This document shows positions 1-64,000 of a stretch of 64,000 nt of DNA, one piece after another. The notes below the pieces were generated by a model. It saw only the letters and a list, made by a program, of their open reading frames with translations, ran no database searches and was not told where the DNA came from. A program made the position numbers and the translations under genes. How positions within the stretch are numbered: the stretch's first letter is position 1; each line of letters begins with the position of its first letter. The stretch spans positions 62,001-126,000 of the forward strand of contig NZ_CP058350.1 in NCBI RefSeq assembly GCF_005860795.2, written 5' to 3'. The stretch comes from Peteryoungia desertarenae (lineage in GTDB: Bacteria > Pseudomonadota > Alphaproteobacteria > Rhizobiales > Rhizobiaceae).

Positions 1-306
1 GAAGCGTCGCTCAAAAGCGCGCTTGGCGATACCGCGATAGAGGAACTCCGTCTGTTCACTCTTGTCTTCTTCGGTTTTCTCACCCTTCACGGTCAGCACA
101 TGGGCATGGGCTTCAATGGAAAGCTCGCTTTCATCGAAGCCGGCAACGGCCATGGTGATACGATAGGTATTGTCGCCCGTGCGCTCGATGTTATAGGGCG
201 GGTAGCTCTGCGCCTGTTCCGGCTGCCCGAGGCTGTCCAGCATCGTGAAAAGACGGTCGAAACCGACGGTGGAACGGTAAAGCGGGGAAAAGTCGACGTG
301 ACGCAT
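1..306 (-). CDS. ibpA: Small heat-shock protein, Hsp20/IbpA family (3' end cut by window edge)
   Basis: The visible 102 residues begin MRHVDFSPLYRSTVGFDRLF and continue into an alpha-crystallin domain (YNIERTGDNTYRITMAVAGF, then ELSIEAHAHVLTVKGEK). This is the arrangement of rhizobial IbpA/HspA-type holdase chaperones, which bind unfolding proteins in the cytoplasm until DnaK and ClpB act. The C-terminal part lies outside the window. The ATG at 306 is supported by an AGGAGG ribosome-binding site nine to ten bases upstream, sequestered in a probable ROSE-type hairpin, and by an RpoH-like promoter further up. Family assignment is firm; which paralogue it is cannot be told. Confidence 0.93.
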   Translation of the reverse strand, partial: MRHVDFSPLYRSTVGFDRLFTMLDSLGQPEQAQSYPPYNIERTGDNTYRITMAVAGFDESELSIEAHAHVLTVKGEKTEEDKSEQTEFLYRGIAKRAFERRF

Positions 307-404
307 TTTGTCCTCCTGGGAAGCGACGTTGCGGTTGATCTTGCCCGCGGCGACATCCCTCTTGGGCAATGCCACCAGCGGTTCCGGACCCTTGCGGCAT
401 CCGT
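307..404 (-). promoter_or_regulatory. ROSE-type RNA thermometer in the ibpA 5' leader
   Basis: Between the predicted transcription start and the ibpA ATG lies a leader of about 98 nt. Read on the minus strand its last part is TCGCTTCCCAGGAGGACAAA before ATG. ROSE elements of rhizobial small heat-shock genes end in a hairpin in which a UYGCU motif pairs with the AGGAG of the ribosome-binding site; here UCGCU and AGGAGG sit in that order with a short loop between. The motif is seen directly; thermosensor function is inferred from the family and the gene it precedes. The upstream hairpins were not folded. Confidence 0.75.
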
Positions 405-410
405 ATCGTT

Positions 411-440
411 GAGATGGGAAGTGGTCTTGCAGAATTCAAG
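411..440 (-). promoter_or_regulatory. RpoH (sigma-32) type promoter of ibpA
   Basis: On the minus strand CTTGAA (435-440) is followed after 16 bases by CCCATCT (412-418), which fits the heat-shock sigma factor consensus CTTGAA-N(13-17)-CCCATNT. Its position puts the transcript start near 404, in front of the ROSE-like leader. Confidence 0.75.
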
Positions 441-689
441 ATCCTGACTTTCTCGGTAGATGAATTGAAGATGAACGGGCGGTTCAATTGGTGTTCACAA
501 AACCATCGATACTTCTCGATTGTCGGATGTCTCAGAACCGACAGCTGGAGCGCACACCCGTTGCCCTCCGGTGACTTCAGCCGGAACCGCCCGCCCGAAT
601 CCGCGGTTCCGGCTTTTCTCTTTGACCTTTTGCGGACATGCTCTTATCCCAAAGCCAAAGATCGAAATCATCACCGTCAGGCTTAGACC

Positions 690-1670
690 ATGGATGCCAA
701 GCTGTATGAGACCCCCGGCAATCCCATTCCGGGCGAACCCATTGTCGGCTTCCTGAACGGTTACAAGAACGTGCCGTTGCGCTACGCCGTGTTTCGCGCC
801 CAGACCAATATTTCCAAGGGAACGGTCGTACTTCTGCACGGGCGCAACGAAGCGATCGAAAAGTATTTCGAGACAATTGCAGACCTGACCAAACGGGGCT
901 TCTGGGTCGCCACCTTCGATTTCCGCGGACAGGGCGGTTCCGGTCGCCTGCTGCCCGATCCCCGCAGGGGCCATGTCGGCCGTTTTTCCCACTACATCAA
1001 GGATCTCGAGCTCTTCCTTGAACAGGTCGTCCTACCGGACACCCGTCTGCCCTTTTTCCTTCTGGCTCACTCCACCGGCGGCCTCATTGCATTGAAGGCA
1101 GCGCCGCGCCTGGCAAACCGCATCGAGCGCATGGTTCTCACCGCGCCATTCGTCGGCCTGAGCGGCCAGCAGATGTCAGCGGCCAATGTGCGCCGACTGG
1201 CAACGCTTGCAGTGTTCAGCGGCTTTGGAAAGATACAACTGACCAGGGAGATGGCGCCGCGAACCTTTGAAGACAATCCGCTGACCACAGACCCGGTCCG
1301 CTTTGCGCGCAACCAGATCCTCGCGAAACTGCACCCGGAGCTATCGCTCGGTCCACCTACGGCTCGCTGGCTATACGAGGCCCAGAAGACCATCAACGAA
1401 ATCAGAAGCCCCGGACACCTGGCATCGATCACGGTTCCGACAGTCATTGTGGCACCAGGCAATGATCCCATAGTACCGTTCGTCGACCAGGAACGACTGT
1501 CGCAGTATTTTCGCGCCGGCCAACTTGTGCCGGTACCCGGCGCCCGGCACGAATTGCTGCAGGAACAGGATCGCTACCGCACCCAGTTGTTGGCAGCCTT
1601 CGACGCCTTCATTCCCGGTGGCGACATAGAAGAGGCCGGCCCGTCCGTCTCCATCGCCGAAGCGAACTGA
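690..1670 (+). CDS. Alpha/beta hydrolase, lysophospholipase (PldB/monoglyceride lipase-like)
   Basis: A 326-residue alpha/beta hydrolase. An early strand leads to VVLLHGRNEA (oxyanion region), then TFDFRGQGGSGR, the nucleophile elbow LLAHSTGG with the catalytic Ser near residue 130, an acid in IVAPGNDPIVP, and a late His in GARHELLQE. This is the Hydrolase_4 / lysophospholipase L2 pattern, so cleavage of an acyl ester from a lysophospholipid or monoglyceride is likely; the substrate is not shown. No signal peptide is visible. Its TGA directly abuts the stop codon of the convergent hisN-like gene with no base between them. Confidence 0.85.
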   Translation: MDAKLYETPGNPIPGEPIVGFLNGYKNVPLRYAVFRAQTNISKGTVVLLHGRNEAIEKYFETIADLTKRGFWVATFDFRGQGGSGRLLPDPRRGHVGRFSHYIKDLELFLEQVVLPDTRLPFFLLAHSTGGLIALKAAPRLANRIERMVLTAPFVGLSGQQMSAANVRRLATLAVFSGFGKIQLTREMAPRTFEDNPLTTDPVRFARNQILAKLHPELSLGPPTARWLYEAQKTINEIRSPGHLASITVPTVIVAPGNDPIVPFVDQERLSQYFRAGQLVPVPGARHELLQEQDRYRTQLLAAFDAFIPGGDIEEAGPSVSIAEAN

Positions 1671-2462
1671 TCAGGACGCCTTGAGCAGCGCCATTGCCTC
1701 GGCATGGACTTTGGCGGAGCCTGCCGCAATGATCGATCCTCCGTTCTCCGGACGCCCGCCATCCCAGGTCGTAATCACGCCACCCGCCTGCTCGATCAGT
1801 GGAATAAGTGCGCCGACATCATAGGGTTTCAACATGGTTTCGATGACAAGATCGACATGACCGGCAGCCAGAAGCGCATAGGCGTAGCAATCCACGCCAT
1901 AACGAAACAGTTTGACCCGATCCTGGACGGCTTCGTAGCAGCCGACTTCCCAACCGGCAAAAAGATGCGGTGACGTGGTAAAGAGAATGGCGTTTTCCAG
2001 TCCACCACAATCGCGAACCCGGATCTGTCGATCCCCATCCGGGCCGGAATACCAGGCCCGTTCACCATCGGCATAGTAGCGCTCACCCGTAAACGGCTGG
2101 TCCATGAGCCCCATGACCGAGCGCCCATGTTCCTTGAAACCGATCAGCGTACCCCAGACCGGAACGCCGGAGATGAAGGCTCGCGTTCCATCAATAGGGT
2201 CAATGACCCAGACTTGGTCGCGATCCACGCCGACATTTTCGTGCTCCTCACCCAGGATACCGTGCTGAGGAAACTCTGCCTCGATCAGTTGACGGATGGC
2301 AGCCTCGGCTGCCTGATCCCCCTCTGTCACCGGATCAAAGCCGGTTGCCTGCTTGTTCACCACAGACAACCCCGAGCGAAAACGCGGCAATGTTTCAGCT
2401 TTGGCCGCATCGGCGAGGCGATAAAAGAAATCACGATCAGGGCGCATGAAGGGGTCCAACAT
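1671..2462 (-). CDS. hisN: Inositol-monophosphatase-family phosphatase, probable histidinol-phosphatase HisN
   Basis: A 263-residue Mg-dependent phosphatase of the IMPase superfamily. Metal-ligand motifs are FDPVTEGDQAAE, GILGEEHE, VWVIDPIDGTRAFISG (the WVIDPIDGT signature) and, late, YDVGALIPLIEQAGG. The GTRAFISG form and overall length match alphaproteobacterial HisN, which removes phosphate from L-histidinol phosphate; a SuhB-like inositol phosphatase is the alternative. The chosen start gives MLDPFMRPDRDFFYRLADAA. Two longer starts exist: 2549, an ATG preceded by GGAG, and 2579. The start is therefore uncertain while the frame is not. No other his genes are nearby. Confidence 0.85.
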   Translation of the reverse strand: MLDPFMRPDRDFFYRLADAAKAETLPRFRSGLSVVNKQATGFDPVTEGDQAAEAAIRQLIEAEFPQHGILGEEHENVGVDRDQVWVIDPIDGTRAFISGVPVWGTLIGFKEHGRSVMGLMDQPFTGERYYADGERAWYSGPDGDRQIRVRDCGGLENAILFTTSPHLFAGWEVGCYEAVQDRVKLFRYGVDCYAYALLAAGHVDLVIETMLKPYDVGALIPLIEQAGGVITTWDGGRPENGGSIIAAGSAKVHAEAMALLKAS

Positions 2463-2615
2463 CTCTGTATCCGAATGAGACCGTCTTAGTGCCAGTTCCC
2501 GGCAAAGGAAACCATCTTCTCCTGCAGGCTGCGTCACGAATGTCGCCATGACTCCATTCGCCCACCCCTGGTTTCGCACAAAAATTGGGCGCGCCTAAAA
2601 ATACGACAAATCCAC

Positions 2616-2644
2616 TTGACAATTGTGCAGTGCGAAAATAATGT
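2616..2644 (+). promoter_or_regulatory. Sigma-70 type promoter of the MmgR-like sRNA
   Basis: A perfect -35 TTGACA (2616-2621) is separated by 17 bases from a -10 TAATGT (2639-2644). The downstream unit has no ORF and ends in a strong terminator, so this promoter appears to serve a small RNA starting near 2651. Confidence 0.8.
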
Positions 2645-2650
2645 CTGACT

Positions 2651-2727
2651 TACAGTCTCTGACTGTAAATACCCTCCTTGGGTGTTTCCTCCCTAGACTT
2701 AACCGCGCCCAGAGCGCGGTTTTTTTT
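2651..2727 (+). ncRNA. mmgR: MmgR / suhB-family (alpha-r8) small RNA
   Basis: A roughly 77-nt unit runs from the predicted start after the -10 box to a rho-independent terminator. It has a small 5' inverted repeat, an unpaired pyrimidine-rich stretch with CCTCCTTGGGTG and TTTCCTCCC, and a perfect 8-bp terminator stem (2701-2708 with 2714-2721) followed by a T run. Size, the CCTCC anti-Shine-Dalgarno character and the location beside a suhB/hisN-type gene match the Rhizobiales suhB RNA family, called MmgR in Sinorhizobium meliloti, where it limits polyhydroxybutyrate accumulation. The promoter and terminator are seen; the family name comes from memory of the family and was not aligned. Confidence 0.8.
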
Positions 2728-2790
2728 GCCCGACGCCGGACAAACGCAAGGTCATGAGTTTGCGGTGTGAGGGAGATGGCCAGGCTTGGT

Positions 2791-3666
2791 TTACTCGGCC
2801 GCGAGCGCGGTTTCGCCGGCATAGTCTTCGACGAAGGCTGCCATCTGCTCCATGAAGATGGAAATGGAACCGGCGAGCGCGTCAAAATCGGGACGCTTCT
2901 GCAAGCTAGCTTCATCAATGTAAAGCGACCGGTTCACCTCGATCTGCAATGCATGCAGACCTCGCGCCGGACGACCGTAATGCTCGGTAATGAAGCCGCC
3001 GGCATAGGGCTTGTTGCGCACCGCGTTGAAGCCGAGCTCTTCCAGGAACTGCAGCGCAGCATGGGACAATTCGGCTGACGCACTGGTTCCATAGCGGTCC
3101 CCGACGATGAAATCAGGACGCACACCACTGCCCGCCACGCGAATATTGCCCGGCATGGAATGGCAATCGATCAACACGCCAAATCCGAAACGCGCATGCG
3201 TGCGGGCAATCAGCCGTCGCAGGCAGACATGATATGGCTTGTAGCAGCGATCAATCCGCTCCATCGCCTCGGCGAGCGTAATACGCCGTCCGTAAATCTC
3301 CATGTTTTCAGCAACGATGCGTGGGATGGTCCCAAGACCGCCCACCACCCGTGGTGACTGGCTGTTGGCATAGGACGGCAGTGATTCGCTGAACATGCGG
3401 GGATCGAGCTCATAGGGCTCCCGATTCACATCCACATAGGCACGCGGAAAATGTGCCATCAACAACGGCGCACCCATGCGGGGTGCCGCAGAGAACAGCT
3501 CATCGACAAAATGATCTTCAGAGCGCCGTATGGAAATGCCATCCAGTTGAGATTGCTCGAGAAAAGAAACGGGATAACGACGACCGCTATGCGGCGAGTT
3601 ATAGACGAAGGGGATCGACTGCGCTTCCGGCTCGCGGACCTCGAACAGCTCGAAATCGCTCGTCAT
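2791..3666 (-). CDS. N-formylglutamate amidohydrolase family protein
   Basis: A 291-residue protein of the N-formylglutamate amidohydrolase family, whose characterised members hydrolyse N-formyl-L-glutamate to formate and glutamate at the end of histidine degradation. Seen motifs are YNSPHSGRRYP near the N terminus, the RSEDHFVDELF block, ELDPRMF, LIDCHSMPG with likely metal ligands, and LQIEVNRSLYIDE near the end. Start 3666 gives MTSDFELFEV. No other hut genes are present, so a role in histidine catabolism is inference only; many rhizobia carry isolated copies. The MmgR-like sRNA terminates about 60 bases past its stop, on the opposite strand. Confidence 0.88.
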   Translation of the reverse strand: MTSDFELFEVREPEAQSIPFVYNSPHSGRRYPVSFLEQSQLDGISIRRSEDHFVDELFSAAPRMGAPLLMAHFPRAYVDVNREPYELDPRMFSESLPSYANSQSPRVVGGLGTIPRIVAENMEIYGRRITLAEAMERIDRCYKPYHVCLRRLIARTHARFGFGVLIDCHSMPGNIRVAGSGVRPDFIVGDRYGTSASAELSHAALQFLEELGFNAVRNKPYAGGFITEHYGRPARGLHALQIEVNRSLYIDEASLQKRPDFDALAGSISIFMEQMAAFVEDYAGETALAAE

Positions 3667-3867
3667 TCCACCTCCAGTGCCCGTTCTTTACCAAGTCAAC
3701 AACTTGTTTCGCTCATCATGTTGCCAGTTGCCTGTCCCGAAGTCCATACTGCCAAAACTGGCGGTATGTAGTCCTAATCCATGGTGTTCACCGGATATTT
3801 ACTTCGGAGAACCTAACGTGAGGGGCTGCGAGCCTTCCCCCATCACAGAGTGTTAAGCGGTCCATAC

Positions 3868-4230
3868 ATGACACAGAAAATACTTCTCGCCGAAGATGAC
3901 AACGACATGCGCCGGTTCCTGGTCAAAGCCCTGGAAAAGGCAGGCTACAAGGTCTCTTCTTATGACAATGGCGCAAGCGCCTATGATCGCCTGCGGGAAG
4001 AGCCATTCTCCCTTCTCCTCACCGACATCGTGATGCCGGAAATGGACGGGATCGAACTGGCCCGCCGCGCCACCGAACTCGATCCGGACCTGAAGGTGAT
4101 GTTTATCACCGGCTTTGCCGCAGTGGCACTCAACGCCGACTCCAAGGCTCCAAAGGATGCGAAGGTCCTTTCCAAGCCGTTCCACCTGCGCGATCTCGTA
4201 GACGAAGTGAACAAACTCCTTGCCGCATAA
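3868..4230 (+). CDS. cpdR: Single-domain response regulator CpdR
   Basis: A 120-residue stand-alone receiver domain. It has the acidic pair LLAEDDND, the phospho-acceptor Asp53 in LLTDIVMPEMDG, the Thr of MFITGFAA and the Lys of LSKPFHLRDL, with no output domain. Sequence and length match CpdR, the adaptor that in its unphosphorylated form brings ClpXP to substrates during the alphaproteobacterial cell cycle; phosphate comes from the CckA-ChpT relay. The start at MTQKILL is preferred to an upstream in-frame start at 3850, because it gives the usual N terminus. It stands alone, with a tRNA gene downstream. Confidence 0.92.
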   Translation: MTQKILLAEDDNDMRRFLVKALEKAGYKVSSYDNGASAYDRLREEPFSLLLTDIVMPEMDGIELARRATELDPDLKVMFITGFAAVALNADSKAPKDAKVLSKPFHLRDLVDEVNKLLAA

Positions 4231-4281
4231 GGCATCTCCGGCAGGCTGTAAAAAACTCTTCACAAAACGCGAAATACCCTA

Positions 4282-4311
4282 TTGACGGGCAAGAGTGTTT
4301 TGTGGTCTTAA
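4282..4311 (+). promoter_or_regulatory. Probable promoter of tRNA-Val
   Basis: TTGACG (4282-4287) is followed at 17-18 bases by TCTTAA/GTCTTA (4305-4311), giving a start about seven bases before the mature tRNA end. The -35 is strong and the -10 is weak. Confidence 0.5.
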
Positions 4312-4324
4312 GCCGCCATCGGAT

Positions 4325-4399
<75 letters not shown>

Positions 4400-4508
4400 T
4401 TCGAATTCTTTCAAGGGCTTGCTGGAAACAGCGAGTCCTTTTAACGTTCTCCATGAACCGCCTGCTCGATAGACCGAATCAATCCTGCAAAATCCAGGGC
4501 GGAGACAT

Positions 4509-4913
4509 TCAACGTCCGTCAATGACGCGCACCTGATCTCCAGTAAAAACCACGAGATAGCCATTGTCCTCGCGGGCAACTTCTGCCCACCTGCGCAAGG
4601 TCCCGAGATAGGGTTCCGCCTGCCAGCTTTCGGGAAAACGCGGATCGACCAGGACAGTGACCTGCGGCCCCTGCCGATAGACCATCATATGCGACCGCTC
4701 CGGATGCCAGTGATCCTCAAGGCTGGAATCCGTTCGCCACAGACACAGGAAATCGCGACATGTCAGCGGCCGATCCGCATAAGCGAGACAGCCCGTATCC
4801 ACCATACAATGGCGGCAGACATGGTTGGCGGGCTTGTCGAGTTCATCGATGTCCGGCAGCACACAGCACAGCGTGCATGTCCCGCAACTGCGATCCGGCA
4901 GGGCCTCGCCCAT
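4509..4913 (-). CDS. YkgJ-like cysteine-cluster protein
   Basis: A 134-residue protein with the zinc/iron-chelating cluster typical of the YkgJ/CxxCxxCC family: CGTCTLCC near the N terminus, CRHC, GCLAYADRPLTCRDFLC, then a C-terminal half with no cysteines. Members probably bind a metal or Fe-S centre; no function is established. I chose the ATG at 4913. A TTG at 4964 would extend the protein by 17 residues and overlap the upstream FAA-hydrolase gene. The gene lies directly behind that hydrolase on the same strand and is likely co-transcribed with it. Confidence 0.75.
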   Translation of the reverse strand: MGEALPDRSCGTCTLCCVLPDIDELDKPANHVCRHCMVDTGCLAYADRPLTCRDFLCLWRTDSSLEDHWHPERSHMMVYRQGPQVTVLVDPRFPESWQAEPYLGTLRRWAEVAREDNGYLVVFTGDQVRVIDGR

Positions 4914-4947
4914 CGGCCCTACCCCGCCAGTTGTGAGAGCAGGGCCG

Positions 4948-5652
4948 TCATTCGGCAGGTCCAATTGTGACCGAAAACGGCGAAAGACCCTCGATACTGC
5001 ATTCGATCAGGTCGCCCTCTGCAATCGGGCCGACACCGGCGGGTGTCCCGGTATAGATCAAGTCACCGGGCAGGAGGTGGTAATAGCGGGACAAATGGCT
5101 GATGATTTCAGGCACCGACCAGACGAGCTCGCGCAAGGTCGCTTCCTGACGCGTCGTTCCATTGATCGAAAGCCGGATCGCCTGATCGGCAGGAGCACCG
5201 AAACGCTCTGCTGGCGTAAGCGCCCCGATCATGGCCGAATTCTCGAAGGCCTTGCCCAGGTCCCAGGGGCGCTGCTTGTCCTTGGCAGCCTGTTGCAGAT
5301 CGCGCCGTGTCAGATCAATTCCGACGGCATAACCATAGACACATCCGAGAGCCTCTTCGACGGGAACCCGGAAAGCGGGCTTACCCATCGCCACCACAAG
5401 CTCCACTTCGTGATGGCAGTCCTTCGTGCCGGGCGGATAGGCAATGGTTGCTCCCGAAAGCACGATCGCGCTTGCCGGCTTGGTGAAATAGAATGGCGCT
5501 TCGCGATCGACTTCATTTCCCATTTCCTGGGCATGTGCCACGTAATTGCGCCCGACGCAGAAGATCCGGTGGACCGGAAAGCCGGAGCCTGATCCCTCCA
5601 CCGAAACGAGAGGCGTGGCAGGAATATCGAAAAGCGCAGATGAATATTGCAC
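4948..5652 (-). CDS. Fumarylacetoacetate hydrolase (FAH) family protein
   Basis: A 234-residue FAH-fold enzyme. Motifs seen are HRIFCVGRNYVAHAQEMG, the PFYFTKPASA loop, the metal-binding glutamates in HHEVELVVAMG, VYGYAVGIDLTRRDLQ, and the closing GDLIYTGTPAGVGP signature. It most resembles fumarylpyruvate hydrolases or YcgM-type acylpyruvases that cleave C-C bonds in ring-cleavage products; some members are oxaloacetate decarboxylases, so the substrate is open. I chose a GTG start at 5652 because GGAG stands seven bases before it; an upstream ATG at 5676 has no ribosome-binding site. Confidence 0.85.
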   Translation of the reverse strand: MQYSSALFDIPATPLVSVEGSGSGFPVHRIFCVGRNYVAHAQEMGNEVDREAPFYFTKPASAIVLSGATIAYPPGTKDCHHEVELVVAMGKPAFRVPVEEALGCVYGYAVGIDLTRRDLQQAAKDKQRPWDLGKAFENSAMIGALTPAERFGAPADQAIRLSINGTTRQEATLRELVWSVPEIISHLSRYYHLLPGDLIYTGTPAGVGPIAEGDLIECSIEGLSPFSVTIGPAE

Positions 5653-5935
5653 GAAATGTCTCCCTGATCGCGGCATATGGCGCAATCTGCTTTGATCACA
5701 GCCTGCATCCACCATGCAACCGCATAAACATCAGAGGCATGGCTTTCGATTTCATCGATCTATCTCGGCAGAAGCTTGGAAATCATTGCATTCCGTGTAA
5801 CAAAACCGCCGGGCGAGGCGTTGTCCTTGCGGCGGGGAAAATCGGACTGACGGGTGACAGCTGGCTTTCACAGGAAGCGCAGACTGCTGACGGTGTCCTT
5901 GATCGCCCACGAGACAAGAAGGAAGGCAATAACAG

Positions 5936-7363
5936 ATGACGACAAAAATCGTGCCGGTGGTAATGGCTGGAGGCAAGGGAACGCGGCTTTGGCCCCTGTC
6001 GAGAACGGCAGCCGCTAAGCAGTTCATCCGTTTCCTCGGTGAGGAAACCCTGCTTCAAAAGACGCTTCAGCGGGTGTCGGACAGCACGATCTACGAACAG
6101 GCTTTCGTCGTCACCAATGAGGATTTCCGCTTTCTCGTAGCCGAGCAGGCGCGAGAACTGTCTGTCAAACTCGCAGGCATTGTGCTGGAACCCGAAGCGC
6201 GCAACACAGCAGCCGCTGTTGCGGCAGCCGCCGTGATTGTCGCTGATCGTTTCGGTCCGGAAGCCCTGGTCCAGATCCTGCCATCCGACCACGAGATCGT
6301 TGTGGACGAGACCTATCGGAACTGCGTGAAATTGGCGGCCGAGGCCGCACGCGCCGGCAATATCGTCACCTTCGGCATCAAGCCGACCGAACCGGCCACG
6401 GGTTATGGCTACATCGAGATCGGCGATGCCCTGAGCGGGGGTGCCCACAAGGTCAAGCGCTTTGTTGAAAAGCCGAAGCAGGACGTGGCCGAAAAGATGC
6501 TCGAAAGCGGCAACTACGTCTGGAACTCTGGAATGTTCGTCTTCGAGGCAGGCCAGATGCTGCGCGAACTGGAAGGACTCGCACCGGAGGTCTTGTTCGC
6601 TGTGCGCGAAGCCGTTGAAAAGACTGCCGGCGACCTTGATTTCCAGCGTCTGGGAGCCGAGGGCTTTTCCAAAAGCCCCAGCATCTCGATCGACTATGCG
6701 ATCATGGAAAAGACACCGAATGCAGCTGTCATTCCCTCGCCCATCACCTGGTCAGACCTCGGCAGCTGGGATGCTATCTGGAAGCTGGAAGAGGGCGACG
6801 AGAACGGCAATGTCATCAAGGGCAATGCCACGCTGGTCAACACCCGCAATTCGCTGGTCATCTCGCGGCATGACCATATCGCCGTTCAGGGGATGGAAGG
6901 TGTCGCCGTCATCGCCTCGGAAGATGCTGTCTATGTCGGACCGCTCGATGAAAGCCAGAAGGTCGGCGATCTCGTGAAGCTGCTGGCTTCCAGCGAAAAG
7001 ACCGCGCATCTTACGGAAAACCATCCGACCTCACTAAGGCCTTGGGGCGGTTACACCTCGATCCTCAATGGCGAACGCTTCCAGGTGAAGCGGCTCTTCG
7101 TCCACCCCGACAAGAAACTGTCGCTGCAGAAACACCATCACCGCGCAGAACACTGGGTCTGTGTCCATGGCACGGCTGAAGTGACGATCGATGACAAGGT
7201 GACGGTGCTGCACGAAAACCAGTCGATCTACATCCCGCAGGGTTCAGTGCACCGGCTGGCCAATCCCGGCAAGATCCTGCTGGAAATCATTGAAATCCAG
7301 ACCGGTTCATATCTCGGCGAGGACGACATCATCCGGATCGTCGACGAGTTCGGTCGCGCTTGA
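5936..7363 (+). CDS. manC: Bifunctional mannose-1-phosphate guanylyltransferase / mannose-6-phosphate isomerase
   Basis: A 475-residue type II phosphomannose isomerase/GDP-mannose pyrophosphorylase. The N-terminal nucleotidyltransferase has VVMAGGKGTRLWPLSR, the QILPSDH motif, and RFVEKPKQDVAE; the C-terminal cupin-type isomerase has RPWGGYTSI, then KLSLQKHHHRAEHWVCVHG and VHRLANPG. It converts fructose-6-P to mannose-6-P and mannose-1-P plus GTP to GDP-mannose, feeding surface polysaccharide. No phosphomannomutase or glycosyltransferase is adjacent. A 10-bp stem-loop about 40 bases after the stop may be its terminator. Confidence 0.93.
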   Translation: MTTKIVPVVMAGGKGTRLWPLSRTAAAKQFIRFLGEETLLQKTLQRVSDSTIYEQAFVVTNEDFRFLVAEQARELSVKLAGIVLEPEARNTAAAVAAAAVIVADRFGPEALVQILPSDHEIVVDETYRNCVKLAAEAARAGNIVTFGIKPTEPATGYGYIEIGDALSGGAHKVKRFVEKPKQDVAEKMLESGNYVWNSGMFVFEAGQMLRELEGLAPEVLFAVREAVEKTAGDLDFQRLGAEGFSKSPSISIDYAIMEKTPNAAVIPSPITWSDLGSWDAIWKLEEGDENGNVIKGNATLVNTRNSLVISRHDHIAVQGMEGVAVIASEDAVYVGPLDESQKVGDLVKLLASSEKTAHLTENHPTSLRPWGGYTSILNGERFQVKRLFVHPDKKLSLQKHHHRAEHWVCVHGTAEVTIDDKVTVLHENQSIYIPQGSVHRLANPGKILLEIIEIQTGSYLGEDDIIRIVDEFGRA

Positions 7364-7403
7364 TCATCCGTCCAGGGGCAGTTGACCCCACCGCAACTAA
7401 TCA

Positions 7404-7441
7404 CAGGCCTGCAGCGCAACGCATGCAGGCCTGCTTGCTTT
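7404..7441 (+). terminator. Possible terminator after manC
   Basis: A perfect 10-bp stem, CAGGCCTGCA with TGCAGGCCTG, around a 10-base loop, followed by CTTGCTTT. The T run is interrupted, so termination is likely but not certain. Confidence 0.5.
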
Positions 7442-7517
7442 ATGCCGCTGCATTGCACAAGATCGCCTGAACCCGTTCAATCGGGAACAACAAGGGCGAA
7501 CAGGGTCTGCGGCGCGC

Positions 7518-10500
7518 ATGGCAATAAAGGCAAGCATTTATCATCTCACCCACTACAAATACGACAAGCCGATCAAGCTCGGCCCCCAGATCATCAGGTT
7601 GAAGCCCGCCGCTCACTCCCGGACGAAGGTCTTGAGCCATTCCCTCAAGGTCACGCCTGAGAACCACTTCGTGAACCTGCAGCAGGACCCCTACGGCAAC
7701 TATCTCGCGCGATTCGTTTTTCCCGACCCCGTCACAGAGTTCAAGATCGAGGTCGATCTCGTTGCCGACATGACGGTCTACAACCCCTTCGACTTTTTTA
7801 CGGAAGAAGAAGCGGTCAAATGGCCATTCGATTATCCGCAGGACATCCGGGACGATCTGGCGATCTATCTCAAGCCTGAAGCCGGAACGCCGGTGCTCGA
7901 CGCTTACATGGAGACACTGGACCGCTCGCCGGGTCAGGGAACAGTCGACATGATTGTCGGCCTCAATGCTCGCCTGCAGCGCGATATCAATTACGTCATC
8001 CGGATGGAGCCAGGTGTTCAGACGCCAGACGAAACCCTGACTTCCGGAAAGGGCTCCTGCCGCGATTCGAGTTGGCTGCTCGTTCAGATCCTGCGCCGCC
8101 TGGGCATCGCTGCCCGTTTTGTATCGGGTTACCTGATCCAGCTGACGCCGGACCTGAAGGCACTCGACGGTCCATCCGGCACCGAAGTCGATTTCACCGA
8201 CCTCCACGCCTGGTGCGAGGCCTATATTCCGGGCGCAGGTTGGATCGGCCTCGACCCAACTTCGGGTCTGTTAACCGGGGAAAGTCACATCCCGCTGGCC
8301 GCCACACCCCACTACAAGAATGCAGCGCCAATCTCCGGTGGCTATTACGGTGTCGCAAACACAGAATTCACCTTCGACATGCAGGTGAAGCGCGTGGCGG
8401 AGCATCCGCGCATCACCAAGCCATTCTCGGATGAAAGCTGGGAAGCGCTCAACGCGCTCGGACATCAGGTGGACGCCGAACTCCGCGCCCGGGACGTAAG
8501 GCTGACCATGGGTGGCGAGCCGACCTTCGTGTCCATTGACGATTTTCAATCGGACGAATGGAATACGGCAGCGGTTGGTCCGACCAAGCGCAGCAAGGCC
8601 GATGATCTGATCCGTCGCCTACGCGAGCGCTTCGCGCCGGGCGGTTTCCTCCATTATGGCCAGGGCAAGTGGTATCCCGGCGAAAGCCTGCCTCGCTGGA
8701 CCTTTTCGCTATACTGGCGCCGCGACGGTCTACCGGTGTGGAACAGCCCTGAACTTGTTGCCGTCGAAAACAAAGATTACCGGATCACCCACGAAGATGC
8801 AGAGAAGCTCCTGGCTGCAATTGCGATCGAGCTTGACCTGTCGACGGACAATGTGGCCCCCGCCTATGAGGATCCGGCAGAATGGATCGTCAAGGAGGCC
8901 AACCTGCCGGAAAATGTCGATCCTTCCAATTCCAAGCTGAAAGATCCCGAAGAACGCAGCCGCATCGCCAAGGTGTTCGGCAATGGCCTGACAAATCCGG
9001 CGGGCTATGTGCTCCCGGTTCAGGCGTGGCAGGGCCGTGCCTCCGGTCGCATCTGGGTTAGTGAAAAATGGCGCACCCGTCGCGGACGGCTTTATCTGGT
9101 GCCTGGCGACAGTCCGGTCGGCTTCCGGCTACCGCTCAACTCTCTGCCCTACGTGTCGCCCTCATGGTACCCCTATATCAACCCCGTCGATCCGACTGTC
9201 GAGAAACCACCTTTGCCTGACTTCTCGACCGAGAAGGGCCGGGTCATGCCGGAGCATTCTCTTAAGGCAGATGGCGGTCAGCAGCTGCAGATGGGGCAAT
9301 CTTACGAGGAAATCGGCGGACGCGTGCGCACCGCCATATCCGTCGAGGCAAGAGATGGCCGGCTCTGTGTATTCATGCCACCGACAGCTGCTCTTGAGGA
9401 TTATCTCGATCTTGTGGCCTCGGCGGAGAGGGCTGCCAAGGCTGTCAATCTGCCGGTGCACATCGAAGGCTATACCCCGCCGCATGACGAGCGCTTGAAC
9501 GTCATTCGCGTCGCACCCGATCCGGGCGTCATAGAAGTGAACATTCATCCGGCCTATGACTGGGATGATTGTGTCGCGACCACGACAGCCATCTATGAGG
9601 AGGCCCGTCTTTGCCGTCTCGGGGCCGACAAGTTCATGATCGACGGTCGCCACACCGGAACCGGTGGTGGCAACCATGTCGTCGTCGGTGGCGCAAATCC
9701 GAATGACAGCCCCTTCCTGCGGCGCCCGGATCTGTTGAAGAGCCTGGTCTTGCATTGGCAGCGCCATCCATCGCTGTCCTACATGTTCTCCGGCCTGTTC
9801 ATCGGACCGACCAGCCAGGCGCCCCGTATCGACGAGGCACGACATGACAGCCTCTATGAGCTGGAAATCGCGATGGCGCAGATCCCCCTGCCGGGGAATG
9901 GCGAACTTCCACCCCTGCCCTGGCTCGTCGATCGCCTCTTCCGCAACCTGCTGATCGATGTCACCGGCAACACCCACCGCTCGGAAATCTGCATAGACAA
10001 GCTGTTTTCGCCTGACGGCCCCACAGGACGCCTTGGTCTGGTAGAGTTCCGGGGCTTTGAAATGCCGCCGAATGCGCGCATGTCGCTCGCCCAGCAATTG
10101 CTGATCAGGGCGTTGATCGCGCGCTTCTGGAAAAATCCGATTACCGGCAATTTCGTCCGCTGGGGTACCGCGCTGCATGATCGCTTCATGCTTCCGCACT
10201 TCATCTGGCAGGACTTCCTCGAAGTTCTGGCGGATCTTCGCGATAATGGCTTCGACTTCAAGCCGGAATGGTTTGCCGCGCAACTCGAATTCCGCTTCCC
10301 CTTCTTCGGCGAAGTCGAGTACGAGGGCTCGAAGCTGGAACTGCGTCAGGCGCTGGAACCCTGGCATGTCATGGGCGAACAAGGCGCAATCGGCGGCACC
10401 GTGCGTTATGTCGACAGCTCCGTCGAGCGGCTGCAGGTGCGTCTGGAAACGGCCAATCCGGAGCGCTTCACCGTCGCCTGCAATGGCCGCCGTGTGCCTC

Positions 10501-10844
10501 TTTCCAAAAGCGGAACATCAGGGGTGACGGTCGGTGGCGTCCGCTACAAGGCATGGCAGCCGGCATCGGGTCTGCACCCGGCTCTGCCCGTCAACACACC
10601 GCTAACATTCGACATCTATGATACATGGTCGAAACGCTCGATCGGCGGCTGCGTCTACCACGTGGCCCATCCCGGCGGGAGGAATTATGACACTTTCCCT
10701 GTGAACGGGAACGAAGCGGAAGCAAGACGGCTTGCACGTTTCGAGCCATGGGGCCATACAGCCGGCTCCTATCCGCTTTGGCCCGAAACCGTATCGCCAG
10801 AGTTTCCGCACACACTGGACCTGAGACGACCCCAGGGTATCTGA
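7518..10844 (+). CDS. Transglutaminase-like / DUF2126 protein
   Basis: An 1108-residue two-part protein. The N-terminal third is a transglutaminase-like cysteine peptidase fold with a bacterial N-terminal domain ([18 protein letters not shown]). Its triad is visible: Cys181 in GKGSCRDSS, His230 in DLHAWCEAY and Asp246 in GLDPTSG. The rest is the large DUF2126 region, with [25 protein letters not shown], the Gly-rich [15 protein letters not shown] and [16 protein letters not shown]2126 has been related to amide-bond-forming or -cleaving chemistry by comparative genomics only. It is followed after four bases by the ATP-grasp/alpha-E gene and then by a second transglutaminase, so the three products very likely act together. 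Confidence 0.88.
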
Positions 10845-10848
10845 CAGA

Positions 10849-13263
10849 ATGGCGAACACACCGGCTGCGGAAAAGGCTCCGCCAAAACCTGAAGAGACCA
10901 TAGCCCGCACCAGCGGCTATCGCCTCTTGCCGGGTGCCGCAGACGAAATGCTGGACCAGCAAGGCAATGTACGGCCAGTATGGCAACACTTCGTCTCCGC
11001 CATTGACCAGATGTCCGAGCACGACCTGCATGAACGTTTTGCCCGTGCCGACCGCTATTTGCGCGATGCAGGCGTTTTCTACAGAGCCTATGGCGCGGGC
11101 GGCAGCACAGATCGGGCGTGGCCATTTTCGCATATCCCTGTCCTGATTTCAGAAGCAGAATGGCAGGTTCTGGCTGAAGGGCTGGTACAGCGGGCCAACC
11201 TGTTGGAGCAGGTGGTTGCCGACATCTATTCCGAAAACCGACTGGTCGAGCAGGGTTTCCTGCCACCGGCGCTCATCGCTGGAAACCAGGAATTCCTGAG
11301 GCCGCTGGTCGGGGTCAAGCCGGCAAGTGGGCACTATCTCCACTTCTGTTCCTTCGAAATCGGACGAGGTCCGGACGGGAACTGGTGGGTACTTGCCGAC
11401 CGCACACAGGCTCCCTCTGGTGCAGGTTTCGCTCTGGAAAACCGGGTGGCAACGGCCCGTGCCTTTTCGGATATCTATTCCGAGACCCACGTCCATCGTC
11501 TGGCCTCGTTCTTCGGGGCATTCCGCTCTGCTCTTCAGAGCTACAACCGCAGCAATGACGGTCGCATCGCGATCCTGACGCCGGGTCCGGCCAACGAAAC
11601 CTATTTCGAGCACGCTTATATTGCGCGCTATCTTGGCATCATGCTGCTCGAGGGCGAGGACCTGGCGGTGGTCAATGGCAAGGTAATGGTCCGCACCGTT
11701 GCCGGCCTGAAGCCGATCAGTGTCCTTTGGCGACGCCTCGACGCCACCTATGCCGACCCGCTCGAGCTCAATCAGCAATCCCATATCGGCACACCCGGGA
11801 TGGTGCATGCGCTGCGCAACGGCTCGGTCAACTTCGTCAATGCGCTTGGCACAGGCATCCTGGAGACAAGGGCGCTTCTCGCCTTCTTACCGACGATCTG
11901 TCGGCATATGACGGGCGAAGATCTGAAACTTCCCTCGATCGCCACATGGTGGTGTGGCCAGAAAAGCGAGCGCGATCATGTCGCTCGCAATCTGGACCGC
12001 ATGGTCGTCGGCCCTGCCTTCACCGGAATGCCCTTCTTTGACGATAACGGCCGCTCGATCCTTGGTTCACGCTACAAGAGCGAAAAGGGTATCAGCGCAG
12101 CCGAGTGGCTGGAAAGACAGGCAGGCAATCTTGTCGGCCAGGAAGTTGTCACCCTCTCGACGACACCGGCCATGGTAGACGGCAAGTTGGTGCCACGCCC
12201 GATGAGCCTTCGCGTCTTCGCTGCCCGAACGAAAAACGGCTGGCAGATCATGCCGGGCGGCTTTGCCCGGATCGGCAGCGGGTCTGATGTCTCGGCCATT
12301 GCCATGCAATCGGGCGGCAGTGCCGCTGATGTCTGGATCGTCTCCGACAAGCCGGTCGACCGCACCTCGCTGCTGCCAACGGAAGAAAGCTTCACCCGCA
12401 ACATGCCGGGCAGCCTGCCGAGCCGAGCTGCCGACAATCTGTTCTGGCTGGGTCGCTATATCGAGCGGGCGGAAGGTGTTTTGCGTATACTGCGAGCCTG
12501 GCATGCGCGTTATGCGGAGTCAGCAAATCGGGACCAGCCGCTGCTGGCGAATGTCACCGAATATCTCTCGCTGATCGACGTTGATACCACGACAGGCGTG
12601 CCCGAAAGCCTGCTGCGCAACATCGACAGCGCCGTTTATTCGGCAAGCAACATCCGCGACCGTTTTTCGCCCGACGGATGGCTGGCACTGAATGACCTTT
12701 CGAAGACGGCAAGGCGGTTCCATGAGCGCGTGAAGCCCGGTGACGATGCCGCCCATGCCATGACGATCCTCCTGCGCAAGCTCGCGGGCTTTGCTGGTCT
12801 GGTGCATGAAAACATGTACCGCTTCACCGGCTGGCGCTTCCTCACGATCGGACGCCTTCTGGAACGCGGCCTGCACATGACACGATTGCTCGGCCATCTG
12901 ACGGAAGCGGAGACGCCGGATGGTGCGCTCGATATGCTGCTGGAAATCGGCGATAACGTCATGACCCATCGTCGGCGCTATAATGTCAACACGGCGGGCT
13001 TGACGGTCACAGACCTGCTGGCCCTCGATCCGCTCAATCCGCGATCGATCCTGTTCCAGCTCGACGAGATCCGTATCGAGGTCGAGCAATTGCCCAACGC
13101 CAAGATCAATGGCCAGATGTCGCTGCTGCTGCGCGAAGCCGTTCGCCTTCATTCCGGTCTTGCCGTGATGACGCCCGAGACCATGACAAAAAACATCTAT
13201 GAAAGCCTGGAGCGAGATCTGGAGAAGTTTTCGGACATCCTGGCGCGAACTTATCTCGGGTGA
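10849..13263 (+). CDS. Circularly permuted ATP-grasp + alpha-E domain protein
   Basis: An 804-residue fusion. The first ~450 residues form a circularly permuted ATP-grasp type 2 domain, with FCSFEIGRGPDGNWWVLADR, IAILTPGPANETYFEHAYIA, LLEGEDLAVVNGKVMVRT and ATWWCGQKSE. The C-terminal ~300 residues are the all-helical alpha-E domain with its NLFWLGRYIERAE signature. In many bacteria the two domains are separate neighbouring genes; here they are one polypeptide. Such ATP-grasp enzymes are predicted to make amide bonds to an acyl group, perhaps a small peptide or peptide tag. It starts four bases after the DUF2126 gene and overlaps or nearly touches the next gene. Confidence 0.88.
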   Translation: MANTPAAEKAPPKPEETIARTSGYRLLPGAADEMLDQQGNVRPVWQHFVSAIDQMSEHDLHERFARADRYLRDAGVFYRAYGAGGSTDRAWPFSHIPVLISEAEWQVLAEGLVQRANLLEQVVADIYSENRLVEQGFLPPALIAGNQEFLRPLVGVKPASGHYLHFCSFEIGRGPDGNWWVLADRTQAPSGAGFALENRVATARAFSDIYSETHVHRLASFFGAFRSALQSYNRSNDGRIAILTPGPANETYFEHAYIARYLGIMLLEGEDLAVVNGKVMVRTVAGLKPISVLWRRLDATYADPLELNQQSHIGTPGMVHALRNGSVNFVNALGTGILETRALLAFLPTICRHMTGEDLKLPSIATWWCGQKSERDHVARNLDRMVVGPAFTGMPFFDDNGRSILGSRYKSEKGISAAEWLERQAGNLVGQEVVTLSTTPAMVDGKLVPRPMSLRVFAARTKNGWQIMPGGFARIGSGSDVSAIAMQSGGSAADVWIVSDKPVDRTSLLPTEESFTRNMPGSLPSRAADNLFWLGRYIERAEGVLRILRAWHARYAESANRDQPLLANVTEYLSLIDVDTTTGVPESLLRNIDSAVYSASNIRDRFSPDGWLALNDLSKTARRFHERVKPGDDAAHAMTILLRKLAGFAGLVHENMYRFTGWRFLTIGRLLERGLHMTRLLGHLTEAETPDGALDMLLEIGDNVMTHRRRYNVNTAGLTVTDLLALDPLNPRSILFQLDEIRIEVEQLPNAKINGQMSLLLREAVRLHSGLAVMTPETMTKNIYESLERDLEKFSDILARTYLG

Positions 13264-13265
13264 CC

Positions 13266-14147
13266 ATGCTTTATGATGTGAACCTGCATATCGGCTATGC
13301 GTATGAGGTGCCGGCTTCCGGCGCGCACCATACCCTGCGTCTTCTGCCCCTTTCCGTTGAAGGACGACAGCGCCTGATCGCAGGCGCGATCACCATATCT
13401 CCGGAACCGGATGAACGCGCCAACTTCATCGATTTCTTCCGCCATCCGGCGAGCCATGCGATTTTGAGAGCACCGCATGAGCGGCTCGACATCAGGATGC
13501 AGGCACGGGTCCAGGTGCAAGGCCAACCTGTACAGGCGGATTTTTCGCCGCTTCTTGAAAGCCTGCCGCAGGAGCTTGCCCAGACCTGGTCGCTGGAACC
13601 GGAATCACCGCATCACTATGTCAGCCCAAGCCCGCGTCTAACCCCAGTTTCGGCAATCGCAGACTACGCCCGCGATGTGATCAGACCCAGCATGACAGTC
13701 AGGCAGATCGCAGAAGCACTTTGCCGACAGATCCACAAGGATTTCAAATACGATACGGACACGACAACCGTCGACACCACTCCCGCCGAAGCTTTCGAAT
13801 TGAAATCGGGCGTTTGCCAGGACTTTTCGCATGTCATGATCCTGGCCTTGCGCAGCCTTGGAATACCGGCGGGCTACGTCTCGGGCTTCCTGCGCACCAT
13901 TCCGCCGCCCGGCAAGGAAAGACTTGAGGGTGCCGATGCGATGCACGCCTGGGTACGGATATGGTGCGGAAAGACGGTCGGCTGGATTGAACTTGACCCT
14001 ACCAACAATATTCCTGCCGGAACCGATCATATCGTAGTTGCCTACGGACGTGACTATGCCGATGTCGCACCCGTCATCGGCGTCTTGAAAAGCTACGGCA
14101 ATCATGCAACCTCTCAGGCTGTGGATGTCATCCCGATCAAGCCTTGA
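13266..14147 (+). CDS. Transglutaminase-like cysteine protease family protein
   Basis: A 293-residue bacterial transglutaminase-like protein. The N-terminal beta domain (MLYDVNLHIGYAYEVPASGA) precedes the catalytic core, with Cys184 in SGVCQDFSH, His227 in MHAWVRIWC and Asp244 in IELDPTNN. Such proteins are usually peptidases or amidases rather than true cross-linkers. The ATG at 13266 is preferred to a GTG at 13260 that would overlap the previous stop codon; either way the gene is translationally close to the ATP-grasp gene. It probably cleaves or trims a substrate made by the ligase partner; this is inference from context. Confidence 0.87.
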   Translation: MLYDVNLHIGYAYEVPASGAHHTLRLLPLSVEGRQRLIAGAITISPEPDERANFIDFFRHPASHAILRAPHERLDIRMQARVQVQGQPVQADFSPLLESLPQELAQTWSLEPESPHHYVSPSPRLTPVSAIADYARDVIRPSMTVRQIAEALCRQIHKDFKYDTDTTTVDTTPAEAFELKSGVCQDFSHVMILALRSLGIPAGYVSGFLRTIPPPGKERLEGADAMHAWVRIWCGKTVGWIELDPTNNIPAGTDHIVVAYGRDYADVAPVIGVLKSYGNHATSQAVDVIPIKP

Positions 14148-14166
14148 GCCCGGGGCTGCCGAAGTT

Positions 14167-14190
14167 AATCACTCTGAATGTGATTATTTT
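14167..14190 (+). terminator. Weak terminator candidate after the transglutaminase cluster
   Basis: AATCAC pairs with GTGATT across a seven-base loop and is followed by ATTTT. A six-pair AT-rich stem is marginal, but its place just after the cluster is right. Confidence 0.3.
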
Positions 14191-14292
14191 CGAATAGAAG
14201 TCAGCCAGTGTGCCGGTGGGTAAAGTTTTACCATTTCAGTTAAATCGAATGAAAGTCGTTGGGTCTATACCGGGCATGAAACCTGCCTTTGG

Positions 14293-15549
14293 ATGGACAT
14301 GATGACTGACACAAAGAGACAGAAGCCACTTCTGAAGCGCCTGATGAAGGATCGTGGCGGCAACTTCGGAGTAATGAGCGCAATCCTCATTCCGGTGGTG
14401 TTTGCCACAGCCGGTGTGGCCATGGATCTGAACAGGATGGTGAATCTCCGGTCTGCCCTGCAGGACTCGGCCGACGCGGCCGCCATGGCAGCCGCATCAG
14501 CCATGGCAAGCGACGGCATAAGCGAGCAAAAAGCCATCGAAATGGCCAAGGACTTCATGGCTTCCCAGTTCAAGAACGTCATCACGCCGAACAACGCCGA
14601 CCTTGAGAACAACGAAAAAGGCGGTACTGATGCGGGGGAAGAACTCAAGGATACCGCGATCAGTACGGCGCAGAAGATCAAGGACGAAGGAGCATCAAAG
14701 ACGTTCGAGGTGACGATCTCTGGACGCTACAATGTCGAACTGACCGGACTGACGCGCTTGCTCGGCTGGAAGACGGCCCCGATCAGCGTCAGCAGCACCG
14801 CACAAAGCACCACCGAAAGCAAGAATGCTCTTTCCATGTTCCTTGTTCTGGACCGTTCCGGCTCCATGGCCTGGGACACTGAGCAGGTGAACGAAGCGGA
14901 ACCGACCAAGACGATCAGCGAGCATTGTGGATGGGATTGGCGCGGCAATCGCTGGGTTGCTCGCTACTGTGACAGAACGGTCACAAACTACGTCACCAAG
15001 ATGGAGGCGCTGAAGCTCGCTGTTGCAAACCTTGTTGATGTACTCAACGAAGCGGATCCTCAGAAAAAACTCGTCCGTACGGCAGCGATTTCCTACCACT
15101 CATCCATGCAACAGCCGACCAAGCTGGAATGGGGTACGAAAAAGGCGATGGAGTATGTACAGGCTCTGCCCGCCAGCGGCGGCACCGATTCCTCTGACGC
15201 AATGGCAAGGGCCTACAGGGATATATCGGACGCTTCGGAGTACGCAGCCCATAAGAACATGAATGGCCAGACAAATCCCGGCAGGTTCATTGTGTTCATG
15301 ACCGATGGCGACAACAACCAGCAGATCGCCGACACGGAGACACTTGCGACCTGTGACGAAGCCAAGCTCAACAATGTGGAGGTTTTCACTGTTGCTTTCA
15401 TGGCACCGGATCGCGGAAGAAATCTGCTGAAACAGTGCGCAACGAAAACCAGCAATTACTACGATGCCAACAACGCTGCCGAACTCGTGGCCGCATTCAA
15501 GGATATCGGACAGAAAGCTTCCGAAGCGACCGTTCGGCTAACGAACTGA
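14293..15549 (+). CDS. TadG-like pilus-assembly protein with von Willebrand A domain
   Basis: A 418-residue protein. After a basic N terminus comes the TadE/TadG signature GNFGVMSAILIPVVFATAGVAMDLNRM, a single membrane helix, then a hydrophilic linker and a VWA domain. The metal-ion-dependent adhesion site is intact: Asp187 in VLDRSGSM, the Thr of GGTDSSDA and the Asp of MTDGDNN. TadG-type proteins are anchored in the inner membrane with the VWA domain in the periplasm and accompany Flp pilus assembly. No tad/cpa genes are here, so this is an orphan copy; rhizobia often carry several. A strong terminator follows. Confidence 0.85.
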   Translation: MDMMTDTKRQKPLLKRLMKDRGGNFGVMSAILIPVVFATAGVAMDLNRMVNLRSALQDSADAAAMAAASAMASDGISEQKAIEMAKDFMASQFKNVITPNNADLENNEKGGTDAGEELKDTAISTAQKIKDEGASKTFEVTISGRYNVELTGLTRLLGWKTAPISVSSTAQSTTESKNALSMFLVLDRSGSMAWDTEQVNEAEPTKTISEHCGWDWRGNRWVARYCDRTVTNYVTKMEALKLAVANLVDVLNEADPQKKLVRTAAISYHSSMQQPTKLEWGTKKAMEYVQALPASGGTDSSDAMARAYRDISDASEYAAHKNMNGQTNPGRFIVFMTDGDNNQQIADTETLATCDEAKLNNVEVFTVAFMAPDRGRNLLKQCATKTSNYYDANNAAELVAAFKDIGQKASEATVRLTN

Positions 15550-15589
15550 CATGTCCCGTTCAGAATGGGCGAAAGATCGCCATTGCGTT

Positions 15590-15623
15590 AAGCCGCACGG
15601 GAGTTGTTCCGTGCGGCTTTTTC
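15590..15623 (+). terminator. Rho-independent terminator after the TadG-like gene
   Basis: AAGCCGCACGG pairs perfectly with CCGTGCGGCTT (11 bp) around an eight-base loop, and T residues follow. Confidence 0.85.
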
Positions 15624-15823
15624 ATTAAGATTCGCACGTATTAGAATGTGTTGAATGTCAACCGTTTGTTTCCGAATACCAGACCTGCGTCGCGCTTTGT
15701 CAAAGTTGCATTTAAGCGGTTGCAACCATTACATCTCAATGCGTACACTGCATCGCAACGGGGTACATAAAAACAGAATTGATCATGGATCCCGAGGACG
15801 ACAAGACAATTTCAGGCGGCATC

Positions 15824-18286
15824 ATGATTAAGACTCCCCACTCCGCAGACCTTCCTCTTCCAAAGCGAGGAGCCTCGAGTCCCGAAGTTCTGGCAGCCGA
15901 GATCATGGATAAGCTGACCTATAGCATTGGCAAGGATGCCAAGGTCGCAACCCCCCATGACTGGCTCACGGCAACGATCCTGACGGTTCGGGACCGCATC
16001 ATCGACCGCTGGATGGAATCCACCCGCGGCACCTATCAAGAGAACGGCAAACGGGTTTACTACCTCTCTCTGGAATTTCTGATCGGTCGCCTGATGCGGG
16101 ACGCATTGTCCAATCTCGGTCTGATGGATGATGTGCGGGCAGCGCTGGACAGTCTCAGTGTCGACCTTGACATCATCGCAGCACTTGAACCGGATGCCGC
16201 CCTTGGCAATGGCGGCCTCGGTCGTCTGGCAGCCTGTTTCATGGAAAGCATGGCGACCGTCAACATTCCGGCCTATGGTTATGGCATCCGGTATGTCCAC
16301 GGGCTCTTCCGCCAGCAGATGGCCGATGGCTGGCAGGTTGAACTACCGGAAACCTGGCTCGCCCATGGCAATCCCTGGGAATTCGAGCGTCGCGAAAGCT
16401 CCTACGAAGTCGGCTTTGGGGGGCATGTCGACACACTGCTGGGTCAGGACGAAAAACTGCGTTATGTGTGGAAGCAGAGCGAGCGCGTGATCGCGACCGC
16501 TTATGACACACCTTCCGTCGGCTGGCGCGGCGAGCGCGTCAACACTTTGCGACTATGGTCGGCACAGCCGATCGACCCGATCCTGCTTGATGCCTTCAAT
16601 GCGGGTGACCACATCGGCGCACTGCGCGAAAGCAACAAGGCCGAAAGCCTGACCCGCGTCCTCTATCCTGCCGATGCGACGCCCGCCGGCCAGGAATTGC
16701 GTTTGCGCCAGGAGTATTTCTTCTGTTCCGCTTCGCTGCAGGACATTCTCAGACGCCATCTGCAACAGGGCAATACGCTGGCACAGCTGCCGGAAAAGGT
16801 CGCAATCCAGCTCAACGATACCCACCCGGCCGTCTCCGTCGCAGAACTGATGCGTCTGCTGGTCGATGTTCACGGCGTCGACTTTGAAGAAGCCTGGGAG
16901 ATCACCTGGAAGACCTTCTCCTACACCAATCACACGCTTCTGCCCGAAGCCCTGGAAAGCTGGCCGGTTCCGCTGTTTGAACGCCTTTTGCCGCGCCACA
17001 TGCAGCTCGTCTATGAGATCAACGCCAAAATCCTGCGCGATGCCCGCAAGACACGGATCATGAGCGACCAGGAAATCCGCCATATCTCCCTGATCGATGA
17101 AACAGGGGAGCGACGCGTGCGCATGGGTAACCTTGCCTTTATCGGCTCCCATTCGATCAACGGCGTATCGGCGCTTCACACAGAGCTCATGAAGGAGACG
17201 GTATTTGCAGATCTCCACAAGCTCTATCCTTCGAGGATCAACAACAAGACCAACGGCATAACTCCGCGTCGCTGGCTGATGCAGTGCAATCCCGGTCTCA
17301 CCGGTCTGATCAAGGAAGCGATCGGTGACGCTTTCCTAGATGATGCCAGCAAGCTGACGGCTCTCGACGCTTTTGCCGATGACGCTGCCTTCCAGCAGAA
17401 GTTTGCGGCGGTGAAGCGGGCGAACAAGGAGCGTCTTGCCAGCCTTGTTGCAAGCCGTATGGGGATTCGCCTCGATCCGAATGCCATGTTTGATATCCAG
17501 ATCAAGCGCATTCACGAATACAAGCGCCAGCTCCTCAACATCATCGAGACGGTCGCCTTGTTTGACCAGATGCGCTCCCATCCGGAACGCGACTGGGTGC
17601 CGCGTGTAAAGCTCTTCGCCGGCAAGGCAGCACCGAGCTATCACAACGCAAAGCTGATCATCAAACTCGCCAATGACGTCGCCCGTGTAATCAACAATGA
17701 TCCCTCGGTGCGTGGCTTGCTGAAGGTGGTTTTCGTTCCGAATTACAACGTCTCACTCGCCGAAGTCATGGTTCCCGCCGCAGATCTTTCCGAGCAGATC
17801 TCGACAGCGGGCATGGAAGCTTCGGGAACCGGCAACATGAAATTCGCGTTGAATGGTGCATTGACCATTGGAACGCTCGACGGTGCCAATGTCGAGATGC
17901 GCGATCATGTGGGCGAGGAGAACATTGTGATATTCGGGATGACTGCAGAGGAAGTCGGCAAGGTTCGCGCCCAGGGCCACAATCCGCGCGCAGCGATCGA
18001 AGCATCCCGCGAGCTGTCCCAGGCACTGTCGGCGATTGCGACCGGCGTGTTCTCCCCCGACGACCGCGACCGCTATGCTGGCCTGATGGATGGCCTTTAC
18101 AATCATGACTGGTTCATGGTGGCTGCAGACTTCGATGCCTATGCCCAGGCCCAACGCGACGTGGACGCCATCTGGACCGATAGCAGCAGCTGGTATTCGA
18201 AAACAATCCGGAACACTGCGCGCATGGGCTGGTTTTCTTCAGACAGGACTATTCGTCAGTACAATAGCGACATCTGGAGAGCTTGA
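15824..18286 (+). CDS. glgP: Glycogen phosphorylase
   Basis: An 820-residue GT35 enzyme that releases glucose-1-phosphate from glycogen ends. Typical blocks are RVYYLSLEFLIGRLMRD, PDAALGNGGLGRLAACF, QLNDTHPAVSVAELMR and the PLP site EASGTGNMKFALNGA, with the Schiff-base Lys673. It opens the glycogen operon. The start at 15824 has AGGCGG close upstream; an in-frame ATG at 15785 and a TTG at 15779 lack a site and add only low-complexity residues, so the N terminus is slightly uncertain. The stop overlaps the glgB start (TGATG). Confidence 0.95.
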   Translation: MIKTPHSADLPLPKRGASSPEVLAAEIMDKLTYSIGKDAKVATPHDWLTATILTVRDRIIDRWMESTRGTYQENGKRVYYLSLEFLIGRLMRDALSNLGLMDDVRAALDSLSVDLDIIAALEPDAALGNGGLGRLAACFMESMATVNIPAYGYGIRYVHGLFRQQMADGWQVELPETWLAHGNPWEFERRESSYEVGFGGHVDTLLGQDEKLRYVWKQSERVIATAYDTPSVGWRGERVNTLRLWSAQPIDPILLDAFNAGDHIGALRESNKAESLTRVLYPADATPAGQELRLRQEYFFCSASLQDILRRHLQQGNTLAQLPEKVAIQLNDTHPAVSVAELMRLLVDVHGVDFEEAWEITWKTFSYTNHTLLPEALESWPVPLFERLLPRHMQLVYEINAKILRDARKTRIMSDQEIRHISLIDETGERRVRMGNLAFIGSHSINGVSALHTELMKETVFADLHKLYPSRINNKTNGITPRRWLMQCNPGLTGLIKEAIGDAFLDDASKLTALDAFADDAAFQQKFAAVKRANKERLASLVASRMGIRLDPNAMFDIQIKRIHEYKRQLLNIIETVALFDQMRSHPERDWVPRVKLFAGKAAPSYHNAKLIIKLANDVARVINNDPSVRGLLKVVFVPNYNVSLAEVMVPAADLSEQISTAGMEASGTGNMKFALNGALTIGTLDGANVEMRDHVGEENIVIFGMTAEEVGKVRAQGHNPRAAIEASRELSQALSAIATGVFSPDDRDRYAGLMDGLYNHDWFMVAADFDAYAQAQRDVDAIWTDSSSWYSKTIRNTARMGWFSSDRTIRQYNSDIWRA

Positions 18287-20499
18287 TGGCCAAATCGCCT
18301 TACAACGATGGTGGGACGACCGCACCGGTAGCGCCCCCTCAAGGCGAAATAGACGCCATTCTGCAAGGCAATCACAGCGATCCCTTTTCCGTTCTCGGCG
18401 TCCACAAACTGGTAGACACGCATGTAGCCCGCTGCTTTGTGCCCGGTGCCGAAACTGTCACGGTAATGACCCTGACGGGCTCAGCCGTTGGCGAGCTTGA
18501 TCTGTTGCACCCAGCCGGCTTTTTTGCCGGCCAGATCAAGGTGAAGGATCCCCAGCCTGTCCGCTACCGCGCAACCAGAGGCGATGTGGAGTGGATGGTC
18601 ACCGACCCTTACAGCTTCTGGCCGGTGCTGGGGCCGATGGACGACTATTTTGTCCGCGAAGGCTCGCATCTGCGCCTCTTCGACAAGATGGGCGCCCATC
18701 CGATGAAACATCAGGGCGTCGAGGGTTTTCACTTCGCCGTCTGGGCGCCGAATGCGCGCCGTGTTTCGGTGGTGGGTGACTTCAACGACTGGGATGGCCG
18801 CCGTCATGTGATGCGTCTGAGGCGTGACAGCGGGATCTGGGAGATCTTTGCCCCGGATGTGAGGGCCGGTTCAGCCTACAAGTTCGAGATCATCGGCAAG
18901 AATGGCGAGGTTCTGCCCCTGAAGGCTGACCCATTTGCCAGACGCGCTGAGCTTCGCCCGAAAAACGCTTCGGTAACAGCACCAGAACTGGTGCAGGATT
19001 GGGAGGACGAGGCCCATCGCAAGCATTGGGCGAGCGTCGACCAAAGACGACAGCCGATTTCGATCTACGAGGTCCATGCCGGATCCTGGCAGCTTCGCGA
19101 CGACGGCTCGATGCTGAGCTGGGATGAACTGGCCGAGCGCCTTATCCCCTACTGCGTCGACATGGGCTTTACCCATATTGAATTTCTGCCGATCACCGAG
19201 CATCCCTATGACCCCTCCTGGGGATACCAGACCACGGGTCTTTATGCCCCGTCCGCCCGCTTTGGCGAGCCGGAAGGCTTTGCCCGCTTTGTCAACGGCT
19301 GCCACAAGGTCGGCCTTGGCGTCATTCTCGACTGGGTCCCCGCACACTTCCCGACAGATGCCCATGGCCTTCGGCATTTTGACGGCACCGCGCTTTACGA
19401 ACATGAAGATCCGCGCCAGGGCTTTCACCCCGACTGGAACACCGCGATCTATAATTTTGGTCGCGTCGAAGTCTTCTCCTATCTCGTGAACAATGCCCTC
19501 TATTGGGCTGAGAAGTTTCATCTGGACGGGCTTAGGGTCGATGCCGTCGCCTCCATGCTTTATCTCGATTATTCGCGCAAAGAAGGCGAATGGGTGCCCA
19601 ATGAATATGGCGGGCGGGAGAACCTGGAGTCGGTCCGTTTCCTTCAGGAAATGAACCGCCATGCCTATGGCAGCCATCCGGGTATCATGACCATTGCCGA
19701 AGAATCGACCTCTTGGCCGAAGGTGTCGCAGCCGGTGCATGAAGGCGGGCTCGGCTTCGGCTTCAAGTGGAACATGGGCTTCATGCATGACACGCTGAGC
19801 TATTTCGCTCGCGACCCTGTGCATCGCAAATACCACCATCAGGAGATCACGTTCGGGCTTCTCTACGCCTTCTCGGAAAACTTCGTGCTGCCAATTTCCC
19901 ATGACGAAGTCGTCCATGGCAAAGGCTCGATGATCGCCAAAATGCCCGGCGATGACTGGCAGAAATTTGCCAATCTGCGCGCCTATTACGGCTTCATGTG
20001 GGGCCATCCGGGCAAGAAGCTTCTGTTCATGGGGCAGGAATTTGCCCAATGGAGCGAATGGAGCGAGGCTCGCTCGCTCGACTGGAACCTTCTCCAGTAT
20101 CATCCGCATGAAGGCATGCGCCGCCTGATCCGGGATCTGAACTCGACCTATCGAGCAAAGGCAGCGCTCCATGCCCGCGATTGCGAAGGCGAAGGATTTG
20201 AGTGGATCGTCAGCAATGACCAGGAAAACTCGGTTTTCGCCTTCCTGAGAAAGGCGCCAGATGCAAGGCCGATCGCCGTGATTGCGAACCTCACACCGGT
20301 TTATCATGAAAGCTACCAACTGCCGCTTCCGCATGCCGGACGCTGGCGCGAAATACTCAATACCGATGCTGAAATCTACGGAGGCAGCGGCAAGGGCAAC
20401 GGCGGCAGGGTGGAGGCCCTGAACGCCGACGGTGACTGGGCAAAAGCACAGATTACCCTACCGCCTCTCGCCGTGATCATGCTTGAATTGGACCATTGA
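18286..20499 (+). CDS. glgB: 1,4-alpha-glucan branching enzyme
   Basis: A 737-residue GH13 branching enzyme. An N1 domain (residues ~15-100) is followed by a CBM48 domain ([22 protein letters not shown]), the catalytic barrel, and a C-terminal beta domain. The nucleophile is Asp419 in [12 protein letters not shown] and the acid/base Glu472 in [22 protein letters not shown] carries a conserved transition-state His-Asp pair. It makes the alpha-1,6 branches of glycogen. GGAGA stands before the ATG, and the start codon shares bases with the glgP stop, so translation is coupled. Confidence 0.96.
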
Positions 20500-20512
20500 C
20501 GGGGAGGAAAAA

Positions 20513-21772
20513 ATGACACCAACAAAAAACAAAACATTGGCCCGTGATGCTATGGCCTATGTGCTCGCCGGCGGTCGCGGCAGCCGCCTCAAGGAACTCA
20601 CCGACCGTCGTGCAAAACCGGCCGTCTATTTTGGCGGCAAGGCCCGCATCATCGATTTTGCCCTGTCAAACGCCCTGAACTCCGGCATCCGTCGCATCGG
20701 GGTCGCCACCCAGTACAAGGCCCACTCGCTGATCAGACACCTGCAGCTCGGCTGGAACTTCTTCCGCCCCGAGCGCAATGAAAGCTTCGACATCCTGCCT
20801 GCTTCCCAGCGCGTATCGGAAACGCAATGGTATGAGGGAACCGCCGACGCCGTCTTCCAGAACATCGACATCATCGAGTCCTACGGACCCGAATACATGG
20901 TGATCCTTGCCGGCGACCACATCTACAAGATGGACTACGAGCAGATGCTGCGCCAGCACGTCAACTCGGGCGCAGACGTGACCATCGGCTGCCTCGAAGT
21001 GCCGCGCATGGAAGCCACGGGCTTCGGTGTCATGCATGTGGATGAGACTGACCGCATTATCGACTTCGTGGAAAAGCCGGCCGATCCTCCGGGCATTCCA
21101 GGCAATGAAGACTTCGCCCTTGCATCCATGGGCATCTATGTCTTCCACACCAAGCTCTTGATGGATCTCCTGCGGCGTGACGCCAACGACCCGAATTCCA
21201 GCCGCGACTTCGGCAAGGATATCATCCCCTACCTGGTCAAGACAGGAAAGGCCGTCGCCCATCGCTTCGCCCAGTCCTGCGTCCGCTCCGATTTCGAGAA
21301 GACACCCTACTGGCGCGATGTGGGCACGATCGACGCCTATTGGCAGGCCAACATCGACCTTACCGACGTGGTTCCGGAACTCGATCTCTACGACAAGTCC
21401 TGGCCCATCTGGACCTATTCCGAAATCACGCCGCCGGCCAAATTCGTCCATGATGACGAAGGACGAAGGGGTTCGGCTATTTCCTCGCTGGTTTCCGGGG
21501 ACTGCATTATTTCAGGCTCGTCACTCTACAAGAGCCTCCTTTTCACAGGCGTTCGTGCCAATTCCTATTCCCGTCTCGAAGGGGCTGTGATCTTGCCCAA
21601 GGTCCAGATCGGTCGTCATGCGCGTCTCACGAATGTCGTGATAGATCATGGAGTCGTGATCCCCGAAGGCTTGATCGTTGGAGAAGACCCGGAAATGGAT
21701 GCCAAGCGTTTCCGCCGAAGTGAAAACGGGATCTGCCTGATCACACAGAAGATGATCGACAACCTGGGTTGA
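20513..21772 (+). CDS. glgC: Glucose-1-phosphate adenylyltransferase (ADP-glucose pyrophosphorylase)
   Basis: A 419-residue enzyme making ADP-glucose, the committed step of bacterial glycogen synthesis. The nucleotidyltransferase domain shows [23 protein letters not shown], the regulatory/catalytic [22 protein letters not shown] and VEKPADPPG; the C-terminal left-handed helix carries hexapeptide-like repeats. Agrobacterium-type enzymes are activated by fructose-6-P and pyruvate; that allostery is known from the family, not read here. The start at 20513 has a strong GGGGAGG site; an earlier in-frame ATG inside glgB (20483) does not. Confidence 0.96.
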
Positions 21773-21780
21773 ACCACTCC

Positions 21781-23220
21781 ATGAAAATCCTTTCGGTCGC
21801 CTCCGAGCTTTATCCCCTGATCAAGACAGGCGGCCTGGCCGACGTCGCCGGCGCCCTTCCTTTGGCGCTGGCGGGTCTCGGTTGCGAGACGCGAACGCTG
21901 ATCCCCGGCTACCCAGCGGTGATGAAGACGGTCAAGGCACCGAAGAAACTGATGGAGTTTCCAGATCTGCTGGGCGAGCATGCAACCCTCCTGCATGCCA
22001 AGCATCAGGGGCTGGACCTTCTCATCCTCGATTCACCGCCTCTGTACCAGCGCTCTGGCGGGCCCTACCTTGATGGAAGCGCCAGGGACTATGCAGACAA
22101 CTGGAAACGCTTTGCCGTGCTTGCCAAGGCGGGCGCAGAAATCGCGGCTGGCGCACTTGCCCATTGGGAACCGGATCTGGTGCATGTCCATGACTGGCAG
22201 GCAGCGCTTGTCCCGGTCTTCATGCGTTATGCCGATGCCCCGGAAAAACCGAGCCTGATCACGATCCATAACATCGCCTTTCAGGGCCAGTTTTCCGCTG
22301 CTATCTTTCCTTCACTCGGCCTGCCCGCCCATGCCTATGGCGAGGCGCTCGAATACTATGGAACGATCAGCTATCTCAAAGGCGGCATTGTCACTGCCCA
22401 TGCCGTTTCAACCGTCAGCCCATCCTATGCCGAAGAAATCCTCACACCGGAATTCGGCATGGGACTGGACGGGCTGATCAGCAGCCGCACAGCCGATCTT
22501 TTTGGCATCGTCAATGGCATTGATATCGATGTGTGGAACCCGGAGACAGACAAGCTTCTGGCATCAAACTACGGAGCCGGCAGCCTGAAAAAGCGGGCAG
22601 CCAACCGTGCGGCCTTGACCAAGCGCTTCGAACTGGACGAGGACGACCAGCCGATCTTCTGCGTGATCTCCCGCCTGACCTGGCAAAAGGGAATGGATCT
22701 CCTTGCCGAGATCATGGATGACGTTGTGGCAACCGGGGCCAAGCTCGTGATTCTCGGGTCGGGCGACAGTGCTCTCGAGACAGCCCTTCTCACCGGGGCA
22801 GACAGGCATCGGGGCCGGGTGGGCATGTCGATTGCCTATGACGAAGCCCTGTCACACCTCATGCAGGCCGGGAGCGATGTCATTCTGGTGCCATCCCGCT
22901 TCGAACCCTGCGGCCTGACGCAGCTTTATGCCCTCCGCTATGGCTGCATTCCACTTGTTGCCCGCACCGGCGGGCTGGCGGACACGGTGATTGATGCCAA
23001 TGGCGCAGCATTGGCGGCCGGAGCGGCAACGGGCCTACAGTTTCAACCGGTCACTGCCGAACAGTTGCGCCGTGCCATCCGACGAACACTGCGGCTCTTC
23101 AATGATCGCAAGACCTGGACCCGCATGCAGAAGCAGGGCATGAAATCCGACGTCTCCTGGACCCGCAGTGCCGCAGCCTATGTCGATCTTTATCAACGCC
23201 TCGCTCAGAAAGGCCAATAA
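21781..23220 (+). CDS. glgA: Glycogen synthase (ADP-glucose type)
   Basis: A 479-residue GT5 synthase that extends alpha-1,4-glucan from ADP-glucose. The N terminus [22 protein letters not shown] contains the donor-binding KTGGL motif; [10 protein letters not shown] follows, then [12 protein letters not shown] and the C-terminal [18 protein letters not shown] with the conserved Glu. An in-frame TTG at 21769 overlaps the glgC stop, but the ATG at 21781 gives the standard N terminus. pgm begins three bases after its stop. Confidence 0.96.
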
Positions 23221-24852
<1,632 letters not shown>

Positions 24853-24950
24853 ATGTGCGGACAAGACGGACGGAGAAAATTTCGTCCGGCCATTCCCACG
24901 ACGTCGCAATAGAAACAGCCACTGGATCCCCGCTAGATCGAGGCCGCCCC

Positions 24951-26906
24951 ATGTTGAAGCCATCGTTCGGAGCCATCGCCCATGATAACGGAGCGGATGT
25001 CTCGATCTGGTCGTACCATGCCAGTCGTGTCGAACTTTGCCTTTTTGACGAGGACGGCGAACAGGAACTGGCAAGACTGGAAATGGAACGTGGTTCCGAT
25101 GACGTGCACCGCCTGCTCGTCAATGGAATGACAGAGGGCGCACGCTACGGCTTTCGCATCCACGGACCCTATAATCCGACAGAAGGCCATTGGTACGATC
25201 CGACCAAGCTCCTTGTGGATCCCTATGCCACGGAAGTCGATCGTCCCTTCCGCTACCATCCGGCGCTGGGGCATTTCGGCGTCGACACGGCCGATCTAAT
25301 GCCGAAAACCATCCTGCGCACCCATCAGCCCGTCACACTCGGAAAACCGCATTTCGCGCCGGGCGGGTTGATCTATGAGGTCAATGTCAAGGCGCTGACC
25401 ATGCAGCATCCGGATGTGCCGGAGACAGAGCGCGGCACTTTGGCAGCGCTTGCCCATCCGGCAATCATCAGACATCTGAAACGCATTGGTGTCGACGCTG
25501 TCGAATTGATGCCGATCACGGCCTGGATTGACGAACGCCACCTGCCGCCTTTGGGTCTCACCAACAGCTGGGGTTATAACCCGGTGGCCATGATGGCGCT
25601 TGATCCACGCATTGTGCCCGGAGGTATCCGCGAGCTTCGTGAGACAGTCGCCGCCCTGCACGCCGAAGGCATCGGGGTCATCCTCGACCTCGTCTTCAAC
25701 CACACGGGCGAAAGCGATGTTCATGGCACAACGCTTTCACTGCGGGGTATCGACAACCGTTCTCTCTTCCGGCATGTCACCGATGATCCCGGTACGCTGG
25801 TCAACGATACGGGCTGTGGCAACACGCTCGCCTGCGACCATCCCTATATCCGCCGGCTGATTGTCGATACGCTTCGCCACTTCGTCCAAAATGCCGGTAT
25901 CGATGGTTTCCGCTTCGACCTTGCACCAGTCCTTGGACGACACTGGAACGGCTTCCATCCCGATGCGCCGACACTGAGAGCCATACTCGATGATGATCTC
26001 CTCAAAGACCGGATCATGATCGCCGAGCCTTGGGATATCGGTCCCGGCGGCTATCAGCTCGGACGTTTTCCGTCCCCGTTTCTGGAATGGAACGACCGCG
26101 CCCGTGATACCTTCCGTCGTCATTGGCGCGGCGACGCTGGAACGACCGGAGATCTTGCAACGGCACTTGCGGGATCATCGGATCTTTTCGCTCCGACGGG
26201 TTACGGCAAGACCCGCAGCGTCAACTTCATTGCCGCTCATGACGGTTTTTCCCTGTTTGACCTCGTTTCCCATCAGCACAAGCACAACGAGGCCAACGGC
26301 GAAGACAATCGCGACGGCCATAACGAAAACCATTCCTGGAACAATGGTGTGGAAGGGGACACGGACAATGCGGCGATTGCACAAAACCGCGTCACCGACG
26401 TCAAGGCGCTGCTCTCCACGCTCTTTGCCAGCCGTGGCACCATCATGATGACGGCAGGTGACGAGTTTGGCCGCAGCCAGAAGGGCAATAACAATGCCTA
26501 TTGCCAGGACAACCCGCTGACATGGCTGGACTGGGATGGTGCAAATGACGACCTGATCGAACATACGGCCCTTCTCTCGAAGTTTCGCCGGCGCTTCACT
26601 GCCTTGCAGGAGACGGATATCCTCACCGATGCGGAGGTGGACTGGGTGACATCCGCAGGCACGCCGATGACAGTGGCTGACTGGGAGATGCCGGACCGTG
26701 CGACATTCGCGATGATCCTGAAAACCCATGATCGCGACACCGGCAAAAATGTTCGCCTCGCCATCCTTTTCAATCGTGGACGGGAGCCAAGCGACTTCGC
26801 ACTTCCGGATGGGCGCAATCTTCACTGGCAAAACGCCTTTTCCGGAAAACAAGGCGCAAAGCTTGCGCTCGCGCCTCGAAGCGTCGAGTTCTGGGTCGGG
26901 ACCTGA
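24951..26906 (+). CDS. glgX: Glycogen debranching enzyme GlgX
   Basis: A 651-residue GH13 isoamylase-type enzyme that removes the short branches left by GlgP. CBM48 leads (VSIWSYHASRVELCLFDEDG), then the barrel with LDLVFNHTGE, the nucleophile Asp323 in GFRFDLAPVLGR, the acid/base in MIAEPWDIGPGGYQ and the late NFIAAHDGFSLFD. I chose the ATG at 24951 (GAGG upstream), giving MLKPSFGAIAHDNGAD. A GTG at 24855 stays open and lies two bases after pgm, so the longer form cannot be excluded. It ends the glycogen operon. Confidence 0.93.
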   Translation: MLKPSFGAIAHDNGADVSIWSYHASRVELCLFDEDGEQELARLEMERGSDDVHRLLVNGMTEGARYGFRIHGPYNPTEGHWYDPTKLLVDPYATEVDRPFRYHPALGHFGVDTADLMPKTILRTHQPVTLGKPHFAPGGLIYEVNVKALTMQHPDVPETERGTLAALAHPAIIRHLKRIGVDAVELMPITAWIDERHLPPLGLTNSWGYNPVAMMALDPRIVPGGIRELRETVAALHAEGIGVILDLVFNHTGESDVHGTTLSLRGIDNRSLFRHVTDDPGTLVNDTGCGNTLACDHPYIRRLIVDTLRHFVQNAGIDGFRFDLAPVLGRHWNGFHPDAPTLRAILDDDLLKDRIMIAEPWDIGPGGYQLGRFPSPFLEWNDRARDTFRRHWRGDAGTTGDLATALAGSSDLFAPTGYGKTRSVNFIAAHDGFSLFDLVSHQHKHNEANGEDNRDGHNENHSWNNGVEGDTDNAAIAQNRVTDVKALLSTLFASRGTIMMTAGDEFGRSQKGNNNAYCQDNPLTWLDWDGANDDLIEHTALLSKFRRRFTALQETDILTDAEVDWVTSAGTPMTVADWEMPDRATFAMILKTHDRDTGKNVRLAILFNRGREPSDFALPDGRNLHWQNAFSGKQGAKLALAPRSVEFWVGT

Positions 26907-26994
26907 CTTCTCGCACTGCAGCAACTGACGCCTGTTCAGCTTGTTGAGAAGCGGTTATAGCTGACTGCAATCGTTCAAAGATCAGGTTGATTTC

Positions 26995-27483
26995 ATGCCG
27001 CAGGAGATTTCGCTCAGGGACGTGCCGGGCCTCGTTGGAACCATCGTCGGCGTGTCCGACTGGATCACCGTCGACCAGCGGATGATCGATGCCTTTGCAG
27101 GCGCCACCATGGACCACCAGTTCATCCACACCGACCCCGTGCGCGCAGCAGCAGAAACGCCCTTTGGCGGCACGATCGCCCACGGCTTTTTGACGCTCTC
27201 CTTGCTCTCTGCCATGAACTACAACTGCCTGCCAAAGATCCGCGAACAGACGATGGGCATCAACTACGGCTTCGAGAAAGTCCGCTTCATGTCACCCGTG
27301 CGCACAGGCAAGCGCATTCGCGGCTCCTTCAAGCTCGCCGAAGCCCGCTTTCGCGGCGCCGGCATGCTGATGAACACCTATGAGGTCACGGTCGAGATCG
27401 AGGACGAGCGCAAGCCGGCGCTGACGGCCAACTGGATCACCATTTCGCAGTTCGACCCGAAGGATCGACCGGAAGGGGTCTAG
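26995..27483 (+). CDS. MaoC-like hot-dog-fold dehydratase (NodN-like)
   Basis: A 162-residue single hot-dog domain. The hydratase signature is DQRMIDAFAGATMDHQFIHTDP followed by PFGGTIAHGFLTLSLL, where Asp and His form the active site of R-specific enoyl-CoA hydratases. Rhizobial relatives include NodN-like proteins and acyl-CoA hydratases; the substrate is unknown. It is monocistronic, about 90 bases after the glycogen operon and on the same strand. Confidence 0.87.
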   Translation: MPQEISLRDVPGLVGTIVGVSDWITVDQRMIDAFAGATMDHQFIHTDPVRAAAETPFGGTIAHGFLTLSLLSAMNYNCLPKIREQTMGINYGFEKVRFMSPVRTGKRIRGSFKLAEARFRGAGMLMNTYEVTVEIEDERKPALTANWITISQFDPKDRPEGV

Positions 27484-27704
27484 CCGGATCCGATAGGGGG
27501 AAGCAACGCCATGGTGTCGGATCGTACCGAAGTCATTCGAGAAAGTTTTTGCCGCCAGGCCCGCTCATGTGAGGGTTTGGGTCAAATGGGCGGTGTGGGA
27601 GACCCAGTTGCCTGAACGCAACAGAGTTGCGGGGTGACACCACTCATAAAAAATGTCGCGATCAAAAGGATGATTCCCGTCGATCATGAAGGCAGTTGCG
27701 GTAT

Positions 27705-28052
27705 CTAGCTTTTCGCTCTTGGCGAACCTGCGAGACCGAGAAAGACAAGAACAGCCTGATTGAGCCGCAGGATATCGGCGTCATCCAACCGTCCGACTTT
27801 TGTTCCGATCTTGGACTTCGGAACTGTCGTGATCTTGTCCACCATGAGGTGGCAAGGCGTATGCAACCCGTTTCTTTCATTCGGCGTCACCGGCAGCCGA
27901 AATAGCGGTGCGTCTGTTTCATCTGTGGTGAAGGCGCAGATGGTGATGGAATCCGTGGCGTCAAACGCCTCATCCTGCACCACGACAACGGGGCGGGGCT
28001 CTCCCGCATAGTCCTTGCCGCCGGAGACCGTCCATATGTCGCCGCGTCTCAC
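27705..28052 (-). CDS. MazF/PemK-type toxin
   Basis: A 115-residue toxin of the MazF/PemK (CcdB-like fold) superfamily: RRGDIWTVSGGKDYAGEPRPVVVVQ at the N terminus, then FDATDSITICAFTTDE, and VDKITTVPKSKIG. Characterised members are ribosome-independent mRNA interferases. The GTG start overlaps the antitoxin stop by four bases (GTGA), the usual translational coupling. The pairing with a DUF3018 antitoxin is a recurring combination in Proteobacteria. Cleavage specificity cannot be read. Confidence 0.88.
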   Translation of the reverse strand: MRRGDIWTVSGGKDYAGEPRPVVVVQDEAFDATDSITICAFTTDETDAPLFRLPVTPNERNGLHTPCHLMVDKITTVPKSKIGTKVGRLDDADILRLNQAVLVFLGLAGSPRAKS

Positions 28053-28288
28053 GCACCTTCACCATCTTCGAAGTCGATGGCGGAGGCCGCATCGATGAAT
28101 GACTGATCGCTCAGCGCATGAGCGCTCGTTGCAACTGCAAGTGACTGACGATGCGCTTCCGCCTTGAACGCCGGCGCACGGACGTCTGGCACCCAGATCT
28201 GGATCGGGCGTAAACCTTGCGACCGCAGGCGCGCGCGATGCTCGCTCACCTTCAGGCGGGATGGCTTGGGTTTGGCGATAGAGGACAT
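28049..28288 (-). CDS. DUF3018 / MazE-family antitoxin
   Basis: A 79-residue basic protein with the DUF3018 pattern SEHRARLRSQGLRPIQIWVPD, which starts a likely DNA-binding domain, and an acidic C terminus that probably wraps the toxin. The ATG at 28288 has GGAG eight bases upstream; a longer start at 28300 does not have a good site. A perfect 14-bp palindrome lies about 47 bases upstream and is the likely autoregulatory operator. Confidence 0.83.
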   Translation of the reverse strand: MSSIAKPKPSRLKVSEHRARLRSQGLRPIQIWVPDVRAPAFKAEAHRQSLAVATSAHALSDQSFIDAASAIDFEDGEGA

Positions 28289-28334
28289 GACAGGCTCCAT
28301 CTGCTTCGCATCATTGTTTTCACAACCTTGATCG

Positions 28335-28348
28335 GGTTACATGTAACC
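28335..28348. promoter_or_regulatory. Perfect 14-bp palindrome, probable toxin-antitoxin operator
   Basis: GGTTACATGTAACC reads identically on both strands and lies about 47 bases before the antitoxin start. Antitoxins of this class usually repress their own promoter through such a site. The promoter itself could not be identified. Confidence 0.6.
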
Positions 28349-28445
28349 TATCATGGACCGACAGAGATTGCGAGCCTTTACGATGCAGAGTGCGGAGGTG
28401 ACAGGAGGCATTTGCAACCGCGACCAGGCAGGGTGTCGTGTTCCG

Positions 28446-28475
28446 CAAAAAAAGGCCGGGTCACCCCGGCCTCCT
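28446..28475 (-). terminator. Rho-independent terminator of the sox operon
   Basis: On the minus strand GGCCGGGG pairs with CCCGGCC around a short loop and is followed by seven T residues. It lies about 25 bases past the soxG stop. Confidence 0.85.
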
Positions 28476-28499
28476 CAAATCTCTCAAAGCACCCGCCCC

Positions 28500-29054
28500 T
28501 CAGAGCGAAGCATCCTCCGCGCCCTCGGCGAGCATGCCGAACGCGTACTCCGCAAAGGACCGCCAGCATTCGACGCGGAAGGTCTCTTCCTCAACGCGGT
28601 AGAGTATGATCTCGATCTTGCCGAACACCGTGCGTGTCACAGCCCCCACCGGGAAGGCGGCGAGCGAGAGGTCGAGCGGGCAGGCCGCATTCAGGGTGTC
28701 GGCAGCGGCAGGTCCCGAAACGATGATCGCGGTGTTGCGGTGGGAGATGTCGGTCGCCGAATGCACCACGCCGGAGGCGGCGCAATCGGCCATCAGCGTG
28801 TCACCCTTCTCATCGATCAGGAACCATTCGTCCGGACCGATCCAGAAGGCCGTGCGGCCCTTGGCGGAGGCGGAGGTCTTCGGCTTTGTCGGAAGTTTCA
28901 GACCGAGCGACTTCGAAAGACCGGCAACGGCATCGGCACCGGCGCGCAGTGAGACGCGGGTCGCGGGAAGCGCCGGGGTGAGGCGCACCTTGGCGCTGCC
29001 GCCATGGAAGCCGGCGAGAACGTTTCTGCGTTCTGCAACAGACATATCAGCCAT
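28500..29054 (-). CDS. soxG: Sarcosine oxidase, gamma subunit
   Basis: A 184-residue gamma subunit of heterotetrameric sarcosine oxidase. The family pattern is loose, but RTAFWIGPDEWFLIDEKGD, VVHSATDISHRNTAIIVSGPAAADTLNAACPLDL and the C-terminal WRSFAEYAFGML are typical. It resembles a small GcvT-like domain and holds the complex together. The ATG at 29054, with an AGGAGG site, overlaps the end of soxA by eight bases. An upstream in-frame start at 29078 is not needed. Confidence 0.9.
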   Translation of the reverse strand: MADMSVAERRNVLAGFHGGSAKVRLTPALPATRVSLRAGADAVAGLSKSLGLKLPTKPKTSASAKGRTAFWIGPDEWFLIDEKGDTLMADCAASGVVHSATDISHRNTAIIVSGPAAADTLNAACPLDLSLAAFPVGAVTRTVFGKIEIILYRVEEETFRVECWRSFAEYAFGMLAEGAEDASL

Positions 29055-32040
29055 GGATACGGCCTCCTTCCTTGTCAAAGAATACCATGTCGGTGACCTC
29101 CACCGCGATGGTCTTGTCCTTCATCGGCACATACAGCGTCTCGCCGATCCGTGCGCGGCCACCGGCCACCATGGCAATCGCAATCGATCGACCGAGGTTT
29201 TCCGACCAGTAGGACGAGGTGACGTGCCCGAGCATGGTCATCGGCTTCGGCTGGTTCGGATTGGCGACAATCTGACCGCCCTCTTCCAGCACTTCATTCG
29301 GGTTCTTCGTCAGAAGGCCGACGAGCTGCTTGCGGCCTTCCTTGACGAGATCAGGACGCTTCATGCCGCGAATACCGACAAAATCGGTCTTCTTCTTCGA
29401 CACCGCCCAGGAGAGGCCGGCATCGTCGGCCGTCAACGTCCCGTCAGTATCCTGACCGACGATGATATAGCCCTTCTCGGCGCGCAGGACATGCATGGTC
29501 TCGGTGCCATAGAGGCAAGCGCCGAGCGACTGGGCACGCTCCCAGATCTGCCGGAAGACATCCGCGCCGAAATCGGCGGGAACGTTGACTTCGAAGCCGA
29601 GCTCGCCGGTGAAGGACACGCGGAAGAGACGCGTCGGCACGCCGCAGAACTTGCCTTCGGCCACGCTCATATGCGGGAAGGCCTTGTTCGAGATGTCGAT
29701 GCCCTCAACGAACGGCGCGATGATATCGCGCGCCTTCGGACCCTGGACGGCGATGACGGCCCATTGTTCCGTGGTCGAGGTGAGCCAGACCTTCAGATGC
29801 GGGAATTCCGTCTGCAGATAGTCTTCCATGTGGTGCATCACACGCGGCGCACCGCCCGTCGTGGTGGTCACATGGAAACGATCCTCCGCCAGACGACCGA
29901 CGACGCCATCGTCATAGATGAAGCCGTCTTCGCGCGTCATGATGCCGTAGCGCGCCTTGCCGGGCTTCAGCGTGTCCCAGGCATTGGTGTACATCAGGTT
30001 CAGGAACTCGGCAGCGTCAGGCCCGACGACCTCGATCTTGCCGAGTGTCGAAGCGTTGAACACGCCGGCGACATCACGCACCGTCTTGCATTCGCGGTTG
30101 ACGGCGGCATGCATGTCCTCGCCCGCCTTGGGGTAATACCAGGCGCGCTTCCAGTTGCCGACGTCTTCATAGACGGCACCCTGGGAGACCTCATAGGCAT
30201 GCATCGGCGTCTTGCGCACCGGATCGAACAGCTCGCCGCGCGAGTGGTTGATCAGCGTGCCGAAGGTGACGGGCGTATAGGGCGCGCGGAAGGTGGTGAG
30301 ACCGACCTCAGGGATCTCCTTGCCAAGCACTTCGGCAGCAATGGCGAGGCCATGCATATTGGAGAGCTTACCCTGGTCGGACGCCATGCCGTTCGTCGTG
30401 AAGCGCTTGATATGCTCGATCGAATGCATGCCCTCGCGCACGGCGAGCCTGATATCCTTGGCGCAGACATCGTGCTGGAAGTCGACAAAGGCCTTGACGT
30501 TGTCGTCACGGCCAGCGCCTTCGGCAGCGCCGATCATGCCGCCAGTCCAGGCATGCGCATTGGCACCTGACAGCGAAACGGCAGGCGTCTCGGTCGCGCC
30601 CGCAGCCTTGGCGGAGGAGAGACCGGCAGCCGTTGCCTCATCGAGCAGAGCCTGCAGATCATCGGTGCCGTTGCAGCCGCCAACGCAGATGCAGTCCTGG
30701 GCATAGACATCAGGCAGGAAGCGCTGGTTGGCGGCGTCGAACTTCAGCTTGCCGCGCGACTGCGAGAACATGTGCACAGACGGCGTCCAGCCGGCGCACA
30801 TCAAGAGCGAATCGACCTCGATCTTGCGAGTGGCGCCGCCGCCATTGCGGCGAACGGTGATCGAGCGGACACGCAGACGGCCAGCCGTATCGACCACGCC
30901 GTGACCGGTCAGGACTTCGATCCCGAGCGCACGCGCCTGGGTCAGAACACCCTCGCCCGGCTTCTCGCGGGCATCGACGATGACAGGCACGGAAACGCCA
31001 GCCTTCTTGAGATCGATTGCCGCTTCATAGGCCGAGTCATGCGCCGTGTAGACGCCAACCTTGGCACCGACGGCAACGCCGAAATGGTTGAGATAGGTGC
31101 GGCCCGCCGCCGCCAACATAATGCCGGGACGGTCATTGTTGGCAAACACCATATGGCGCTCGATTGCACCGCTGGCGATGATCACGCGCTTGGCACGCAC
31201 CTGCCACAGCCGTTCACGCGGCTGGTTCTTGGCGGGCTTGGCGACATGATCGGTAACACGCTCAACCAGCGCCACGTAATTGTGGTTGTGATAGCCGAAG
31301 GCCGTCGTGCGGGAGAGCACGGTAACGTTGGACATGCCCTTGAGCTTGGCAACGGTCGCATGCGCCCAGTCCCAGCCGCTCTGGCCGTCGACGGTCGCAC
31401 CGGTGTCAAAGTGGAAGGCACCGCCCATTTCCGGCTGTTCGTCAACGATCATGACGCGTACGCCCGTCTGGGCGGCAGCGAGCGCCGAGGCGAGACCTGC
31501 GGCACCGCCACCAATGACTAGCACGTCGCAATGGGCGTAACGGTTGGCGTAATGATCGGGATCGGCTTCCTTCGGCGCATGACCGAGACCGGCGGCGCGA
31601 CGGATGAAGGGTTCATAGATCTGGTGCCAGGCGGCCTTCGGCCACATGAAGGTCTTGTAGTAGAAGCCGGCGGCGAAGAAGGGCGACAGCAGGTTGTTGA
31701 CCTCGCCGATGTCGAGCGACAGCGACGGCCAGCGGTTCTGCGTCTCGATCTTCATGCCGTCGAAGACTTCCTGCACGGTCGCCCGCACATTCGGCTGGCG
31801 GCGGGCAGCGTCACGCGAGACGTCGAGCAAGGCATTCGGCTCTTCCGGACCTGATGTCAGGATGCCGCGCGGACGGTGATACTTGAATGAGCGGCCGGCG
31901 AGATGCATGCCGTTGGCGATCATGGCGGACGCCACCGTATCGCCTTCGAAAGCCGTCAAAGTGCGGCCATCGATGGTGAAGCGGGCGGTCAGCGCTGGCG
32001 TCAGGCGGCCCTTGCCGGGAATACGATTGGCAGCGCTCAT
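29047..32040 (-). CDS. soxA: Sarcosine oxidase, alpha subunit
   Basis: A 997-residue subunit. An N-terminal 2Fe-2S-like domain lacking the cluster cysteines (FTIDGRTLTAFEGDTVASAMIANG) precedes the dinucleotide-binding VIGGGAAGLASALAAAQTGV, and the C-terminal ~380 residues are a GcvT/aminomethyltransferase domain (KIEVVGPDAAEFLN, YGIMTREDGFIYDDGV). The latter binds tetrahydrofolate and captures formaldehyde as methylene-THF. The first four bases overlap the soxD stop (ATGA). Confidence 0.96.
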   Translation of the reverse strand: MSAANRIPGKGRLTPALTARFTIDGRTLTAFEGDTVASAMIANGMHLAGRSFKYHRPRGILTSGPEEPNALLDVSRDAARRQPNVRATVQEVFDGMKIETQNRWPSLSLDIGEVNNLLSPFFAAGFYYKTFMWPKAAWHQIYEPFIRRAAGLGHAPKEADPDHYANRYAHCDVLVIGGGAAGLASALAAAQTGVRVMIVDEQPEMGGAFHFDTGATVDGQSGWDWAHATVAKLKGMSNVTVLSRTTAFGYHNHNYVALVERVTDHVAKPAKNQPRERLWQVRAKRVIIASGAIERHMVFANNDRPGIMLAAAGRTYLNHFGVAVGAKVGVYTAHDSAYEAAIDLKKAGVSVPVIVDAREKPGEGVLTQARALGIEVLTGHGVVDTAGRLRVRSITVRRNGGGATRKIEVDSLLMCAGWTPSVHMFSQSRGKLKFDAANQRFLPDVYAQDCICVGGCNGTDDLQALLDEATAAGLSSAKAAGATETPAVSLSGANAHAWTGGMIGAAEGAGRDDNVKAFVDFQHDVCAKDIRLAVREGMHSIEHIKRFTTNGMASDQGKLSNMHGLAIAAEVLGKEIPEVGLTTFRAPYTPVTFGTLINHSRGELFDPVRKTPMHAYEVSQGAVYEDVGNWKRAWYYPKAGEDMHAAVNRECKTVRDVAGVFNASTLGKIEVVGPDAAEFLNLMYTNAWDTLKPGKARYGIMTREDGFIYDDGVVGRLAEDRFHVTTTTGGAPRVMHHMEDYLQTEFPHLKVWLTSTTEQWAVIAVQGPKARDIIAPFVEGIDISNKAFPHMSVAEGKFCGVPTRLFRVSFTGELGFEVNVPADFGADVFRQIWERAQSLGACLYGTETMHVLRAEKGYIIVGQDTDGTLTADDAGLSWAVSKKKTDFVGIRGMKRPDLVKEGRKQLVGLLTKNPNEVLEEGGQIVANPNQPKPMTMLGHVTSSYWSENLGRSIAIAMVAGGRARIGETLYVPMKDKTIAVEVTDMVFFDKEGGRIHG

Positions 32041-32357
32041 GCCTTGTCTCCCTTCGATGCAGACGGGGCAACCGGAGTTGCAGGATCGGGCATGGGTTCA
32101 CCGGCCTTGTAGGTCACAAGGATCTTGTCGGAAACGGTGTCGCGGGCCGCGTTGAAGAAGCGCCCGCAGCCATGGATATGGCGCCAGCGCTCGAAGATGA
32201 TGCCTTTCGGGTTATCACGCAGGAAGAAGTAATCCGCGAATTCCTCGTCCGTGATCGAGGCGATGTTTTCCGGGCGCGCGATATGCGCTTCACCGGCAGC
32301 GCGAAACTCGAGCTCTGCACGCTCTTCTTCGCAATAGGGGCATTTGATGACCAGCAT
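32037..32357 (-). CDS. soxD: Sarcosine oxidase, delta subunit
   Basis: A 106-residue zinc subunit. MLVIKCPYCEEERAELEF supplies two cysteines, and HIHGCGRFFNAARDT the His and third Cys that complete the Zn site of known SoxD. DEEFADYFFLRDNPKG is the family core. It starts 17 bases after soxB and overlaps soxA by four bases. Confidence 0.95.
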   Translation of the reverse strand: MLVIKCPYCEEERAELEFRAAGEAHIARPENIASITDEEFADYFFLRDNPKGIIFERWRHIHGCGRFFNAARDTVSDKILVTYKAGEPMPDPATPVAPSASKGDKA

Positions 32358-32374
32358 GATGGACGATCCCTAAT

Positions 32375-33628
32375 TCAGTGCGCCACGGCAGCGGCGGCGG
32401 CCTCGTCGATGAGGCGGCCGGTGCGGAACCGGTCGAGCGTCAGGCCCTGGGCCAGCCGGTGCGGCTCGCCCTTGGCGATGAGATGAGCAAAGAGGTTGGC
32501 CGAGCCCGGCGTCGCTTTGAAACCGCCCGTCCCCCAGCCGGCATTGACGAAGAGGTTCGGAACCGGCGTCACACTCTGGATCGGCGAACGGTCAGCGGTG
32601 TTGTCGGTGATCCCGCCCCATTGCCGCATCATCTTCACCCGACGGAACATCGGGAAGAGCTCGCAGATGGCATCGAGCGTATGCGTGATGATCTGCATGC
32701 CGCCGGTCTGGCTGTAGGAATTGTACTGGTCGGTACCGGCACCGATGACCAGTTCGCCCTTGTCCGACTGCGAGATATAGGCATGCACGGTGTTGGACAT
32801 GACCACGCAGGGGAAGATCGGCTTGAGCGGCTCGGAGACGAGCGCCTGCAGCGGCGTCGAGTGAACGGGAAGACGAACGCCCGCCATGCCCATGACGACG
32901 GAGGAATGGCCGGCAGCGGAAACGCCGATCTTCTTTGCGCCGATGAAGCCCTTGGTCGTGTCGACGCCGGTGACTTCCCCATTCGGACCACGACGGATGC
33001 CGGTGACTTCGCAATTCTGGATGATGTGCACGCCGCGATCCGACGCCGCGCGCGCATAGCCCCAGGCAACCGCATCGTGACGCGCCGTGCCACCGCGACG
33101 CTGCAGCGCTGCCCCATTGATCGGGTAGCGCGCACTCTTGGAGATATCGAGCGGCGGGCAGAACGCCTTGGCCTGCTCCGGCGTCAACCATTCATTGTCG
33201 ATGCCATAGAGATTGTTGGCATTCACATGGCGCTTGAAGGACTGCATGTCATGCACGTTGTGCGACAGCATCATCACGCCGCGCGGCGAATACATGACAT
33301 TGTAGTTCAGGTCCTGGGAAAGTCCCTCCCAGAGCTTCAGCGAATGCTCGTAGATGTCCATGCTCTCTTCATAGAGATAGTTGGACCGGATGATCGTCGT
33401 GTTACGGCCGGTATTGCCACCGCCGAGCCAGCCCTTTTCGATCACGGCGACATTGGTAATGCCGTGCTCCTTGGCCAGATAATAGGCCGCGCCGAGGCCA
33501 TGGCCACCGGCGCCGATAATGATGACGTCATAGGACTGCCGCGGCTCGGGAGAGACCCATTGAGCCTCCCATCCCTTGTGGGCACGCATTGCCTCACGGA
33601 CAACGGCAAAGACCGAATATTTGCGCAT
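32375..33628 (-). CDS. soxB: Sarcosine oxidase, beta subunit
   Basis: A 417-residue FAD/FMN subunit of the D-amino-acid-oxidase-like family and the first gene of soxBDAG. The Rossmann motif is VIIIGAGGHGLGAAYYLAKEHG, followed by GWLGGGNTGRNTTIIRSNYL. Late motifs RQWGGITDNTADRSPI and NAGWGTGGFKATPGS close the FAD pocket. Together the complex oxidises sarcosine to glycine and H2O2 while passing the methyl carbon to THF. The ATG at 33628 is preferred to a TTG nine bases earlier. Confidence 0.95.
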   Translation of the reverse strand: MRKYSVFAVVREAMRAHKGWEAQWVSPEPRQSYDVIIIGAGGHGLGAAYYLAKEHGITNVAVIEKGWLGGGNTGRNTTIIRSNYLYEESMDIYEHSLKLWEGLSQDLNYNVMYSPRGVMMLSHNVHDMQSFKRHVNANNLYGIDNEWLTPEQAKAFCPPLDISKSARYPINGAALQRRGGTARHDAVAWGYARAASDRGVHIIQNCEVTGIRRGPNGEVTGVDTTKGFIGAKKIGVSAAGHSSVVMGMAGVRLPVHSTPLQALVSEPLKPIFPCVVMSNTVHAYISQSDKGELVIGAGTDQYNSYSQTGGMQIITHTLDAICELFPMFRRVKMMRQWGGITDNTADRSPIQSVTPVPNLFVNAGWGTGGFKATPGSANLFAHLIAKGEPHRLAQGLTLDRFRTGRLIDEAAAAAVAH

Positions 33629-33929
33629 TCGCCTCAAACTCCTGTGGTTCAGGCTCTGGGTAGGACCTTAGCTCTCGCAAATCAATATGCGTCACGACGT
33701 CCATTTTGCGACGCATTGGCGCTCGGCTTTCGACACGCGTCATAATGCCCCGCAACATCGGCAAAATAGTGGATCGGTCATCACTGGGTATATGGACTTC
33801 CGACCGATCATCTGGTATCAGCCCTCCCTAATCGCACGGTCTCAGGGCCGCGCGGAACAATATGCTGTTTCCGTTGATGGGCGTTCGTCGGCGGAAGGAC
33901 CAACCCAAAACCAAAGGAACGGGATAAAC

Positions 33930-34157
33930 GTGCAGGTACTAGTCCGCGACAACAACGTTGATCAGGCGCTCCGCGCTCTCAAGAAGAAAATGCAGCGCGA
34001 AGGAATCTTCCGTGAAATGAAGATGCGCGACTTCTATGAGAAGCCGTCGCAGAAGCGTGCTCGCGAAAAGGCTGAGGCCGTTCGCCGCGTCCGCAAGCTG
34101 GCTCGCAAGCGCATGCAGCGCGAAGGTCTTATCGCGGCTCCTCGCGCAGGCCGTTAA
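33930..34157 (+). CDS. rpsU: 30S ribosomal protein S21
   Basis: A 75-residue basic ribosomal protein: [20 protein letters not shown], then [20 protein letters not shown] and a basic C-terminal tail. The start is a GTG preceded by GGAACGGG; an ORF open further upstream (33687) does not match the family. S21 helps the 30S subunit select mRNA. A terminator lies 35 bases past the stop. Confidence 0.95.
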
Positions 34158-34192
34158 TCGGCCCCGATTTGGACGTTTTCATATGTGATCAG

Positions 34193-34227
34193 AGCGGGGG
34201 CGAATTCGAATCGCCGCCGCTTTTTTG
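34193..34227 (+). terminator. Rho-independent terminator of rpsU
   Basis: GCGGGGGCGA pairs with TCGCCGCCGC with one mismatch around ATTCGAA, then six T residues follow. Confidence 0.8.
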
Positions 34228-34285
34228 ATATTCAACACCAACTTACGCTGCCCCTCAGTCCGCTGTTGCGACCGGCAGCGGTCGG

Positions 34286-35167
34286 ATGATGCGACTTATG
34301 ATGGACCTCACCAGATTCGGAAGCGCCCTGCCTGCACGCACCAGACACCGCCTCGGTTCCGCTTTCGTCCTAGCTGCCGCACTGGCGCTGACCAGTTGTG
34401 CGACGACGACGGAAACGACAGACGTGATTCGACTGGATCGCGCTCAGGGTTCTGAGGAAAACATTGCCTCGCTCACCGCCGTCATCCAGGCCAATCCGCG
34501 CGACCCGGAAGCCTATAACGTGCGTGGGTCCGCCTATGGACGCGCTGGTGAATTCAATCGTGCCATCGAAGACTTCAACACCGCACTTCAACTGAACCCG
34601 CGCTTCTTCCAGGCTTATGCCAACCGCGCGCTGGTCTTCCGCAACATGGGCAAGCCCGTTGAAGCAGCGGCAGACTACAATGCAGCTCTCAAGATCAACC
34701 CGAGCTACGACGTTGCCTATATCGGCCGCGGCAATATCTACCGCCAGGCCGGGCGCATCGACGAAGCCTTTGGCGATTTCAACCGCGCCATCCAGCTTGA
34801 TACCACCGATGGCCGCGCCTACCACAATCGTGGCCTCATCTATCAGCTACGCGGACAACACGAAAAGGCGATCGAGGACTTTTCGAAGGCGATCTCGCTG
34901 TCGCCGCGCTCGCCGGAACCCTACAACGGTCGTGGATTGTCCTATGTGGCACTCAATGATGACGAAAATGCCTTTGCCGACTTTAATCTCGCAATCGAGC
35001 TGAACGACAAGATCGCGGAAAGCTGGGCCAATCAGGCACTGATTTATGAGCGCCGGGGCGATATGGCGCGTGCCGCCAAATCCTACGCGCACGCTCAGCG
35101 CCTTGACCCGAAATACGAACCTGCCGCTGCAGGCCTTGCAAGAACGCGCGGCAACACGTCAAGCTGA
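34286..35167 (+). CDS. TPR-repeat lipoprotein
   Basis: A 293-residue exported protein. A basic N terminus and hydrophobic stretch end in a lipobox, LALTSCATT, predicting a lipid-modified Cys. Then come about six tetratricopeptide repeats from residue ~65, each with the A..N.G.A....G....A..DF..A pattern (e.g. AYNVRGSAYGRAGEFNRAIE). It probably acts as a protein-binding scaffold in the cell envelope; its partners are unknown. It resembles NlpI-like TPR lipoproteins in design but the match is not close. Several ATGs near the start make the exact N terminus uncertain. Confidence 0.85.
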   Translation: MMRLMMDLTRFGSALPARTRHRLGSAFVLAAALALTSCATTTETTDVIRLDRAQGSEENIASLTAVIQANPRDPEAYNVRGSAYGRAGEFNRAIEDFNTALQLNPRFFQAYANRALVFRNMGKPVEAAADYNAALKINPSYDVAYIGRGNIYRQAGRIDEAFGDFNRAIQLDTTDGRAYHNRGLIYQLRGQHEKAIEDFSKAISLSPRSPEPYNGRGLSYVALNDDENAFADFNLAIELNDKIAESWANQALIYERRGDMARAAKSYAHAQRLDPKYEPAAAGLARTRGNTSS

Positions 35168-35192
35168 CAACAAGAGTTCGGATACGAAATCC

Positions 35193-35214
35193 AGGCCGCC
35201 CCGTGCGGCCTTTG
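35193..35214 (+). terminator. Terminator after the TPR lipoprotein gene
   Basis: AGGCCGC pairs with GCGGCCT around CCCGT and is followed by TTGTT. The stem is strong and the T tract short. Confidence 0.65.
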
Positions 35215-35245
35215 TTCTACGCGTGAGGCAGGCATGACTTTTCAA

Positions 35246-35280
35246 TAAAAAAGCGGGAGGAGGCCAACACCTCTCCCGCC
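35246..35280 (-). terminator. Terminator after cytochrome oxidase subunit IV
   Basis: On the minus strand GCGGGAGAGG pairs with CCTCCTCCCGC, allowing one bulge, and is followed by six T residues. Confidence 0.75.
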
Positions 35281-35310
35281 TATGCATGTGCGATCTTTTC
35301 AGATCAGCCG

Positions 35311-35535
35311 TCAGCGCATGATAAACACACCGGCTATGCTCAGAATAACCCAGATCAGGAAGCCGCCGATCAGACCTGCTCCGCCGAAGAAACCGGCTGC
35401 CATCGCCAGCATCAGCGCAACAGTGATGATCGTGCCGTACTTGGCTCCTGCAATGAAGCGCTCATACGTCCTTTCGTGCTCCTGATAGTCCATGGCAGCG
35501 CCCGTCTCGACCGGCCCGGAATGATGTTCGCTCAT
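35311..35535 (-). CDS. aa3-type cytochrome c oxidase subunit IV
   Basis: A 74-residue membrane protein. The soluble N-terminal segment MDYQEHERTYERFIAGAKYGT is the signature of the bacterial aa3 oxidase subunit IV family, followed by two short hydrophobic segments (VALMLAMAAGFFGGAGLIGG and LIWVILSIAGVFIM). Known subunits are bound to the surface of the four-subunit oxidase of Paracoccus and are not needed for activity. No coxAB genes are nearby. A terminator follows. Confidence 0.88.
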   Translation of the reverse strand: MSEHHSGPVETGAAMDYQEHERTYERFIAGAKYGTIITVALMLAMAAGFFGGAGLIGGFLIWVILSIAGVFIMR

Positions 35536-35865
35536 GCTTTGTCTCCCAAATCTAAAACCGCAGCATCCAGACGATCACGGCAGCCCCGGCAACCGAACCA
35601 TCAGGCAAATAGATGTTCCTGCTCGCAATACACAAACCCGACGGGAAGCGCAATCTTCAGCAATGACGCAGTCGTTCAGGCTTATTTTGTTGTCAGCACC
35701 AACGATATTGCGCCTGTCCTTGACTCACTTTGCCCCTCCGCCGTCCACCAGCATCACATTCAAGCCAACTATACCCCAAATCCCGTGGTTTGAAGGGGGG
35801 TTAAGGTTGCGCCAATGGATACCTTGCTCTAAGCATCGACGTAAAACTACGGGGAGAGAGTTTCT
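35536..35865. other. Intergenic region, 330 bases, between divergent genes
   Basis: It separates subunit IV (minus) from dctQ (plus) and must hold both promoters. I see no convincing gene, repeat or terminator. The overlapping reading frames are short and have no similarity I recognise. Confidence 0.4.
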
Positions 35866-36450
35866 ATGCAGTTCCTGTTGACAATCGCCAGAGCGATTGA
35901 CGCAACGACGACGCTGGTCGGTCGAACGGTGGCTTGGCTGCTGCTGGCAGCCGTCCTCATCAGCGCCGGCAATGCCGTCATCCGCAAGTCCTTCGACATG
36001 TCGTCCAACGCCTGGCTGGAGGTTCAGTGGTATCTGTTCGGTGCCGTCTTCATGTTGGCAGCCGGCTATACGCTTCGCCGCAACGAACATGTCCGGATCG
36101 ACGTGCTGGCCGGCAACTGGTCGAAGCGCACGCGCGACTGGATCGACCTGCTCGGGCATATCTTCTTCCTGTTACCCTTCTGCCTCATGATGACCTATCT
36201 CGCCTGGCCGTTCTTCTGGCGGTCTTTCATGTCTGGTGAAATGTCACCCAATGCAGGCGGTCTTATCATCTGGCCTGCCAAGGGAGCCATTTTGCTGGGC
36301 TTTATTCTGCTCACTGCACAAGCCTTCTCGGAAATCATCAAGCGCTACGCCATCATGAAGGGGCTGATGGAAGAAGAAGTGAAGCACGGTCACGGAGCAC
36401 CAGCACCGGTCGAGGCGGCCGCAGACATGAAGGGTGGGAAAGATGCTTGA
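35866..36450 (+). CDS. dctQ: TRAP transporter small permease DctQ
   Basis: A 194-residue inner-membrane protein with four predicted helices, starting from TLVGRTVAWLLLAAVLISAGNAVIR. The family pattern SSNAWLEVQWYLFGAVFMLAAGYTLRRNEHVRIDV is present. It forms the Q part of a TRAP transporter and works with the large permease. GGGGAGAG stands before the ATG. The next gene starts a few bases before its stop codon, so the two are coupled. Confidence 0.93.
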   Translation: MQFLLTIARAIDATTTLVGRTVAWLLLAAVLISAGNAVIRKSFDMSSNAWLEVQWYLFGAVFMLAAGYTLRRNEHVRIDVLAGNWSKRTRDWIDLLGHIFFLLPFCLMMTYLAWPFFWRSFMSGEMSPNAGGLIIWPAKGAILLGFILLTAQAFSEIIKRYAIMKGLMEEEVKHGHGAPAPVEAAADMKGGKDA

Positions 36451-38266
36451 TCTCATTGCGCACAACCTCGCTCCGATCATGTTCATCATGGTCATGGGCA
36501 TGCTCCTCCTCGGTTATCCGGTCGCCTTCACTCTTGCCGCTGGCGGCATGTACTTCTTCGTTGTTGGGGTAGAACTGAGCCATATCTCGCCAGAAATCAG
36601 ATTGTCCTGGCCGCTGGCGCAGGCAAATATGAACCGTGTCTTCGACATCATGCGAAACGACACACTGCTGGCGATCCCCTTCTTCACCTTCATGGGCTTG
36701 ATCCTTGAACGGTCGCGGATGGCCGAAGACCTGCTCGATACCATCGGACAGCTTTTCGGCACCGTTCGAGGAGGCCTCGCCTTTGCGGTTGTCATCGTCG
36801 GCGCATTGCTGGCGGCAACCACCGGCGTCGTTGCGGCATCGGTCATTGCCATGGGCCTCATCTCGCTGCCCATCATGATGCGCTACAACTACAACCCGGG
36901 TCTTGCTGCGGGCACGATCGCCGCCTCCGGCACCCTGGCGCAGATCATTCCGCCTTCTCTCGTCCTCATCGTCATGGCTGACCAGCTTGGTCGCTCCGTT
37001 GGCGACATGTATGTGGGCGCTATGTTGCCAGCATTGATGTTGGTCGGCATGTACTGCCTGTACATTTTTGCTGTGACGCTGGTAAAGCCGGAATGGGCAC
37101 CCGCACTTCCGCCCGAGGCTCGACCGCTTGGATCGGGAGGCAAGTCTCTCTATTTCATCATGCTGGCTGCGATCGGACTCTATATCGTCAGCTACTACTT
37201 CATCTTCACGGAGTTCCGCTACGAGACGCGCGTGGTCTGGGCAGCGCTTGCCGCAACGGTCATCCCCTACCTCTTTGCCCTGGCTAACCGGCAATTCAAC
37301 CTGGGTTACCTGTCGAAGATGGCGGAGCAGGTCGTGATCGTCCTGATCCCGCCGCTCGCCCTCATCTTCCTTGTCCTCGGCACGATCTTCCTCGGCATCG
37401 CAACGCCGACGGAGGGTGGCGCCATGGGTGCCGCCGGCGCCCTTGTGATGGCACTGGCAAAGCGCAGGCTCGACCTGAAGACCCTCACCCAGGCACTGGA
37501 CTCGACCGCGAAACTGGCGACGTTCGTCATGTTCATCCTGATCGGTGCCCGTGTCTTCGCGCTTACCTTCTACGGGATCTCGGGCGATATCTGGGTCGAG
37601 GAATTGATGCTGGCCCTGCCAGGCGGCGAAACAGGCTTCCTGATCGTCGTCACGATCATCGTCTTCATCCTCGGCTGCTTCCTCGACTTCTTCGAGATCG
37701 CATTCGTTCTGGTCCCGTTGCTGGCACCTGTCGCAGACAAGCTTGGCATCGACCTCATCTGGTTCGGCGTGCTGCTCGGGATGAACCTGCAGGTCAGCTT
37801 CCTGACACCACCGTTTGGATTTGCCTTGTTCTATCTGCGATCCGTCGCCCCGACCAAGGCATGGCATGACACGACAACAAACCGAATGATTGATCCGATC
37901 ACCACCCGCGCGATCTATACCGGTACTCTGCCATTTATCGCGATCAATGTGCTGATGCTCGGTATCCTGATTGCGTTCCCAGGCCTTGTGACCCATTACA
38001 AGAGCGAACCGGTCATCATGGACCAGGGCGACATCAACAGGACCATCAACAACATTGGCGGCAGCGGTTTTGGCCTGCCGGGGATGGAGCTTGATGGCGG
38101 ACTGGGCCTTCCCGGCGGCCCAGGCTTCGGCTTGCCGGGTGAAAGTGCCCCTGCTCTGCCCAACTTCGGGGCTCCACCGGCAACTCCGGATGCGGGCGGC
38201 GGTCTGCCGGCACCGGGCGGTCTGCCGGCACCGGGTGATGCTGGCGGGCTTCCAAGGTTCGACTGA
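36443..38266 (+). CDS. dctM: TRAP transporter large permease DctM with an added Gly/Pro-rich C-terminal tail
   Basis: A 607-residue permease with 12 or more membrane segments and family motifs LAIPFFTFMGLILERSRMAEDLL, AATTGVVAASVIAMG, SGTLAQIIPPSLVLIVMADQ and FLTPPFGFALFYLR. Up to about residue 530 it is an ordinary DctM of the long alphaproteobacterial kind. From ~530 on is a low-complexity tail rich in G, P, L and A with repeated GLPG and GLPAPG units, not part of the transport fold. The ATG at 36443 overlaps dctQ. A 13-bp terminator hairpin follows. Confidence 0.93.
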   Translation: MLDLIAHNLAPIMFIMVMGMLLLGYPVAFTLAAGGMYFFVVGVELSHISPEIRLSWPLAQANMNRVFDIMRNDTLLAIPFFTFMGLILERSRMAEDLLDTIGQLFGTVRGGLAFAVVIVGALLAATTGVVAASVIAMGLISLPIMMRYNYNPGLAAGTIAASGTLAQIIPPSLVLIVMADQLGRSVGDMYVGAMLPALMLVGMYCLYIFAVTLVKPEWAPALPPEARPLGSGGKSLYFIMLAAIGLYIVSYYFIFTEFRYETRVVWAALAATVIPYLFALANRQFNLGYLSKMAEQVVIVLIPPLALIFLVLGTIFLGIATPTEGGAMGAAGALVMALAKRRLDLKTLTQALDSTAKLATFVMFILIGARVFALTFYGISGDIWVEELMLALPGGETGFLIVVTIIVFILGCFLDFFEIAFVLVPLLAPVADKLGIDLIWFGVLLGMNLQVSFLTPPFGFALFYLRSVAPTKAWHDTTTNRMIDPITTRAIYTGTLPFIAINVLMLGILIAFPGLVTHYKSEPVIMDQGDINRTINNIGGSGFGLPGMELDGGLGLPGGPGFGLPGESAPALPNFGAPPATPDAGGGLPAPGGLPAPGDAGGLPRFD

Positions 38267-38290
38267 TACCAAGGCAGATTTCAAAATGAA

Positions 38291-38321
38291 GAAACCCGGC
38301 GAGCCTCTCGCCGGGTTTCTT
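38291..38321 (+). terminator. Terminator of dctQM
   Basis: A perfect 13-bp stem, GAAACCCGGCGAG with CTCGCCGGGTTTC, around a CCT loop, and short T stretches on both sides. Confidence 0.85.
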
Positions 38322-38473
38322 GTGTCTGACGTTCATCCGATTGCAACGGACCTGAATGAACAGCGACTTGGTCGCCACTCGACCAGACAAACGACAACAC
38401 GACCTGCCGGGTGCAACTGTGTGAAGCCGTTTGTTCGACGTGGATCACTCACGAACTGAGCCAGCTTTGGACA

Positions 38474-38503
38474 CAAAAAACCCGGGATGAGAAACATCCC
38501 GGG
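38474..38503 (-). terminator. Terminator of dctP
   Basis: On the minus strand CCCGGGATG pairs with CATCCCGGG around a five-base loop and is followed by six T residues. It lies 30 bases past the dctP stop. Confidence 0.85.
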
Positions 38504-38534
38504 GAATCATGCTGACTCGTCCCTTTAGGTCGGC

Positions 38535-39641
38535 TTAGAGCTTGCCGCCGCGCTGCTGCAGCATCATGAAGGTGTCGAAGCTGTATTCCGACAGCTGGAA
38601 CCACAGATAACCGTCGCCACGATAGCCCATGTAGGAGTCGTGCAGCTTCTTGAACTGCGGGTTCTCGGCGCTGATCTGACCGTAGACCTTGGTGGCTGCA
38701 TCGAAGCAGGCTTCCAGGATCTCGCGGCTGTATGGACGCAGCTGTGTACCTTCCGATACCAGTTGCTTCAGTGCAGCCGGGTTCAGGGTGTCGTAGCGAG
38801 CCATCATGACGCTGTTGGCGAGCGCAGACGCCGACTTGACGATGCCCTTGTAATTGTTCGGCAACTCGTTCCACTTGTCGAGGTTGATCATGTTCATGAG
38901 CGTAACGCCGCCTTCCCACCAGCCGGGATAGTAGCAGTACGGAGCAACCTTGTTGAAGCCGAGCTTGGCGTCGTCGTAAGGACCGACGAATTCAGCACCA
39001 TCGATCGTACCACGCTCGAGAGCAGCATAGATGTCACCACCCGGGATGTTCTGCGGAACAACGCCGAGTTCGGAGATGATGCGACCACCGAAACCGCCGA
39101 TACGGAACTTCAGGCCCTGAAGGTCAGCTACGGTATTGATTTCCTTACGGAACCAGCCACCCATCTGTGCACCGGTGTTACCAGCCGGGTAGCAGATCAT
39201 GTTGTTTGCAGCGTAGAATTCGTTGAGCAGGTCGAGACCGCCGCCTTCGTAGAGCCATGCATTGGTCATGCGCTGGTTCAGACCGAATGGAACACCCGTG
39301 CCGAATGCCCAGCTCGGGTCCTTGCCGAAGAAGTAGTAGGACGCAGTATGCGCCATTTCGATCGTGCCGTCGCGAACGGCATCGGCACCTTCAAGCGCAC
39401 CAACGATTTCGCCTGCACCAAAGACCTGAATTTCGAAGTTACCGTCAGTTGCTTCGGCAACGGCCTGCGCGAAGACTTCGGCAGCACCATAGATGGTGTC
39501 AAGCGCCTTCGGGAAACCCGAAGAGCAGCGCCATGTGAACTTCGGGTTGCTCTGCGCAATGGCAGGAGCAGCAAGCACAGTCGACGCAGCAACGCCTGCA
39601 CCGGCAACACCTGCTTTTTTGATGAATGAACGACGATCCAT
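38535..39641 (-). CDS. dctP: TRAP transporter solute-binding protein DctP (TakP-like, Tat-exported)
   Basis: A 368-residue periplasmic binding protein. The N terminus MDRRSFIKKAGVAGAGV carries a twin-arginine export motif and ends at AAPAIAQS. The core pattern FTWRCSSGFPKALDTIYGAAEVFAQ, AGNTGAQMGGWFRKEI, GLKFRIGGFGG and GAEFVGPYDDAKLG matches TakP-type proteins, which bind 2-oxo acids such as pyruvate; the ligand here is inferred. It is transcribed toward dctQM and ends about 270 bases from dctM. Confidence 0.92.
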   Translation of the reverse strand: MDRRSFIKKAGVAGAGVAASTVLAAPAIAQSNPKFTWRCSSGFPKALDTIYGAAEVFAQAVAEATDGNFEIQVFGAGEIVGALEGADAVRDGTIEMAHTASYYFFGKDPSWAFGTGVPFGLNQRMTNAWLYEGGGLDLLNEFYAANNMICYPAGNTGAQMGGWFRKEINTVADLQGLKFRIGGFGGRIISELGVVPQNIPGGDIYAALERGTIDGAEFVGPYDDAKLGFNKVAPYCYYPGWWEGGVTLMNMINLDKWNELPNNYKGIVKSASALANSVMMARYDTLNPAALKQLVSEGTQLRPYSREILEACFDAATKVYGQISAENPQFKKLHDSYMGYRGDGYLWFQLSEYSFDTFMMLQQRGGKL

Positions 39642-39886
39642 AAATTACCTCCCAGTTACAATGCCCCACCGAGGAAACATCTACGGCCCCTCCCGGCAGT
39701 GATGCGCGAGATAACCATGTTGTCCAAAGCGTTTCAAGTCACCGGCGCATATTCTTTCGCCAAAGCAGGACCCCTTGAAATCAATGAAAGATTAGCAGCC
39801 GGAATGTTTGCGCAAACATCGCATGATCTTGACAGCGGCAACGGCCGCATCGCATGAGTTTTTGACGCTTCAAGGGGAGTTTTCCG

Positions 39887-40639
39887 ATGCCAAGGCCGAT
39901 TGTCGCCATTCCCGCCGACATACGAAAATTTGATGGAACAAGCTGGCATTCGGTTCAAACCCAGTATGTGAATGCCGCGCTCAAAGCCTCGGATCTCATG
40001 TCTTTTCTGATTCCGGCACTGGAAGAAGGCAATCATCCGGACCTCATCCTCGACCGGGTCGACGGTCTGCTCGTCTCGGGATCGGCCACGAACGTTCATC
40101 CAAGCCTCTATGGTGCTCAGGCACGAGACAGCGACGGTCCATTTGATCCGGCACGTGACGCGACCTCGCTCCCCCTGATCCGTCGGGCCTTGGAACGGGG
40201 CATACCGATGCTCGCGATCTGCCGGGGTATCCAGGAACTGAATGTGGCGCTTGGCGGTACCCTTGCGAGCGAAATCCAGGATCAGCCCGGTATCTGGGAT
40301 CACCGCAAGCCGGATGTTCCGGACCGGGATGTGGCCTACGCGATCCGTCAGAATGTGATCATCGCGGAAGGGTCCTGTCTTGCCGGTTTTCTGGGAGCCG
40401 GCCCGGTTCCCGTCAACTCACTTCATCGCCAGGCAATCTCGAAAACCGCCCCGCGTTTGCAGGTTGAGGCACTGGCAGAAGATGGCACGATTGAAGCCGT
40501 TTCTGTGATTGACGCCAAAGGCTTTGCTGTGGGCGTACAATGGCATCCCGAATACTGGGCGGAGACAGACAAACCGTCGAGGGCACTGTTTGAAGCATTT
40601 GGTGAGGCCGTTCGGGTTTACGCTGCATCCAAGGCGTGA
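39887..40639 (+). CDS. Class I glutamine amidotransferase-like, gamma-glutamyl-GABA hydrolase family (peptidase C26)
   Basis: A 250-residue C26-family hydrolase. The nucleophile Cys lies in MLAICRGIQELNVALGGTL and the His-Glu pair in VQWHPEYWAE. Characterised PuuD releases GABA from gamma-glutamyl-GABA in putrescine breakdown; others act on related gamma-glutamyl amides. The first residues PIVAIPADIRKF fit the family. It is monocistronic, facing the next gene with only six bases between the stops. No other puu genes are here. Confidence 0.9.
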   Translation: MPRPIVAIPADIRKFDGTSWHSVQTQYVNAALKASDLMSFLIPALEEGNHPDLILDRVDGLLVSGSATNVHPSLYGAQARDSDGPFDPARDATSLPLIRRALERGIPMLAICRGIQELNVALGGTLASEIQDQPGIWDHRKPDVPDRDVAYAIRQNVIIAEGSCLAGFLGAGPVPVNSLHRQAISKTAPRLQVEALAEDGTIEAVSVIDAKGFAVGVQWHPEYWAETDKPSRALFEAFGEAVRVYAASKA

Positions 40640-40645
40640 ACGGTG

Positions 40646-41101
40646 CTAGGGCACCATAAGGAGCGCAATATCCCCAGCCGTCGCATCGACAGCCTCGTAG
40701 GTAAAACTCCGTCCTCGGGTGAGCGAAAGCACGACCGCTCCCTGTCCGTCGACGAGAGTGACCGTGCCGTCCTCGTTGTCTATCCAGGTCCGGATACCCG
40801 TGAGACCAGCCATCACGGCTTCACAATCCGGCGGCGCATGAACATCACGGCTGCGACTGGTGAGCGCCGCACCGCGCTCGACGAGGCATACTGTTCGCCG
40901 ATCAAAATTTGACACCGAAAAAACAGCAGGCGGCGATACATTCCGGCGCTCGATGATATTCGACGGAATGCTGCTGGACTGGATTGGATCAATGCCCTGA
41001 ACGGCCGCAGCCCCGTTTGTCCCGTGCCAGAGAGACAAACCAAGCGCGGTCACGCTGGCCGAGCATACGGATGCCAACAGGACGACTTTGTGAGCTTTCA
41101 T
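40646..41101 (-). CDS. Exported protein, AprI/Inh-type protease-inhibitor family (tentative)
   Basis: A 151-residue exported protein. The N terminus MKAHKVVLLASVCSASVTALGLSLW is a signal or anchor. The mature part has the short Inh-like pattern: a Cys in RTVCLVERG, a second in APPDCEAV, then GIRTWIDNEDGTVTLVDGQGAVVLSL, as in AprI metalloprotease inhibitors with one disulfide. Binding of a secreted serralysin-type protease is the family role; none is visible here. GGAGG stands before the ATG at 41101. The family call is moderate. Confidence 0.6.
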   Translation of the reverse strand: MKAHKVVLLASVCSASVTALGLSLWHGTNGAAAVQGIDPIQSSSIPSNIIERRNVSPPAVFSVSNFDRRTVCLVERGAALTSRSRDVHAPPDCEAVMAGLTGIRTWIDNEDGTVTLVDGQGAVVLSLTRGRSFTYEAVDATAGDIALLMVP

Positions 41102-41207
41102 CGGAGCCTCCACGCACCGTGGGTTGCAGTGCGTGGACAAGAATGCGCCGCGAAGCTTGTGGAAGGCTGGAAAGGCGACAGGTGTTCATGACACTTGCCG
41201 CCAGCCG

Positions 41208-42167
41208 CTAACCTTGGACGGGAGTTTCGGCCACTGGCGTCAAGACGGCACCTCGTTCGAACCAGGAGAGCAGATTGTCGACAACCAGATCCGCCATGGC
41301 ATCACGCGTGGGTGCCGAAGCCGACGCCACATGCGGCAACAGGCTGACATTCGGCAATTCGAGCAAGGCGGCCGGGACATGCGGCTCATCGGCGAACACG
41401 TCGAGCCCCGCAGCGGCAATTCTACCGGCCTGAAGGGCCGCAATCAGATCATCTTCATTGACTGTCGTCCCACGACCGACATTGATCAAGACTCCGGTCG
41501 GCCCAAGCGCCTCAAGGATTTCGCCATTGATCGAACCAATCGTCTCCGCAGTCTTCGGGACGATTGAAATCAGTGTGTCCACTGACCGCGCCAGGGACAG
41601 CAAACTGTCATGATAAGCATAGGACACGTCCGCACGGGGGCGGCGGGTATGATAGCTGATCTTGACCTTGAAGGGTTCAAGACGTGCCGCTATCTCCAGC
41701 CCGATCCGCCCAAGACCGTGGATGCCGATATGACGGCCCTTGAGCGAAAGAGGTGAGAGCGGAAACGCGCCCTCGGCAACCCAGCGTCCGGCTCTCAGAT
41801 AGTTTTCAGCAGCCGGCAAACGCCTCAGCGTGTTCAGGAGGAGAGCGATGGTTGTATCGGCAACCTCGTCGTTGAGAACATCCGGGGTATTGGTGACGAC
41901 AATGCCGCGCCGGGCTGCAATGCGGACCGGGACACCATCATAGCCGACGCCGAAATTGGCAATAATCCTAAGGTTTGGAAGCTGATCGAACAAGCCTTCC
42001 GGAAACCGCCCCGACACGGCAGCCCCCGTGATCAATGGTGCGAGATCGACGGCCACCTCGGTGGACCCGGCTTCCAGTTGGACCAGTTTGAAGCGCGCAG
42101 CCAGTCGTTCCACCACGCGTGGATGGATTTTCCCTGGGATCAGGATGTAAGGTTCAGACGCGGTCAT
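41208..42167 (-). CDS. D-isomer-specific 2-hydroxyacid dehydrogenase
   Basis: A 319-residue NAD(P)-dependent dehydrogenase, probably a glyoxylate/hydroxypyruvate reductase. Key parts are ANFGVGYDGVPVRIAARRGI, the cofactor site GRHIGIHGLGRIGLEIA, INVGRGTTVNEDDLIAAL and AGLDVFADEPHVP, with the catalytic His in LLPHVASA. The ATG at 42167 is favoured (AGAGAG upstream); a GTG at 42185 would overlap the LacI stop. It is behind the LacI-family gene on the same strand and is likely controlled by it. Confidence 0.9.
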   Translation of the reverse strand: MTASEPYILIPGKIHPRVVERLAARFKLVQLEAGSTEVAVDLAPLITGAAVSGRFPEGLFDQLPNLRIIANFGVGYDGVPVRIAARRGIVVTNTPDVLNDEVADTTIALLLNTLRRLPAAENYLRAGRWVAEGAFPLSPLSLKGRHIGIHGLGRIGLEIAARLEPFKVKISYHTRRPRADVSYAYHDSLLSLARSVDTLISIVPKTAETIGSINGEILEALGPTGVLINVGRGTTVNEDDLIAALQAGRIAAAGLDVFADEPHVPAALLELPNVSLLPHVASASAPTRDAMADLVVDNLLSWFERGAVLTPVAETPVQG

Positions 42168-42181
42168 AAGCGCTCTCTCTG

Positions 42182-43204
42182 TCACACTTGCCGGCGATTG
42201 GGGCTCGTTGACTGACGTATCCGCATTTCCGGCTTGATCAGGTGAATACCATCAGGCTCGTGACTGCCGGCCAGCTTGTCGAGAAGGGCACGGGCAGCAA
42301 GCCGCCCCACTTCGGCCTGTCCGTTCCACACCGTTGTCAGGGAGGGCGTGGCAATCGACGCCTCCTCAAGATCATCATAACCGGTCACTGAAATGTCCTG
42401 ACCCGGAATGAGCCCGGCGCGGGCGATACCGTTCATCAGACCGATGGCAACCAGATCGTTCCAGCAGACGGCAGCCGTTGGTTTTTGCGGCAAAGACAGG
42501 AAATGTACCGCCGCTTCGAAGCCGCCCTGCTTGGTACGTGGCCCAGGTATGCGCAGACCGGGATCGACCTCAATTCCGGCCTTGCGAAGAGCATTCACAT
42601 AACCCTGATAGCGATCCCGCCCGGTCGATGTCTGGTCCGTACCGCCAATCATTGCGATGGTGCGATGACCAAGTCCGATCAGGTGATTGGTGGCAAGCGA
42701 AATGCCATAGCTGTCATCCCCGCGATAGATCGGAACGTCAACGCCATCCATGGACCGTGCGATGAAGATGGCGGGCATTCCGTTGTTTTCGGCGAGAGCA
42801 ACGTCTTCCGGCGGCGTGCCGATGGCCGGCGACATGATGACACCATCACCACCGAGCTGAAGCAGCGTCTCGATGAACATGCGTTGCTTTTCGACGGAGT
42901 CGTAATGGTTGGATAGAATGAAGGTCTGCCGGCTTCGATCAAGCTCACCCTCGATAGCCTTCAGGATTTCCCCATAGAAAGGGTTCATGATGTCATGAAC
43001 GACGACACCGATAATGCCCGAGCGAGACGTTCTGAGGCTCGCAGCCCGACGGTTGTAGATATAGCCAAGGAGCCGAGCCTGTTCCTTGATCTTCTCACGC
43101 GTGTCGACTGCCACAAGGGGGCTGTCGCGAAGAGCCAAAGAAATGGTTGCAGTCGAAAGACCAAGCGTCTCTGCGATCGTGGAAAGTTTAATCTTTTGCG
43201 CCAC
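42182..43204 (-). CDS. LacI-family transcriptional regulator
   Basis: A 340-residue regulator with an N-terminal LacI helix-turn-helix (KLSTIAETLGLSTATISLALRDS) and hinge (YIYNRRAASLRTSRSGIIGVVVHD), then a periplasmic-binding-type sensor. The ligand is unknown. Co-transcription with the hydroxyacid dehydrogenase suggests a 2-hydroxy acid, glyoxylate or sugar-acid signal. Confidence 0.92.
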   Translation of the reverse strand: MAQKIKLSTIAETLGLSTATISLALRDSPLVAVDTREKIKEQARLLGYIYNRRAASLRTSRSGIIGVVVHDIMNPFYGEILKAIEGELDRSRQTFILSNHYDSVEKQRMFIETLLQLGGDGVIMSPAIGTPPEDVALAENNGMPAIFIARSMDGVDVPIYRGDDSYGISLATNHLIGLGHRTIAMIGGTDQTSTGRDRYQGYVNALRKAGIEVDPGLRIPGPRTKQGGFEAAVHFLSLPQKPTAAVCWNDLVAIGLMNGIARAGLIPGQDISVTGYDDLEEASIATPSLTTVWNGQAEVGRLAARALLDKLAGSHEPDGIHLIKPEMRIRQSTSPNRRQV

Positions 43205-43282
43205 GTAGCCTCCCGTCGCAGCTATTCATCACCCGCTGGCAGCGGACTTAAACAGTTTAATTAAACAATTAAATCTCACTTT

Positions 43283-43822
43283 TCAATCGTCATTTTCAAC
43301 CACGCCGGGCCGGCCCTTTTCGTCACGCAGGACCGATTGCAGATTGGCATCAACCTCAGACAAAAGCTTGACCAGGGATTTGACGTCCTTGCCGGACAAT
43401 CCACGTGTCGCCAGGCGCAGGCACTCATCGGTCGCATCATTGATTTTGGCCAGACTGTTGCGCCCGTCATCCGTGAGATAAACCTTGGTCAGGCGACCAT
43501 CGGTGCCATCGGTGCGGCGCATGACAAAACCCTGCGCTTCCATTCGCCCTATGGTACGGGTCATCGTCGGTGCCTTGACGCCCAGCCGCTGAGCGAGATG
43601 CCCCGGTGTCAGCCCCTCTTCCGCCGCCAGCAGCTGGATGACGCCATCCTGACCAGGATACAGACCACTATCAGCCAGACTATGCGAAAGCCTCGTGCGC
43701 AGCGATCGGGCCACCTGGGTGATCGTGGCGGCAAGGGCTCCGCTGTGGCTGGCAGCCTCCTTTTTCTTGGATGCCTTCTTCTGCTCCTTGCCGGCCTTGT
43801 CTGCCTTGTCCTTTTTAGCCAT
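43283..43822 (-). CDS. MarR-family regulator with a Lys-rich N terminus
   Basis: A 179-residue regulator. The winged helix-turn-helix is LAQRLGVKAPTMTRTIGRMEAQGFVMRRTD and the wing DGRLTKVYLTDDG. Before it, residues 2-24 are almost entirely Lys/Ala/Asp/Glu (KKDKADKAGKEQKKASKKKE), an extra charged arm not standard in MarR. GGGAG stands before the ATG at 43822; a GTG at 43834 is an alternative. It is divergent from the creatininase-like gene, with 68 bases between, which it may control. Confidence 0.87.
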   Translation of the reverse strand: MAKKDKADKAGKEQKKASKKKEAASHSGALAATITQVARSLRTRLSHSLADSGLYPGQDGVIQLLAAEEGLTPGHLAQRLGVKAPTMTRTIGRMEAQGFVMRRTDGTDGRLTKVYLTDDGRNSLAKINDATDECLRLATRGLSGKDVKSLVKLLSEVDANLQSVLRDEKGRPGVVENDD

Positions 43823-43890
43823 GTTCTCCCCCACGTCCCCATGCGGACCGTCAATCAGCGCTTTGCCAGGGCGCCTTATGCATAAACAAG

Positions 43891-44730
43891 ATGAGGATGA
43901 TTGGCCATATGAACAAACCTCGGCAGGTCTTTATGGACAACGACTTTTCCCTGCCGCCGGCGACGCGAGCGAACTGGATCGCGATCCTGCCACTTGGTGC
44001 GCATGAACAGCATGGGCCGCACCTCCCGTTCGAAACCGACAGCATCATTGCAGCCGGTGTTGCGGAAAGACTGGCGATCTCCCTACCCCAACACCTGCCC
44101 GCAACCTTTCTTCCCGTGGAGCCGGTGGGTTATTCGATCGAGCACCTCGACGTTACAGGAACGAAAAGCCTCGACTATGCCGAGGCGGTCGAACGCTGGC
44201 TGAAAATTGCGAAGGAACTGCATGACAGAGGCATTGGAAAACTGGTCCTGTTAAATGCCCATGGCGGCAACTCGCCCTTGCTGACAATCGTTGCGACCGA
44301 GGCCCGGATACGTTTCAACATGCTCGTTGTCGCGACAAGCTGGACGCGCTTTGGTGTGCCGCCACATGTCATCACGCCGGAGGAAAAGGCGATCGACATC
44401 CATGCCGGTGACATCGAAACATCTGTCATGCTGGCACTGAGGCCCGATCTTGTGGACATGGCAAAAGCCGGGAACTTCAGCTCGAGGCAATCGGAGTTCG
44501 TCACCCGGTTCACACATTTGCGTGCCTATGGGCCACACGCCTTTGGTTGGAAGATGTCGGATCTGAATGAAAAGGGCGCCGCTGGAAACGCCCTATTGGC
44601 GACAAGCGCCAAGGGGGAAGCGCTGCTTGACCATGCCGTCAATGCACTGATTGAACTCCTGGAGGATGTTCACGCCTTTGACGTCTCAGATTTCAACAGG
44701 CAGCCGAAAGCCCCACAACAAAGCCTTTGA
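43891..44730 (+). CDS. Creatininase-family metal-dependent amidohydrolase
   Basis: A 279-residue creatininase-fold protein. Metal ligands are visible in [19 protein letters not shown], in [11 protein letters not shown] and in a later glutamate of [14 protein letters not shown]. Members cleave cyclic amides such as creatinine or formamidopyrimidine intermediates, and the MftE group processes peptides; the substrate is undefined. ATGs at 43891 and 43909 are both possible. The COG0523 GTPase gene begins after its stop. Confidence 0.87.
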
Positions 44731-44815
44731 ACTCCCTGCATTCACCACTTATATGTCGGGTAACACCATAACATGTCGCGCCTGCGGCGGATCCACTCCC
44801 CTTCGAGGTTTTTCC

Positions 44816-45919
44816 ATGACCGAAGCAACTCAAAAACCGACACCCGTTACCGTACTCACAGGTTATCTCGGCGCCGGCAAAACGACCTTGTTGAACCGCA
44901 TCCTGACGGAAAGCCACGGCAAGAAATATGCGGTCATCGTCAACGAATTCGGCGAGATCGGTATCGACAATGATCTGATCGTCGAGTCAGATGAAGAAAT
45001 CTACGAAATGAACAATGGCTGCGTCTGCTGCACGGTTCGCGGCGACCTGATCCGTGTCGTTGAAGGCCTGATGCGCCGTCCAGGTCGTTTCGATGGCATC
45101 ATTGTCGAAACGACGGGCCTTGCCGACCCGGTCCCCGTCGCACAGACCTTCTTCATGGACGATGATGTCCGCTCCAAGACGGAGCTCGACGCGGTCGTGA
45201 CGCTGGTCGATGCCAAGCACCTGCCGCTGCGCCTCAAGGACAGCCGGGAAGCTGAAGACCAGATTGCTTTCGCCGATGTGGTCGTGATCAACAAGTCCGA
45301 CCTCGTGTCCCATGACGAACTGCATCGCATCGAGGACATTGTTCGCGCGATCAATCCCTCGGCCCGTATCTACAGCACCACCCGCTCAGGCGTAGATCTC
45401 GCCAAGGTCTTGAACCAGGGCGCGTTCAATCTGGAACGGGCGCTCGAAAATGATCCGCAGTTCCTCGCCCATGATCACCCGGATCATGTCTGTGGCCCTG
45501 ATTGCGATCACGATCATGACCACCACCACCATCATCACGATCATGACCATGACCATGGCCACCATCATCATGACCACGGCCACGACCATCATCATCATCC
45601 CGCCTCAGCAATCCACGATGTGACCGTGACATCGGTGTCGCTGCGGGGCAGCGAGATGAATCCGGACCGCTTCTTCCCCTGGATCCAGAAGGTGACCCAG
45701 ACGCAAGGGCCGAACATTCTTCGTCTCAAAGGCATCATTGCCTTCAAGGGCGATGAGGAACGGTATGTCGTCCAGGGCGTTCACATGATCATTGAAGGCG
45801 ACCACCAGCGTCCTTGGAAGAAGGACGAAAAGCGGGAAAGCCGCCTTGTGTTCATCGGACGAGATCTCGACCGAGAAAAGCTGGAGGCAAGCTTCAAGGC
45901 TTGCGAGGCAACGGCTTGA
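44816..45919 (+). CDS. COG0523/CobW-family GTPase with a His-rich metal-binding loop
   Basis: A 367-residue G3E-family GTPase, a likely zinc or other metal chaperone. The P-loop is [14 protein letters not shown], followed by the metal motif NNGCVCCT (CxCC) and the base-specific NKSD. Between the GTPase and C-terminal CobW domains, residues ~219-262 form a loop of Asp-His repeats with more than 20 His and a Cys pair, a strong metal-binding segment. The ATG at 44816 fits the family; upstream frames into the previous gene do not. The WD40 gene follows, which is a common arrangement. Confidence 0.93.
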
Positions 45920-45969
45920 AGCCAACCGCTGATCCGACATTAAAGACTGCAGACAAGGAAGACTGACTG

Positions 45970-46959
45970 ATGCCGACTGTTGCCCCGCTGGACCTGGAAG
46001 GTCATGTTCTGACCACGGCCTTTCTGGGCGACATTCCGGTCTTCGCCACCTCTTCCGGCACCATTCACCGCCTGGACGGCGGTGAGAAGGTGACTGAAGC
46101 CCATTCGGGGCTTCTCGCCTGCATCAAGGATCCGGCCAACCAGACCCTGATCACCGGCGGCGAAGACGGCAAGGTTTTGCGGATTTCCCATGACGGGAGC
46201 GTCGATGAACTGGCGCATGTGCCGCGCAAGTGGATCTCGGTTTTGGCCGCCGGTCCACAGGGTGCCGTTGCCTATGCCCATGGTAAATCGAGCTTCGTCC
46301 GGCTGGCGGATGGTAGCGTCAAGGAATACCCGGAAGAACGCACGGTCGAGGCCCTAGACTTTGCGCCGAAGGGTTTGCGGATCGCGGCAGCCCGCTACAA
46401 CGGCGTGACACTCCATTGGGTCGGCACCAATGGCGCACCGGTAGATCTGGAATGGAAGGGAGCCCATACGGGCGTCACCTTCTCTCCCGACGGTCGGTTT
46501 CTTGTAACAACAATGCAGGAAACCGCTCTTCACGGCTGGAAACTTGACGGCAAGACCGGGCCCGACGCCCGGCATATGCGCATGACGGGTTACCCCGCCA
46601 AGGTGAAATCGCTGTCCTGGTCCCCCAAGGGCAAGTGGCTGGCATCGTCTGGCGCACCGGCGGCAATAGTCTGGCCGTTTTCGTCCAAGGACGGCCCGAT
46701 GGGCAAGGCACCACTCGAACTGGGCACTCGTGCCAATATCCTCGTGACCAATGTCGCCTTCCACCCGGCTGAGGAAGTGCTCGCCATCGGTTTCATCGAT
46801 GGCATGATCCTGGCGGTGCGCATAGCTGATGGGAAGGAAGCCTTGCTGCGAAGACCCGGCAAGGGCGGCATCACTTCCATGGCCTGGAGTGCAACCGGGA
46901 AGCTGCTGGCCTTCGCCTCCGATGGCGGCGACTGCGGCGTGATCGACATTAGCGCCTGA
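45970..46959 (+). CDS. WD40-repeat protein linked to the COG0523 GTPase
   Basis: A 329-residue beta-propeller with about seven WD40-like repeats, poorly conserved but with regular spacing (e.g. GVTFSPDGRFLVTTMQETALHGWKLDGK, and SLSWSPKGKWLASSGAPAAIVW). No signal peptide is visible, so it is probably cytosolic. The repeated genomic pairing of COG0523 with such WD40 proteins suggests it binds the GTPase or a client; this is inference. A bidirectional terminator follows. Confidence 0.87.
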   Translation: MPTVAPLDLEGHVLTTAFLGDIPVFATSSGTIHRLDGGEKVTEAHSGLLACIKDPANQTLITGGEDGKVLRISHDGSVDELAHVPRKWISVLAAGPQGAVAYAHGKSSFVRLADGSVKEYPEERTVEALDFAPKGLRIAAARYNGVTLHWVGTNGAPVDLEWKGAHTGVTFSPDGRFLVTTMQETALHGWKLDGKTGPDARHMRMTGYPAKVKSLSWSPKGKWLASSGAPAAIVWPFSSKDGPMGKAPLELGTRANILVTNVAFHPAEEVLAIGFIDGMILAVRIADGKEALLRRPGKGGITSMAWSATGKLLAFASDGGDCGVIDISA

Positions 46960-47016
46960 AGCGGCTGCTCTCGCGCGCCACCAGGACCACAACATGTCGC
47001 GCGACGCGCCAACAAA

Positions 47017-47055
47017 AAAGGCTGGCGACCTGATGGGACGCCAGCCTTCATTTTT
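47017..47055. terminator. Bidirectional terminator between WD40 and outer-membrane protein genes
   Basis: AAGGCTGGCG pairs with CGCCAGCCTT around a ten-base loop, with A residues before and T residues after, so it can end both convergent transcripts. Confidence 0.82.
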
Positions 47056-47069
47056 GCAAGGGAAATCGC

Positions 47070-47708
47070 TTAGAACTTGACGGCAAGACCGATGTTCACG
47101 ACGTGCTGGTCGAAATCAGTGTCGACACCACGGATAGTTTCGCTGCCGAAGTCGTTGTAGCGATACTCCAGACGGGTGAAAACGCGATCGGTAACAGCGT
47201 AATCGACACCACCGCCAACGGTCCAGCCGTTCAGCATCTCGCTTTCGTCAATGCCGCTACCCTCAACCTGGAAATTGGTTGCGGTCCAGCCACCGGCTGC
47301 GTAAAGCAGGGCCCTGTCCATGGCATAACCGATACGACCGCGAACCGAGCCGTTGGCGCCGGTACGGACTTCTCCAGCAGTGTACTCGTTTTCGTTCCAA
47401 TCATAGTTGAGGTCACCCTCAAGACCGACGACAAGCGCTGAACCCATGGTCCAGTTGTAGCCGACGAAGCCGCCGAGCCGAGCGCCGTCGAAATCGTCAG
47501 ATGCGGCAGCCGTGCCGTCGAAGAAGTCGCCATCACCCCAGCCGTAGCCAGTCAGAATACCTGCATAGCCGCCTGCCCAGGAAAAGACAGGAGCCGTTTC
47601 AACCGCCATCGGCGGAGCTGCAGGTGCCTCATAGATGGCATCCGCTGCGAATGCCGAACTGGAGAGGGCAATAACAGCTGCCGATCCAATGAGAATGCGT
47701 TTGATCAT
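47070..47708 (-). CDS. Outer-membrane beta-barrel protein (Omp25/RopB-like)
   Basis: A 212-residue exported protein. The signal peptide MIKRILIGSAAVIALSSSAFAA is followed by a short Pro-rich segment and an eight-stranded barrel: GGYAGILTGYGWGDGD, LGGFVGYNWTMGSALVVGLEGDLNY, and the final VVNIGLAVKF with terminal Phe. This fits the Omp25/Omp31 and RopB families of Rhizobiales. The ATG at 47708 has AGGAG eight bases upstream; the apparent GTG at 47717 does not. It is a likely surface structural protein. Confidence 0.9.
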   Translation of the reverse strand: MIKRILIGSAAVIALSSSAFAADAIYEAPAAPPMAVETAPVFSWAGGYAGILTGYGWGDGDFFDGTAAASDDFDGARLGGFVGYNWTMGSALVVGLEGDLNYDWNENEYTAGEVRTGANGSVRGRIGYAMDRALLYAAGGWTATNFQVEGSGIDESEMLNGWTVGGGVDYAVTDRVFTRLEYRYNDFGSETIRGVDTDFDQHVVNIGLAVKF

Positions 47709-47773
47709 GATGTTCACTCCTTACGTTGTGCGATCATGACCATAACGCTCAATCAAGCCGGAATGCTGTGATC

Positions 47774-47802
47774 ATTATACAACATAATGATGCATACCTA
47801 AC
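47774..47802 (-). promoter_or_regulatory. Probable promoter of the outer-membrane protein gene
   Basis: A perfect -10, TATAAT on the minus strand (47774-47779), lies about 65 bases from the ATG, with a weak -35 GTTAGG after 17 bases. It overlaps the inverted repeat CATTAT-N5-ATAATG (47773-47789), which could bind a regulator. Confidence 0.5.
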
Positions 47803-47893
47803 TCGGCATTTTGTTCCCCAAAACGGAAAAAAAATCCTGCACCAATTTCAGACAGATGGCGGACCTCGTGCGGAAAACGGAATGTTTCACGCA

Positions 47894-47929
47894 GAAAAAA
47901 AGCTCTTTCGCCAGGTGAGAAAGAGCTTT
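47894..47929 (-). terminator. Terminator of the odc-GNAT transcription unit
   Basis: On the minus strand AAGCTCTTTC pairs perfectly with GAAAGAGCTT around a nine-base loop, followed by at least five T residues. Confidence 0.85.
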
Positions 47930-48013
47930 CTGGCCGATTTTCAGAGGAAATTCACCTCGAAAACAACCTGATTTAAGGCAGAAATGCGGCAAATCCGGCC
48001 AAGCGGCTCGTAC

Positions 48014-48607
48014 TCAGCCGGCTTTGCGACGCGAGGGGCATGACAACTTGCGACCGGACGCAACCACCATGCCGGCGGCGCCTGTGAGCCAGCCAGGCAC
48101 GAGTTCCAGCGCCAGGAAGCGGTCACGCGCAAACGGACCCGGCATCACCAGATGCTGCGTCTTGTCGGCGAAGAAGCCAAACCGCTCGTAATAGGGGGCG
48201 TCACCCACGAGGAGCACAGCGCCATGGCCAAGCTTCTTCGCTTCGGTCAGCGCAGCCCGCATCAGCGCGCCGCCGATCCCCTTGCCTTCATGCGCCTGGT
48301 CGACCGCAAGCGGGCCGAGCAGCAGCGCCTCGATGGCTCCACCGTCGCGACTGACCCCGGCCTCGATGTTCCACAACCGCACGGTCCCGATCACATGCCC
48401 CGCAGCGTCCCGCGCGACGAAGGCGAGACCTTCTGCGGGAATGCGACCACGCCGGATCTTTTCTGAAGACTTCTTGCGGCGATCCTTGCCCATGGCGCGG
48501 TCGAGCAGCTTCTCGCGCGCAACGACGTCGGCCGGCGTTTCATGATCAATGACGAATGCAGGCGCCGGCGCGAAAAGCGCGCGCATGCTTTCCAGAACAG
48601 CGGCCAT
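48014..48607 (-). CDS. GNAT-family N-acetyltransferase
   Basis: A 197-residue acetyltransferase. The acetyl-CoA site is GPLAVDQAHEGKGIGGALMRAALTEAKKLG; the core continues as AVLLVGDAPYYERFGFF, close to the YhbS/ElaA-like group. A Lys-rich segment MGKDRRKKSSEKIRRGR lies before the fold. Substrate unknown; polyamine acetylation is possible because it lies behind the odc gene on the same strand. GGGAGG precedes the ATG at 48607. Confidence 0.88.
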   Translation of the reverse strand: MAAVLESMRALFAPAPAFVIDHETPADVVAREKLLDRAMGKDRRKKSSEKIRRGRIPAEGLAFVARDAAGHVIGTVRLWNIEAGVSRDGGAIEALLLGPLAVDQAHEGKGIGGALMRAALTEAKKLGHGAVLLVGDAPYYERFGFFADKTQHLVMPGPFARDRFLALELVPGWLTGAAGMVVASGRKLSCPSRRKAG

Positions 48608-48676
48608 TCTGGCCTCCCATCCCAAGCGATGACGATGATTGTGAAGTTCCGCGCCGGTTGGCCGGCGCGGGAGACG

Positions 48677-49810
48677 TCAGATGACGTAGGACTTCAGCGG
48701 TTCGAAGCCGTTGAACGCCACCGCCGAATAGGTGGTGGTGTAGGCGCCGGTGCCTTCGATCAGAACCTCGTCACCGATCGAGAGCGAGATCGGTAGCGGA
48801 TACATGGTCTTCTCGTAGAGCACGTCGGCCGAATCGCAGGTCGGGCCGGCGAGCACGCAAGGGGCCATGTCATCAGCGTCACGGACGGTGCGAATCGGAT
48901 AACGGATCGCCTCGTCCATGGTTTCGGCCAGACCACCGAACTTGCCGATGTCGAGGAACACCCAGCGGTGTTCGTCATTGTCGGACTTCTTCGAGATCAG
49001 CACGACTTCCGCCTTAATCACGCCGGCATTGCCGACCATGCCGCGGCCCGGCTCGATGATGGTCTGCGGGATGTTGTTGCCGAAGTGCTTCTTCAGCGAC
49101 ACGTTGATCGCCTGACCATAGGCCTCTGCCGACGGGATGTCGCGCAGGTACTTGGTCGGGAAACCGCCACCCATGTTGACCATCTTCAGGACGATGCCCT
49201 GCTTGGCCAGCGAGTTGAAAACGCGCTTAGCATCGGCAAGAGCGCCATCCCAGGCATCGACCTTGGTCATCTGCGAACCGACATGGAACGAGACGCCGAA
49301 GCTCTCGAGGCCGAGCTGATGCGCATAGACCAGCACATCGACAGCCATCTGCGGCACGCAGCCGAACTTGCGCGACAGCGGCCATTCGGCACCGTCACCA
49401 TCGGTCAGCACGCGGCAGAACACGCGGGCGCCGGGAGCGGCACGCGCGATCTTCTCGACTTCCTCGTGGCTGTCGACGGCATAGAGATTGACACCGAGTG
49501 CATAGGCACGGGCGATGTCACGCTCCTTCTTGATGGTGTTGCCGAAAGAGATGCGATCGGCGGTGGCGCCCGCATCGAGAGCCATCTGGATTTCGGCAAC
49601 GGAAGCGCAGTCGAAGTTCGAACCGAGCGAGGCCAGGAGCTGGAGGATCTCCGGCGCCGGGTTCGCCTTGACTGCGTAGTAGATGGCGCTGTCCGGCAGG
49701 GCATGGCGGAAGGCACCGAAATTGTCGCGCACGACGTCGAGGTCGACCACGAGGCAGGGACCTTCCGGGCGTCGGGTGTTGATGAAGTCGAGGATGCGTG
49801 CAGTGGTCAT
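48677..49810 (-). CDS. odc: Type III PLP ornithine/lysine decarboxylase
   Basis: A 377-residue group IV (alanine-racemase-fold) decarboxylase, making putrescine or cadaverine. The PLP Lys48 is in YYAVKANPAPEI, the substrate-binding acid region in FDIGKFGGLAET-like DIGKFGG, and the second-subunit active Cys in AGPTCDSADVLYE. Length and sequence fit the rhizobial bifunctional lysine/ornithine enzymes. The ATG at 49810, with GGAAGG upstream, gives the family N terminus MTTARILDF; the frame stays open for 144 more codons upstream through the leader but nothing there resembles the family. Confidence 0.94.
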   Translation of the reverse strand: MTTARILDFINTRRPEGPCLVVDLDVVRDNFGAFRHALPDSAIYYAVKANPAPEILQLLASLGSNFDCASVAEIQMALDAGATADRISFGNTIKKERDIARAYALGVNLYAVDSHEEVEKIARAAPGARVFCRVLTDGDGAEWPLSRKFGCVPQMAVDVLVYAHQLGLESFGVSFHVGSQMTKVDAWDGALADAKRVFNSLAKQGIVLKMVNMGGGFPTKYLRDIPSAEAYGQAINVSLKKHFGNNIPQTIIEPGRGMVGNAGVIKAEVVLISKKSDNDEHRWVFLDIGKFGGLAETMDEAIRYPIRTVRDADDMAPCVLAGPTCDSADVLYEKTMYPLPISLSIGDEVLIEGTGAYTTTYSAVAFNGFEPLKSYVI

Positions 49811-50241
49811 CGATGTAACCTTCCAAATTCCGAGCGAATCCGAAGCGGCCAGGCTTCGGATGGACAAAGGACGACGAGACATCGCTCGAAACCAGTCGGT
49901 GGAGACACCGGTACCGTACGAACGCTCGACGCGCGAAACGATGGATGAACGCACTCTTGCCTGAGTGCATAAATCCGCTTTGTCTGCCATGGATTGGAGG
50001 GAGACCCTACCGCACTTCCGGCAATGATGGTGTGCCTCTTCAGTACCCCGGCTGATGGAAAGCCGGCAGAGAACCAGAAAGGCCCGCACCGTCGTTGCTT
50101 CAAGGTGTCCTCGCATTTCCCGGTTGGCCGGAATAGCGACTGGAGGGGTTAGTTCCAGGTACCTTACCGATGACCTCACCTTAGGGATAAATCCCAGTTC
50201 GAGGGTCGGCGGACACCCACAGGCACGTGCGACTTTGGGCA
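49811..50241 (-). promoter_or_regulatory. Long structured odc leader (speF-type element)
   Basis: About 430 bases separate the predicted start site from the odc ATG. The stretch is rich in perfect hairpins: 49840-49859 (CCGAAGC/GCTTCGG, just before the ribosome-binding site), 49951-49968 (GCACTC/GAGTGC), 50048-50066 (CCGGCT/AGCCGG) and 50184-50195 (GGGAT/ATCCC). A conserved RNA named speF is known upstream of alphaproteobacterial ornithine decarboxylases and is thought to sense polyamine or ornithine status; position and size fit. The family identity was not aligned. Confidence 0.65.
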
Positions 50242-50247
50242 AGCACC

Positions 50248-50276
50248 GAAATAAGAAAACTGTCCGTCATAATCAA
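50248..50276 (-). promoter_or_regulatory. Promoter of odc
   Basis: On the minus strand TTGATT (50271-50276) is followed after exactly 17 bases by TATTTC (50248-50253), setting a start near 50241. Confidence 0.6.
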
Positions 50277-50376
50277 GGGATTTTTTGCCTGCTGGTTAAT
50301 TTTCGTGGGGTAACCTCTGTTTTTTGAACGAGATCGGTCATACGTTCACAATCTGACGACAAAACAGGGGTTTAAC

Positions 50377-51276
50377 ATGGACACGCTGACGCGTATTCGC
50401 GCCTTTATCGATGTGGTGGAAGCTGAGGGATTTTCCGCCGCCGCGCGCAAGACGGGGCGATCCAAGGCGCTCTTGTCCAAATATGTCCGGGAGCTGGAGG
50501 ACGAACTGGGCGCGCTGCTGCTCAATCGCACCACCCGACAGTTTTCTTTGACCGAAGCCGGACATACCTATTTCCGAACTGCCGCCGATATCCTGAAGGA
50601 AATCGACAACCTTGCCGACCTGGTGCGCGAGAACAATGCCGACCTCAAGGGCAAGCTCAAGGTCACGGTCCCGCGAACCTTCATCGATGCCGACATTGGT
50701 CAATCGCTCATCGATTTCGCAAAAGAGAACCCGCAACTCTCCCTGGAGATCGTAGCGGAAGACCGCTTTGTCGATCTGATTGAAGAAGGTTTTGATCTCG
50801 GCATCCGCATTACGAAGCTCGATGATTCGGGCATGATCGCACGCAAGCTTTCCGACTTTCGCGTCTATGCCTGCGCGACCCCTGCTTTCGTGGCGGAGAA
50901 CGGTCCCCTCACCCATCCGAGCGAACTATCCCGAGTCCCGTTCCTGATCGATACCAACTCGCGTTCCCATAACAGCTTGCGTTTCCTGGAGGCGAACGGC
51001 GACACGATATCTGTAAGCGTCTCGGGTCCGATCGAAGTCAACAGCCCGCAGGCGACCTTACGCGCGGCCCGCGCCGGTCTTGGCGTTGCTATGATCCCCG
51101 ATTTCATCGCCCGCCCTTACATTGCCTCGGGTGAACTGGTGTCGCTGTTCGACGCCTTCATCGCCAAGGACCGCGGCATCTATGCCGTCTACCCGCATCG
51201 CCGGTATCTGCCAGCCAAGGTACGGGCTTTCGTCGACTACCTTCACACATGGTTCAAGCGCTATAACAGCCACTGA
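50377..51276 (+). CDS. LysR-family transcriptional regulator
   Basis: A 299-residue regulator. The N-terminal helix-turn-helix is IDVVEAEGFSAAARKTGRSKALLSKYVRELED, followed by LLNRTTRQFSLTEAG. The sensor domain starts near KLKVTVPRTFIDAD and belongs to the CrgA-like subgroup. Target unknown. It is divergent from odc with a 560-base gap that holds the odc leader; a role in odc control is possible but not shown. Confidence 0.92.
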   Translation: MDTLTRIRAFIDVVEAEGFSAAARKTGRSKALLSKYVRELEDELGALLLNRTTRQFSLTEAGHTYFRTAADILKEIDNLADLVRENNADLKGKLKVTVPRTFIDADIGQSLIDFAKENPQLSLEIVAEDRFVDLIEEGFDLGIRITKLDDSGMIARKLSDFRVYACATPAFVAENGPLTHPSELSRVPFLIDTNSRSHNSLRFLEANGDTISVSVSGPIEVNSPQATLRAARAGLGVAMIPDFIARPYIASGELVSLFDAFIAKDRGIYAVYPHRRYLPAKVRAFVDYLHTWFKRYNSH

Positions 51277-51341
51277 AGTCCCATTTTTGTCCCATTCTTC
51301 GAGCAAGGAGGCGGGAATCCGAGGGTGAAGGAACGAAATCG

Positions 51342-51986
51342 ATGAAAAGACGCCTGGCGCTGATGATAGGGGGCTTTTGCTTATCCCCCCTGCCCCAGGC
51401 CAATGCCCATCCGCATATCTTCGCCGAGGCGCGACTGGAAATCGTCTCTGACGAGAGCGGAATGCTGAGCGAACTGCGCAATGTCTGGCGCTTCGACGAG
51501 TTCTTTTCTTCAAGCGTGCTGCTCGACTTCGACCACAACAGCAATCTGATACTCGATCCCGGTGAGTTGAAGGAAATTGGCGATACGATACGAGAATCGC
51601 TCGGGGACTATGATTATTTCACATTCATCACCAAGAATGGAGCGGCTGCGCCTGTGGCAAAGCCCGAGGTGTTCAATGCAGATTTCAGGGACAACCAGCT
51701 TCTTGTGTTTTTTGTCGCAAAACCAAAGGAGCCGGTGAAAATTGAGGGAAATCTCAGCATCGGCGTCTATGATCCGACCCTCTACACGGCAATCGACTTC
51801 ACCACGGATGATGAAATACAATCGATTGGCTCGGCACTTTCCGCCTGCACACGCCAGGTCGTTCGCCCCGACCCGGATGAAGTCATCGCTCAAAACCAGG
51901 CCAACCTGACGGAAGCCTTCTTCAACGATCCCAATGGCAATCTCATGGGCCAGCTGTTCGCCACCCGGGTTGAATTCAAATGCTAG
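51342..51986 (+). CDS. DUF1007 periplasmic protein linked to metal transport
   Basis: A 214-residue exported protein. A signal peptide ending at PQANA precedes HPHIFAEARLEI, so the mature N terminus has two histidines. DUF1007 proteins have a beta-rich fold and usually lie beside NicO-type Ni/Co exporters or zinc systems; metal binding to the N-terminal His pair is likely. The next gene begins seven bases before its stop, so the pair is coupled. Confidence 0.87.
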   Translation: MKRRLALMIGGFCLSPLPQANAHPHIFAEARLEIVSDESGMLSELRNVWRFDEFFSSSVLLDFDHNSNLILDPGELKEIGDTIRESLGDYDYFTFITKNGAAAPVAKPEVFNADFRDNQLLVFFVAKPKEPVKIEGNLSIGVYDPTLYTAIDFTTDDEIQSIGSALSACTRQVVRPDPDEVIAQNQANLTEAFFNDPNGNLMGQLFATRVEFKC

Positions 51987-53092
51987 AGGCCCTAACCACG
52001 CTTCGCAGATTGAGCTTCCTTGCGCTCCTCCTGGTGGGCATTGCTGGGGTCACCAGTATTGCAAACGCCGCATCGCCACTCGGCATCGGCTCAGCGGAAC
52101 CCTCTTTCGACGCGACCGGACCGTTCGCGCAAGTGCTGCAGTGGATCAATGTGCATCAGCAATCCTTTTACAGATCACTGACCGGTGCACTGAAATCAAT
52201 GCGCGAAGACCCGTGGCAGCTATCGTGGTTGATCGCACTGTCGTTTGCCTATGGTGTGTTTCATGCGGCCGGCCCCGGTCACGGAAAGGCGGTCATCTCG
52301 TCCTACCTTCTTGCCAATGAAGTGGCTTTGCGACGGGGCATCGTCATCTCCTTTGCCTCGGCCTTCCTCCAGGGCGTGGTCGCGATTACCGTTGTAGGCC
52401 TGACCTATCTCGTGCTGCGAGGCACCTCGGTCAGCATGACCGACACCACCCGGGCTCTGGAGATCGCAAGCTATGTGTTGATCATCATCTTCGGTTTCTG
52501 GCTTCTGGCGAAGAAGGTAAAATCGACACTTGTTCAGCCCGCCAAAAGCACACCATCAGGCATGCTTTTCGACAGCCCACTATCTGATAACTCGGTGACA
52601 GCCGGACTGTTTTCCGGGGGATCATCGGCAAATGCACTGGAGCGGGCGAGCAGCGGTCGCTTTCATGCCGTCGCCGTCGACCACGATCATCAGGCCTTGA
52701 AGCCTGGCTCCGTTTGTCACGAATGCGGAATGACGCATATGCCGGACGCCTCAAGCCTGAAGGGCGAGACCTTTTCGCTGCGGGAGGCATGGTCCGCAAT
52801 CGTCGCAGTCGGATTGCGGCCCTGTACCGGTGCCATCCTGGTCATGACCTTCTCGCTCCTGAACGGTCTCTTGCTTGGGGGCATTCTCTCCGTTTTCGCC
52901 ATGTCGATCGGCACCGCCATCATGGTCTCGATTCTCGCCAGTCTGGCTGTCGGGGCCAAGCAGGTGGCGCTGAAACTTTCAGGCCCCGGCTCCCGCAAGG
53001 CAGGCTTGGTCGCCAGCGCCATCGAGGTGTCGGGCGGGATCGTGGTCATCCTGCTCGGCGCTCTTTTGTTGACAGCAAGCCTGAACGCCTGA
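51980..53092 (+). CDS. NicO/RcnA-family nickel/cobalt transporter
   Basis: A 370-residue membrane protein with about six helices. The family motif HAAGPGHGKAVISSYLLAN carries His and Gly residues of the metal path; EVALRRGIVISFASAFLQG follows, and a second motif occurs at GLRPCTGAILVM. Between helices 3 and 4 is a soluble loop with HAVAVDHDHQ and CHECGMTHM, a His/Cys-rich metal site. Most relatives export Ni or Co. Its start lies inside the DUF1007 gene. It faces the next gene, with five bases between the stops. Confidence 0.88.
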   Translation: MLEALTTLRRLSFLALLLVGIAGVTSIANAASPLGIGSAEPSFDATGPFAQVLQWINVHQQSFYRSLTGALKSMREDPWQLSWLIALSFAYGVFHAAGPGHGKAVISSYLLANEVALRRGIVISFASAFLQGVVAITVVGLTYLVLRGTSVSMTDTTRALEIASYVLIIIFGFWLLAKKVKSTLVQPAKSTPSGMLFDSPLSDNSVTAGLFSGGSSANALERASSGRFHAVAVDHDHQALKPGSVCHECGMTHMPDASSLKGETFSLREAWSAIVAVGLRPCTGAILVMTFSLLNGLLLGGILSVFAMSIGTAIMVSILASLAVGAKQVALKLSGPGSRKAGLVASAIEVSGGIVVILLGALLLTASLNA

Positions 53093-53097
53093 CGGGG

Positions 53098-53496
53098 TCA
53101 CCCTTCTTCCCCACTCCGGCTCTGCTGATAGCGAGACCGCAGCCACAAGATTAGAAAGATCGCCATCAGGGCGACCGCACCGATCAACGCACCAAGCTCC
53201 GGCGAATAATTGCCGATCCAGAGCACCACGGTCGGCACGATGAGCATCAGTCCGAAAATCACGGCAACTACAATGGCGGCCGAAGCCGCCGGAGAGCGCT
53301 GTGGGCCTGCGGCTACGGGCCTTGCAACCTTCTTTGGCTCCGGAAGGAAGCGGAAGGCATAGACAACGAGGCCGATTGCCACGCAGATCCCGACGGACCA
53401 GGCTACCGTCGCGCTTTGATAACTCGCATAGGCAAGCGCGGCGACCGTAACGGCAGTGCCAACATAGAGGATGATGCTGAAGACATTGAGCTTCAC
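53098..53496 (-). CDS. Small four-helix membrane protein, unknown function
   Basis: A 132-residue membrane protein with four hydrophobic segments in two pairs (SIILYVGTAVTVAALAYASY and VGICVAIGLVVYAFRF; AAIVVAVIFGLMLIVPTVVLW and ALIGAVALMAIFLILWL), joined by a short cytosolic loop rich in Pro, Ala and Arg. I do not recognise a family. It is 15 bases after the GNAT gene on the same strand and probably co-transcribed with it. Confidence 0.7.
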   Translation of the reverse strand: MKLNVFSIILYVGTAVTVAALAYASYQSATVAWSVGICVAIGLVVYAFRFLPEPKKVARPVAAGPQRSPAASAAIVVAVIFGLMLIVPTVVLWIGNYSPELGALIGAVALMAIFLILWLRSRYQQSRSGEEG

Positions 53497-53511
53497 GATT
53501 TGGTACTCCTA

Positions 53512-54204
53512 TCAGGTCATTGACACAGCGAGTTCGGCCCGCAGGTCTTCCAGCCGTCGCTTCTGGTGACCGGCTTCGTCGAAATTGTCCGGTTCGAGCC
53601 AGGCTTCGAATGCAGCCTTCACCAGCGGCCATTCACCGTCGATGATCGAAAACCACGCTGTATCGCGGTTCTTTCCTTTGGACAGCATATGCTGCCGGAA
53701 AACACCTTCGAAGCGAAAGCCATAGCGTTTGGCGGTGACCTTGCTGGCCTCGTTTTCGTTGTGGCACTTCCATTCATAGCGGCGATAACCGAGGTCATCG
53801 AAAACATGCCGCGCGAGCAGGTAATGCGCCTCCGTCGACATGGGAGAACGGCTCATCATTGGCCCATGGGCAACGCCGCCGATCTCAATGACGCCATTGG
53901 CAGGATCTGCGCGCATGTAATGCGCCATGCCGATCACCTGCCCACTCACCTTGTCTGTGATAACCTCGGTGATCCAGCCGCTCTTCGCCTGCGCGTTGGC
54001 CAGCCAGTGATCGAAGTCGTCAATGCCGTTGAAATCGGGTTGGGTGAAATAGGTCAACAGATCATTGATCTTCATTCCCCCAAGCCCCTGCCAGAGAGCT
54101 TCGAGGTGCCTTTCACGCTCATAGGGTTCGATGAGGACATGCTGCCCCTCAAGCCGCACTGGCTGAGGTGCTGGCCATCCTTTCCCTGGTGAAATGTCCG
54201 TCAT
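53512..54204 (-). CDS. GNAT-family N-acetyltransferase, RimJ/RimL-like
   Basis: A 230-residue acetyltransferase. RLEGQHVLIEPYERERHLEALW opens the domain; VSGQVIGMAHYMRADPANGVIEIGG and HYLLARHVFDDLGYRRYEWKCHNENEASKVTAKRYGFRFEG are typical of the Acetyltransf_3 group that modifies N-terminal or amino groups of proteins or small molecules. GGAGG lies eight bases before the ATG at 54204. Substrate unknown. Confidence 0.87.
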   Translation of the reverse strand: MTDISPGKGWPAPQPVRLEGQHVLIEPYERERHLEALWQGLGGMKINDLLTYFTQPDFNGIDDFDHWLANAQAKSGWITEVITDKVSGQVIGMAHYMRADPANGVIEIGGVAHGPMMSRSPMSTEAHYLLARHVFDDLGYRRYEWKCHNENEASKVTAKRYGFRFEGVFRQHMLSKGKNRDTAWFSIIDGEWPLVKAAFEAWLEPDNFDEAGHQKRRLEDLRAELAVSMT

Positions 54205-54291
54205 GAATGCCTCCGGCACAAACTGCCAGAGGCTTAGGCCAGCTCGACAGCAAAGGCAACCGCTGCGACGGCAAGCCCTTGCGGCAAAGGC

Positions 54292-54990
54292 TCACAGGGA
54301 GATTTTGGCCGACGAAACAGTTGCTTCGATATGATCGATCAGGGCATCCGGCAGCCCAAGCCGTCCGGCAAGCATATCGAGATAGCCACGTTCCGCGCGC
54401 GTATCCGGTTCGATAGCCAGACGGGAAGCGGTGTAGATCTCGACCTTCTCCTCTTCAGATCTGGCGGCGGCAATGATGGCATCGAGATCGGTCGGATTGG
54501 CGAGCTCTGCATTGATGAAGGCTTCGGCCTCCGAGCCGAGACCCGATAGATGGATCTTGTCCATGATCCGCGCGCGCTCGGCCTGATCGATGTGGCCGTC
54601 GGCCTTGGCGGCGGCAATCATCGCACGCACCAGGGCAAGCGCGAAATCATTCGAGACGGCAGCCGGCTCGATCTTGAAGGCGGAATCCTTGGGCGGTGGA
54701 AGAATTTCCGGCAGCGACTGCGTTGGCTCGACGGGCTGGCCGGACTTGTAGTTCTTGTAGGCCTGGTAGCCGAGACCAGCGATTACGGCGAGACCACCCA
54801 GCTTCACCGCGCTTCCTGCCATCTTGCGACCAGACTTAGTCCCCAGAAGAACGGCAGCAATGGCACCGGTTGCCAGCGGATTGGACTTGGCCATGCCAAG
54901 AACATCATTGGCGGAGCGCTTCATGCCACCGCTGCCACCGCCTGCCTGCGAACCCAGGAACTGGTCCAGCAGCTTTTTCGCATCAAACAT
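54292..54990 (-). CDS. DUF533/TerB-like protein (YebE family)
   Basis: A 232-residue protein. The N terminus has FDAKKLLDQFLGSQAGGGSGG, then a glycine-rich hydrophobic stretch (NPLATGAIAAVLLGTK, GGLAVIAGLGYQAYKNY), a likely membrane segment, and a C-terminal helical TerB-like domain (LALVRAMIAAAKADGHIDQAERARIMDKI, carrying an acidic metal-site pattern). Related YebE is a heat- or envelope-stress protein in enterobacteria; function unknown. Confidence 0.83.
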   Translation of the reverse strand: MFDAKKLLDQFLGSQAGGGSGGMKRSANDVLGMAKSNPLATGAIAAVLLGTKSGRKMAGSAVKLGGLAVIAGLGYQAYKNYKSGQPVEPTQSLPEILPPPKDSAFKIEPAAVSNDFALALVRAMIAAAKADGHIDQAERARIMDKIHLSGLGSEAEAFINAELANPTDLDAIIAAARSEEEKVEIYTASRLAIEPDTRAERGYLDMLAGRLGLPDALIDHIEATVSSAKISL

Positions 54991-55072
54991 CTCGATCTCC
55001 TTGACCTCATATCACCGCCCTCAGATAGGAAGGCGATGACGGCTTTTCAAAGAGACTGACAAAGTCGTGTAT

Positions 55073-55711
55073 TCAGGCCTTGAGCGCAGCCGCTTCAGCG
55101 GCAAGCTTGGTGATGCCAGCCCAATCTCCGGCGGCAACAAGTTCCTTCGGCGCGACCCAGGAACCACCCACGCAGACGACGTTTGGCAGCGACAGATAAT
55201 CCCTTGCATTCTTGAGCGAGATACCCCCGGTCGGGCAAAACAGCGTGCCGGCAAGCGGCGAAGACAAAGCCTTCAGATAGGCAGCCCCGCCAGCCTGTTC
55301 CGCAGGGAAGAACTTCAACACCTGATAGCCTTCTTCGCGAAGCGCCATGACTTCCGACGCGGTTGCAGCCCCCGGCAGGAGCGGGATATTCGAAGCCCGT
55401 GCAGTGTCCAGCAGTTCCTGCGTCGTTCCCGGGCTGACAATAAACTGCGAGCCGGCATCGACAGCTGCTTCAAAATGGGCGGAATTGAGAATGGTGCCCG
55501 CGCCGACAACGGCACCCTCGACTTCCGTCGCGACCAGACGCACGGCTTCGAGCGCCGCTGCCGTGCGCAGCGTAATCTCAATGGCCTTAAGACCCCCGTC
55601 AACCAAGGCCTTCGCAAGAGGCACGACCGTCTTCGCATCCTCGATGATCAACACCGGAACGACGGGCTGCAGCTTCAGGGTGGAGAGGAGCTTGTCAGTT
55701 TTTTCGCCCAT
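55073..55711 (-). CDS. eda: 2-keto-3-deoxy-6-phosphogluconate (KDPG/KHG) aldolase
   Basis: A 212-residue class I aldolase that splits KDPG to pyruvate and glyceraldehyde-3-P in the Entner-Doudoroff pathway and can act on 2-keto-4-hydroxyglutarate. Glu45 is in AIEITLRT and the Schiff-base Lys133 in [12 protein letters not shown]; the substrate site follows in FCPTGGI. The ATG at 55711 gives [10 protein letters not shown]; upstream frame to 55819 has no similarity. edd and zwf are not in the window. Confidence 0.94.
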
Positions 55712-55864
55712 GGTCGGAAGCCTCTTAAAACGATTAGATTGCTGTCTTACTAGCCCGCCCGTCCCTGATTGTCGAGCCATCTGGCACCATCGAGACTTTC
55801 GGGTTTCCTCGCGGACCACTGTCCGCTATGGTCAGCACGCGGCAATTTTCGGAGCAGGTAGAGT

Positions 55865-56353
55865 ATGGCGAAGGAAATAGAACGCAAATTCCTTGTACGC
55901 AATGACCGTTGGCGCCAGCACGTAACATCCGAAACCCGTTTGCGCCAGGCCTATGTGGCAAGCGAGGATGATCGTTCCGTGCGTATTCGAACACGGGATA
56001 CGAGCTCGGCACAGATCACGATCAAATTTGGCGGCAGCAGTCTGGTGCGGGATGAATACGAATATCAGATCCCATATGAGGATGCCGCAGAGATCATCAA
56101 TTTTGCAATCGGGAATGTCATCGAAAAAACGCGCTATACGGTGGAGTATCGTGGCTTCACCTGGGAGGTAGACGTGTTCGACGGCGCCTACACTGGTCTG
56201 GTCATCGCGGAAGTTGAATTATCCTCTGCAGAAGACAAACCCGATCTTCCCGACTGGATCGGACGCGAAGTGACGGGTGACAAACGCTATTCCAATCAGA
56301 TCCTGGCCACACAACGGCTGAAGCCGGAGCTGGTGCATGTCATATCGCATTAG
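55865..56353 (+). CDS. CYTH-domain triphosphate tunnel metalloenzyme
   Basis: A 162-residue single CYTH domain. The signature ExExK is seen in MAKEIERKFLV; alternating charged strands with Arg and Glu line the tunnel (VRIRTRDTS, TIKFGG, YEVDVFDG-like EVDVFDGAYTG, IAEVELSS). Such enzymes hydrolyse inorganic triphosphate or ATP-like triphosphates with Mg or Mn. The CHAD gene overlaps its last 17 bases, so the two are probably one unit. Confidence 0.93.
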   Translation: MAKEIERKFLVRNDRWRQHVTSETRLRQAYVASEDDRSVRIRTRDTSSAQITIKFGGSSLVRDEYEYQIPYEDAAEIINFAIGNVIEKTRYTVEYRGFTWEVDVFDGAYTGLVIAEVELSSAEDKPDLPDWIGREVTGDKRYSNQILATQRLKPELVHVISH

Positions 56354-57248
56354 ACCGGACAACGCCTTTGGAGAAGATGTCAGACTTCTCCTGCGCTGCC
56401 TTCTCAATGGCGCCGTCACAGGGCTGACCGAGCAACCGAATGGCGTCCACGAGGCCGTGCATGAGGCACGCAAGAAGTTCAAGCGAATCCGCAATCTCTA
56501 CCGGCTGGTCGGCGCTGACAACAAGGAACTCCGGCGTCAGGAAAATGCAAGACTGCGGGACGCAGCCCGCTCGCTCTCCAAGGTGCGCGATGCGGCAGCC
56601 CTGATCGAGACCATCGACGTGCTGTCCGCTGCAGCCTTGAACGCCGAGGAGGAAGGGGCCGTCGCAAAGGCGCGCGAAGCGCTCATTGCCCGGCGTGACC
56701 GGATTGCCTCCTCAGAAACGGACTTCCAGGATAAACTATCGGGAGTGATTGACGCCTGTGGTGCGGCTTTGAGAGAAGTGGATAGCCTCTCGCTCCCCAA
56801 TCGGCCGCGCCCGGCCGCCCGGCTGCTCGCCAAGGGCTGGAAGAAGGGCCTGGTTCGTGCCCAGACGGCCCTGGAAACCTGTGAAGGTAGCGGCCATGGC
56901 GAAGCCTTCCATGATCTCAGAAAGGCTGCTCAGGCCTATTGGATGAACCTGTCTCTGATGCGGGGCCTCTGGCCTTCCGCCATGGCCTCGAAAAGGAAAG
57001 ATGCCAAGAAACTGGTCGATGTTCTTGGACATGATCAGGATCTGAGCGTGCTGACCTCGGTGCTGGACGATGAGCCCGAACTCTGCGGTGACGGGGAGGC
57101 TCTATCTTTCCTGCTCGCCATGATTATTCGCTGTCAGCAGCAATTGCGGCGTGAAGCGCTGGAGCTTGCCAACATCGTCTTCGCCGAACCGCCGGAACGT
57201 GAGGCGGCCATTATCGCGACCCTTTGGCTGGAGGCAGCCGCCGGCTGA
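56337..57248 (+). CDS. CHAD-domain protein
   Basis: A 303-residue all-helical CHAD protein. A series of conserved His and basic residues is seen: VHEAVHEARKKFKRIRNLYRLV, HDLRKAAQAYWM and DVLGHDQDLSVL. CHAD domains are reported to bind polyphosphate, and here the partner is the CYTH enzyme of the preceding gene. The start lies inside that gene. In other bacteria the two domains form one protein. Confidence 0.9.
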   Translation: MSYRIRPDNAFGEDVRLLLRCLLNGAVTGLTEQPNGVHEAVHEARKKFKRIRNLYRLVGADNKELRRQENARLRDAARSLSKVRDAAALIETIDVLSAAALNAEEEGAVAKAREALIARRDRIASSETDFQDKLSGVIDACGAALREVDSLSLPNRPRPAARLLAKGWKKGLVRAQTALETCEGSGHGEAFHDLRKAAQAYWMNLSLMRGLWPSAMASKRKDAKKLVDVLGHDQDLSVLTSVLDDEPELCGDGEALSFLLAMIIRCQQQLRREALELANIVFAEPPEREAAIIATLWLEAAAG

Positions 57249-57366
57249 TTGCCGGGCGACGGCTCTGAAGCGGGCCATAGGGCTGGTAAATTGACAGATT
57301 TCAATCTTGCCTCCATCGGCTGAAAACCGTTGCGCGGCAGGACCGGAAGCAGTATTTCGCAAGCCC

Positions 57367-58311
57367 ATGACAGATCAACTTGCACCCCCATTGCACGGAA
57401 AGACCGGCACCCTTTGTGTGGCCGCGCTTTATCATTTCGCCCGCTTCCCCCGCTTCGAAAGCTTTCGCGAGCCCTTGGAGGCGCTCTGCAAGGCGGAAGG
57501 CGTGAAAGGCACACTCCTCCTTGCTCATGAGGGCATCAACGGCACCATCGCCGGAACGGACGCCGCCATCGCCAAGGTCCTTGCCTATCTCCGTTCACAG
57601 CCGGAATTTGCAAGCCTCGAACACAAGGAAAGCCGCGCATCGAAGATGCCCTTCCTGCGCATGAAGGTGCGGTTGAAGAAGGAAATCGTCACGATGGGCG
57701 TCGAGGACATCGACCCCAACGAGATTGTGGGCACCTATGTAGATCCGAAGGATTGGAACGACCTGATCTCCGATCCGGATACGATCGTGATCGACACCCG
57801 CAACGATTATGAGACCGCGATCGGCATCTTTCGCGGCGCCGTTGATCCGAACACCAAGACTTTCCGCGAATTCCCCGCCTGGGTGAAAAACAATCCCGGC
57901 CTGCACAACAAGCCCAAGATCGCGATGTATTGCACGGGTGGCATCCGCTGCGAAAAGGCCACTGCCTTCATGAAGCAACAGGGCTTTGACGAAGTTTACC
58001 ACCTCAAGGGTGGCATCCTGAAATATCTGGAGGAAGTGCCGGAAGAGGAAAGCCTGTGGGATGGCGCCTGCTTCGTCTTTGACGAGCGCGTATCCGTGAC
58101 CCATGGCCTGAAGGAAGGCGATCACAAGCTCTGCCACGCTTGCCGCAATCCGATCACGCCGGAAGAATTGCAGCACCCACATTACGAAGAGGGTGTCTCC
58201 TGCAGTCATTGTCATGACAGCAGAACCGAAGCGGATCGCGACCGCTATCGCCAGAGACAATTTCAGATCGCGCTCGCCAGGAAACGTGGTGAAAAGCACA
58301 TCGGCGAATAA
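57367..58311 (+). CDS. trhO: tRNA uridine-34 hydroxylase, rhodanese family
   Basis: A 314-residue YceA-type protein. An N-terminal acylphosphatase-like domain ([20 protein letters not shown]) precedes a rhodanese domain with the active Cys189 in [11 protein letters not shown] and [12 protein letters not shown]-terminal Zn-binding part has CHACRNPI and CSHCHD. It makes 5-hydroxyuridine in tRNA wobble positions. The ATG at 57367 gives [11 protein letters not shown]; the longer frame adds no known sequence. Confidence 0.92.
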
Positions 58312-58494
58312 CGGACGATCGTGATTTCAGGCGTCCCGTGGCTCGCAACAGTGTCCAGACCGGACCGCCACGAGACGTCGACGGGAAGATAACAACCTGA
58401 ACTTGACGTGGATCAAGGTTGCATCCGGACGCGGGCACTAGCGTCACCTCATCAGACAAGAACGCTTGAAAAGCATCATCTGGGAGGTTTCACC

Positions 58495-60897
58495 ATGAAC
58501 GGGCAAAGCACATTCGTCGTCGATTTCGATCAACTGCGTCGGGCCGACGTGGCAAAGGTTGGCGGCAAGAACTCCTCTCTTGGAGAAATGATCCAGCAAC
58601 TGGGCCAGCAGGGTGTGGATGTACCGCCCGGCTTCGCGACAACCTCTGACGCCTATTGGAACTTCATCGACGAAAACGGTATCCGGGAAAGCATGGACCG
58701 GTTGATCGAGGAATGGAGGGCTGGAAAGACAAGCCTTCCGGAAACAGGTCAGGCCATCCGCCAGCTTTTTCTGCGCGGAGACTGGCCAAATGCAACCGCG
58801 GACGCAATTCTCCAAGCCTATCGCGCACTCGCCACGAAAGCGGGTCAGAAAGACGTCTCGGTCGCAGTCCGCTCCAGCGCAACCGCTGAAGACCTGCCGG
58901 ATGCAAGTTTTGCCGGTCAGCAGGAAACCTTCCTGAACATCAAGGGCGACAAGGCGCTGCTCGACGCCTGCCGCCGCTGCTTCGCCTCCCTCTTTACCGA
59001 TCGCGCCATCTCCTACCGCCAGACGCGGGGCTTCGATCACATGAAGGTCGCGCTGTCGATCGGCGTCCAGCAGATGGTGCGCTCCGACATCGGAGGTTCC
59101 GGCGTCATGTTCTCGATCGATACGGAAACCGGCTTCGACAAGGTCGTCCTGATCGACGCCGCCTGGGGCCTGGGTGAGAACGTCGTCCAAGGCGCTGTTG
59201 ATCCTGACGAGTATCAGGTTTTCAAGCCCTTGCTTGAAGACAGCACCCTGTCACCGATCATCTCGAAGAAGCGCGGCCACAAGAAAATCAAGATGATCTA
59301 TGGCTCCGCAGATCAGCCGACACGAAATGTACCAACCTCAAAGGCGGAACGGGCGGCCTATGTTCTCTCCGATGCCGAGATCCTGACCCTCGCCCGCTGG
59401 GCGACAATCATCGAGCGCCACTATGGCTGCGCGATGGATATGGAATGGGCGCGGGATGGCGAGACCAACCGCCTCTACATCGTGCAGGCGCGACCGGAAA
59501 CGGTCCAATCCAACCGAGAAACCGCAGCCTTCAGCAGCTACAGCATCACGAGCAAGGGCAAAACGCTGACAAAGGGCCTCTCCATTGGCGATGCCATCGT
59601 CACCGGTCAGGTTTGCCTGATCGAAAGCGCCCACGATATCGACCAGTTCGTGGATGGATCCATCCTTGTCACCTCGACCACCGATCCCGATTGGGTGCCG
59701 ATCATGAAGCGCGCGGCCGCCATTGTTACCGATCATGGAGGACGCACCTCCCATGCGGCGATCGTCAGCCGTGAACTGGGTCTGCCTGCCGTGGTCGGCA
59801 CGGCAAACGCCACCCATGTCCTGCATAGCGGTCAGGAGATCACCGTCTCCTGCGCGGAAGGCGACGAAGGCATGATCTATGATGGCACGGCCGACTTCGA
59901 CGTCAGGACGCTCAACATCGATGATATTCCCGAGACACGCACCAAGGTCATGCTGAACCTCGCCAATCCTGGTGCAGCATTACGCTGGTGGAAGCTTCCC
60001 GCAGATGGGGTGGGCCTTGCACGCATGGAATTCGTCATTAGCAATGCAATCCGCATTCACCCGATGGCCCTTGTCCATTTCGACAGGCTGAAAGATCAGG
60101 CCGCAAGGGATGAGATAGAAACGACAACCGCAGGCTACGAGGATAAGACCGCCTATTTCGTCGACCATCTGGCGGAGGGTCTCGCCCGCATTGCCGCCAC
60201 CTTCTACCCCAAGCCGGTGATTGTCCGTATGAGCGACTTCAAGACCAATGAATATGCGGGCCTTGTCGGCGGCAAGGACTTTGAGCCGGACGAAGAAAAC
60301 CCGATGATCGGTTTTCGCGGCGCCTCCCGCTACTATTCGCCCCGCTACCGCGAAGGCTTCGCCCTCGAATGCCGCGCAATCCGGAAACTGAGAAGTGAAT
60401 TGGGGTTTGGAAACGTGGTCGTCATGATCCCCTTCTGCCGGTCGATCGGCGAGGCGGAAAAGGTGCTGGAAGTCATGGCGGAAAATGGACTGGAGCGCGG
60501 CAAAGACGGCCTTCAGGTCTATGTGATGTGTGAGATCCCCTCCAACGTGATCCTTGCCAAGCAATTTGCCAAGCACTTTGACGGCTTCTCCATAGGCTCC
60601 AACGACCTGACGCAATTGACCCTCGGCGTCGACCGCGATTCCGGCGAACTCGCGCACCTCTTCGACGAGCAGGACGAGGCGGTTGAGTGGATGATCTCGA
60701 CGGTGATATCCGAGGCCGGCAAGGCTGGCGCAAAGATCGGCATCTGCGGCCAGGCACCCAGTGATCATCCCGAATTCGCACAATTCCTCGTCTCCCGCGG
60801 GATCGACAGCATTTCTGTGACACCCGATAGCTTCATGGCCGTCAAACAGAACGTCGCCGAAGCGGAGGCGAAGTTACCCAAACCCCGCGACGTTTAA
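58495..60897 (+). CDS. ppsA: Phosphoenolpyruvate synthase
   Basis: An 800-residue enzyme converting pyruvate and ATP to PEP, AMP and phosphate. The ATP-grasp domain has GGKNSSLGEMI, VAVRSSATAEDLPDASFAGQQETFLN; the swivelling domain the phospho-His420 in DHGGRTSHAAIVSRELG; the PEP barrel has ICGQAPSDHPEFAQFLVSRG. All sites are intact, so it is likely active in gluconeogenesis. GGGAGG stands ahead of the ATG at 58495; earlier in-frame codons are not homologous. Confidence 0.95.
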   Translation: MNGQSTFVVDFDQLRRADVAKVGGKNSSLGEMIQQLGQQGVDVPPGFATTSDAYWNFIDENGIRESMDRLIEEWRAGKTSLPETGQAIRQLFLRGDWPNATADAILQAYRALATKAGQKDVSVAVRSSATAEDLPDASFAGQQETFLNIKGDKALLDACRRCFASLFTDRAISYRQTRGFDHMKVALSIGVQQMVRSDIGGSGVMFSIDTETGFDKVVLIDAAWGLGENVVQGAVDPDEYQVFKPLLEDSTLSPIISKKRGHKKIKMIYGSADQPTRNVPTSKAERAAYVLSDAEILTLARWATIIERHYGCAMDMEWARDGETNRLYIVQARPETVQSNRETAAFSSYSITSKGKTLTKGLSIGDAIVTGQVCLIESAHDIDQFVDGSILVTSTTDPDWVPIMKRAAAIVTDHGGRTSHAAIVSRELGLPAVVGTANATHVLHSGQEITVSCAEGDEGMIYDGTADFDVRTLNIDDIPETRTKVMLNLANPGAALRWWKLPADGVGLARMEFVISNAIRIHPMALVHFDRLKDQAARDEIETTTAGYEDKTAYFVDHLAEGLARIAATFYPKPVIVRMSDFKTNEYAGLVGGKDFEPDEENPMIGFRGASRYYSPRYREGFALECRAIRKLRSELGFGNVVVMIPFCRSIGEAEKVLEVMAENGLERGKDGLQVYVMCEIPSNVILAKQFAKHFDGFSIGSNDLTQLTLGVDRDSGELAHLFDEQDEAVEWMISTVISEAGKAGAKIGICGQAPSDHPEFAQFLVSRGIDSISVTPDSFMAVKQNVAEAEAKLPKPRDV

Positions 60898-61254
60898 AGC
60901 ACCTGACGGCAGGGGTGGCCCCTCCTGCACGAGGACTACAAACAACTGCGGCGCCGAACCCAAAGGGTGGGACAGTCCACAACACCACCTTCGGGGACGA
61001 TCATCTACAAATTCATGGACGGCTACGTCTAGCCGGTCCCCTGACCGGCTTGCATCAAGCTGGAAAACCGACGCGACACCATCGGCGAAAGCGCATACCA
61101 GCGTATCGATGACCTACATTTCGCTTTGGTCCAACGAGGGTGCCGCGAGCACGTCGGCTTTCCGGTCGCAGTTTGACTCTCCCCAAATGACCGCCTAGTT
61201 ACACAAGTCTCGATATTTGTCCGTAACAGTCCAGTTTTCTCGAAAGGTGCATGA
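60898..61254. other. Intergenic region, 357 bases, ppsA to iron permease
   Basis: It holds one perfect 8-bp hairpin, AGCCGGTC/GACCGGCT at 61031-61050, without a T run, so it is not a standard terminator, and a looser GC-rich repeat just after the ppsA stop. I see no reading frame worth calling and no convincing iron-regulator box. The region must hold the ppsA terminator and the promoter of the iron permease. Confidence 0.4.
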
Positions 61255-62901
61255 GTGTTCCGCTCGATCTTGCGTTTGGTTTCATGTACGACGGTCGCAC
61301 TCTGTGTCTTTCCACTTCTTGCAGTCGCAATCTCGGCTTTTTCCGGGTCCCTCGACACGTTCCAGCTTCTCTCTTCGACAGTCCTTCCGCGTTATCTTTG
61401 GACGACGCTGCAACTCCTGTTCTGGGTTGGCCTCGGAACTGCCATCATCGGAACGGGCGCCGCCTGGCTTGTGGTGATGTGTGAATTTCCGGGGCGCCGA
61501 TGGCTGGAAATCCTTCTCGCACTGCCATTTGCCTTTCCGGCCTATGTCCTGGCTTACGCCTACACCGATCTTCTCGACCATCCGGGTGCTGTGCAGAGCG
61601 CCCTGAGAGCCTGGAACGACTGGGGGCCACGCGATTACTGGTTCCCCGAGATCCGATCCCTGGGCGGTGCGGCGATCATGCTGACATTCGTGCTTTATCC
61701 CTATGTCTACCTGCTCGCACGCGCCTCATTCATCAGGGCATCATCGACAGCCTATCAGGCCGCACGCATGCTGGGGCGCTCGCCGGTGAACGCGTTTTTC
61801 GTTGTCAGCCTGCCCCTGGCGCGACCGGCTATCGCAAGCGGCGTCATACTGGCACTCATGGAAACCGTTGCTGATTTTGGCACAGTCTCCCATTTCGGGG
61901 TGCAGACACTGGCAACGGGTATCTATCAAGCGTGGATCGGGATTGGTGACCGGTCGGCGGCATCCCAGCTTGCAGTGAGTCTGATGGCCGTGGCTTTCCT
62001 GCTGATCCTGCTGGAACGTATCGAGCGCAAACGCCGGTCTCATTTCGACGCCGGCAAGCGCCTTGAGACCATGGCAAGACACAGATTGAGCCATGGACAG
62101 GCGCTGGCGGCGTTTACCTTCTGCATCATCCCGGTTCTGGGCGGTTTCATCCTGCCTTTGATCGTGCTGATGGAGATGGCCTGGGATTCTGGGCAGAACC
62201 CGTTTGCCGCGCGCTATATTCTGTTCATCTCCAATTCGCTGCTTCTCGCATCGACAGCCGCCTGCGTGACGCTGGCGCTTGCAATTGCGGTCGGTTACAG
62301 CGCCCGCCTTTATCCGAGCAGAGCCAGCGAACTGACCAAAACGATAGCGGGTCTCGGCTATGCCATTCCGGGTGGTGTCATCGCGGTCGGTGTCTTCATA
62401 CCTTTTGCGACATTCGACAATATGCTGGATGCCTATCTACGGGAGACCCTCGGCATTTCAACCGGGCTCCTTCTGTCGGGTTCAATGTTCATTTTGATCA
62501 TCGCCTATGCCGTGCGGTTCATGGCCGTCGCGCTCTCATCCTTCGACACCGGAATGTCACAGATCAAACCCTCCATTGATGCGGTCGCCCGCACTCTGGG
62601 GGCAAATGAAAGCCGCGTCCTGTCACGCGTCCACTTGCCGCTGATGCGTGCCAGCCTGCTGACAGGCGCACTGATTGTCTTCGTTGACGTCATGAAGGAA
62701 CTGCCGGCGACACTGATGCTGCGGCCATTCAACTACGACACGCTTGCAGTCCAGGCCTATCGGCTCGCCTCTGACGAAAGGCTGACCCAGGCCGCTGTTC
62801 CATCGCTCATCATCGTAGCCTTCGGCTTGCTGCCGGTGGTCCTCTTGTGCCGGACCATTGCGCGCGAAAGGCCTCTCCATCACAGCGACATCGAACGGTG
62901 A
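61255..62901 (+). CDS. fbpB: Iron(III) ABC transporter permease (FbpB/SfuB-like)
   Basis: A 548-residue double permease with about 12 helices and two copies of the ABC-permease EAA-type loop (YQAARMLGRSPVNAFFVVSLPLARPAI and DAVARTLGANESRVLSRVHLPLMRASL). This duplicated form is that of ferric-ion permeases. The start is a GTG at 61255 with AAGGTG upstream; the ATG at 61251 is in another frame. The binding protein follows after 184 bases; no ATPase gene is seen before the window ends. Confidence 0.9.
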   Translation: MFRSILRLVSCTTVALCVFPLLAVAISAFSGSLDTFQLLSSTVLPRYLWTTLQLLFWVGLGTAIIGTGAAWLVVMCEFPGRRWLEILLALPFAFPAYVLAYAYTDLLDHPGAVQSALRAWNDWGPRDYWFPEIRSLGGAAIMLTFVLYPYVYLLARASFIRASSTAYQAARMLGRSPVNAFFVVSLPLARPAIASGVILALMETVADFGTVSHFGVQTLATGIYQAWIGIGDRSAASQLAVSLMAVAFLLILLERIERKRRSHFDAGKRLETMARHRLSHGQALAAFTFCIIPVLGGFILPLIVLMEMAWDSGQNPFAARYILFISNSLLLASTAACVTLALAIAVGYSARLYPSRASELTKTIAGLGYAIPGGVIAVGVFIPFATFDNMLDAYLRETLGISTGLLLSGSMFILIIAYAVRFMAVALSSFDTGMSQIKPSIDAVARTLGANESRVLSRVHLPLMRASLLTGALIVFVDVMKELPATLMLRPFNYDTLAVQAYRLASDERLTQAAVPSLIIVAFGLLPVVLLCRTIARERPLHHSDIER

Positions 62902-63085
62902 ACCGGCAAGCCTGCGCGCCGCTAAAGGCTTCACATTGGAGACAGCGCGGTACACGAAATGCATGTGCACAGGTCATCACAAAATCGTCAGAACGCAACC
63001 ATTGTCGATTACTTGACAAAAGTACGAAGGTATACGAAGAGCTGTGCCGTAACCATACTCATACAGTCAACTTTCGGAGAGATCT

Positions 63086-64000
63086 ATGACGAAGACCTCG
63101 AAATTCGCGGTTCTTTCGCTCGCTGCAGCAACGGCCCTCATGGGCACCATGGCACCGGCAGCTGCCGAAGGAGAGCTCAACCTCTATTCCTCGCGCCACT
63201 ACGATACGGATGAGCGGCTATATACCGATTTCGAGCAGGCGACGGGTATCAAGATCAACCGCATCGAAGGCAATGCGGACGAGCTGATTTCACGCATGGA
63301 AGCCGAAGGCGCAAATTCGCCCGCTGACGTCTTCATGACCGTCGATACCGTGCGCCTGGCGCGCGCGAAGGATCTTGGCCTTCTGCAGTCGGTGGACAGC
63401 GCTGTTCTGGAGGCTGCTATCCCAGCCTATCTGCAGGATGCGGACAATCAGTGGTTCGGCTTCTCGCAACGCGCCCGCATCCTCTTCTATGACAAGACCG
63501 ACGTGACCAATCCGCCGCTCACCTATCAGGCGCTCGCAGACGAACAATACAAGGGCAAGATCTGCATTCGCTCCTCGACCAATGTCTACACGCAGAACAT
63601 TGTGGCAGCCCTCATCGCGCATCTGGGCGAAGAGACCGTCCAGGGCTGGGCAAACGGCGTTGTCGCAAACTTTGCGCGCGCACCGCAGGGTGGGGACACA
63701 GACCAGCTCCGCGCCATAGCTTCGGGTGAGTGCGATATCGCCATGTCCAACACCTATTACTTCGCCCGTGCGCTTCGCAAGGGTGACGAGCAGATGACGC
63801 CAGAGCAGCTGGCGAACATCGGCTGGGTCTTCCCGAACCAGAACGACATCGGCGCCCACATGAACATCTCGGGCGGCGGCGTTGCAGCAAATGCGCCGAA
63901 CAAGGAAAATGCCATCAGGTTCCTCGAGTATCTGGCTTCCGAGCAGGCACAGCAGTATTTCTCGGCAGGCAATGACGAGTATCCGGCGGTGCCGGGTGTC
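63086..64000 (+). CDS. fbpA: Iron(III) ABC transporter substrate-binding protein (runs off window)
   Basis: 305 residues are visible with no stop codon before the edge. A signal peptide (MTKTSKFAVLSLAAATALMG to APAAAEG) precedes GELNLYSSRHYDTDERLYTDFE, the FbpA-like start, then ICIRSSTNVYTQNIVAALIAH and SNTYYFARALRKGD, whose adjacent tyrosines are typical Fe(III) ligands. GGAGAG stands before the ATG at 63086. It is the periplasmic iron receptor of the permease upstream. Confidence 0.92.
   Translation, partial: MTKTSKFAVLSLAAATALMGTMAPAAAEGELNLYSSRHYDTDERLYTDFEQATGIKINRIEGNADELISRMEAEGANSPADVFMTVDTVRLARAKDLGLLQSVDSAVLEAAIPAYLQDADNQWFGFSQRARILFYDKTDVTNPPLTYQALADEQYKGKICIRSSTNVYTQNIVAALIAHLGEETVQGWANGVVANFARAPQGGDTDQLRAIASGECDIAMSNTYYFARALRKGDEQMTPEQLANIGWVFPNQNDIGAHMNISGGGVAANAPNKENAIRFLEYLASEQAQQYFSAGNDEYPAVPGV

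Follow-up and report, generated by a model that had tools for sequence, protein, structure and literature searches.

The three-gene cluster at positions 7518..14147 of the window (a 64,000-nucleotide stretch of Peteryoungia desertarenae contig NZ_CP058350.1) is not self-contained and appears to be half of a larger, widespread set predicted to form and cleave amide bonds. The ATP-grasp half of its fused ATP-grasp-alphaE protein looks, from its sequence, like a pseudo-ligase whose active site is apparently gone, and the likely ligase of the cluster is DUF2126, which its sequence and predicted model suggest to be a glutamine synthetase (GS)-like amidoligase. The amide-linking step is probably carried out by parts of the set other than the fused protein.

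All three genes lie on the forward strand. The first encodes TG1-DUF2126 (7518..10844, 1108 aa; Pfam Bact_transglu_N, Transglut_core, and DUF2126), the second the fused pseudo-CP-ATP-grasp and alpha-E protein (10849..13263, 804 aa; Pfam CP_ATPgrasp_2/1 and Alpha-E), and the third TG2, a second transglutaminase-fold enzyme (13260/13266..14147; Pfam Bact_transglu_N and Transglut_core). Four bases separate genes 1 and 2, while genes 2 and 3 either overlap by 4 bases with a GTG start for TG2 at 13260 (295 aa) or lie 2 bases apart with an ATG start at 13266 (293 aa). The ATG start appears more likely; the majority of 80 homologue matches to TG2 begin at residue 3. The open reading frames, the Pfam matches, and the 4-base and 2-base spacing bear out what had first been read from this Rhizobiaceae genome, namely three genes with these domains in tight linkage. 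The clustering is not due to chance because the same gene order is found in 80/80 retained loci (the best 80 of 588 confirmed), although these loci, with titles nearly all Rhizobiaceae or Rhizobiales, are not independent, and a contig end cuts gene 1 in five of them. The proposal that the three genes stay together mostly holds: a long-frame (fused-type) alphaE lies at most 4 kb from DUF2126 on the same contig in 54 of 60 DUF2126 genomes (counted by hand), but among the other six it is on another contig in one and absent from five. In 41/41 fetched loci that carry both DUF2126 and the fused gene, the latter is overlapped, or flanked at no more than 300 bases, by a transglutaminase gene on its own strand.

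The fused protein contains a degenerate CP-ATP-grasp domain (11137..12273, Pfam match over residues 97-475), followed by an Alpha-E helical domain (12415..13257, residues 523-803) in whose ER motif, across 26 fused proteins, R540 never varies and E539 reaches at least 90% conservation. The CP-ATP-grasp fold itself is retained, as indicated by a CP_ATPgrasp_2 match of 453 bits and by the agreement of the predicted model with 3n6x (E 4.5e-30, TMt 0.83). However, the E-x-N motif, phosphate Lys, Gly-rich loop, and co-conserved D/N expected of an active CP-ATP-grasp ligase are lacking from the window protein, in which A183, R185, G388, M394, P395, and S453 replace split-type E155, N157, K363, G369, G370, and D423, and A485, just outside the Pfam match, replaces N454. 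Across our Pseudomonadota genome sampling, nine ATP/Mg-site and neighboring positions are kept 9/9 in 60/60 stand-alone (split) relatives, whereas 1-4 are kept in 47/47 fused proteins, with the window protein keeping one; the sites were chosen on an earlier subset, and the fresh part of the sample comprises 34 split proteins (all 9/9) and 31 fused proteins (all four or fewer). One fused-type frame that matched the ATP-grasp queries weakly (L139 of genome G069) was left out of the 47. By single site, E155 is found in 1/47 fused proteins, N157, D423, and N454 in 0/47, and K363 in 11/47, so that the Mg ligands are missing from nearly every fused protein sampled and the Gly-rich loop and Lys from most. 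According to an excerpt of PMC3581523, the Mg ligands of trypanothione synthetase are Glu344/Asn346, in agreement with the split-type E-x-N. A permutation test gave p 0.0003 on seven sites; D423 and N454 had been picked after the loss was seen, so we give it no weight. In the tree, one branch (SH-aLRT 100, length 1.04) parts fused from split proteins.

These losses bear on the idea of an active amide ligase in the fused ATP-grasp, with alphaE as its fixed partner and the three genes forming a complete make-and-cleave pathway. The retained fold and a CP_ATPgrasp_2 match far over the cutoff speak for activity, as does the release of phosphate from ATP by the stand-alone ATP-grasp of the Yersinia bercovieri Anbu operon (excerpt of PMC6376114), but with at most four of the nine sites left in every fused protein, against all nine in every split one, we judge this idea improbable. 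The sequence-only reading had assigned the ligase to the ATP-grasp-alphaE protein and had seen in the fusion a device to fix a one-to-one ratio of ligase and helical domain; neither proposal is supported, given the apparent loss of the ligase site.

The retained fold, together with purifying selection on the fused gene (median dN/dS 0.098, 170 pairs), indicates that the protein has been kept for another job. Some pseudokinases bind ATP in a different mode and perform different chemistry, and by analogy the fused domain might be a re-purposed nucleotide enzyme. The pocket residues D142, R171, E229, D246, D278, R425, and D463 are nearly fixed (at least 45/47 fused proteins), which together with the strong purifying selection would fit such a function; the former Gly-rich-loop strip is more relaxed (median dN/dS 0.22, 147 pairs), with columns holding many residue types, and we regard re-purposing as unlikely, if slightly less so than retained ligase activity. 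We found no prior description of an inactive or degenerate ATP-grasp of this kind in the open-licence literature searched. Database names for the fused protein still read type 2 ATP-grasp protein.

In placing the ligase in the fused protein, the first reading also overlooked DUF2126 (8355..10826, residues 280-1103), for which a glutamine-synthetase-like fold is predicted and which is pointed to as the likely ligase by its Pfam name, model matches, and invariant residues. All 50 Foldseek and all 50 VIA matches listed for its model belong to the GS family, with modest scores. E334, E673, H720, E843, and R845, which by comparison with GS motifs are candidate GS-type active-site residues, are invariant in 46/46 aligned TG1-DUF2126 homologues. 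When DUF2126 was compared by hhalign with six GS-family proteins encoded in this genome, no significant match emerged, and sequence-level proof of kinship was dropped; its sole local alignment pairs PG-x-x-E and glycine-rich NH/MH stretches of DUF2126 and GS-family proteins. The word DUF2126 is absent from the open-licence literature searched.

Both TG1 and TG2 carry the Cys-His-Asp triad of the transglutaminase-core superfamily, a fold that supports cross-linking as well as proteolysis. As previously noted, both triads are intact. That of TG1 is exactly C181/H230/D246, with all three residues invariant in 46/46 aligned homologues, while C184/H227/D244 for TG2 is correct in ATG numbering only and becomes C186/H229/D246 in GTG numbering. 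Over 51 aligned TG2 rows, Cys is kept in 51, His in 51, and Asp in 49. The split-set transglutaminases show C in 14/18, H in 18/18, and D in 10/18, in columns that were picked automatically.

The second (split) set of the same genome lies at 290.7-293.9 kb of contig C1, 214 kb from the window cluster, in the order ATP-grasp, alphaE, TG and with an intact ATP-grasp. A split-type alphaE is present in 60/60 DUF2126 genomes of a 199-genome sample and in 14/14 of another sample, versus 54/139 and 20/82 genomes without DUF2126 (Fisher tests, uncorrected for relatedness). It is because all 60 DUF2126 genomes also carry a split-type alphaE that the window cluster cannot be considered self-contained, and the same association stands against three genes making up a complete pathway; the general idea of a predicted amide-making and amide-cutting system holds up, but the first reading had overlooked the second set with its intact CP-ATP-grasp. 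Alternatively, the DUF2126 set could be a pathway in its own right, tied to the split set by nothing more than ancestry and co-occurrence. Consistent with this, the two halves are not within 9 kb on one contig in the window's genome or in 30/60 DUF2126 genomes, and the Fisher tests ignore relatedness. On the other hand, split-type alphaE lies 849-8990 bases from DUF2126 in 30/60 DUF2126 genomes, and both halves share one locus in 32/47 fetched DUF2126 loci (a selection that favored such cases); together with the co-occurrence counts, this leads us to consider independence unlikely. The 137/232 neighbor ORFs scanned showed no additional partner that recurs, whether transporter, hydrolase, or precursor peptide; all are of at least 150 aa, a cutoff below which a small peptide substrate could lie. 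Among the 25 top families listed, each Pfam family reaches at most 4 in 90 ORFs around DUF2126/fused loci, and Proteasome reaches up to 3 in 47 ORFs around split sets.

The Anbu operon consists of ATP-grasp, alphaE, transglutaminase, and Anbu (Iyer 2009 as cited in excerpts of PMC6376114 and PMC5666114). The window cluster and the split set share its three enzyme families (CP-ATP-grasp, alphaE, and transglutaminase), but the window set differs in having DUF2126 and a fused, degenerate ATP-grasp-alphaE, and no Anbu gene lies beside either set. The whole genome has two Proteasome-family matches, both away from the sets: a 176-aa frame, presumably HslV, and a gene of 231 aa that has Mrr_cat and RVT_1 genes nearby. 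Anbu was rejected as the missing peptidase of this genome; at a blastp cutoff of 1e-4, the 231-aa protein matched none of the 11 split-set neighbors compared, among them the mutually similar proteasome-like proteins. The fused protein shares the CP-ATP-grasp fold of glutathionylspermidine and trypanothione synthetase-amidases (model matches 2io7-2io9 and 2vps) but lacks their E-x-N Mg ligands. These enzymes combine ligase and amidase in one chain, and TG1-DUF2126 may do likewise by analogy, although it would differ in fold from GspS in both halves. DUF2126 appears to resemble the GS-like amidoligases (GS, GmaS, and Dop) in predicted fold and in conserved Glu/His/Arg positions; it differs in size, at ~830 aa being longer than the GS chains listed, and in giving no significant sequence match. 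The only solved relative found by sequence search with either CP-ATP-grasp type is 3n6x, a putative glutathionylspermidine synthase of Methylobacillus flagellatus, which carries split-type motifs and scores 620 bits against the split paralogue versus 241 bits against the window ATP-grasp half.

Taken together, we somewhat favor an amide-forming system that has two ligases, transglutaminase-fold enzymes, and a dead ligase as scaffold; five to six genes would take part, those of the window making up the accessory half. In the core half (the split set), a first peptide-like product would come from the intact CP-ATP-grasp ligase together with alphaE and an enzyme of the transglutaminase fold. In the window half, the putatively GS-like DUF2126 would carry out the second of the two ATP-dependent ligations. 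Both TG2 and TG1, which shares a chain with DUF2126, would use their cysteines to cleave or transfer the amide. The ATP-grasp-alphaE fusion, no longer catalytic, would hold either the product or a partner and dock it onto TG2, next to which it is consistently encoded. More tentatively, the dead fusion may be a non-catalytic subunit, conserved widely, that handles the substrate for a partner of the transglutaminase fold within a two-ligase conjugation system, where DUF2126 has its own cysteine amidase in-chain and the ligase-amidase logic of glutathionylspermidine synthetase is built from other folds.

This family has so far been handled as an undefined ligase/transglutaminase set; candidate active enzymes and a second locus are now indicated. 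Experiments that delete or assay the three window genes alone would leave out the intact ATP-grasp at a distance of 214 kb, and the fused protein would probably give a negative result if assayed for ligase activity in vitro. With six named genes, the substrate question becomes directly testable.

The three genes described in the sequence-only reading, TG1-DUF2126 (7518-10844), the fused CP-ATP-grasp-alphaE gene (10849-13263) and TG2 (13260 or 13266-14147), are present as given in this window of the 4.34 Mb, three-contig genome (C1:62001-126000). The triad numbers proposed for the third gene count from the ATG at 13266, the start that most homologous matches favor as well. Rhizobium, Peteryoungia, Allorhizobium, and Ciceribacter are the genome's closest relatives with names. 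Among the best 80 of 588 confirmed loci, which come from close relatives, each of the three genes is found in 80/80 with the order kept, whereas the neighbors vary more (VWA 78/80, glycogen phosphorylase 69/80, ManC 43/80, FAA hydrolase 15/80). The VWA neighbor is a Tad/VWA (TadG-like) protein encoded just downstream of TG2 (14293-15549, plus strand), variable in sequence (34-59% identity) and with no known link to the cluster. Upstream, about 4 kb from the cluster, lies an N-formylglutamate amidohydrolase-family gene (2791-3666, minus strand), which encodes an amide-cutting enzyme. Whole chromosomal segments are conserved among the 80 loci, and the survey was therefore widened.

The ATP-grasp domain of the fused protein was compared with its stand-alone (split) counterparts. 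Nine ATP/Mg-site and neighboring positions, including split-type E155, N157, K363, D423, and N454, were picked from a first alignment of 16 fused and 26 split domains and then scored in 47 fused and 60 split domains, the first-alignment rows included. All nine are kept in 60/60 split domains and only one to four in every fused domain (47/47), with the same outcome in the fresh rows alone (34 split, 31 fused). The lost sites include an E-x-N motif consistent with Glu344 and Asn346, the Mg-binding residues in trypanothione synthetase, and K363 may be the counterpart of Lys513 or Lys548, which contact the phosphates in that enzyme (PMC3581523), judging from the Gly-rich loop that follows K363. 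The split motifs are also present in structure 3n6x. Structure prediction gives a good model of the window's fused protein (pLDDT 84.8), with CP-ATP-grasp synthetases among its matches (42 chains, E ≤ 0.001), and 13 polar or aromatic split-invariant residues are retained in at least 45 of the 47 fused proteins. In a tree built by a quick method without bootstrap, with long branches inside the fused group, fused and split domains are parted by a single long branch that has full SH-aLRT support; the split state would be ancestral on the strength of the motif, which is common to other synthetases, the tree being unrooted. In 65 of 66 pairs from 12 genomes, identity is lower for the fused domain than for the split domain (means 43.6 vs 56.8%). 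With 18 close relatives compared alongside the window, the pseudo-grasp domain has a dN/dS of 0.098 (170 pairs), alphaE one of 0.090 (171 pairs), and the former loop strip one of 0.224 (147 pairs). A decaying gene would be expected to look different; a protein that is non-catalytic yet needed would show this pattern. We consider it very probable that the fused ATP-grasp is a pseudo-ligase.

DUF2126 carries the Pfam label putative amidoligase, and its AlphaFold2 model (24 sequences, pLDDT 72.8) has only glutamine synthetase (GS)-family structures among the matches listed, at modest scores. The candidate GS-type residues E334, E673, H720, E843, and R845, whose presumed roles follow GS motifs, are invariant in 46/46 homologues. 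Between-family identity is 58.9% for DUF2126 and 65.5% for TG1, about equal to or higher than the 56.8% of the intact ATP-grasp. On these grounds, DUF2126 is the strongest ligase candidate that the window encodes, and it is fairly likely to be a GS-like ligase. The TG1 triad is invariant in 46/46 aligned homologues, and that of TG2 nearly so (Cys 51/51, His 51/51, Asp 49/51). We take Rv2569c to be a member of this transglutaminase family. That protein was reported to be a serine protease, though its conserved-domain match pointed to a cysteine protease (PMC11081392).

Both surveys drew on Pseudomonadota, and their samples overlap in some genomes. With one genome from each of 96 alphaproteobacterial families, the class survey found DUF2126 in 14 and alphaE in 35; a fused alphaE lies nearby on the same strand in 12/14 DUF2126 genomes (exceptions G091 and the fragmented G025), G012, G044, G057, and G073 have the fused gene and TG2 but no DUF2126, and a fused-type frame is probably also present in G069. 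Among 14 named control genomes, DUF2126 matched in Synechococcus elongatus only and alphaE in that species and Caulobacter. The phylum sample holds DUF2126 in 60/199 and alphaE in 115/199 genomes. By hand count, with the ATP-grasp part confirmed in fetched loci only, a second, low-scoring long-frame (fused-type) alphaE occurs in 55/60 DUF2126 genomes, within 4 kb of DUF2126 on one contig in 54 and on another contig in G253. It was not found in the other five (G125, G137, G152, G163, G168); in G137 and G168, DUF2126 is close to a contig end. G125, G163, and G152, all of one family, have DUF2126 and a split ATP-grasp/alphaE/TG set with the fused pseudo-ligase not detected (loci L170, L179, and L190 with L191), and this putative scaffold seems dispensable in their lineage. 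A long-frame alphaE without DUF2126 occurs in 7/139 genomes (G012, G201, G211, G255, G257, G273, G277). G255 and G257, close relatives in the window's own family, have both alphaE types and no DUF2126 match, and are possible recent TG1-DUF2126 losses, that is, natural deletion cases. The DUF2126 copy of G141 (L186:346-3596), near a contig end, is interrupted by an in-frame TAG. We fetched 47 DUF2126 loci, 13 from the class survey and 34 from the phylum survey, the latter hand-picked to favor both sets lying close. The fused gene is present in 41/47, shares the DUF2126 strand in 30/41, and has a same-strand transglutaminase overlapping it or within 300 bases in 41/41.

The genome itself carries a split set 214 kb from the window set (L010 6676-9876, C1 about 290675-293875), comprising an ATP-grasp of 469 aa, an alphaE of 315 aa, and a transglutaminase of 274 aa. 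A phage capsid/Mu-like gene lies a few kilobases downstream (L010:13180-15024, minus strand), and a prophage may adjoin the set. High-scoring, split-type alphaE occurs in 60/60 phylum-sample genomes with DUF2126 vs 54/139 without (Fisher 3.5e-19, kinship ignored), G211 adding a lower-scoring stand-alone alphaE to the latter, and in 14/14 vs 20/82 in the class sample (Fisher 5.8e-8, kinship ignored). The split ATP-grasp, searched in fetched loci, is present in 14/14 class-sample DUF2126 genomes and 36/37 phylum-sample ones with fetched loci; the remaining one is G137, whose alphaE contig is outside those loci. The distribution of the window set is therefore nested inside that of the split set. 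DUF2126 lies 849-8990 bases from split alphaE on one contig in 30/60 phylum-sample DUF2126 genomes, and both sets occur in 32/47 fetched loci, a selection that favored close pairs, typically in the order split ATP-grasp, alphaE, TG1-DUF2126, fused protein, TG2.

Proteasome is the top neighbor family around split sets (3/47 neighbor ORFs). In two alphaproteobacterial families, a gene immediately beside the split set (L127:5249-6019, L147:9289-10080) encodes a protein that is probably Anbu; the two proteins are similar to each other (257 and 264 aa, 45% identity). A 231-aa proteasome-like protein of the window's genome (L096:8648-9343, C1 about 1968647-1969342; PF00227, 34.5 bits) is encoded near Mrr_cat and reverse-transcriptase-domain genes, away from both amide sets, and may belong to a defense-like island. 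For the Anbu operon, phosphate release by the ATP-grasp was reported, with Anbu peptidase activity absent on the substrates tested and pull-downs yielding no specific interaction (PMC6376114); the operon was dispensable under non-stress conditions, and Anbu was raised in nitrogen-limited Pseudomonas putida (PMC5666114). Marine metagenome correlations tied urea metabolism to domains of the ATP-grasp/alphaE/transglutaminase set (PMC3597751), and a COG2308 gene was associated with a GWAS regulatory hit in Sinorhizobium (PMC8407117). The passages cited here do not deal with DUF2126. The rlo operon of Pseudomonas, in which an ATP-grasp is paired with an inactive transglutaminase, is a different system, with the inactivation reversed relative to the window set (PMC12239564).

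In the mechanism we propose, the split ATP-grasp would make a first amide and DUF2126 a second, TG1 and TG2 would cut or transfer an amide, and the fused protein would be a scaffold or substrate-presenting subunit serving TG2. TG2 fits better than DUF2126 as the partner of the fused gene because the two also occur without DUF2126; the scaffold role itself is offered tentatively, at somewhat less than even chances. The window set is best seen as the accessory half of the split set, and we hold with good confidence that the two halves are functionally coupled.
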